Positions 1 to 33,475 of a stretch of 33,475 bases of DNA are shown piece after piece. Every line of letters starts with the position of its first letter. The stretch's first letter is position 1. Where the stretch lies: positions 1-33,475 of the forward strand of contig CAKZUT010000196.1 in the NCBI GenBank assembly GCA_937922185.1. The letters are read 5' to 3'. A model generated the notes under the pieces. The model was not told the origin of the DNA, ran no database searches, and saw nothing but the letters and a program-made list of their open reading frames with translations. Origin of the DNA: an uncultured Neomegalonema sp. (GTDB lineage: Bacteria > Pseudomonadota > Alphaproteobacteria > Rhodobacterales > Rhodobacteraceae). Made by a program: the position numbers and the translations under genes.

Positions 1-120
1 GTTCATAAGACCCCAAGCATTTTGAACCGCCCGATGCTCATAGCTTCGATCTGAATTTCTGGACCAAGCGTTGTAATGGTCCCGATCAATGCCGGGCGCG
101 AAGCGATACCAATCTTGCAT
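1..120 (-). CDS. Partial hypothetical protein running off the left edge (MQDWYRFAPGIDRDHYNAWSRNSDRSYEHRAVQNAWGLMN...)
   Basis: Minus-strand frame open from 183 to the window edge (TAA at 184-186); ATG at 118-120; absent from the ORF track because it is truncated. Not recognised as a family. Confidence 0.35.
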   Translation of the reverse strand, partial: MQDWYRFAPGIDRDHYNAWSRNSDRSYEHRAVQNAWGLMN

Positions 121-290
121 CACATTTCCATCAAAAATGTACGCCAATAATTCATTATGCCAATTATGGTCGCAACCAACAACTTATGGTGGGTTTTCAG
201 AGATTCAAATCCCAGCTGTGATTGTTACTCGTTGGCGGTTGGCCGCTTCGCGCTCATTGCGGAAGTATGCAGCGCAATACACGCATACCC

Positions 291-1931
291 TCAAACCAGC
301 CGCGATTGTTTCACCGCCGCCTTGATGAACCCCTCGAACAGCGGATGGGCGTCGAAGGGTTTCGATTTCAGTTCCGGGTGGAACTGCACACCGATGAACC
401 ACGGATGCGTCGGTATCTCCACGATTTCGGGCAGTTTCCCGTCCGGTGACATGGCCGAGAACACCAGTCCCGCCGCCTCCAGTTGATCGCGATAGGTGAT
501 ATCGACCTCATAGCGGTGGCGGTGGCGTTCGCTGATGGAGGGGGTGCCGTAGATTTCCTCGATCCGGCTGCCCGCTTTCAGGGTCGCGTCATAGGCACCG
601 AGGCGCATGGTGCCGCCCTTGTCGTCATCGGCGCTGCGCTGGATGGTGCGGTTGCCCTCGGACCATTCCTTCATGTGGTAGATCACCGGCTCGAAGCGGC
701 GCTTGCCCGCCTCGTGGTCGAATTCCTCCGACCCCGCATCCGTGATCCCGGCCAGATGCCGCGCGGCATCGACCACGGCCATCTGCATACCCAGACAGAT
801 GCCGAGATAAGGCACCTCACGTTCACGGGCAAAGCGCGCCGCCTTCATCATCCCCACCGTCCCGCGCTCGCCGAAGCCGCCGGGCACGAGGATCGCGTCG
901 AAGCGTTCGAGATGGGGGGCGGGGTCTTCTTCCTCGAAAGTCTCCGAATCCACCCATTCCACATTCACCCGCACCCGGTTGGCGATGCCGCCATGGGTCA
1001 GGGCCTCGCGGATGGATTTATAGGCGTCTTCGAGCTGAGTATATTTGCCCACGACCGCCACCCGCACCTCGCCTTCGGGGCTTTCGATCCGGTCGGCGAC
1101 CTCGCGCCAGACGCGCAGGTCCGGGCGATCCGTCTGCATCCCGAAGGCATCGAGAACGGCGCGGTCCAGCCCCACCTCGTGATAGGCCAGCGGGGCGTTG
1201 TAGATCGAAGCCATGTCATAGGCCGGGATCACCCGGTCCTTGCGGACGTTGCAATGGAGGGCGATCTTCTCGATCTGGTCATCGGGGATCACCTGTTCGG
1301 CGCGACAGACCAGAACATCCGGTGCGATGCCGATAGCGCGCAGTTCCTTGACTGAATGCTGGGTCGGCTTGGTCTTGAGTTCCCCGGATGCCGCCAGATA
1401 GGGGATGAGCGTCAGATGCATGAAAATGCAGTCCCCGCGCGGCTTGTCCTGCGCGAACTGGCGGATCGCCTCCAGAAAGGGCAGGCCCTCGATATCGCCG
1501 ATTGTCCCGCCGATCTCGCAGAGCATGAAATCCACCTCGTCCTCGCCCGTGGCGATGAAGTCCTTGATCTCATTGGTGACGTGGGGGATGACCTGAATGG
1601 TCTTGCCCAGATAGTCGCCCCGGCGTTCGCGCTCCAGCACCGTCGAGTAGATGCGCCCCGACGATACCGAATCGGTCTTGCGGGCTGCGACGCCGGTGAA
1701 GCGTTCGTAATGGCCCAGATCGAGATCGGTTTCCGCCCCGTCATCGGTGACGAAGACCTCGCCATGCTCGTAAGGCGACATCGTTCCCGGATCGACATTG
1801 AGATAGGGGTCCAGCTTGCGAAGGCGCACGGTATGCCCGCGTGCCTGTAACAAGGCCCCGAGCGCCGCACTCGCCAGACCCTTGCCGAGCGAGGAGACGA
1901 CCCCGCCGGTAATGAAAACGAACCGTGCCAT
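291..1931 (-). CDS. pyrG: CTP synthase
   Basis: [33 protein letters not shown]-terminus and C-terminal GATase motif ([26 protein letters not shown]). Start set to MARF at 1931 rather than the longer ORF. Confidence 0.98.
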
Positions 1932-2073
1932 GAACGATTTTTCCCCGTGGATTACGCGCCGTACAGGGTCTCGACCAGCGATTCCCACGGGACACCAGCC
2001 CTAAAGGATTCGCATGGAGGCGTCCAGCAGGGGATGGTGATTTTCACGGCATAATCGGACAATCGACGTCCGG

Positions 2074-3492
2074 TCAGCAGCCCCGGCTCTCGAACAGGGC
2101 TTTGCTCGTATAGACGGGGCGGGGCAGATACGGCCCCATCGTCTGCATCTCCCGGCCAGGGCCGGGGATGTCCTGCACCGCTGCCCCGAAAGTCGGGTTC
2201 GGGGCCATGTTCCGCAGAAGCAGCGCCGTGATCTGCGGGTGCCCCGCGCCGTCGCCCGCATCGCCCCAGTCCAGCCAGCTCACGCCGCATTCGGCGCGCG
2301 CGTTGACGGGCCGGTTCGCGGCCTTGCTGACCACGATCGTGTACCGGCGATCCGATCCGAGCGTGACCTCGCGATCATAGATGCAGGCCGAGAAGCGCGT
2401 CGTCACCAGCGATTCATTGCTGCAAAGCGACCAGTATCGCAGGTCGTAATTCTCGGGCCGGCCCATATCGGCCCCTCGCAACGGGGTGCGCGGCATCTGC
2501 GCTTCCAGCACGACGACCTCGCCGAAACCCTCGTTCAGGGCGATGGATACGTACTGGTTGTCGAGATTGGCATAGAAGCCGGAGGTTTTGGGAATGAACC
2601 CGACCCGCGCGGCGGTCTTCATCACCTCCTGCAATTGCGGGGACATGAAGGCCATCAGGTTGATGCGCGGGTCCCAGAAGACATCCCAGTCCTCCTTTCG
2701 GGTCTCCAGATAATTCTGCGCGACCTCCGGTTTTTGCAGCATCCGGTCGAAATCGGCTTGCGCCAGCGCGGGGGAGATCAGGATGCGCTTCGGATCGTCC
2801 TCTCCCGGACTGCCGAGGGCGTCACAGGCGGCCTGACCGCCGAGCCGCGTTCCGTCCGGCATCACCAGCGTGACCGAAGGCAGGCCCGCGCCGCCCGTCA
2901 GGTCGTCGCCGGTTTCCGGGATATAGTGACGCAGCAGCAGGGGAGAGCGGTCCACCTTATCCGCCGGACCGAGATACAGCGTGTTCGGCGCGCGATCCGC
3001 CGGTGCCTCGCCCTGCACGACGCGCAGGGTATAGCCCATCGCATCGGTGTAGCGCCCGCTCAGATAAGGGTTCTCGCTTCCCGCATCGGGCGTGATATCG
3101 ACATCCATGACCCGGTCATAGGGCGCGCCGCCTTCGGTATAGCTGTGCAGCGACATATAGCGCGCCTGCGGAAAGCCGCCCGATATCTCCAGATAGGCAT
3201 CAGGGGTGTCTTCCGGCATCGAGAAGACGGTGCCCCAGTACACGGCCCCCCCGTCGGGATAGGCGATATTGAACGCCCCCGCATAGATCGGCCCCATCCA
3301 GAAACAATCATGCTGGCCGGGCGTTTCCTTACCCTTGAACACGATGGGCTTCGGCGTCAGTGAGACCTTCCGGTCGGCAATCGGAAGTTGAGAGAACAGG
3401 GCCTCAAAATCATGGCCGAATCGATCTTCAGCACTTGCCACACCTGACGTGCAGGCAAAAATCAGACTCAAAACAATTGAGCGATATGACAT
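2074..3492 (-). CDS. Secreted DUF1214-like/hypothetical protein
   Basis: Signal peptide MSYRSIVLSLIFACTSGVASA; beta-rich C-terminal half with YWSLC...YTIVVSKAANRP resembling DUF1214-type proteins; ORF 472 aa. Confidence 0.65.
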   Translation of the reverse strand: MSYRSIVLSLIFACTSGVASAEDRFGHDFEALFSQLPIADRKVSLTPKPIVFKGKETPGQHDCFWMGPIYAGAFNIAYPDGGAVYWGTVFSMPEDTPDAYLEISGGFPQARYMSLHSYTEGGAPYDRVMDVDITPDAGSENPYLSGRYTDAMGYTLRVVQGEAPADRAPNTLYLGPADKVDRSPLLLRHYIPETGDDLTGGAGLPSVTLVMPDGTRLGGQAACDALGSPGEDDPKRILISPALAQADFDRMLQKPEVAQNYLETRKEDWDVFWDPRINLMAFMSPQLQEVMKTAARVGFIPKTSGFYANLDNQYVSIALNEGFGEVVVLEAQMPRTPLRGADMGRPENYDLRYWSLCSNESLVTTRFSACIYDREVTLGSDRRYTIVVSKAANRPVNARAECGVSWLDWGDAGDGAGHPQITALLLRNMAPNPTFGAAVQDIPGPGREMQTMGPYLPRPVYTSKALFESRGC

Positions 3493-3720
3493 GGATAGAT
3501 TCCCCTCATGGATGAGCGGTTTCCAGTCATGAGTTATGACGATTGAGGCGTCAATGCCACTTTCGCGGCGCAGTTGATATTCGCCGCAGCCAGTCCCGAT
3601 GCGGCGCTCCGGGCGGAAAATATCGTCCGGGCTGTCCTTTTTCGGGTCGCCTTCGGGGGCGCGTGTTCATGAATGCGGCGACAGCTCACAGCGCCGCCGC
3701 AGCCGGGATATTCCCGCGAC

Positions 3721-4476
3721 TCACTCTTCCTCGATATTCAGCAACACCCGGTCGAAATCGGCGGGGGGTTCCGGGATTCGCACGAAGTAATGCTTGGTCT
3801 GATTCGGGGGGATGGAATCGGACATATCCTCCGGGCCGATGATCGTGGCGTACATCGGCGCACTGTCGGAATCGACGACGCGGATATGCACCCTCGGGGC
3901 AGGCACGTCCTCATCGCTGGTATTCATCAGGTCGGCTTCGACCAGAATCGCCTTCTCCCCGTCGTAATCCTTCACGTCGTAATGGATATTCCTGAATTCG
4001 AGAGCGTCGGGAAGCTTGCTGCGCCCCATCAGGCCCTGCGCGGTGTGGTCCACGGTATTCGTGTAGCGGTCGATATAGGGTGCCGCCTGCGGCACGGCCC
4101 GACGCAATGGTTCCCGGAAGATATAGGCCAGAATCGCGGCCAGCAGGCACAGGGCGATCAGCCAGAGCAACAGGTGCAGAAATCTTCCGCCGGCTCCCGC
4201 ACGGCGGCGGCGCGGCTGTCGGCGTCTGCGGGTGCGCGTGCGCTGCGGTTCTGCCGCCGCATCGGCTGTTGCCGTGGCCGCCGACGAGGCGGGTATCGCC
4301 GCCTCCCTTGTGATGCTGGCGGGCGCGGCGCGATCCGGGGCGCTGGGGATCGCGCTGAACCAGACATGCTGGCATTGCGAGCAACGGACCTGACGCCCGC
4401 CCGGCATGAATTTCTCCACCGGGGCGCTGAATCGCGTGGCGCAGTTGGGGCAGCTCAGTACGATTGTCTGCGACAT
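3721..4476 (-). CDS. Zinc-ribbon domain membrane protein (MJ0042-type finger)
   Basis: N-terminal CPNCATRF...VRCSQCQHVWF, basic region, single TM (LLLWLIALCLLAAILAYIF), C-terminal extracytoplasmic domain; divergent from ftsE. Confidence 0.85.
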   Translation of the reverse strand: MSQTIVLSCPNCATRFSAPVEKFMPGGRQVRCSQCQHVWFSAIPSAPDRAAPASITREAAIPASSAATATADAAAEPQRTRTRRRRQPRRRRAGAGGRFLHLLLWLIALCLLAAILAYIFREPLRRAVPQAAPYIDRYTNTVDHTAQGLMGRSKLPDALEFRNIHYDVKDYDGEKAILVEADLMNTSDEDVPAPRVHIRVVDSDSAPMYATIIGPEDMSDSIPPNQTKHYFVRIPEPPADFDRVLLNIEEE

Positions 4477-4656
4477 CGGGGGAGTCTCCGGGTCTTATCT
4501 GACGGGCCTGAACGCCGCGCGAAATGAACTGTATCATTATGGATCATATGAAAAGGACATTAACGGGCATGGAAACCTTGTCGCAAGCCCCTTGCTCTGC
4601 GAAGTTGAGCAGCGTATCCGCCCTACCACGCCGCCGTACACGCCGGGAGTGACGCC

Positions 4657-5343
4657 TTGATCCAGTTCGAGAATGTCGGGTTTCGCTATAAGCGTGGCCC
4701 GGAAGTCCTCCAGAATGTCGATCTGGAGATACCCGCCGGGTCGTTTCAGTTCATCACCGGCGAGTCCGGTGCGGGCAAAAGTTCGTTGTTGCGCCTGCTC
4801 TATCTCGATTCGATGCCGACTGCGGGCCGCATCTCGCTGTTCGGGCGGGACGTGACCACCCTCACGCGGGACGAGATCGCGTGGTTCCGCCGCCGCATCG
4901 GAGTCGTGTTTCAGGATTTCCGCCTGCTCGACCATCTCAGCGCCGCCGAGAATGTCGCCCTGCCGCTGACGGTGGCCGGGGTGCGCGAGGCCGCGTATCG
5001 TGACAACGTGACCGAGATGCTTCAATGGGTCGGCCTTGGCGACAAGATGGAGGTGCGCCCCCCTGAATTATCGGGCGGCGAGAAACAGCGGGTTGCCATC
5101 GCCCGCGCAGTGGTGGCCTCGCCCGATATCATTCTCGCCGATGAGCCGACCGGCAGTGTCGATCCGGCCATGGCCGAGCGAATCATGGCCCTGTTCGTCG
5201 AGATGAACCGCCTCGGCAAGACGGTCCTGTTCGCCAGCCATGATCTCGCGATGATCGAGCAATACAAGCTGCCCATCACCACGCTGCGCGGCGGCACGGT
5301 CGCCTCCGGCAAGAGGGCTTCGGGCAGGGGTGCCGCAGCATGA
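4657..5343 (+). CDS. ftsE: Cell division ATP-binding protein FtsE
   Basis: ABC ATPase: GESGAGKSSLLRLLY Walker A, LSGGEKQRVAIARA signature, DEPTGSVDP; 4-bp overlap with ftsX. Confidence 0.93.
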   Translation: MIQFENVGFRYKRGPEVLQNVDLEIPAGSFQFITGESGAGKSSLLRLLYLDSMPTAGRISLFGRDVTTLTRDEIAWFRRRIGVVFQDFRLLDHLSAAENVALPLTVAGVREAAYRDNVTEMLQWVGLGDKMEVRPPELSGGEKQRVAIARAVVASPDIILADEPTGSVDPAMAERIMALFVEMNRLGKTVLFASHDLAMIEQYKLPITTLRGGTVASGKRASGRGAAA

Positions 5344-6215
5344 GCGCAATCCGCAGCAAAGGGGCCTTGATCCCGTTTCAGGCCGCAAGCGGGGGGCTGA
5401 TGATCCTGATCGTCGCCGCCATGGCATTTCTCGCCTGTTTCGCGCTGGCCGGGGCGCTCGGCACGACACGCATCGCCTCCACATGGACGGAAGGGCTGGC
5501 CGGGGCCGCCACGGTCCGCATCGACGCGAACGAGGATGACCGGGCGCGGCGCACGTCGCTGGTGCTCGATATCCTGCGCGATACGGAGGGCATCGCCGAT
5601 GCCCGCGCCCTCAGCGAGCGCGATGTGGCCGACTTGCTGACCCCGTGGTTCGGCGGTACGCCCGATCTGGGGGAGCTGCCCGCTCCGGGCATCGTCGCCG
5701 TCACGCTGGATATCGAAAACGAGCCGGACCCCACGGTCGTACAGGCCCGCCTCGACGGGGCCGGTGCGGGGGCGGTCTATGACGACCACGGGCGCTGGCG
5801 CGGCAAGGCGGCGCGGGCGGCGCGGGCCATCGGAAACCTGTCCTGGTGGGCGCTCGGCCTGACTGCGCTGGCTATCGCGGCCTCCGTTTTCCTCGTTATC
5901 TCCATCGCCATGGTGGCCCATAAGGGCACCATCGAGGCGCTGCGACTGGCCGGTGCCGAGGATCGTTTCGTTGCCAATCTCTATCAGAAACGCTTTTTCT
6001 GGCTCGGGGCGCTGGGCGGTCTGATCGGTTCGGGCTTCGCGCTGGCCGCGTTTGTGGGGCTTGATGCCCTGTCCAGTGTGCGTTCGGCCCTGCCGATGAT
6101 CGACGCGCCCTATTACTGGCCGATCGCATGGCTGGCCATTATCCTCGCCTGCGCTCTCGTGGCGGTTCTGGCCGCGCGGCTGGCGGTTCTGGCGACGCTC
6201 AGGCGGCGCGGATGA
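5340..6215 (+). CDS. ftsX: Cell division protein FtsX (permease)
   Basis: Follows ftsE with ATGA overlap; four TM segments and FtsX-like extracytoplasmic domain. Confidence 0.88.
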   Translation: MSAIRSKGALIPFQAASGGLMILIVAAMAFLACFALAGALGTTRIASTWTEGLAGAATVRIDANEDDRARRTSLVLDILRDTEGIADARALSERDVADLLTPWFGGTPDLGELPAPGIVAVTLDIENEPDPTVVQARLDGAGAGAVYDDHGRWRGKAARAARAIGNLSWWALGLTALAIAASVFLVISIAMVAHKGTIEALRLAGAEDRFVANLYQKRFFWLGALGGLIGSGFALAAFVGLDALSSVRSALPMIDAPYYWPIAWLAIILACALVAVLAARLAVLATLRRRG

Positions 6216-6991
6216 TGCTGTTCCTCCGGTCGCTGATCTTCAATATCTGGGTCTATGTCGCCATGGCGATCTTCGGCATCGGTCTGTTGCCGGTCGGCAT
6301 GTGGTCGCGGGACGGGGCGTACTGGGTCATGCGCCTGTATTCGCACCACCTTTTCTGGGTCGCCCGACACCTTCTGGGCCTGACCTACGAGATTCGCGGA
6401 CCGGTGCCGGAAGGCGAGGTGCTGCTGGTGTGCAAGCACCAGTCCTTCGCTGATATGATGCTGCTTCAGGTCACGTTGCCCCAGGCGAAATTCGTCATGA
6501 AGCAGGAATTGCGCTGGGCGCCTTTTCTGGGCTGGTACGCGATGCGCGTGGGGACGGTTTCGGTCAGCCGGGGCAAGGGCGCATCGGCGGTCGCTTCCAT
6601 GACCCGGCAGTTCCTCGCCGAACAGCAGGCAAAGCCGGGTCAGATCATCATCTTCGCGCAGGGTACCCGCGTTCCGCCGGGCGAGGACAGGCCTTGGAAA
6701 GTGGGGGCGTGGCGGCTCTACAATACTTTCGAGCATCTGCCCTGCATCCCCGTCGCGCTGAACACCGGGCTGTTCTGGGGCAAGAAGGATTTCCTGCGGC
6801 CTTCCGGCACGATGGTCGTCGAATTTCTGGAGCCGGTCGAGCACGGCCTTCCGGCAGAAAGCTTTCTGGACACCGTGGCCACGCGCATCGAGACGGCCTG
6901 TGACGGCCTCTATCTCGAAGCGGATGCCAGAGGCGAGGGCATCGACTGGCGCAAGCGTGTGAAGGCGTCCGCCGGGGATCACTCGGCGTGA
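6212..6991 (+). CDS. plsC: 1-acyl-sn-glycerol-3-phosphate acyltransferase
   Basis: HX4D motif KHQSFADMM and FAQGTRVPPGE motif; start at MMLFLRSL (6212), ATGA overlap with ftsX. Confidence 0.9.
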   Translation: MMLFLRSLIFNIWVYVAMAIFGIGLLPVGMWSRDGAYWVMRLYSHHLFWVARHLLGLTYEIRGPVPEGEVLLVCKHQSFADMMLLQVTLPQAKFVMKQELRWAPFLGWYAMRVGTVSVSRGKGASAVASMTRQFLAEQQAKPGQIIIFAQGTRVPPGEDRPWKVGAWRLYNTFEHLPCIPVALNTGLFWGKKDFLRPSGTMVVEFLEPVEHGLPAESFLDTVATRIETACDGLYLEADARGEGIDWRKRVKASAGDHSA

Positions 6992-7461
6992 AGGACGCGA
7001 TCACGCTCGTTGTCTTTCTCGTCCTCTCCTTCCTCGTGGGGGGAGTGGGCGGGCAGGTGACGCAATCGGCGCTCGTGGATTGGTATCCGGCCCTCGAAAA
7101 GCCGTTCCTCAACCCGCCCGATGCTGTCTTTCCCGTGGCCTGGACGATCCTGTTCATCACGATGAGCGTGGCGGCGTGGCTGGTCTGGCGACAGGGCTGG
7201 CGCGAGCCGGAAGCCGTCAAGCGGGCGCTGAGGCTGCATTTCCTTCAGCTTCTTCTCAACATGGCGTGGTCGGTGGTCTTCTTCGGGATGCGCTGGCCGC
7301 TCGGGGGATTGCTGGTCCTCGTGCCTTTCTGGCTGATCGTCGCGCGCATGGCGCAGGAATATCGCGCGGTATCGGCCCCGGCCTTCTGGCTGACGATCCC
7401 CTATCTGCTCTGGATCGGTTTTGCCGCCTTCCTGAACATCGCGATCCTCGCCCTGAACTGA
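6988..7461 (+). CDS. tspO: TspO/MBR family tryptophan-rich sensory protein
   Basis: 157 aa, five hydrophobic segments, WYPALEKPFLNPPDAVFPVAWTILF and LLLNMAWSVVFF motifs; GTG start overlapping plsC stop. Confidence 0.92.
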   Translation: MKDAITLVVFLVLSFLVGGVGGQVTQSALVDWYPALEKPFLNPPDAVFPVAWTILFITMSVAAWLVWRQGWREPEAVKRALRLHFLQLLLNMAWSVVFFGMRWPLGGLLVLVPFWLIVARMAQEYRAVSAPAFWLTIPYLLWIGFAAFLNIAILALN

Positions 7462-7475
7462 GAGGTTCCGACAGC

Positions 7476-7512
7476 ACAATGCCGCCGCGAGAGGATCGCG
7501 ACGGCATTGTTT
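7476..7512. terminator. Bidirectional intrinsic-terminator-like hairpin
   Basis: ACAATGCCGcCGCGA-gagga-TCGCGaCGGCATTGT followed by TT; 14 paired positions with one mismatch, between convergent tspO and META-domain gene. Confidence 0.75.
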
Positions 7513-7532
7513 CGGTAAAGGCGCCCGCCGTA

Positions 7533-8567
7533 TCAGCGGGTCAGGCGGATCAGTTCCGTGCCGCCTGCATCGCGCAGGCTGATGCCGCCGCCGATGGCCT
7601 GCACCATGCGGATCGTCGGCAGGTGACGGAGGATCGGCCCCTCGAACGGCGCGGGCACGAAGCACTGGCGTGCGGTGACGGCGACGGTGCCGAAGGTCAG
7701 GCTGTCCCCGGACTGGGTATACGATCCCTGCGCCGTATTGCAGCCGAGCGATCCGACGAAGCGACCGTTATTCAGAAACTCCATCGTCGGAGCGCCAAAG
7801 CCTGAATCCGTGTCGAGAGCACCGTCGATCAGGACGCCCGCGACGCTCCATGTGCCGACGATGGAAGCCCCCGTCTGGCCCGGCACGTCGCCGTCGCGCA
7901 CGAAGGTCGCCAGCGTTACCCCGTCCGCTCCGAGCAGGGCCAGCGTATCGCCCTCGCGTCCGGGGCGGAAGTCGGTTGCGGTCTGATAGGCGGCGAACAA
8001 TGCCTGTTCCTCGGAGAGTTGCGGACAGGCCCGGCGTGTCGCCACCGCACCTCCGAAATCGATGGTGAAGTTCTCGAAGGTCGATACCTCACCGCCATAG
8101 ACATTGCAGGCCGCCCGCCCCCCGTAGCGCCCGCCTGTCTCAAAGTTCAGCGTGGCGGGGGCCGTGACGGCAACGCCGTTCACGGTCTGCAATCGCCAGC
8201 TTGTCCCGTCAAGAAAGGTGGAGGGCACCGGCGTCATCGGCGGCTCCGGCGCAGGAGGAAGGGCCGGGCTGTAGGGAGCCGGGGTATAAGGAGCCGCAGG
8301 CGGTGTGTAGGGCGCAGGTTCATACGTGGTCGCCGTGGCCGGGATCGGCGTATATCCGCCGCCGCCCAGATTGAAGTTGTAATCCTGATAGACCTGCGTG
8401 CGCCGCAGATACGGCTCGGGCACGATGGTCACGCTCGTTCCGGTCGCGACGTCGCGGACCGTGGGGTTATTGCCGTAGAGGATGTTCGCCTGACATTCCA
8501 GCCCTTCCGCCAGGGCGGCACCCGAACCAAACATACTCAACGCCAGAACAGTCCATGCCACTCTCAT
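7533..8567 (-). CDS. META-domain-containing secreted protein (two META/HslJ-like domains)
   Basis: Signal peptide; proline-rich linker; FLDGTSWRLQTVNG...GRAACNVYGG and SIVGTWSVAGVLIDG...VGSLGCNTAQGSY, two META-like repeats. Confidence 0.85.
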   Translation of the reverse strand: MRVAWTVLALSMFGSGAALAEGLECQANILYGNNPTVRDVATGTSVTIVPEPYLRRTQVYQDYNFNLGGGGYTPIPATATTYEPAPYTPPAAPYTPAPYSPALPPAPEPPMTPVPSTFLDGTSWRLQTVNGVAVTAPATLNFETGGRYGGRAACNVYGGEVSTFENFTIDFGGAVATRRACPQLSEEQALFAAYQTATDFRPGREGDTLALLGADGVTLATFVRDGDVPGQTGASIVGTWSVAGVLIDGALDTDSGFGAPTMEFLNNGRFVGSLGCNTAQGSYTQSGDSLTFGTVAVTARQCFVPAPFEGPILRHLPTIRMVQAIGGGISLRDAGGTELIRLTR

Positions 8568-8751
8568 CTCGGTTCTCCGTTAACGATTGCAATGGATCAG
8601 CGTATCACGACGGCACGGCGAAAAGAGCCGGTCGGGCGTGAAAAAGTTAACCTGTGGCGCGGGTTCAACAACCCATGGGCGAATGCGCGGATTCCAATGG
8701 AAGATTCGGATCGCCCGTGATTGCCGGTCCGCGCGAGGCATCCCCGTCGTC

Positions 8752-8796
8752 ACGGTCTCGTGACATCGCGAACTTGCGACCACTGCATTCGTCTTC
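8752..8796 (+). promoter_or_regulatory. Putative ECF-type promoter upstream of the sigma factor gene
   Basis: ACGGTCTCGTGACATCGCGAACT-N15-CGTCTTC; near-identical element with the same spacing at 10136-10180. Confidence 0.7.
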
Positions 8797-8835
8797 CCCG
8801 TGCGATGGTTCGCCGAGAAAGGAAACCGAGGGACG

Positions 8836-9396
8836 ATGCGACGATCCGATCCTGAGATAGCTGCGCTTGATCGCGTGTTCCGCGAGAACCTGACGGGCCT
8901 GTATCGTCTGGCCTATACGCTGCTGCGCCAGCGCGAAGAGGCCGAGGACGCGGTGCAGGACGTCTGGTTGCGGATCGCCGGAACGGGCTTGCCGCCGGGC
9001 GGGGTGCGTCATCCGCGCGGCTGGATGTTTCGTATTCTGCGGAACCTGTGCATCGACCGCCTGCGCGCGCGCCGGACCTTTCTGCGGGTCGTCTCGACGG
9101 AAACGGATATCGCGTCACTGCCTGCAATGGAGGACGGGGTGCCGACGCCGGATACGGTGATGGAGACGGCTGAGACTCTGGCCTGCACGATGCGGGCAAT
9201 GGAGGCGATGTCGCATGAACTGGCGGAAGTTCTGGCGCTCGTGGTGGTGGAGGAGATGAGCTACCGCGAGGTCGCTGCGGTCCTGGAAGTTCCTGTCGGC
9301 ACCGTCCGCTCCCGCCTGCACCGCGCTCGCCTGACCCTGCGCGAGACTCTGGCCGCCGGTGATGCCCGAACGGCTCACGAAGGAAATGCGGGATGA
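8836..9396 (+). CDS. RNA polymerase sigma factor, ECF subfamily
   Basis: LYRLAYTLLRQREEAEDAVQDVWLRI (region 2), MSYREVAAVLEVPVGTVRSRLHRAR (region 4 HTH). Start chosen at MRRSDPE preceded by GAGGGA. Confidence 0.93.
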   Translation: MRRSDPEIAALDRVFRENLTGLYRLAYTLLRQREEAEDAVQDVWLRIAGTGLPPGGVRHPRGWMFRILRNLCIDRLRARRTFLRVVSTETDIASLPAMEDGVPTPDTVMETAETLACTMRAMEAMSHELAEVLALVVVEEMSYREVAAVLEVPVGTVRSRLHRARLTLRETLAAGDARTAHEGNAG

Positions 9397-10127
9397 ACGA
9401 ATGCGAACGCATGATCGACGTCGATGCCCTGATCGACGGAGAGGCGGGCGAGCAGGCGGCGGATATCGAGCGCCATATCCGGTCCTGCGAGACATGCCAC
9501 GCCTATGCGGTGGAGGCGCGGCGCAGCGATGCCTTCCTGCGCCGTGCCTTGGGCGAGAGCGAGCCGCAGGATGATTTCGAGGAACGCCTGTTCGGGCCGC
9601 CCCCCGCGCCGGTCACCACGTCGCGCAGGCAGGTTATGGCCGGTCTCGGGGTGGCGGCGTGTCTGGGCGGGCTGGGATGGTTCATGCGGCCTTCCTCTCC
9701 GGGTGATGCGGATTTTCGGCAGGCGGTGCTGGGCGATTTCGCGACCTACATCGCCGCCGACAAGCCGCTCGATATCGCGGCATCGGATGTGGCGCGGGTC
9801 GTGCCGTGGATTTCGGCGCGCGTTCCCTTTGTCCTGCCGGAGCATGTGTCACCCGATGGTGCGCGTCTTCTCGGCGGGCGGCTATGCTGGCTGGTCGGGC
9901 GACGGCTGGCGGCGCTGAATTTCGAGGTCGGGGATACGCCCGTCGGTCTTTATATTGCCGGAGCCAGAGGGCTTGAGGGCCTGCCGGAGGAGGGCGCGCG
10001 CACGGTCGGGGACGGTCGCGACGGCCTTCGCGGGTCTTTCTGGCGTGATCGGGGACTGGCGCTCGGCGTGGTAGGGGCGCTTTCGGCATCGCGGCTTGCC
10101 GATATCGCGGACGGTTTGCAGGGCTGA
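9393..10127 (+). CDS. Anti-sigma factor with zinc-binding (ZAS/zf-HC2) motif and one TM segment
   Basis: HIRSCETC (HX3CX2C), TM VMAGLGVAACLGGLGWFM; ATGA overlap with the ECF sigma gene. Confidence 0.85.
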   Translation: MNECERMIDVDALIDGEAGEQAADIERHIRSCETCHAYAVEARRSDAFLRRALGESEPQDDFEERLFGPPPAPVTTSRRQVMAGLGVAACLGGLGWFMRPSSPGDADFRQAVLGDFATYIAADKPLDIAASDVARVVPWISARVPFVLPEHVSPDGARLLGGRLCWLVGRRLAALNFEVGDTPVGLYIAGARGLEGLPEEGARTVGDGRDGLRGSFWRDRGLALGVVGALSASRLADIADGLQG

Positions 10128-10135
10128 TAGCGATA

Positions 10136-10180
10136 ACGGTTTCGTGAGATCGTGAACTGCCCCCCTCCCGGCCCGTCTTC
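10136..10180 (+). promoter_or_regulatory. Putative ECF-type promoter upstream of the MoeA-like gene
   Basis: ACGGTTTCGTGAGATCGTGAACT-N15-CGTCTTC; matches the element at 8752-8796 at 20/23 upstream and 7/7 downstream positions. Confidence 0.7.
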
Positions 10181-10213
10181 TTTCCGACGCCTATCGGAAA
10201 AGGACCAGCCGCA

Positions 10214-11446
10214 ATGCCCCCTGCCAGCTCTGCCGCCGTGATCGACACTTCCGCACCGCTTGCCTGCGCCCGCCGCCCCACCCCGGATCGCGCCGTGCGG
10301 GCCATGCTCGATCTGGTGGCTGGACTGCCTCCGCTGGCTGTTCGGACGATGCCGCCCGGTTCCTGCCATGACCGCATACTGGCCGAGCGGGTGCGCGCCG
10401 ATGCGGATATCCCCGCGCGGGACAGTGCCGGGGTGGACGGGTTCGCGTTTTCGCGCAGGACATGCCGGGGAGACGGTCCCTGGTGCCTGCGCGTGATACC
10501 CCGCATCGCCGTCGCGCGAAATCCGGCGGCGGAGAACGCCATGTTCTCGCCCGAAGCGGTGCGGATCGCCGCCGGTGGGCCTGTGCCGTCACAACTCGAT
10601 ACGGTCGTTCGGGTCGATGCGGTGCGCGCGCAGGGGGAGCATATCTTTCTCGACACCCTGCCTGACGAGGACGTCACCATCTTGCGGCGGGGAGCACATG
10701 CCCGCTGCGGTGATGTGATCGCCCAGCCGGATCGATTGCTCGATGCCCGCGATCTCGCGGGGCTGGCCATGGCCGGATGTTCGGGCGTGAGAGTACGGCG
10801 CGGCCTGCGGGTCGGCATCCTCTCGTCCTGCACCGGCAAGCAGGACGGCCATGGCGGTCCCGCGCGGGCGATGCTGATGGCTGCGCTGGACCGGCGCTGG
10901 ATCGCGCGGCGGGATCACGGGGCCGTTTCGGGCAGTGCATTGCTCAGGACTCTGCGCGCGATCTCGGCGGAAAGCGATGTGGTGCTGGCTCTCGATCCGG
11001 GCGGCATGGCCGATCGCATCGTGGCCGCAGGCGGTCAGATCGTTCTTGACGGGATCGCGATGCGGCCAGGGGGCGGCGCGATCCTCGCGACCCTTGATGA
11101 CGCGGTAATCCTGCTGGTGCCGGAGGAGCCGGTAGCGGCCCTCACCGCGATGACAATCCTCGGCTGGCCTGTCCTGCGCCGCCGCGCCGGTATCCGTCAT
11201 TCGCGCATGGTGCCGAGGGCCGGGATCGCCGCCTTTACCCTGCCGCCCGGTGCGAATCCGGCCCGCTATCCTCTGGTGCGGGTCGCCGGAGCGGGAGAGG
11301 TGCCGACGCTGGAGATGCTTTCAGGGACCGTGGATACGATCTCTCTCCTGTCGGGGGCAGACGGCATTGCCTGTATCGCGCCGGATACCGGGGTGGGGTT
11401 CGGCGACCGGGTGGCATGGGTGCCGGTCACGGACCGGTTCGCCTGA
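10214..11446 (+). CDS. Divergent MoeA-like molybdopterin molybdotransferase family protein
   Basis: DIPARDSAGVDGFAFS, AAGGPVPSQLDTVVRVDAV, VRRGLRVGILSS, GIAMRPGGGAIL align by eye to MoeA landmarks; canonical TGDEL, GGVSVG and PGNPVS segments are not conserved. Confidence 0.72.
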   Translation: MPPASSAAVIDTSAPLACARRPTPDRAVRAMLDLVAGLPPLAVRTMPPGSCHDRILAERVRADADIPARDSAGVDGFAFSRRTCRGDGPWCLRVIPRIAVARNPAAENAMFSPEAVRIAAGGPVPSQLDTVVRVDAVRAQGEHIFLDTLPDEDVTILRRGAHARCGDVIAQPDRLLDARDLAGLAMAGCSGVRVRRGLRVGILSSCTGKQDGHGGPARAMLMAALDRRWIARRDHGAVSGSALLRTLRAISAESDVVLALDPGGMADRIVAAGGQIVLDGIAMRPGGGAILATLDDAVILLVPEEPVAALTAMTILGWPVLRRRAGIRHSRMVPRAGIAAFTLPPGANPARYPLVRVAGAGEVPTLEMLSGTVDTISLLSGADGIACIAPDTGVGFGDRVAWVPVTDRFA

Positions 11447-11483
11447 CGATCCGCGCGCAGCGGCGGCCTCCTCACCCCGGACA

Positions 11484-13178
11484 CTACCCTTCCAGCACAC
11501 GCCGCGCGATGACGCCCGCCTGAATCTCCGCCGCGCCCTCGAAGATATTGAGGATACGGCTGTCGCACAGCACCCGGCTGATCGGGTATTCGAGCGCGAA
11601 GCCGTTACCCCCGTGGATCTGCAATGCATTATCCGCCGCCGACCACGCCACCCTGGCGCCGAGCAGCTTGGCCATGCCCGCCTCAAGATCGCAGCGCCGG
11701 TCCGCATCCTTCTCGCGTGCCGAGAAATAGGTGAGCTGGCGCGCGATCATGATCTCCACGGCCATGATCCCCAGCTTGCCGGAGACACGGGGGAAGGCGA
11801 GCAACGGCTTGCCGAACTGAATACGATCCTGCGCGTAGGTCAGGCCCAGCTCCAGCGCGTTCTGGGCCACGCCGATGGCCCTGGCCGCTGTCTGGATGCG
11901 GGCGGATTCGAAGGTCTTCATCAATTGTTTGAAGCCCTGGCCCTCTACCCCGCCGAGCAGGGCATCACCGGGGATTTTATAGTCATCGAAGGCAACCGTG
12001 TATTCCTTCATCCCGCGATAGCCCAGTACCTCGATCTCCCCGCCCGAGATTTCGGGGTTCGGGAAGGGATTGGCGCAATCCCCCCGCGTTTTGGGCGCGA
12101 TGAACATCGACAGGCCCTTGTGGTCATCGGTGCCCGGAACACTGCGCGCCAGCACGGTCATGATATCGGCACGGGCCGCATGGGTGATCCACGTCTTGTT
12201 GCCGGTGACGACCCACTCGTCCCCGTCCTTCTTCGCTCTGGTCTTGAGCGCCCCGAGGTCGGAGCCTGTATTGGGTTCGGTGAAGACCGCCGTGGGCAGG
12301 ATTTCCCCGCTGGCGAGTTTCGGCAGCCATTCCTCGCGCTGTTCGTCCGTGCCACCTCCGAGGATCAGTTCGGCGGCAATCTCCGAGCGTGTTCCGAGCG
12401 AACCGACCCCGATATATCCGCGCGACAATTCCTCCGAGACGACGCACATCGCCGTCTTCGACATGCCGAATCCGCCCAGATTTTCGGGAATGGTCAGGCC
12501 GAAGACGCCGAGTTCGGCCATTTCCGAGATGATCGCATCGGGGATCAGCTCGTCTTTCAGGTGCCACTCATGGGCATGGGGGACGACCTTTTCATCGGCG
12601 AAGCGCCGGAACTGGTCGCGGATCATCTCGTAATCCTCATCCAGCCCGCAATCGCCGAAGGTCGCCGCGCCGTCGCGCTCGGCGAGGGTATGGGCGATCT
12701 GTTCGCGAATGGTCGTGGTTGCCCCGCCCGCGATCAGCGCCCGCACGGGGGCCGTATCGAGCGCCCGGCGCGCCGTCTCCCCCGCGCCCATATCTTCCAG
12801 CCGGGCATATTCACCCTGACTCATCGGAATGCCGCCCGCCATCTGGGCGAGATATTCCCCGAACGCCGCTTGCAGGATCAGGGCTTCGAGCGTGCCGAAC
12901 CGGTCATCGGCGGTCAGGCGCTCGGCCCAGCCCTGCATCTGGCGGAGGCTTTCCACATAGGTAGCCAGCCATGCCAGCGAATGCGCCGCGTGCTGCTCCC
13001 GCTCCAGTGCCGCGCCGGAGACGCGCCCCCGCTCATCGCGGCCTATTCTGGCGCTCATGCCCTGCCGTGCCGCGCCCAGCACTGTTTCAGCGGCCTTGAC
13101 GGCCTCCGCGCAGGTTGCGATCAGGTCGGGGATCAGCAGGTCATCGACGGTCGCGACGGGGGCGGGATCGGCGCTCAT
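11484..13178 (-). CDS. mcd: (2S)-methylsuccinyl-CoA dehydrogenase-type acyl-CoA dehydrogenase
   Basis: Acyl-CoA dehydrogenase core (TEPNTGSDLGALKTRA, QIHGGNGFALEYPISRVLCDSRILNIFEG) with about 170-residue N-terminal extension typical of Mcd of the ethylmalonyl-CoA pathway. Start set to MSADPAP at 13178. Confidence 0.82.
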   Translation of the reverse strand: MSADPAPVATVDDLLIPDLIATCAEAVKAAETVLGAARQGMSARIGRDERGRVSGAALEREQHAAHSLAWLATYVESLRQMQGWAERLTADDRFGTLEALILQAAFGEYLAQMAGGIPMSQGEYARLEDMGAGETARRALDTAPVRALIAGGATTTIREQIAHTLAERDGAATFGDCGLDEDYEMIRDQFRRFADEKVVPHAHEWHLKDELIPDAIISEMAELGVFGLTIPENLGGFGMSKTAMCVVSEELSRGYIGVGSLGTRSEIAAELILGGGTDEQREEWLPKLASGEILPTAVFTEPNTGSDLGALKTRAKKDGDEWVVTGNKTWITHAARADIMTVLARSVPGTDDHKGLSMFIAPKTRGDCANPFPNPEISGGEIEVLGYRGMKEYTVAFDDYKIPGDALLGGVEGQGFKQLMKTFESARIQTAARAIGVAQNALELGLTYAQDRIQFGKPLLAFPRVSGKLGIMAVEIMIARQLTYFSAREKDADRRCDLEAGMAKLLGARVAWSAADNALQIHGGNGFALEYPISRVLCDSRILNIFEGAAEIQAGVIARRVLEG

Positions 13179-13355
13179 GGAATTCTCCGGGCAGCATGGA
13201 ATATTGCAGGTGCGAAGACATATATCGCAACGCGGCATCCGTCAACAAGTCACGCAACAAAGCGTCGTTGTGGCGCAGGTTAATGAAATATTGTTGCGAC
13301 AGGTGTTTCGCGGAACCGCTTGCATCGCGTGGTCCTCCTGATAACGCTACGCCGC

Positions 13356-14261
13356 ATGGATGATCCCCGCATTACGGCGCGTTATCAGGGAGCCGGTGGG
13401 GGCGTATGGCTCGTGTTGCTGGCGGTCGTGATCTGGGCCGCATGGCTTCCGGTCACCCGAATCGCCTTGCGGGACGGGCTGGAGCCGGTCGATATCGCCT
13501 TTCTCCGCTATGCCGTGCCCGCCGTGATGCTGGCCCCGGTCTGGCTGCGAACCGGATTGGTGCCGAAGGGCGTCCCTGTCCCTCTGTTGCTGGCCATGTT
13601 CTGCTGGGGCGCGCCCTTCGCGGTGCTGACCGCCACCGGCCTGCAACTGGCCAGCGTGGCCCATACCGCTGCGCTCATTCCCTGCACGATGCCGGTCATC
13701 GCCGCGCTGGCGGCATGGGCGATCTACGGCGAGCGGATCGCGGGAGAGCGCCGCCTCGGCATCGCCCTGATCGCGGTTGCGGCGGCCTGCGTCCTCGTCA
13801 CGGTTCTTGCGGGGGGCAGTGCGACCGATCTGCCCACGGTCGGCATCCTGTTGCTGGCGAGCGCCGGATGGGCGGCCTATACCGTCGCCTATCGACGCAG
13901 CGGATTGACGCCGGTTGCGGCGGCGGCGGTTATTTTCGCGTGGTCTGCCTTTTTGCTGCTTCCTGCGCTGATGCTGGGCGGATCGGCCCTTGGCGGCCTG
14001 TCGCTTTCCGTTCTGGCTTTCCACGGCGTTACACAGGGCCTGCTCAGCGGGTTCATCGCGACCATCGCCTACGGCATCGCCATTGATCGCCTCGGCGTCG
14101 CGCGTGCGGCTTCCTTCAGCGTACTGGTCCCGGTTCTGGCAACGGTCATGGCTCTGTTCTGGCTCGGCGAGACCCCTTCTGTGCTGGATGCCGTGGCACT
14201 CGGGATCGGGACGCTCGGCGTGGCGGTCATCAACGGCGTCGTGTCGCTGCGACGTCCCTAG
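13356..14261 (+). CDS. EamA/DMT family transporter
   Basis: About ten hydrophobic helices, two EamA-like repeats; start at MDDPRIT (alternative 13320). Confidence 0.88.
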   Translation: MDDPRITARYQGAGGGVWLVLLAVVIWAAWLPVTRIALRDGLEPVDIAFLRYAVPAVMLAPVWLRTGLVPKGVPVPLLLAMFCWGAPFAVLTATGLQLASVAHTAALIPCTMPVIAALAAWAIYGERIAGERRLGIALIAVAAACVLVTVLAGGSATDLPTVGILLLASAGWAAYTVAYRRSGLTPVAAAAVIFAWSAFLLLPALMLGGSALGGLSLSVLAFHGVTQGLLSGFIATIAYGIAIDRLGVARAASFSVLVPVLATVMALFWLGETPSVLDAVALGIGTLGVAVINGVVSLRRP

Positions 14262-14272
14262 AGACAAGTCAT

Positions 14273-14303
14273 TCTCGATCAGGTCGGGTCATCCTGATCG
14301 AGA
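14273..14303. terminator. Hairpin between convergent genes, candidate bidirectional terminator
   Basis: TCTCGATCAGG-N9-CCTGATCGAGA, perfect 11-bp stem overlapping the last codons of the lldD-like gene; no clear T-tract. Confidence 0.5.
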
Positions 14304-15476
14304 TGGGCTGTAATCCGCCCACCGTCCGGGAAATCCCTCCGGCACCAGCAGGCATTCGCGCCCCACTGCGCGGATATCGCGTTGCCCGCACAGCGCCATG
14401 GAGACATCGAGTTCATTGCGGATGATTTCCAGCGCGCGGGTCACCCCCGGCCCGCCCATCGCCCCGAGCGCATAGGTGAAGGCGCGCCCGATATAGGCCC
14501 CTTTCGCCCCCATCGCGACGGCCTTCAGCACGTCCTGACCGGAACGGATGCCGCCATCGATATGCACTTCCGTTTCCCCGCCGACCGCGTCCAGAATCGG
14601 TTGCAGGGCGCGGATGGAACTGAGCGCCCCGTCAAGCTGTCGCCCGCCATGGTTCGACACCACGATCGCATCGGCACCGACTTCCAGCGCCATGCGCGCA
14701 TCCTCCGGGTCGAGGATGCCTTTCAGGATCACAGGCCCGTCCCACATCTGCCGGATGCGCGCGACCCTGGCCCAATCGAGGGTCGGGTCGAACTGCCGGC
14801 CAATCCAGGCCATCATCTGCGAGGGGTCGCCCGCATCCTTCACGTGGCCGACGATATTGCCCAGATGCCGCCGCTTCGCGCCCAGCATCCCCATCCCCCA
14901 GCGCCATTTGGTCAGGAGGTTCAGCATGGTCGCCGGGGTCAGCTTCGGCGGTGCGGAAAGGCCGTTCTTCAAGTCCCTGTGCCGCTGCCCCACGATCTGA
15001 AGGTCGAGCGTGATGACCAGCGCCGAACACCCCGCATCCTTTGCCCGCTGGATCAATTCGGCCAGAAACCCCTCATCCTTCATCGTATAGAGCTGGAACC
15101 AGAAGGGTTTCGCTGTCGCCGCCGCCACATCCTCGATGGAATTGATCGACATGGTGGACAGCGTGAAGGGCACGCCGAAATCTTCCGCCGCCTTTGCCGC
15201 CGCGATCTCCCCGTCCGCGTGCTGCATCCCGAGCAGGCCCACGGGGGCCAGCGCCACGGGCATGGTGACGGGCTGACCGATCATCGTACCGGCAGTTGAG
15301 CGCCCGGACATATCGACCGCCACGCGCTGACGCAGGTAGAGCTTCGCGAAGTCGTCCGAGTTCTCGCGAAAGGTCTGCTCGCTCCAGCTTCCCGATTCCG
15401 CGTAATCGTAGAACATCTTCGGCACCCGCCGCCGGTACAGCGGCTTGAAGTCGTCGATGCAGGTGATAACGGCCAT
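14289..15476 (-). CDS. lldD: FMN-dependent alpha-hydroxy-acid dehydrogenase (L-lactate dehydrogenase LldD-like)
   Basis: PVALAPVGLLGMQHADGE, FWFQLYTMKDEGF, VILKGILDPEDA, VSNHGGRQLDGA, DGGIRSGQDVLKA. Confidence 0.87.
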   Translation of the reverse strand: MAVITCIDDFKPLYRRRVPKMFYDYAESGSWSEQTFRENSDDFAKLYLRQRVAVDMSGRSTAGTMIGQPVTMPVALAPVGLLGMQHADGEIAAAKAAEDFGVPFTLSTMSINSIEDVAAATAKPFWFQLYTMKDEGFLAELIQRAKDAGCSALVITLDLQIVGQRHRDLKNGLSAPPKLTPATMLNLLTKWRWGMGMLGAKRRHLGNIVGHVKDAGDPSQMMAWIGRQFDPTLDWARVARIRQMWDGPVILKGILDPEDARMALEVGADAIVVSNHGGRQLDGALSSIRALQPILDAVGGETEVHIDGGIRSGQDVLKAVAMGAKGAYIGRAFTYALGAMGGPGVTRALEIIRNELDVSMALCGQRDIRAVGRECLLVPEGFPGRWADYSPSRSG

Positions 15477-15479
15477 GGA

Positions 15480-16346
15480 TCAGGCTCCCATACGATCCGC
15501 AACGGCGAGGATGCGATACATATCGCGCAGAACCGGCTTCTCGATCAGCTTGCCGTCGATGACGACGAGGCCGGTATCGGCTTCCTCGAAGGTTGTTATG
15601 ATCCGCCGGGCGCGGGCAATCTCGTCCTCCGTGGGGGTGAAAACCCCGTTGATCGCCGCGATCTGCTTGGGGTGGATAGCCCCTTTCCCCACGAATCCGA
15701 GCGCGCGCGCCTGCTGTGCCGCAACGGCCATGCCCTCCGGGTCGTCGAGATCGAGATACGGAACGTCGATCACGTCCAGCCCCGCGCCTGCCGCCGCATG
15801 GACGACGCGGGATCGGGCGTAGAGCAGTGGCTCCCACGCATTCTCGCAACGCAACTCGGCGGCCATATCCACTCCGCCGAAGAACAGCGCATCAATCCGG
15901 GGGCTGCACCCCGCGATGTCATGGGCGGCCTCCAGCCCCGCATTCGTCTCGATAATGACGTGCAGGCGGGTCGGGTGGCCGCGTTCGGTCAGTAACTGAT
16001 CGAGCAGGACCACCTCGTCCGGGGTGCGGACTTTAGGCATCATCAGGGCGGGGGGCGGTGTATCGGTGGCAAGAACCGCCTGTACATCTGCGATCCCGAA
16101 GGCCTCGCGCATCGAGTTGATCCGCACGATCCGCTCCACCCCATCGGCTTCCGGCGGTGTCTCGAACAGGGCCAGCGCCCTGCGTCGCGCTTCCGCCTTG
16201 TCCTTCGGGGCGATGCCGTCCTCAAGCTCCACGCAGACGATATCCGCCCCGCAGGCCAGAGCCTTGGGGAACATCTCCGGCTTCAGCCCCGGCGTGAAGA
16301 TAAACGATCTGCGGGGGCGCACCGCATGGGGGGTGTTATCACTCAT
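15480..16346 (-). CDS. HpcH/HpaI aldolase/citrate lyase family protein (CoA ester lyase)
   Basis: RRSFIFTPGLKPEMFPKALACGADIVCVELEDGIAPKDKAEAR, GKGAIHPKQIAAINGVFTPTEDEI. Start set to MSDNTPH at 16346. Confidence 0.88.
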   Translation of the reverse strand: MSDNTPHAVRPRRSFIFTPGLKPEMFPKALACGADIVCVELEDGIAPKDKAEARRRALALFETPPEADGVERIVRINSMREAFGIADVQAVLATDTPPPALMMPKVRTPDEVVLLDQLLTERGHPTRLHVIIETNAGLEAAHDIAGCSPRIDALFFGGVDMAAELRCENAWEPLLYARSRVVHAAAGAGLDVIDVPYLDLDDPEGMAVAAQQARALGFVGKGAIHPKQIAAINGVFTPTEDEIARARRIITTFEEADTGLVVIDGKLIEKPVLRDMYRILAVADRMGA

Positions 16347-17517
16347 GCACGTTCTCCGCTGTCTTGTGGGCCGCGATGAAATCCCTGTCATAGGCGACGC
16401 CGAGTCCCGGCCCGTCGGGCACGGGCACGCAGCCATCGGCAGGCAGGTCGCCGGGCTGATCGGAATAGCCGCAGGTATAGACCGGCGCGATCACGTTCGG
16501 CATCTTCGGCCCGACCAGCGCCATTTCGTAGAGATGCGTATTGCGGATCGCCGAGATGCACAGGCGCTGGGCGGGTCCGGCGGCATGGAATTGCAGGTCC
16601 ATGCCCATCGCCTCGCAGAAATGGGCCAGCTTCATCGCGCCGGTGATCCCCATGTCGTATTCGGGATCGACATGGATCATGTCGCAGCCGCCCGCCAGCA
16701 CGAACCCGGCCTTGGCCTCGATGCCGCGCACATGCTCGGCCAGCAACAGGGGGGTTTTCAGCTTCTCGCGCAGGCGCGCATGACCATTGGCCGAGATTGA
16801 CCCGTCACGATAGGGGTCTTCAAACCAGAACGCGCCGATCTCGTCACAGACGCGGCCTACGGCATAGGCATCCATCCATGTGGCCAGCGTACTGGCGGGA
16901 TCGAGCATGATCTTCCAGTCATCCCCGACCCGCCCCCGCATCATCCGCAGGTTGCGGCATTCGCGGGCGACATCGCCGTTCATCCAGCCATGGATCTTGA
17001 AGCCGTGGAAGCCCCGTTCCCGGCATTCCTCGGCGAAATCGGCGAAGGCTTCGGGCGTGTCCATGCCGCCGCCCCTCTCCTGCGCGTGATAGCTGCTGGC
17101 ATAGGTCGGGATGCTGTCGCGCCAGCCGCCCAGCATCGACTTGACCGAGACCCCGCCCAGCTTGCCGCACAGATCCCACAGCGCGATATCGAGAACACCA
17201 TGGCCCATATGGTCATAGGCCCGGCATTCGCGCTTCATGTCGTCCCATATCTTCTCGCGGGTGTGCGGGTCACGGCCCAGCATCAGGGGCGCGAGCATTC
17301 CCGCCTGCGCCATGGAGGACGGGGTGCCGATCCAGTTTGCGACGTATTCCCCGCTGACGCCCTCATCGGTGTCGATCCTGACCATGAAGCGTTTGGGCCT
17401 GAACACGGCCCCTTTGACATAGGCCATGTTGCCCACGCCCGCCGCCGCCGTTTCCAGCCCGATATCGGGGACGTCGAAGGTGAATTCGGTGATGGTGACG
17501 CGGGTAATTCTGGTCAT
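16339..17517 (-). CDS. Mandelate racemase/muconate lactonizing enzyme family protein (enolase superfamily sugar-acid dehydratase-like)
   Basis: HGFKIHGW, MLDPAS, FEDPYRD, LLAEHVRG, DLQFHAAGPA consistent with enolase-superfamily barrel. Start set to MTRITRV at 17517. Confidence 0.87.
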   Translation of the reverse strand: MTRITRVTITEFTFDVPDIGLETAAAGVGNMAYVKGAVFRPKRFMVRIDTDEGVSGEYVANWIGTPSSMAQAGMLAPLMLGRDPHTREKIWDDMKRECRAYDHMGHGVLDIALWDLCGKLGGVSVKSMLGGWRDSIPTYASSYHAQERGGGMDTPEAFADFAEECRERGFHGFKIHGWMNGDVARECRNLRMMRGRVGDDWKIMLDPASTLATWMDAYAVGRVCDEIGAFWFEDPYRDGSISANGHARLREKLKTPLLLAEHVRGIEAKAGFVLAGGCDMIHVDPEYDMGITGAMKLAHFCEAMGMDLQFHAAGPAQRLCISAIRNTHLYEMALVGPKMPNVIAPVYTCGYSDQPGDLPADGCVPVPDGPGLGVAYDRDFIAAHKTAENVHE

Positions 17518-17707
17518 GCCGCTATATCCCTGCGCGATGTGATGCGAGTCGCCCCCAATCTGCGCGGTAATTCCGGGATATGGCAATGCCTCTCAGCCCG
17601 GTGTTGCGAACGGACCCCTCTGCCGCTTGCCGGAGCAGGGCAGGCAACGGCAGACAGGTGCCGCAGCCAGCCACACCCGCGCCCCTGCCTTTGTGCGGGA
17701 ATGGCGA

Positions 17708-18862
17708 TCAGGTATAGTCGTGCATCCGAACACCGTCCCACACGTTCGACAGCTTCGCGGTGCCGAGGATCAGGTTCAGCACCCGCTCCGAGGTATTGGT
17801 GACGGTGTAGTCATCCGGGATCGGGTGAGGGGTGCCGGTGGCCTGCCGTTCGCTGTGCTGGGCTGTCACGACCTCGATCGCGGCGAGCATGGTGTCGCAG
17901 TTCAGCCCGGTCATGATGAGCGTTCCGGCATCCAGTCCCTCGGGGCGCTCGATGGCGTCGCGCGGGGTTATGGCCGGAAAGCCGAGCATGGAACTTTCCT
18001 CGGCAATCGTGCCGCTATCCGAAATGGCGCAGAAGCACGACATCTGAAGCTTGTTGTAATCGTGAAAGCCGAAGGGCTTCATCGTCTGCACGTTCTCATG
18101 CAGCGCCAGTCCCTCGATATTGTCCAGCCGGTTGCGGGTACGCGGGTGGGTCGAGAGGATGACGGGATAGCCGTATTTCTCAGCCAGCGTGTTCAGCGTC
18201 TCGATCAGCGAGGCGAGGCGATCCTTTGAATCGACATTCTCCTCGCGGTGCATCGAGGCGATGAAGTATTTGCCGGCCTCCAGCCCGATCCGCTCCAGCA
18301 CATCAGATGCTTCGATCCGTGCGCGGTAATGGTCCAGCACCTCGCGCATGGGTGACCCGGTGACATAGACGCGCCGGTGCTGCATCCCTTCGGCCAGCAG
18401 GTGACGGCGCGCATGTTCGGTATAGGTCAGATTGAAGTCGGAGATGTGATCGACCATGCGCCGGTTCGTCTCTTCGGGCACGTTCTTGTCGAAACAGCGG
18501 TTCCCCGCCTCCATGTGATACACGGGGATTTTCATCCGCCGCGCCATGATCGCGGAGATTGCCGAGTTCGTGTCACCGAGGATCAGCACGGCATCGGGGC
18601 GTTCCGCAGCCAGCACCTTTTCGGTCTCCGTCAGGATCGCCCCAAGGGTTTCACCCAGCGATTTCCCGGCGGCCCCGAGGAAATAATCGGGTTTCTTCAC
18701 GCCCAGATCGGAGAAGAACACCTCGTTCAGTTCAAAATCGTAGTTCTGGCCGGTATGGATCAGCACATGCTCGACATGGCGGTCGAGCGCGGCCATCACG
18801 CGGCTGAGGCGGATGATCTCCGGGCGGGTGCCCAGAATGGTGGCGACCTTGAGTGTCGTCAT
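17708..18862 (-). CDS. fnlC: UDP-N-acetylglucosamine 2-epimerase, non-hydrolysing (FnlC/CapG/WecB-like)
   Basis: ILGTRPEIIRLSRVMA, LILGDTNSAISAIMARRMKIPVYHMEAGNRCFD, VPEETNRRMVDHISDFNLTYTEHAR; operon context with fnlB and fnlA. Confidence 0.87.
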   Translation of the reverse strand: MTTLKVATILGTRPEIIRLSRVMAALDRHVEHVLIHTGQNYDFELNEVFFSDLGVKKPDYFLGAAGKSLGETLGAILTETEKVLAAERPDAVLILGDTNSAISAIMARRMKIPVYHMEAGNRCFDKNVPEETNRRMVDHISDFNLTYTEHARRHLLAEGMQHRRVYVTGSPMREVLDHYRARIEASDVLERIGLEAGKYFIASMHREENVDSKDRLASLIETLNTLAEKYGYPVILSTHPRTRNRLDNIEGLALHENVQTMKPFGFHDYNKLQMSCFCAISDSGTIAEESSMLGFPAITPRDAIERPEGLDAGTLIMTGLNCDTMLAAIEVVTAQHSERQATGTPHPIPDDYTVTNTSERVLNLILGTAKLSNVWDGVRMHDYT

Positions 18863-20001
18863 GCGGCGTCCTCCCCTACAGGGTCCGCATACGTGTCGGG
18901 TGCGGCGGGATCGAAGATATCGTGGGTCCAGAACACGGTCACGAGCGGGCCGGTCCCGGTATTGGTGATATTATGGGTCCAGAGCGTCGGCATATCGACA
19001 TAGGCCGGCTCATCGCCCGTAACGTCGAAGAAATGCGTTTCATCGGTCAGCACTTTGCGGATGCCGATGCGGGCCTGTCCCTCGACCACGAGGAACCGCT
19101 CGACCTTGGCGAGATGGAAATGCTCGCCTCTGGTGACGCCCGGCTCCGTCCAGGAAATGAAACTCTGGCCGCCGCCGCCGCCCTTGGCACATTCAAAAAG
19201 CCGCCCGCGCGCATCCGAGTTGACCTTCACTGCGTGCGGGAAATGGTCGGGGTAGAGATGCTGCCGATAGGTATTGAACAGGGCGACGTCGAAAGGGTCC
19301 GACAGGTCGGGGAAGACGAAGTCCGTATAGCTGTCGTGATAACCCCTGATCCGGTCGTAGAGCGCCTGAATACCGATCTTTACGCCGTCCATGCGATGAC
19401 GGGTGCTCCGGCCCGCCAGCCCGAGATCAAGGGCCGTGCGCGCCGCCGCGCCGGAATGCACGAGTTCGACCCGGCCCTCGGGATTGATCGTCGGCTCCTC
19501 GCCGTCCACGATCTGTCGGCAGAGTGTGCCGGTGACGTTGTTGTAGAAGGGGCGTCCGCCCTCGCCGAAGATATGGGGCAGGATGAGGTTGACGAAGGCC
19601 GCGCCCGCGCCCTGCGCCCGCGCCTCCAGTATCTCCGCCGCCCTGCGCTTGCCGCGCCCATAGGCGTTGTCGGCGGCTTCATGCGTGGAATTGGCGTAGA
19701 CGACCGTTGCCTGCGGGGCGCTGGCCTGCACGGCCTCCGCGAGGCGATGGGCGAGGGCGATATTCCCGCTTTCCTGCTCTTCCTCGGAGGCACGGTTCAC
19801 GCCCGCGAAGTGAAGCACCACCTCTGCCCCCGACAGGGCCTCGGCCAGCCGGGCATCATCATTGAAGGCCGCCCGGTCCAGAGCCGCGACGTCATGGGGC
19901 AGGGTCTCTCCCCGGAACCGCGCCCCGCAGTTCAGCGCATGAAGGCTGGCGGCGGCGTGCCAGCCGATCAGGCCCCCGGCACCCGTGATGACGATCTTCA
20001 T
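18859..20001 (-). CDS. fnlB: CapF/FnlB-type NAD-dependent reductase with C-terminal cupin
   Basis: MKIVITGAGGLIGWHAAASL Rossmann motif; C-terminal EPGVTRGEHFHLAKVERFLVVEGQARI cupin; 4-bp overlap with fnlC. Confidence 0.87.
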   Translation of the reverse strand: MKIVITGAGGLIGWHAAASLHALNCGARFRGETLPHDVAALDRAAFNDDARLAEALSGAEVVLHFAGVNRASEEEQESGNIALAHRLAEAVQASAPQATVVYANSTHEAADNAYGRGKRRAAEILEARAQGAGAAFVNLILPHIFGEGGRPFYNNVTGTLCRQIVDGEEPTINPEGRVELVHSGAAARTALDLGLAGRSTRHRMDGVKIGIQALYDRIRGYHDSYTDFVFPDLSDPFDVALFNTYRQHLYPDHFPHAVKVNSDARGRLFECAKGGGGGQSFISWTEPGVTRGEHFHLAKVERFLVVEGQARIGIRKVLTDETHFFDVTGDEPAYVDMPTLWTHNITNTGTGPLVTVFWTHDIFDPAAPDTYADPVGEDAA

Positions 20002-21023
20002 CAGGTCAGCCCCATCTCGCGTCGCTGTTCCTGTATCTCGTCGAGGCTGAGCAGCAGAGCTTCGAGATCGGGCATGGGAATGCGATCCACGCTGTGCGAG
20101 CTGTATTCCCGCGCTTCGGTGACGCTGGCATTGCCCTGACTGAAATACTTGGCGTAGTTCAGCTTGCGCGCGTCGAGAGGCAGCCGGAAGTAGTCGTCCA
20201 TCTCCTCCGCCACCGCCATCTCGCGCTCGCTGGCGAGGCTTTCATACAGCTTTTCGCCATGGCGCCAGCCGATGATCTCGACCGGATGCTCCGGTACGCC
20301 CATGATATTCTTCACGGCCTGAGCGAGGTCGAGGATTGTCGCCGACGCGGCCTTGCGGATGAAGATATCGCCCTGATTGGCATGTTCAAAGGCGAACAGG
20401 ACCAGACTGACGGAATCGCGCAGGGGCATCAGGAACCTAGTCATGGTCGGTTCCGTCAGGGTGATCGGATTGCCGTCCCGGATCTGCCTGATAAAGAGAG
20501 GAATGACCGATCCGCGCGAATACATCACATTGCCATAACGGACGCAGGAGATCGTCGGTCCGTTCCCCGATCCCATTTCGCGCGCGGCGGCCTGCGCGGC
20601 CTTTTCCATCAGCGCCTTTGACATGCCCATGGCATTGACCGGCATCACGGCCTTGTCGGTGGACAGGCACACCAGCGATTTCACGTCATTGGTGACCGCC
20701 GCCCGGATGACGTTCTCCGATCCGATCACATTGGTCTGGATCGCCTCCATCGGAAAGAATTCGCAGGAGGGCACCTGTTTGAGCGCCGCCGCATGGAAGA
20801 TGCGGTCTACCCCGCGCGTCGCATAGACCACGCTGTCGCGGGAGCGGATATCGCCGATGTAATAGCGTACCCGCTCGTCGCGGATCGCATGGCGCATCGC
20901 GTCCTGTTTTTCCTCGTCGCGGCTGAAGATGCGGACTTCCCCGACATCGGTTTTCAGGAGGCGCAGGAGCATTGTCTTGCCGAAGGAACCCGTTCCCCCC
21001 GTGATCAATATGGTTTCACTCAC
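20001..21023 (-). CDS. fnlA: UDP-N-acetylglucosamine 4,6-dehydratase (CapE/FnlA-like)
   Basis: ILITGGTGSFGKTMLLRLL, IFSRDEEKQDAMRHAI, HAAALKQVPSCEFFPMEAIQTNV, CVRYGNVMYSRGSVIPLF. Confidence 0.9.
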   Translation of the reverse strand: MSETILITGGTGSFGKTMLLRLLKTDVGEVRIFSRDEEKQDAMRHAIRDERVRYYIGDIRSRDSVVYATRGVDRIFHAAALKQVPSCEFFPMEAIQTNVIGSENVIRAAVTNDVKSLVCLSTDKAVMPVNAMGMSKALMEKAAQAAAREMGSGNGPTISCVRYGNVMYSRGSVIPLFIRQIRDGNPITLTEPTMTRFLMPLRDSVSLVLFAFEHANQGDIFIRKAASATILDLAQAVKNIMGVPEHPVEIIGWRHGEKLYESLASEREMAVAEEMDDYFRLPLDARKLNYAKYFSQGNASVTEAREYSSHSVDRIPMPDLEALLLSLDEIQEQRREMGLT

Positions 21024-21052
21024 GATTCAACACTTACCCATAATACACGATT

Positions 21053-21091
21053 TTCTGCGGCTTAGCAGAACGCCCCGGTGATTTCCACCGG
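21053..21091 (-). other. Two tandem hairpins between wzc-like and fnlA genes
   Basis: Plus strand TTCTGC-ggctta-GCAGAA (21053-21070) and CCGGTG-atttc-CACCGG (21075-21091), both perfect 6-bp stems. Confidence 0.55.
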
Positions 21092-21103
21092 CGGCGAGCG
21101 GCC

Positions 21104-23410
21104 TCACTCCCGCGCCGCGCCCGAGGCGGGGGATTGCTGTCCGGGAAGGCGGCGCTTTCTGCGTAGCTGCGAGGGGCGGCGTGGACGGCTATCGCCCTTA
21201 TTCGCGTAATCATAGTGATAGTAACCGTATTCATAATACTCGTGGAGCTCGCTTTTTTCACCACGAACGATCAGGCCGGACAGTTTTATATTGGCACGAT
21301 CCCATTCCTTCACGGCGCGCCGTGCGGCTTTTTTCTTCAGCGCGCGGGTGGAGACGACGCACAGGGTCGCATCGACCATCCTGCCGACCATGCTCGCATC
21401 CTGTACGGCCAGGATCGGCGGAACGTCGATGATGATGACATCATATTCCTGTTTCGCGGCCTCGATGAGGTCCAGCACGGGCTTTGCGGACAGGGTTTCC
21501 CGGCTTCGCGAGCCTCTGGATTTCTGACGGTCATCCGCTGTCAGGACATCGAAGCTGAAACCATCGCCGTATTCGAAGGGCAATGCCGCCTCTTGCAGAG
21601 TGACCTCTTTCCGAAAGACCGAGTAGATGCCGTGTGGATGCTTTCCCTGAATCTTCAGATAGCGCGCGACGCTTTTCTTCCTGAAATCCATATCGATGAC
21701 CAGAGTTTTCTGGCCTTCCTCGACGGCGGCGGCGGCGACGTAGAGACTGGTGGTCGTTTTCCCTTCACTGGGGATGGACGATGCAATCATCAATGCCTGT
21801 GCCTTTTGCTCGTCGGACATGACAAAGACGGCAGAATAGGCCCTGCGATAGGATTCCTTGATTTCCACGGGAAGGGCGAACCAGTCGAAACGGTTATGCA
21901 GTCCCCGCTGGATATTCGACAGGATCGATATGGCCGGTGCGTTGAACGTCTTTTCCACATCTTCCAGCGAGCGGAAGGCATCGCGCTTGAAGAAGCGGAA
22001 CAATACGATGCCCGCCCCGATCATCAATCCCCCCATAAGCCCGGTAAGTAGCGTGAGCTTCAGTCGCGGGCTTGAGGCCAGAAGCGGGGGTTCCGCGATC
22101 TCCAGAACCCTCATCTTCTCGGTTCCGCCCGCGCGCTCGATCTCCAGTCCGGCCAACCGTTCACGCAGGGTCTTGAGCAGTTCGGTATTGGATTCGTAAT
22201 TGGTTCTGAGCTGGAGATAACGGTTCTGGGCCGTCGAGAGGCGGCGTGTATAGGCGCGGACGGGCAGGATTTCCTGCTCACGTCGGGTCGTTGCTGTGGC
22301 CTGTGTGTCGAGTGCGCGCTCGATGATCTGTGATGCGTTGTTCAATTGGGTGGAGGAGGGCGGTTCGTCGCGGCGTTCCCACCGAAAAATCTCCAGGTAG
22401 TCATTGATGAGTTCACGTCGAAGATCATCCGGCATGGTCGCAAAAGCCGATTGCGCGTCTTCCCCGCCCTTGATCCGGGCCACGACCTCGCCCAGCCGCA
22501 GCAGGGCTTCACCGCGCCGACGATTTGATTCAAGGATCAACTCTCCCTGAACCAGACGCTCGGCGTTGGTTCCCAGTGCTCTGGAGCCGGGCAGGACACT
22601 GCCGGTACTGGTCTCCGCGTTGATCTGTGCTTCGATCTCGTTCAGAGCGCCCTCGACGCGGCCTTCCTCCTCCGTGATCCAGTCCAGTGCGCTGTTCAGC
22701 GCGGTGACCTTCGAGTCTTTGAGGAAGATATTCAGGTTTTCTGCCACCGTATTGGCGATCCGCGCGGATTTCTCGCGGTCGAGGGTCGTGACGGAAATCT
22801 TCATGCGAAGATCGTCCTCGAGATCATAGATCCTGACGCGCTCTCCCAGTTCCGAAACGGCGTATCGCCATTCAAGCATGTCGGATTTCGACCATTCCTC
22901 CGAACCGAGTGCGGGGCCGGGGTCCGCTCCGATGACGCCCTTCACGGCCTCCAGTACAGGTGCGACAAGGGCGTATCCGCGTTCCTGCCAGGTGGGGTCG
23001 CGTAGGGCTTTGTTGAATTCGGGGTCTTCGGACAGTTTCTCCGCATCAACCACCCGTTCGAGCAGGGCCGTTGACCGCGCCACCGCAAAGGCCGGAGCGA
23101 TGGTGTCGGCTTTCTTCGCCAGCGAAAGCGCCTTGAACGGGTCTCCGAACTGCTTGGATGCCTCCTCGCCCTCGATATTGATCATCATGATGGTGCTGGC
23201 GGTGTATTTTCGCGGCGTGGTGACAAAGACCATGATCGCGATCAGCAGCCCCAGCAGCACGGACCAGAATAACAGCGAGCGGTTCTGCCGCATCTGGGAG
23301 AAGATGACCTTCAGGTCGATCTCGGACTCGGCGGATGGCGAGCCGCTCATGCCACCGGATGCCGCGTTCCTGAGTTCAGCGGGCTGGTTAAGGCGATTGA
23401 TATCGGTCAT
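21104..23410 (-). CDS. Polysaccharide biosynthesis tyrosine autokinase (Wzc/ExoP-like)
   Basis: Wzz-like N-terminus with TM, ASSIPSEGKTTTSLYVA Walker A, VIDMDF Walker A', VIIIDVPPIL Walker B, Tyr-rich tail HEYYEYGYYHYDY. Start set to MTDINRL at 23410. Confidence 0.9.
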   Translation of the reverse strand: MTDINRLNQPAELRNAASGGMSGSPSAESEIDLKVIFSQMRQNRSLLFWSVLLGLLIAIMVFVTTPRKYTASTIMMINIEGEEASKQFGDPFKALSLAKKADTIAPAFAVARSTALLERVVDAEKLSEDPEFNKALRDPTWQERGYALVAPVLEAVKGVIGADPGPALGSEEWSKSDMLEWRYAVSELGERVRIYDLEDDLRMKISVTTLDREKSARIANTVAENLNIFLKDSKVTALNSALDWITEEEGRVEGALNEIEAQINAETSTGSVLPGSRALGTNAERLVQGELILESNRRRGEALLRLGEVVARIKGGEDAQSAFATMPDDLRRELINDYLEIFRWERRDEPPSSTQLNNASQIIERALDTQATATTRREQEILPVRAYTRRLSTAQNRYLQLRTNYESNTELLKTLRERLAGLEIERAGGTEKMRVLEIAEPPLLASSPRLKLTLLTGLMGGLMIGAGIVLFRFFKRDAFRSLEDVEKTFNAPAISILSNIQRGLHNRFDWFALPVEIKESYRRAYSAVFVMSDEQKAQALMIASSIPSEGKTTTSLYVAAAAVEEGQKTLVIDMDFRKKSVARYLKIQGKHPHGIYSVFRKEVTLQEAALPFEYGDGFSFDVLTADDRQKSRGSRSRETLSAKPVLDLIEAAKQEYDVIIIDVPPILAVQDASMVGRMVDATLCVVSTRALKKKAARRAVKEWDRANIKLSGLIVRGEKSELHEYYEYGYYHYDYANKGDSRPRRPSQLRRKRRLPGQQSPASGAARE

Positions 23411-23600
23411 TTCGATCCATGATACTCGCGGTACACACCATGACCTTCGCATGGGCTAAAGAGCGCGAACTCTAGACGATCCTCCGGTGGCAATCCAGCG
23501 ATGTGTTGTCGCCGTGTCTGGCCCTGTCGGGGCGATCGTCCCCGCGAGGATCGTTGCCTGCCATGCTCGGATTTCCCGCGTAGCGGGAGGAGGGCGGCAT

Positions 23601-24269
23601 TTACTGCCGGAATGCCGCCGAGCGTTTGAGGTGGTGCCATGCGGTGATGACGCCGCGCAGCCGCGCTTCCTCGCTTCGATCACCGCCGTTCATGTCGGGG
23701 TGGAGCTGCTTGACCAGAGCGGAATAGCGTTCGCGAACCGTGGTGGCGGTTGCCGTCTCGTCGAGATCGAGTGCATTGAGCGCCTTGATATCGGCCTTGG
23801 GCAACAGACGCCGACGGGCTTTGCGGAGTTCGGCATTTTTGCTCTCGCCCGGATTGATCGTGGCGTTCTCGCCCAGAACCTCCAGCGGGTCATCAAACCC
23901 GAATCGTTCCCATGAGCGCCCTTCGGCGTGACTCACCCGGTGCTGGCCGACCGGTTTGGACTGCATTTTCCAGGTAGGTCGGTCCCAGGACTGGTCGGCG
24001 CGGCGCGCGGCGTCGATCTCATCGGCGCTCATGCCTTTGTAGTAGTCCCAGCGTTTGTTGTATTCCTTGATGTGATCGGCGCAGAACCAGCGGAAGGTAT
24101 CGAGATCCTGCGGGGATGCCGGGGCGCGATGCACACCCTTTTCCGAACAGTCCGGCCAGTTGCAGGCGCGGCTCGAATCAGTAAAGGCACCGCCGGTTCC
24201 CTTGCGGCGGTTGCGGCGTTTCTTATCCGCTTTGACGCTGATATCGAATTCAGACTCGAGACGGCTCAT
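23601..24269 (-). CDS. J-domain (DnaJ-family) protein with C-terminal J domain
   Basis: ALNALDLDETATATTVRERYSALVKQLHPDMNGGDRSEEARLRGVITAWHHLK including HPD; start set to MSRLESEF at 24269. Confidence 0.87.
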   Translation of the reverse strand: MSRLESEFDISVKADKKRRNRRKGTGGAFTDSSRACNWPDCSEKGVHRAPASPQDLDTFRWFCADHIKEYNKRWDYYKGMSADEIDAARRADQSWDRPTWKMQSKPVGQHRVSHAEGRSWERFGFDDPLEVLGENATINPGESKNAELRKARRRLLPKADIKALNALDLDETATATTVRERYSALVKQLHPDMNGGDRSEEARLRGVITAWHHLKRSAAFRQ

Positions 24270-24504
24270 CGCTCGGCATCCATGGTGATATCCCCTCAAA
24301 CCTCAGTTCCACAGCAACAATCCGGGGCCGTTATTCGGCCTTCTCTGGCGCGGAAGGACCGTATCTTACCGCTTGTGACCGCCGCGTAAAGCGGAGGGGG
24401 GGAAGTTTGTGCCGGGCCTGATGTCGCGGGTGATCTGCGAGGGCGGCTTTCCAAAGCGATGCCAAAGAGTTAGACGGGGCGCAGCATGAGGGAGAAATTT
24501 TACG

Positions 24505-24780
24505 ATGAGCGTCCGGGAAACCATTGAATCCAAACTCGCCGCTGCCTTGAACCCCGTTCGCCTTGAGGTTGAGGATGATTCCGAGAGCCACAGGGGCCAT
24601 GGGGGCTGGCGCGAGGGCGGGGAGACCCATTTCAATGTGCTGGCGGTCGCGGCGGTGTTCGAGGGCAAGTCCCGTGTGGCGCGACAGCGTCTCGTCCTCG
24701 ATGCCCTCGCCGAAGAGATGGCCGGGACGGTCCACGCCCTGTCCATGCGATGCCAGACCCCGGCTGAGGCCACGGACTGA
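24505..24780 (+). CDS. BolA family protein
   Basis: MSVRETIESKLAAALNP...ETHFNVLAVAAVFEGKSRVARQRLVLDAL; divergent from the J-domain gene. Confidence 0.9.
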   Translation: MSVRETIESKLAAALNPVRLEVEDDSESHRGHGGWREGGETHFNVLAVAAVFEGKSRVARQRLVLDALAEEMAGTVHALSMRCQTPAEATD

Positions 24781-24928
24781 TCCTTGATCGGACCTCGGTG
24801 ATCAGTGCGGCTGAACATAGGCGGAAAGCCTGACCGATGCGGCGTAAGGCTTGCATTTGCGACACTCAGGGAAAGCGTACGTGTTCGGGTGCCGTTTGCG
24901 GCGCGCCTCAATGTAATGTGAAAAAGCG

Positions 24929-25471
24929 ATGCCAGAAATCCTTCTGATGGAAGATTCGGCTCCGTTGAGGCGGATCCTGACGCGCTACCTCCGTGACGCC
25001 GGTTACAACGTAACCGGGTTCGATAACGGTGCCGCGTCGGGCGACTCCGACCTGCTGGAACAGGCAGATATCCTCGTTACCGACCTGTCCATGCCCCATG
25101 TAGACGGGCGGCAGGTGATTCAGAATATCCGCAGCTTGCGCCCGGATCTGCCCGTTATCGTCATTACCGGCGAGGAAAACATAGATGATTTCGACGTCAT
25201 GTATGCTGATGGCATTTTGCGGAAACCCTTCGATGAATCCGCTCTGCTGAAAGTCATCGACTCCAGCCTGAAGGCTCTGCAACAACCTGTTCGCGAAACC
25301 GTTAATGAATATGAGACTCAAAACGGGAATGAAGAGGTCGAAAATCAGCCTTCGGCACCGTCGGGAGTCGATGAAACGGTCCGGGGGATCGAATCCGACG
25401 TCGCGTCAGCACAACATTCCCTGTTCTCGCGCATCATGGGCGGTCTGCGCCGGATGATCTTCCGCCGCTGA
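24929..25471 (+). CDS. Single-domain response regulator (CheY-like receiver) with C-terminal tail
   Basis: ILLMEDSAPLRRILTRYLRDAGY, DILVTDLSMPHVDG phosphoacceptor region, VIVITG, ILRKPF; about 60-residue tail ending SLFSRIMGGLRRMIFRR. Confidence 0.92.
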   Translation: MPEILLMEDSAPLRRILTRYLRDAGYNVTGFDNGAASGDSDLLEQADILVTDLSMPHVDGRQVIQNIRSLRPDLPVIVITGEENIDDFDVMYADGILRKPFDESALLKVIDSSLKALQQPVRETVNEYETQNGNEEVENQPSAPSGVDETVRGIESDVASAQHSLFSRIMGGLRRMIFRR

Positions 25472-25507
25472 CCTCTCCCGAACCGGTCCCGGTGTCTGCT
25501 GTCGCTG

Positions 25508-26002
25508 TCAGTCCTGCGCGGAGCCGAGCGGGGGGCGCGGCGCGGTGCCAGGGGGCGCACTGACCGGTTCACCGGTGCGGAACTGCCCGCCTGTGGTCAG
25601 CACATCGCCTCTGGAAAGCGGTGAAGTCGGGTCATCGACGAGAGGTTTGGCGGGGAGGACCGGGGCCGGAGCGGGTTTCGGGGCCGGTGCGGCCCCCTGC
25701 GCCCCTGCCGCTGCGGCGGAGCGAGGCATCATGGCCTCGGTCGGCCATGCGCCTTCCTGAACGCGGCGGAAGATCAGCACCGTATATTGCGTGATCCTGG
25801 CCTCCCTCGAAAACATCCCGCTCCGCCCTCCGGCGGCGAGGATGTCCGATCTCATGTATTCCCAGCCGTCCACCGCTTCCAGGTGGATCAGCTCCCCCAG
25901 CGTCTCCGCAACGAGATCGGCTTCGCTCATCCCGCGCTTACGCTTGGGCTGAACAAGCTGGGGCAGGGCGACGGTCTTGTATTCGTAGGTCGATGCAGAC
26001 AT
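25508..26002 (-). CDS. DUF4177 domain-containing protein
   Basis: YEYKTVALPQ...LVAETLGELIHLEAVDGWEYMRSDI...YTVLIFRR; Pro/Ala-rich C-terminus. Confidence 0.75.
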   Translation of the reverse strand: MSASTYEYKTVALPQLVQPKRKRGMSEADLVAETLGELIHLEAVDGWEYMRSDILAAGGRSGMFSREARITQYTVLIFRRVQEGAWPTEAMMPRSAAAAGAQGAAPAPKPAPAPVLPAKPLVDDPTSPLSRGDVLTTGGQFRTGEPVSAPPGTAPRPPLGSAQD

Positions 26003-26118
26003 GCGGGCAGCCTCTTCGGGACGGATTTCACACGAAATCCGTACCCGTCCCGGAGTCTGATTGCAATCGGGGGAAGCGTTGCCGGGCCGGATCGGTCAGT
26101 GTGAAGCCCGGCCCGCGA

Positions 26119-26637
26119 TCACCGGCCGCAGGCTTTCTTGGCCGCGTTATACGCCGCCGTGAAGCCCAGCAGCGAGAAAGTATCTGTCGAGCGTCCGCCC
26201 CCGGCGGCATATCCCGTCACGTTCGCCTTCGCGCCTTTACGCATTGCGCTGACGATCTGCTTCTCCTCGTTGCGGGTTTCGAGCCACGCACCGTCCTTGA
26301 CGGCGAAGAACGAGAAGGTCTGGGAGCCGATCTTGGCCTGCACGGTGCGCGACTCGTCATAGTCGTAGCCCGACAGAATGCTGACCTCGGTATCGACACC
26401 CGCATCGGGATAGACCGTGATCATGAGGAAGACGTCACCCCGATCCTTGCCACCGAAATCCTGATCGGACGGTTTCGTCGCCGCCCAGCATACCTTGCCT
26501 TCGGGCCGCTGCGAGGTGAAGGCGCTCCAGTAGCGGAATGCGCCGATGCGTTCCTGCTCCTGCGCGGTCGCCACGCTCGATGCTCCTGCGGCCCCTGCGA
26601 GTGCGAGGGCTGCGGCGCAAAGCGTCATGCGGTTCAT
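26119..26637 (-). CDS. Invasion-associated locus B (IalB)-like periplasmic protein
   Basis: Signal peptide MNRMTLCAAALALAGAAGASSVATAQ; FRYWSAF...VCWAAT...DGAWLETRNEEKQIVSAMRKGAKANVTG...TDTFSLLGFTAA. Start set to 26637. Confidence 0.8.
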   Translation of the reverse strand: MNRMTLCAAALALAGAAGASSVATAQEQERIGAFRYWSAFTSQRPEGKVCWAATKPSDQDFGGKDRGDVFLMITVYPDAGVDTEVSILSGYDYDESRTVQAKIGSQTFSFFAVKDGAWLETRNEEKQIVSAMRKGAKANVTGYAAGGGRSTDTFSLLGFTAAYNAAKKACGR

Positions 26638-26862
26638 TGTTGTCTCTCCTGCCACTATCGAATCGCGTCGGGATCGAATGCGTGCACCCGTCCCGCTTCG
26701 CTGTTGGTACAGGGGCATGGTTAACAGAAGTTATCCATTCACTCAATTCCAATAGACATCGCCCGATCAATCCCTTGCGAGGTGATGCTGTCAGCTTGCT
26801 CTCCCACGCTCACCTCTTCGGTGTGACACGGTGGTTCGCTCGCGGTTCAGGCGATGCCTTCG

Positions 26863-26877
26863 CGGTTTATTAAACCG
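26863..26877. promoter_or_regulatory. Perfect odd palindrome, candidate operator
   Basis: CGGTTTA-T-TAAACCG in the 464-bp divergent region between the IalB-like gene and cpaB. Confidence 0.4.
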
Positions 26878-27101
26878 ATGGCGTTAGTATCCGGCCCTGA
26901 AAAGGATGGGCGCGTTCCCTGATGGAGCCTGCATCCGCTTTCCCGCGAACCATATGCCGGAACTGAAGGGTCTTAATCCCGTATCATGTTGCAAACAAAT
27001 GGTAAATCGAAGCGCGCCGTGCAGAAAATGGACGTCGTTCGCACTTTTATAACACCCCCATGCCTACCATGGAGCGGTAATTTGATTGAAGGAGAATCGC
27101 G

Positions 27102-28262
27102 ATGCGTGGCGTGAGAATTCTGATCCTGGCCAGCGCCTCGGTCGCGGCTATGGCGGCCATGTGGCTGATGCGGGGTGCTATCGAGAGCCGGGCCAATGTG
27201 CCCGTGCAGATCGCCGCGCCCCAGCAAGAAACCAAACCTGTCGTGGAGGCGCCCCAGACGGTCGATGTCCTCGTCGCTGCCCGTGACGTTCCTATCGGGC
27301 GCACCCTGTCCGGCGAGGATGTGAAGTGGCAGGCCTTCCCGGTGGAGGCGGCTTCCGATTACTTCTACCTCAAAGGCGAGGACGAGGATGCGATGGATAT
27401 CGTCATCGGGTCCGCCTCCCGCGCGTCGATGCGCGCAGGAGAGCCGCTGTCCACGGACAAGGTGATCGACATCAACGGGTCGGGCGTCATGGCCTCGCTG
27501 CTCCGCAAGGGGATGCGCGCTGTCGCCGTGCCGATTTCCGACGTGACCGGCGCGGGCGGGTTCATCCTGCCGGGCGATTATGTCGATTTGCTGCTGACCC
27601 GGCAGATCGCCATTGAGGAATTCAACCCGACTACCGGTGAGATTGACCGCACGGTCACCCACAACCAGACCGAGACGGTCATGGAGACGGTGCGCGTGCT
27701 GGCCATCGACCAGCGCCTGACCGAGGGCAATGGCGAGAACGGTGCGACCGCCGTGGGCAATACGGCCACCATCGAGCTGAACCCCGATCAGGTCGAACTG
27801 ATCTCTCTGACCCGGCAGATCGCCAAGCAGGAGCGCGGATTCCTGACCCTCTCGCTGAGGAGTTTCTCGGAACTCATCGAGGAGTACGGCGAGGACGTGA
27901 ACAAGATCATGCCCAAGACCATCCTCGACCTTCAGGCCCTCGCCAGAGCCAAGATCGAACAGGCCAGGGAAATGAAGGAAATCGCCGAGACTTTCCGCCG
28001 CGAGCAGGAAGCCTACGAACTCGAACGCCGTAAGCGCGAGGAAGAGGACGAGCGCCGTCTCGCCCAGGAAGAGCGGGAGCGCCTTGCCGCCGAAGCCGCC
28101 GAAGCCAAGGCCCGCAAGGACGCGGAGATTCTCGCCGCCGCATCCGCCGCCGCGCCGCCGCCGCCACCCGAAGAGGACGGCATTGTCCTTATTCGCAACG
28201 GTGCTGCAATCGTCGTGCGGACCACCAATCCCAACACCGATCAGAACGCCGGGGGTAACTGA
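27102..28262 (+). CDS. cpaB: Flp pilus assembly protein CpaB/RcpC
   Basis: N-terminal TM, VDVLVAARDVPIGRTLSGEDVKWQAFP SAF domain, VPISDVTGAGGFILPGDYVDLLLTR; upstream AAGGAG RBS. Confidence 0.92.
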   Translation: MRGVRILILASASVAAMAAMWLMRGAIESRANVPVQIAAPQQETKPVVEAPQTVDVLVAARDVPIGRTLSGEDVKWQAFPVEAASDYFYLKGEDEDAMDIVIGSASRASMRAGEPLSTDKVIDINGSGVMASLLRKGMRAVAVPISDVTGAGGFILPGDYVDLLLTRQIAIEEFNPTTGEIDRTVTHNQTETVMETVRVLAIDQRLTEGNGENGATAVGNTATIELNPDQVELISLTRQIAKQERGFLTLSLRSFSELIEEYGEDVNKIMPKTILDLQALARAKIEQAREMKEIAETFRREQEAYELERRKREEEDERRLAQEERERLAAEAAEAKARKDAEILAAASAAAPPPPPEEDGIVLIRNGAAIVVRTTNPNTDQNAGGN

Positions 28263-30727
28263 TGATTACCCGAATCCATCGCCAGAATCGCGTGCCCACT
28301 GCATCGGGAGAAACCAGAATGCGCCGCCCCGCAACGACAGCAGCCGCAACGCTGACCGCAATCGGCCTCGCCCTCACGGCGTCCCTGCCTTCCAAGGCAC
28401 AGGACATTTCGGGCGCTCCGGTCGATCTTCTCAACCGGGGGTCGGACGTCTCGATCCGCTCGAATGACGCACAGGCCCCGGCGGGTTACTTCGTCGGTGC
28501 CGACGGGTCGGTGCAGTACGGTGACCCCACCAGTGCCGGTGTTCCGACTTTCCCCGCAGATCAGGCCCTGTCGGGCGACATCTCCGGTGCGATGGTCGAT
28601 ACCATGGCCGATACGATGGTATCGACACCGATGGCCGCCGATGTCTTTGACGCGGCTCCCGTGAGCAATGCGCCTGTCACGCTCGAAACGCTCCAGAATG
28701 CCTTTGCGGATGACGGGCTGTCCGGCCCGACGACATCTGTGGATACGGTATTCGGGACGTTGACGACGGATCAGCCCGCTATCGGCAGGGTGATCGAGGA
28801 GGCCGCGATCGATGCGTCGGTTCCTTTCGGGGTCCAGTACGGCAACCCTGTCGGCTTCGACGCCAATATCGGGACCATCGAGACGCAGGCGGCATCCGGC
28901 AGCTATGACTATGCTCTGGAAAACGGCGTCGTCACGCCGAAGGCGTCCGACACTTTCCATGGCGGAGGGTACGCCCCCGCACCAGTCATGGAGCAGACGG
29001 TCGAAACCTACCAGATCACGGTGACACCTCCGCCGATGCCCGAAGGTCAGGCGCTTGCACCGCTCGCGCCCGCGACGCCGAGCTATTCGGAGCCGTTCTT
29101 CCCGGATACGTCCTATGGCGGGACCACCCTGGCTGAGACAATCGTTTCGGTACCCGTGCCGTCTATGCCGGAGCCGTTCGTCGCCGAATCCTACGTGACC
29201 GCGCCTCCGGTATATTCCGAGCCTGCGCCGGTGACGGTCTCGACCCTTCCGACGGCTCAGTTCGACGAGTCCTATGCCAGCCTGGAACCCGCACCGCTTG
29301 CCCCTTCGGGCCGCAGTTTCGCGGCACGGGGTGACGGGGCCTACGGTCCCTCGAAAATCCGGCAGACGGGTGAAGGTCCGGCGGCCCAGAAAGCGGGTAT
29401 CTTCGTCGCGAAATCCACCATCGTGGACCTGCCTGCGGATGCCCATGAAGTCCTCGTCTCCGATCCGACACTCGTTCGGGCGGTCCTGCGGACGGCGCGC
29501 CAGATCGTTCTGATCGGTCTTCGGACGGGGCAGACGGGCGTGACGGTCTTTGACGAGCGCGGCAACCAGATCCTCAGCCTCGACACCAACGTGCAGTATG
29601 ACCTGCGCCCCCTTCGGGTGGCTCTGGCGGAAAGTTTCCCCAATCTGCCGATCACCGTGGAATCGGTGCTCGGTGAGGTTGTCATCAAGGGAACGACCGG
29701 CGGTCCTGCTGAGTCGGATGCGGTCCGCGATCTCGTGCGTCGCTACCTCTATTCCGCGATGATCGCGGCTGGGGTGACCGTCAGGCCGGAAAGTGTCGCA
29801 TTCGTTGACCGTCTTTCCAGTTCCAGTGACGATCAGATCCTCGTGAAGGTCCGCATCGCCGAGATGCGCCGTTCGGTCATCAAGCAGTTCGGGGTCGATT
29901 ACAACCTCGCCACCGATGCGGCGCTCAGCGGAGCGACCGGGGGTCTCAACAATGCCGTGAACACCTTCGGCACGATCTCCAACTCCTTCGGTGTCAGCGG
30001 GGCGGCCATGGGCGGCATCGCGGCGAATATCGCCGGATCGTTCGGCGATACCAATTTCGGCGGTCTGGTCCAGGCCTTTGAACAGCACAACGTCATGCGG
30101 GTGCTGGCCGAGCCGACCCTGACCGCCGTGTCGGGTGAAACGGCCAGCTTCCTCGCGGGCGGTGAATTCGCCTTCCCGACCTCTGCCGATGAGGACGGTG
30201 TCGGCTTCACTTTCCGCGACTTCGGTGTGGCGCTGGAATTCACCCCTGTGGTGGTCGGAGAGGGCCGTATCAGCCTGACGGTCGCGACCGAGATCAGCGA
30301 GCTGACCACGGAAGGTTCTGTCAATACCGGCAACCTGACCATTCCCGGCCTGTCGATCCGCCGGGCCAATACGACCGTTGAACTGCCCTCGGGCGGCACG
30401 ATGTCCATCGCCGGAATGCTGCTCCAGCGCGATGCGGCCTCTCATGCGGGTCTGCCAGGGCTGAAAAACCTGCCGATCGTCGGTCAGCTTCTGTCCTCGA
30501 CCGATTATCAGAAGCAGGAGACGGAACTGGTGATCCTCGTGACACCCTATGTCGTGAAACCGGGTCAGGAACGCGACTTCCGCCTGCCGACTGACGGTTT
30601 CGCCCCGGCGAGTGATTTCGACCTGTACCTGCTCGGACGCCTCCAGAAGGTCTATGGCGCCGGCGACCCGAACATGGCCAGCGCCCGTGAAGCGCTCAAA
30701 GCGCCCTTCGGCTTCATCCTTGAATAA
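28262..30727 (+). CDS. cpaC: Type II and III secretion system family secretin CpaC/RcpA with long N-terminal extension
   Basis: C-terminal half GIFVAKSTIVDLPADAHEVLVSDPTLVRAVL...VRIAEMRRSVIKQFGVDYN...VLAEPTLTAVSGETASFLAGGEFAFP...LPGLKNLPIVGQLLSSTDYQKQETELVILVTPYVV. TGATG coupling with cpaB (alternative start 28319). Confidence 0.9.
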   Translation: MITRIHRQNRVPTASGETRMRRPATTAAATLTAIGLALTASLPSKAQDISGAPVDLLNRGSDVSIRSNDAQAPAGYFVGADGSVQYGDPTSAGVPTFPADQALSGDISGAMVDTMADTMVSTPMAADVFDAAPVSNAPVTLETLQNAFADDGLSGPTTSVDTVFGTLTTDQPAIGRVIEEAAIDASVPFGVQYGNPVGFDANIGTIETQAASGSYDYALENGVVTPKASDTFHGGGYAPAPVMEQTVETYQITVTPPPMPEGQALAPLAPATPSYSEPFFPDTSYGGTTLAETIVSVPVPSMPEPFVAESYVTAPPVYSEPAPVTVSTLPTAQFDESYASLEPAPLAPSGRSFAARGDGAYGPSKIRQTGEGPAAQKAGIFVAKSTIVDLPADAHEVLVSDPTLVRAVLRTARQIVLIGLRTGQTGVTVFDERGNQILSLDTNVQYDLRPLRVALAESFPNLPITVESVLGEVVIKGTTGGPAESDAVRDLVRRYLYSAMIAAGVTVRPESVAFVDRLSSSSDDQILVKVRIAEMRRSVIKQFGVDYNLATDAALSGATGGLNNAVNTFGTISNSFGVSGAAMGGIAANIAGSFGDTNFGGLVQAFEQHNVMRVLAEPTLTAVSGETASFLAGGEFAFPTSADEDGVGFTFRDFGVALEFTPVVVGEGRISLTVATEISELTTEGSVNTGNLTIPGLSIRRANTTVELPSGGTMSIAGMLLQRDAASHAGLPGLKNLPIVGQLLSSTDYQKQETELVILVTPYVVKPGQERDFRLPTDGFAPASDFDLYLLGRLQKVYGAGDPNMASAREALKAPFGFILE

Positions 30728-30740
30728 GAGGGCACGAGAA

Positions 30741-31133
30741 ATGAGAAAACCAGTGAATACGATCCACATCCGCGCAGGCCGCACCATGGCCCTGATCGTC
30801 GCCCTCGTCGCCTTGCAGGGATGCGCCCCGCCTCAGCCGCACGCCTTCCACGACCCCTTCGAGCAGTATGAACTCGGAAAGGTCTACGATTGCGGGGATA
30901 TCAAGGTTGGCGATGCCCGGCTCAACACCCAGAACGCGGCCACTCCCGGTTTCGGATGCTCGCACCAGAGCAATTTGACGGTGATGGTTTCCGACCCCGC
31001 CGATCTGGTCCGGCCCCGCGAGATGACCCCGCCCGACGCTCAGGCCCGCCAGCGCGTGCTGGAAGCCTATCGTGACGGTTCTGACACCACTGCTGCACCG
31101 GCCGCGCGCGGTACGCGCGAATTGATCCAGTGA
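30741..31133 (+). CDS. cpaD: Pilus assembly lipoprotein CpaD-like (short form)
   Basis: Lipobox ALVALQGCAPP; FGCSHQSNLTVMVSDPADLVRPREMTPPDAQARQRVLEAYRDG matches CpaD C-terminal segment; position between cpaC and cpaE. Confidence 0.82.
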   Translation: MRKPVNTIHIRAGRTMALIVALVALQGCAPPQPHAFHDPFEQYELGKVYDCGDIKVGDARLNTQNAATPGFGCSHQSNLTVMVSDPADLVRPREMTPPDAQARQRVLEAYRDGSDTTAAPAARGTRELIQ

Positions 31134-31157
31134 TCCTATCGAATAAGGAGTTTGCCC

Positions 31158-32489
31158 ATGCCTTCTGCGGCACAAGATACCGGGTTCGATGATCAGGGAT
31201 TTACCGGTCCGATCGAGACCCTGATCCCCCGGATCGACATCGAATCCTTCTGCACGACCGGCCCCATGGCCACGGCGATTCAGGAATCGGCCTATGATCG
31301 CCGGATGGCCCGGACCTCCATCGCCGTCGCGATGGGCGGTACGCAGCGCGCCGTCGAGATCTACGAGGAATCCGCCACGCCTCATCTTCTCATCGTCGAG
31401 ACGAACGAGACGGGGCTGGAGGTCTTCGATGAACTGGAAGGTCTGGCCAGCGTCTGCGATCCCGATACCAAGGTGATTGTCTGCGGTCCGTCCAACGACG
31501 TGACACTCTACCGTGAGCTGAAACGGCAGGGTGTGGACGAGTACATCGTCTCTCCGGCGGCACCGATCCAGATCATCGAGGCCATCGCGACCGTCTTCGC
31601 CGAGCCGGGCGAGGCCCCCATGGCCCGCACCATCGGCTTCGTCGGTGTGAAGGGCGGCGCGGGCGCATCGACCCTTGCCCATAACGCCGCGTGGAAGATT
31701 TCGCGCGTCGAGGAAAAAGAGGTCATGCTCATCGATATGGATGTGCAGTTCGGCACTGCCGGTCTCGATTTCAATCGTGAGCCGACCCGGACCGTTCTGG
31801 ATGCGCTGTCCGGTTCGGACGAACTGGATGACGTGAAACTCCAGCGTCTGCTGATCGAATATGATGACTATCTCTCGATCCTCGCCGCCCCTTCCTCGCT
31901 GGAAGTGGAGACCGAGTTCGATGAGAACGGCGTGATCGACATGATCCAGACGATCCGTGCCGCCACGGATTTCGCGGTCTTCGATTTTCCGCATACATGG
32001 TCGCCCTGGATTCAGCGGTCTATCATGCAGATGGAGGAGATCGTGCTGGTCGCGACGCCGGAGCTTGCGAGCCTTCGCAATCTCAAGTCGTTCAACGACC
32101 TGTTCGCCGCGCGTCGTCCGAACGACAACCCGCCGCGCATCGTGCTCAATCAGGTCGGCGTGCCCAAACGCCCGGAAATCGCGCCGGAAGATGTGGCCGA
32201 TATCATCGGACGGGATGTGGACCTCATCATTCCCTACGATCCCACGCTGTTCGGCGAGGCATCCAACAACGGCCAGATGATCGAGGAAGTGAACCTCAAG
32301 CATGAGGCCGTGGCGAACCTTTCCGAGCTGTGCGACACGCTCACCGCCAGCCGGACGTCGCTCAAGAAAGCCGGACGCAAGCGGTCGCTCGACAAGCGCA
32401 AGGGGCTTGATCTCGGCAAGCTGTTCTCGCGTCTCACGAAGAAGAGCAAGCCTGCGCCCTCAGAAGTGGATGAAGACAGGGAGTCCTGA
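31158..32489 (+). CDS. cpaE: Pilus assembly protein CpaE/TadZ
   Basis: Receiver-like N-terminus; IGFVGVKGGAGASTLAHNAAWKIS, VMLIDMDVQFGTAGLDFN; AAGGAG RBS and ATG at 31158. Confidence 0.92.
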   Translation: MPSAAQDTGFDDQGFTGPIETLIPRIDIESFCTTGPMATAIQESAYDRRMARTSIAVAMGGTQRAVEIYEESATPHLLIVETNETGLEVFDELEGLASVCDPDTKVIVCGPSNDVTLYRELKRQGVDEYIVSPAAPIQIIEAIATVFAEPGEAPMARTIGFVGVKGGAGASTLAHNAAWKISRVEEKEVMLIDMDVQFGTAGLDFNREPTRTVLDALSGSDELDDVKLQRLLIEYDDYLSILAAPSSLEVETEFDENGVIDMIQTIRAATDFAVFDFPHTWSPWIQRSIMQMEEIVLVATPELASLRNLKSFNDLFAARRPNDNPPRIVLNQVGVPKRPEIAPEDVADIIGRDVDLIIPYDPTLFGEASNNGQMIEEVNLKHEAVANLSELCDTLTASRTSLKKAGRKRSLDKRKGLDLGKLFSRLTKKSKPAPSEVDEDRES

Positions 32490-32575
32490 TCTCCGAAAAA
32501 CTACCGGACGCGCTTCGCGCGCGCCCGGCCCCGGCCCCTGGCCCCAGAGCAGAAGTTCACGGCGGAAATACATAG

Positions 32576-33475
32576 ATGTTCAGCAAGCGCACGAACGACC
32601 CTTCCTCCGGCGTCCAGGCCGACGGTGCCGGACTGCCGGCTACGACGCCGGATTCGGCATCGCGCCCGGCGGGTGCCCGCAAGGCCCCGCCTCCGCCTCC
32701 GCCCCGTCCGGGTGCAGCGGGCGGATCGCGGCCCGTGCCGAATATCAAGCCCAAGCCCACCGACGCGCTGAACGTCGATCTGTCCAAATCGAAGGCTCCG
32801 CCCCGGCCCGGCGTTGCCCGCAAGTCCATCGTCGAGAGCGCCGCTGAGGAACAGAGCAGCGTGAAGATCGCCGAGGCGCGCAAGGCCGTTGAAAACAAGC
32901 AGCTTCCCGCCGATATCAGTCGCGGTACGCCCCGTAAGGCGGGGACCGAAGATCGCGCTGAAAAACCCAAAGTGGTCGAAGACCTGCGCGATAAGGCCGA
33001 TGGTGGCTTCGGGGCGAGCAAGAACCGCAACAAATCCAAGAAGGCCGAGGTCGAGAAGGCCCCGCCGCCCAAGATGGACGGTGATCGCCAGTTCACCCAT
33101 GACCAGGCCTATTACGACCTGAAAGCCGAAATCTTCGCATCCCTGATCGATGCGATGGACATGAGCCGCATCGTTGCGCTGGCCCGTGCCGAGGCCGAAG
33201 GCGAGATCACGCAGATCGTCAACGAGATCATCGGTGTGAAGGGTCACATCATGTCGATCTCCGAGCAGAAGAGGCTCGTGGAGGACATCTGTGACGACGT
33301 GCTGGGGTATGGTCCTCTGGAGCCTCTGCTGGCCAGGGACGACATCGCCGATATCATGGTCAACGGGGCCGAGCAGGTCTTCATCGAAGTGAATGGCAAG
33401 ATCGAGCTGACGAATATCCGCTTCAAGGATAATGCGCAGCTGCTCGAAATCTGTCAGCGCATGGTGCAGAAGGTC
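32576..33475 (+). CDS. cpaF: Tad pilus ATPase CpaF, truncated by the right window edge
   Basis: My translation from ATG 32576: MFSKRTNDPSSG...YYDLKAEIFASLIDAMDMSRI...VEDICDDVLGYGPLEPLLARDDIADIMVNGAEQVFIEVNGKIELTNIRFKDNAQLLEICQRMVQKV; frame open to the edge. Confidence 0.93.
   Translation, partial: MFSKRTNDPSSGVQADGAGLPATTPDSASRPAGARKAPPPPPPRPGAAGGSRPVPNIKPKPTDALNVDLSKSKAPPRPGVARKSIVESAAEEQSSVKIAEARKAVENKQLPADISRGTPRKAGTEDRAEKPKVVEDLRDKADGGFGASKNRNKSKKAEVEKAPPPKMDGDRQFTHDQAYYDLKAEIFASLIDAMDMSRIVALARAEAEGEITQIVNEIIGVKGHIMSISEQKRLVEDICDDVLGYGPLEPLLARDDIADIMVNGAEQVFIEVNGKIELTNIRFKDNAQLLEICQRMVQKV

Follow-up and report, generated by a model that had tools for sequence, protein, structure and literature searches.

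A layout in which a sigma gene and its adjacent target both carry the same promoter has been proven for rpoE4-sorT (PMC6527743). The promoters of SmRpoE4 and SnSigE have GGAAT as the -35 element and CGTC as the -10 element, and no further strong promoter match was found for RpoE4 or SigE (PMC6527743); the -35 consensus of the ECF26 group is GGAATA (PMC6180224). The CenK-CenR system is widely conserved in alphaproteobacteria, and in R. sphaeroides 28 of the 31 CenR sites immediately precede a -35 element, while a sigma gene, rpoH1, is among the genes directly activated by CenR (PMC9275681). The S. meliloti CenR protein binds a site, AGTCAC-N6-GTGACT, immediately before the -35 of srlA and likely works there as a class II activator; activity drops when either arm of the site carries point mutations (PMC9561847). 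It is also known that MoeA has been repurposed in bacteria as Glp (PMC11733289). The regulatory unit of Neomegalonema described here is real and well conserved; its parts are known and their combination is unusual. A literature search for ECF sigma factors with moeA, and for the molybdenum cofactor with ECF sigma factors, returned no described counterpart among the papers covered.

The window, by which we mean the whole stretch of 33,475 nucleotides that was analysed, contains an ECF sigma gene at 8836..9396, an anti-sigma gene overlapping it at 9393..10127, and a MoeA-like gene at 10214..11446, all on the plus strand. The original prediction placed a duplicated, bipartite promoter in front of the sigma and the MoeA-like genes. 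Upon re-checking, the two 45-nt elements at 8752-8796 and 10136-10180 indeed share 20/23 bases upstream and 7/7 downstream of a 15-nt spacer, on the same strand as first described, and they end 39 nt before the ATG of the sigma gene (8836) and 33 nt before that of the MoeA-like gene (10214), just as had been claimed. The exact two-part pattern was absent from all 100 dinucleotide shuffles of the window, the chance expectation being none. The genome-wide scan that had been proposed as a check, carried out on the 3.4-Mb genome with the relaxed pattern TCGTGASATCGYGAACT-N13-17-CGTC, matched only these two places, and the reversed control pattern gave 0 matches in the same genome.

It is worth pointing out that the true left edge of the upstream block is at 8750 and 10134, 2 nt beyond the point where the original prediction stopped, and that it starts with T(C/A)AC. 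These bases complete a dyad, T(C/A)AC-N6-GTGA, which makes up most of the 20/23 block: TCACGGTCTCGTGA at 8750-8763 in the sigma promoter, kept in 9/9 orthologous sigma promoters, and TAACGGTTTCGTGA at 10134-10147 in the MoeA-like promoter, neither of them assigned to a strand. The gap from the dyad to the GAAC of the -35 is 6 or 7 nt. A bipartite description of the promoters therefore falls short: their best-matching portion is a dyad in its own right, one that fits the box of the response regulator CenR; the predicted ECF core holds, but the structure is tripartite, consisting of dyad, -35 and -10.

The fit to CenR was assessed with a matrix built from the 31 published R. sphaeroides CenR sites (PMC9275681), independent of any Neomegalonema sequence. 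Over both strands of the 33-kb window, the three best of 66,922 positions all fall on the two dyads: the sigma-promoter dyad takes the first rank, the MoeA-promoter dyad the second with its best match on the minus strand, and the hits are 8763-, 10147- and 8750+. When the matrix was applied to eight orthologous loci, the dyads came first, or first and second, in 8/8. Judged by this matrix of published sites (PMC9275681), both promoters have a CenR-type box directly upstream of the -35. All the dyads have CGTGA unchanged, and the position flanking the arms shows partial covariation (G-C, A-T, T-A), the statistics being modest with one such pair; in three species the MoeA-promoter dyad reads TAAC for TCAC, and is therefore imperfect there. 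From this match we infer that CenR is the protein that would bind and activate at the dyads. With the transcription start placed as in mapped S. meliloti promoters, the dyads are predicted to centre near -46, slightly further out than the -42 at srlA.

The core of the sigma promoter consists of GAAC at 8770..8773 and CGTCTTC at 8790..8796, that of the MoeA-like promoter, placed by the promoter alignment, of GAAC at 10154..10157 and CGTCTTC at 10174..10180, all on the plus strand. An alignment of 13 promoters shows no variation in GAAC or CGTCT, which lie 16-17 nt apart, and the -35 reads GAAC(T/C) in 13/13. Taking mapped ECF promoters of S. meliloti as a guide (PMC6180224), we predict that transcription of the sigma gene starts near 8802. 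An alternative, longer sigma reading frame would begin with a GTG at 8800, which would about coincide with this predicted start; the ATG at 8836 is therefore preferred.

Both the genes and their promoters have been kept within the genus. The sigma, anti-sigma and MoeA-like genes occur as a block in the same order in 9 of 14 Neomegalonema genomes. In five loci (the window and L063-L066) its neighbours are META-domain, tspO, plsC and ftsX genes, whereas the other four (L067-L070) have different flanks; the block thus holds together as a unit. Conservation upstream of the orthologues, on which the original prediction was to stand or fall, was found: all nine sigma genes have the dyad and 8/9 have the ECF core. 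The MoeA-like gene has its own copy of the promoter in 5/9 loci, all of them in the window's clade; no such promoter was seen before the MoeA-like genes of the sister clade, where the whole operon is probably transcribed from the one promoter at the sigma gene. Having a second promoter is hence a feature of the window's clade, and the "duplicated" element, correct for the window, does not extend to a general rule, as 4/9 species have a single copy for the whole operon.

One locus, L066, departs from this pattern. Its sigma gene is preceded by the dyad TCACGGTTGCGTGA, at about 7389-7403 on the minus strand; GAAC is replaced by CCGG, and CGTC is missing from its expected position. The MoeA-like promoter of this locus keeps both dyad and core. 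Compared with the other loci, the sigma promoter of L066 has lost the ECF core naturally. In the original prediction the sigma factor was autoregulated and also drove the MoeA-like gene. This is still the best reading of the sequences, because an ECF-type core stands before both genes, is conserved at the orthologous loci and is absent elsewhere in the genomes; with the sigma gene of L066 lacking the core, autoregulation is not universal. As a separate observation, another block, CTGTGGCG..GTTCAACAACC, is found at 8640-8690 of the window, between the sigma gene and the divergent META-domain gene; it is kept in L064 and partly in L065 and L066, and is perhaps the promoter of the META gene.

How far does the regulon extend? 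A degenerate pattern derived earlier from the window alone already recovered the promoters of four orthologous sigma genes. A promoter model of 52 positions was then made from 13 promoters. In the 14 genomes of the genus these promoters, on which the model was itself trained, score 34-46 bits and the next match 16 bits, and in a 199-genome sample of the family nothing outside the genus scores above 20.4 bits. A wider regulon was considered and rejected: the extra matches from the pattern and model searches of the 14 genus genomes, where inspected, fall inside coding frames or have no dyad. The regulon likely comprises nothing beyond the sigma operon and the MoeA-like gene, in keeping with what is reported for RpoE4 and SigE (PMC6527743), and a small, closed, autoregulated circuit is well supported by the sequences. 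A link to sulfite oxidase-type enzymes was also tried; PF00174 is present in 14/14 genus genomes whether they have the locus or not, which makes it uninformative.

The sigma factor has sigma2 and sigma4 domains only (Pfam Sigma70_r2, Sigma70_r4_2), and it is one of 5 ECF sigma matches in this genome. The nine orthologous sigmas form one clade with a support of 100/99. Membership in ECF26 (the RpoE1/3/4/6 type), which the layout of sigma and target had suggested, was dropped on two grounds: the -35 is not GGAATA, and the tree places the nine sigmas apart from the RpoE6-like sigma of S. medicae, the sole reference of known type included. The proximity of the sigma gene leads us to infer that its product reads the GAAC / CGTC core. 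The anti-sigma factor has an H-x3-C-x2-C motif, a hydrophobic segment (near residues 83-100, judged by eye) and a C-terminal domain. Its H28, C32 and C35 are invariant in 9/9 orthologues, which fits the zinc-type class I signature, and zf-HC2 matches 7/9 of the orthologues weakly. An N-terminal helical bundle is confidently predicted (helices 7-14, 19-31 and 33-55), the rest of the model being without confidence. Such a protein would be expected to inhibit the sigma factor. In a related ECF sigma locus of another genus, L100 (1988-3436), the anti-sigma gene is followed by a sulfite-oxidase-like gene, which is the rpoE4-sorT layout.

The MoeA-like protein is best regarded as a pseudo-MoeA, a MoeA/gephyrin fold whose active-site residues are lost, as seen from Pfam MoeA_N, a table of residues and a fold model. 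The model has the fold of the MoeA/gephyrin E domain with a pLDDT of 79.5, and its best PDB matches are gephyrin E, MoeA and Cnx1E. Compared with E. coli MoeA, the window's clade has lost E188, D228, D259 and K275 together with the SGGVSxG and LPGNP motifs; in the sister clade D259 and K275 are lost, with E188 and D228 kept. In two further MoeA genes of this genome E188, D228, D259 and both motifs are present, and the position of K275 is Arg in each. The nine MoeA-like orthologues form a single clade. Pairwise dN/dS within the window's clade is 0.13-0.37, and 0.17-0.37 when the window's gene is set against its orthologues; there are no internal stops, and we therefore see a maintained protein under purifying selection and not a decaying gene. 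The name given in the original prediction is thus right for the fold but, going by the residues, not for a working molybdenum insertase. The protein is probably a repurposed pseudo-MoeA, more likely a scaffold or sensor than an enzyme. It is not Glp, the divisome MoeA, for it scores 82.7 bits on the NCBIfam Glp model, where the cut-off is 475. Among the nearest MoeA relatives found outside the genus is one in L071 (4399-5709), which follows nitrate-reductase-like genes and has most of its active-site residues intact.

The dyad is also found in other company. A CenR-like dyad stands upstream of 22/30 fasciclin-domain genes from genomes of the family (L304-L333), with 0.07/30 expected by shuffling; it begins 71-109 nt before the start codon and is followed by a TGANCC / CGTA core. 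With the CenR matrix, 22/30 fasciclin upstream regions reach at least 12 bits, compared with 3/495 other windows; in the pattern count, the 23 "other" windows with a dyad mostly overlap the same fasciclin sites. Fasciclin genes inside Neomegalonema have no convincing dyad upstream. The fasciclin gene of Azospirillum is under the control of RpoE-ChrR, and that of R. sphaeroides, RSP_1409, is listed as raised in a study of photooxidative stress (PMC10949492, PMC7074977). These sites suggest a family-wide link between CenR and fasciclin expression. A further CenR-like dyad, at site 1500 of L280 in another genus, lies upstream of a small protein with a signal peptide, DUF2282-type in look.

The sequences show the elements, their conserved and gene-restricted occurrence, the fit to published CenR sites, the loss of residues and the purifying selection. 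On this basis we propose that, in this wastewater alphaproteobacterium, a small and closed ECF circuit receives a second regulatory input, for which CenR is the candidate; we hold this to be the probable reading, with some reserve. In this circuit a signal would free the sigma factor from its putative membrane-type anti-sigma factor, and the freed sigma would transcribe its own operon and the MoeA-derived gene through the GAAC -35 and CGTC -10. Positive feedback would raise the levels of both sigma and pseudo-MoeA. With a CenR-fitting dyad adjoining each -35, CenR would act as an activator next to sigma, from directly upstream, and the output would then need both the ECF signal and the envelope signal of CenK-CenR. 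The fully specified version, an AND gate of ECF sigma and CenK-CenR whose dedicated output is a catalytically dead MoeA, recruited independently of the actinobacterial Glp as an envelope or division scaffold, is a good deal more tentative and we would put it on the doubtful side.

A simpler account is plain ECF autoregulation, in which all 23 nt of the upstream block act as an enlarged -35 region recognised by sigma alone and no second regulator takes part. The block does go together with the core in 13/14 promoters, and within the genus these promoters are confined to this locus. The variable gap of 6 or 7 nt between block and GAAC, however, is more easily reconciled with an independent protein than with a single rigid contact; the same dyad precedes 22/30 fasciclin genes of the family, which are members of other systems; it tops the ranking of an independently derived CenR matrix; and in L066 it persists without the core. 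We consider this account unlikely. The same L066 sigma gene, having the box only, lends itself to the opposite idea, that CenR drives both genes through another holoenzyme and that the ECF factor is a CenR target regulating neither itself nor the MoeA-like gene. Strong CenR-like boxes at both genes and the precedent of rpoH1 in R. sphaeroides (PMC9275681) speak for it as well, but the GAAC / CGTC core is ECF-like (cf. the -35 GGAAT and -10 CGTC of SmRpoE4 and SnSigE, PMC6527743), invariant and present only beside this sigma gene, and CenR acting without the ECF factor seems quite improbable. The remaining alternative concerns the output: the MoeA-like protein may still insert molybdenum or tungsten by way of an atypical site, and the circuit would then provide cofactor when it is needed, much as RpoE4 cells are provided with sorT. 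Metal-specific MoeA paralogues can share one genome (PMC13197769), and the sister-clade copies retain E188 and D228. Set against this are the residues and motifs that the window's clade no longer has, in a genome whose two other paralogues keep the acidic residues and motifs; one of those lost, Asp228, coordinates Mg2+ in E. coli MoeA (PMC9458074). A surviving insertase is thus improbable to a similar degree.

If the proposed circuit is true, ECF signalling and the essential CenK-CenR envelope system would meet at single promoters to make a compact two-input switch, and the MoeA-like protein would be the second bacterial case of MoeA turned non-enzyme. Judging by the CenR-like boxes in front of fasciclin genes across the family, coupling of this kind may extend further than has been described so far.

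Among the known systems, the closest in layout are the alphaproteobacterial circuits of SmRpoE4 or SnSigE with an anti-sigma factor and a sulfite oxidase (sorT/sorA). They share with this locus the sigma/anti-sigma operon with an adjacent target, the tiny regulon and the -10 CGTC, and in the S. meliloti circuit of RpoE4, an ECF26 factor, the sigma and target promoters likewise carry one core. Here, in contrast, the -35 is GAAC and not GGAAT, the target is MoeA-derived and not a molybdenum enzyme, an upstream dyad box is present, and the sigma lies outside the clade of the one RpoE6-like ECF26 reference in the tree. With the CenK-CenR regulon of S. meliloti (srlA) and R. sphaeroides the locus shares a box of the TCAC-N6-GTGA type directly upstream of the -35; what sets it apart is that the candidate box stands together with an ECF-type core, in the promoter of an ECF sigma gene itself. 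With Glp, the divisome MoeA paralogue of Actinobacteria (PMC11733289, PMC10522489), the MoeA-like protein has in common the MoeA fold, the degraded active site and the intact MoeA copies alongside, but it is far under the Glp cut-off, belongs to a different phylum and is probably under the control of an ECF locus.
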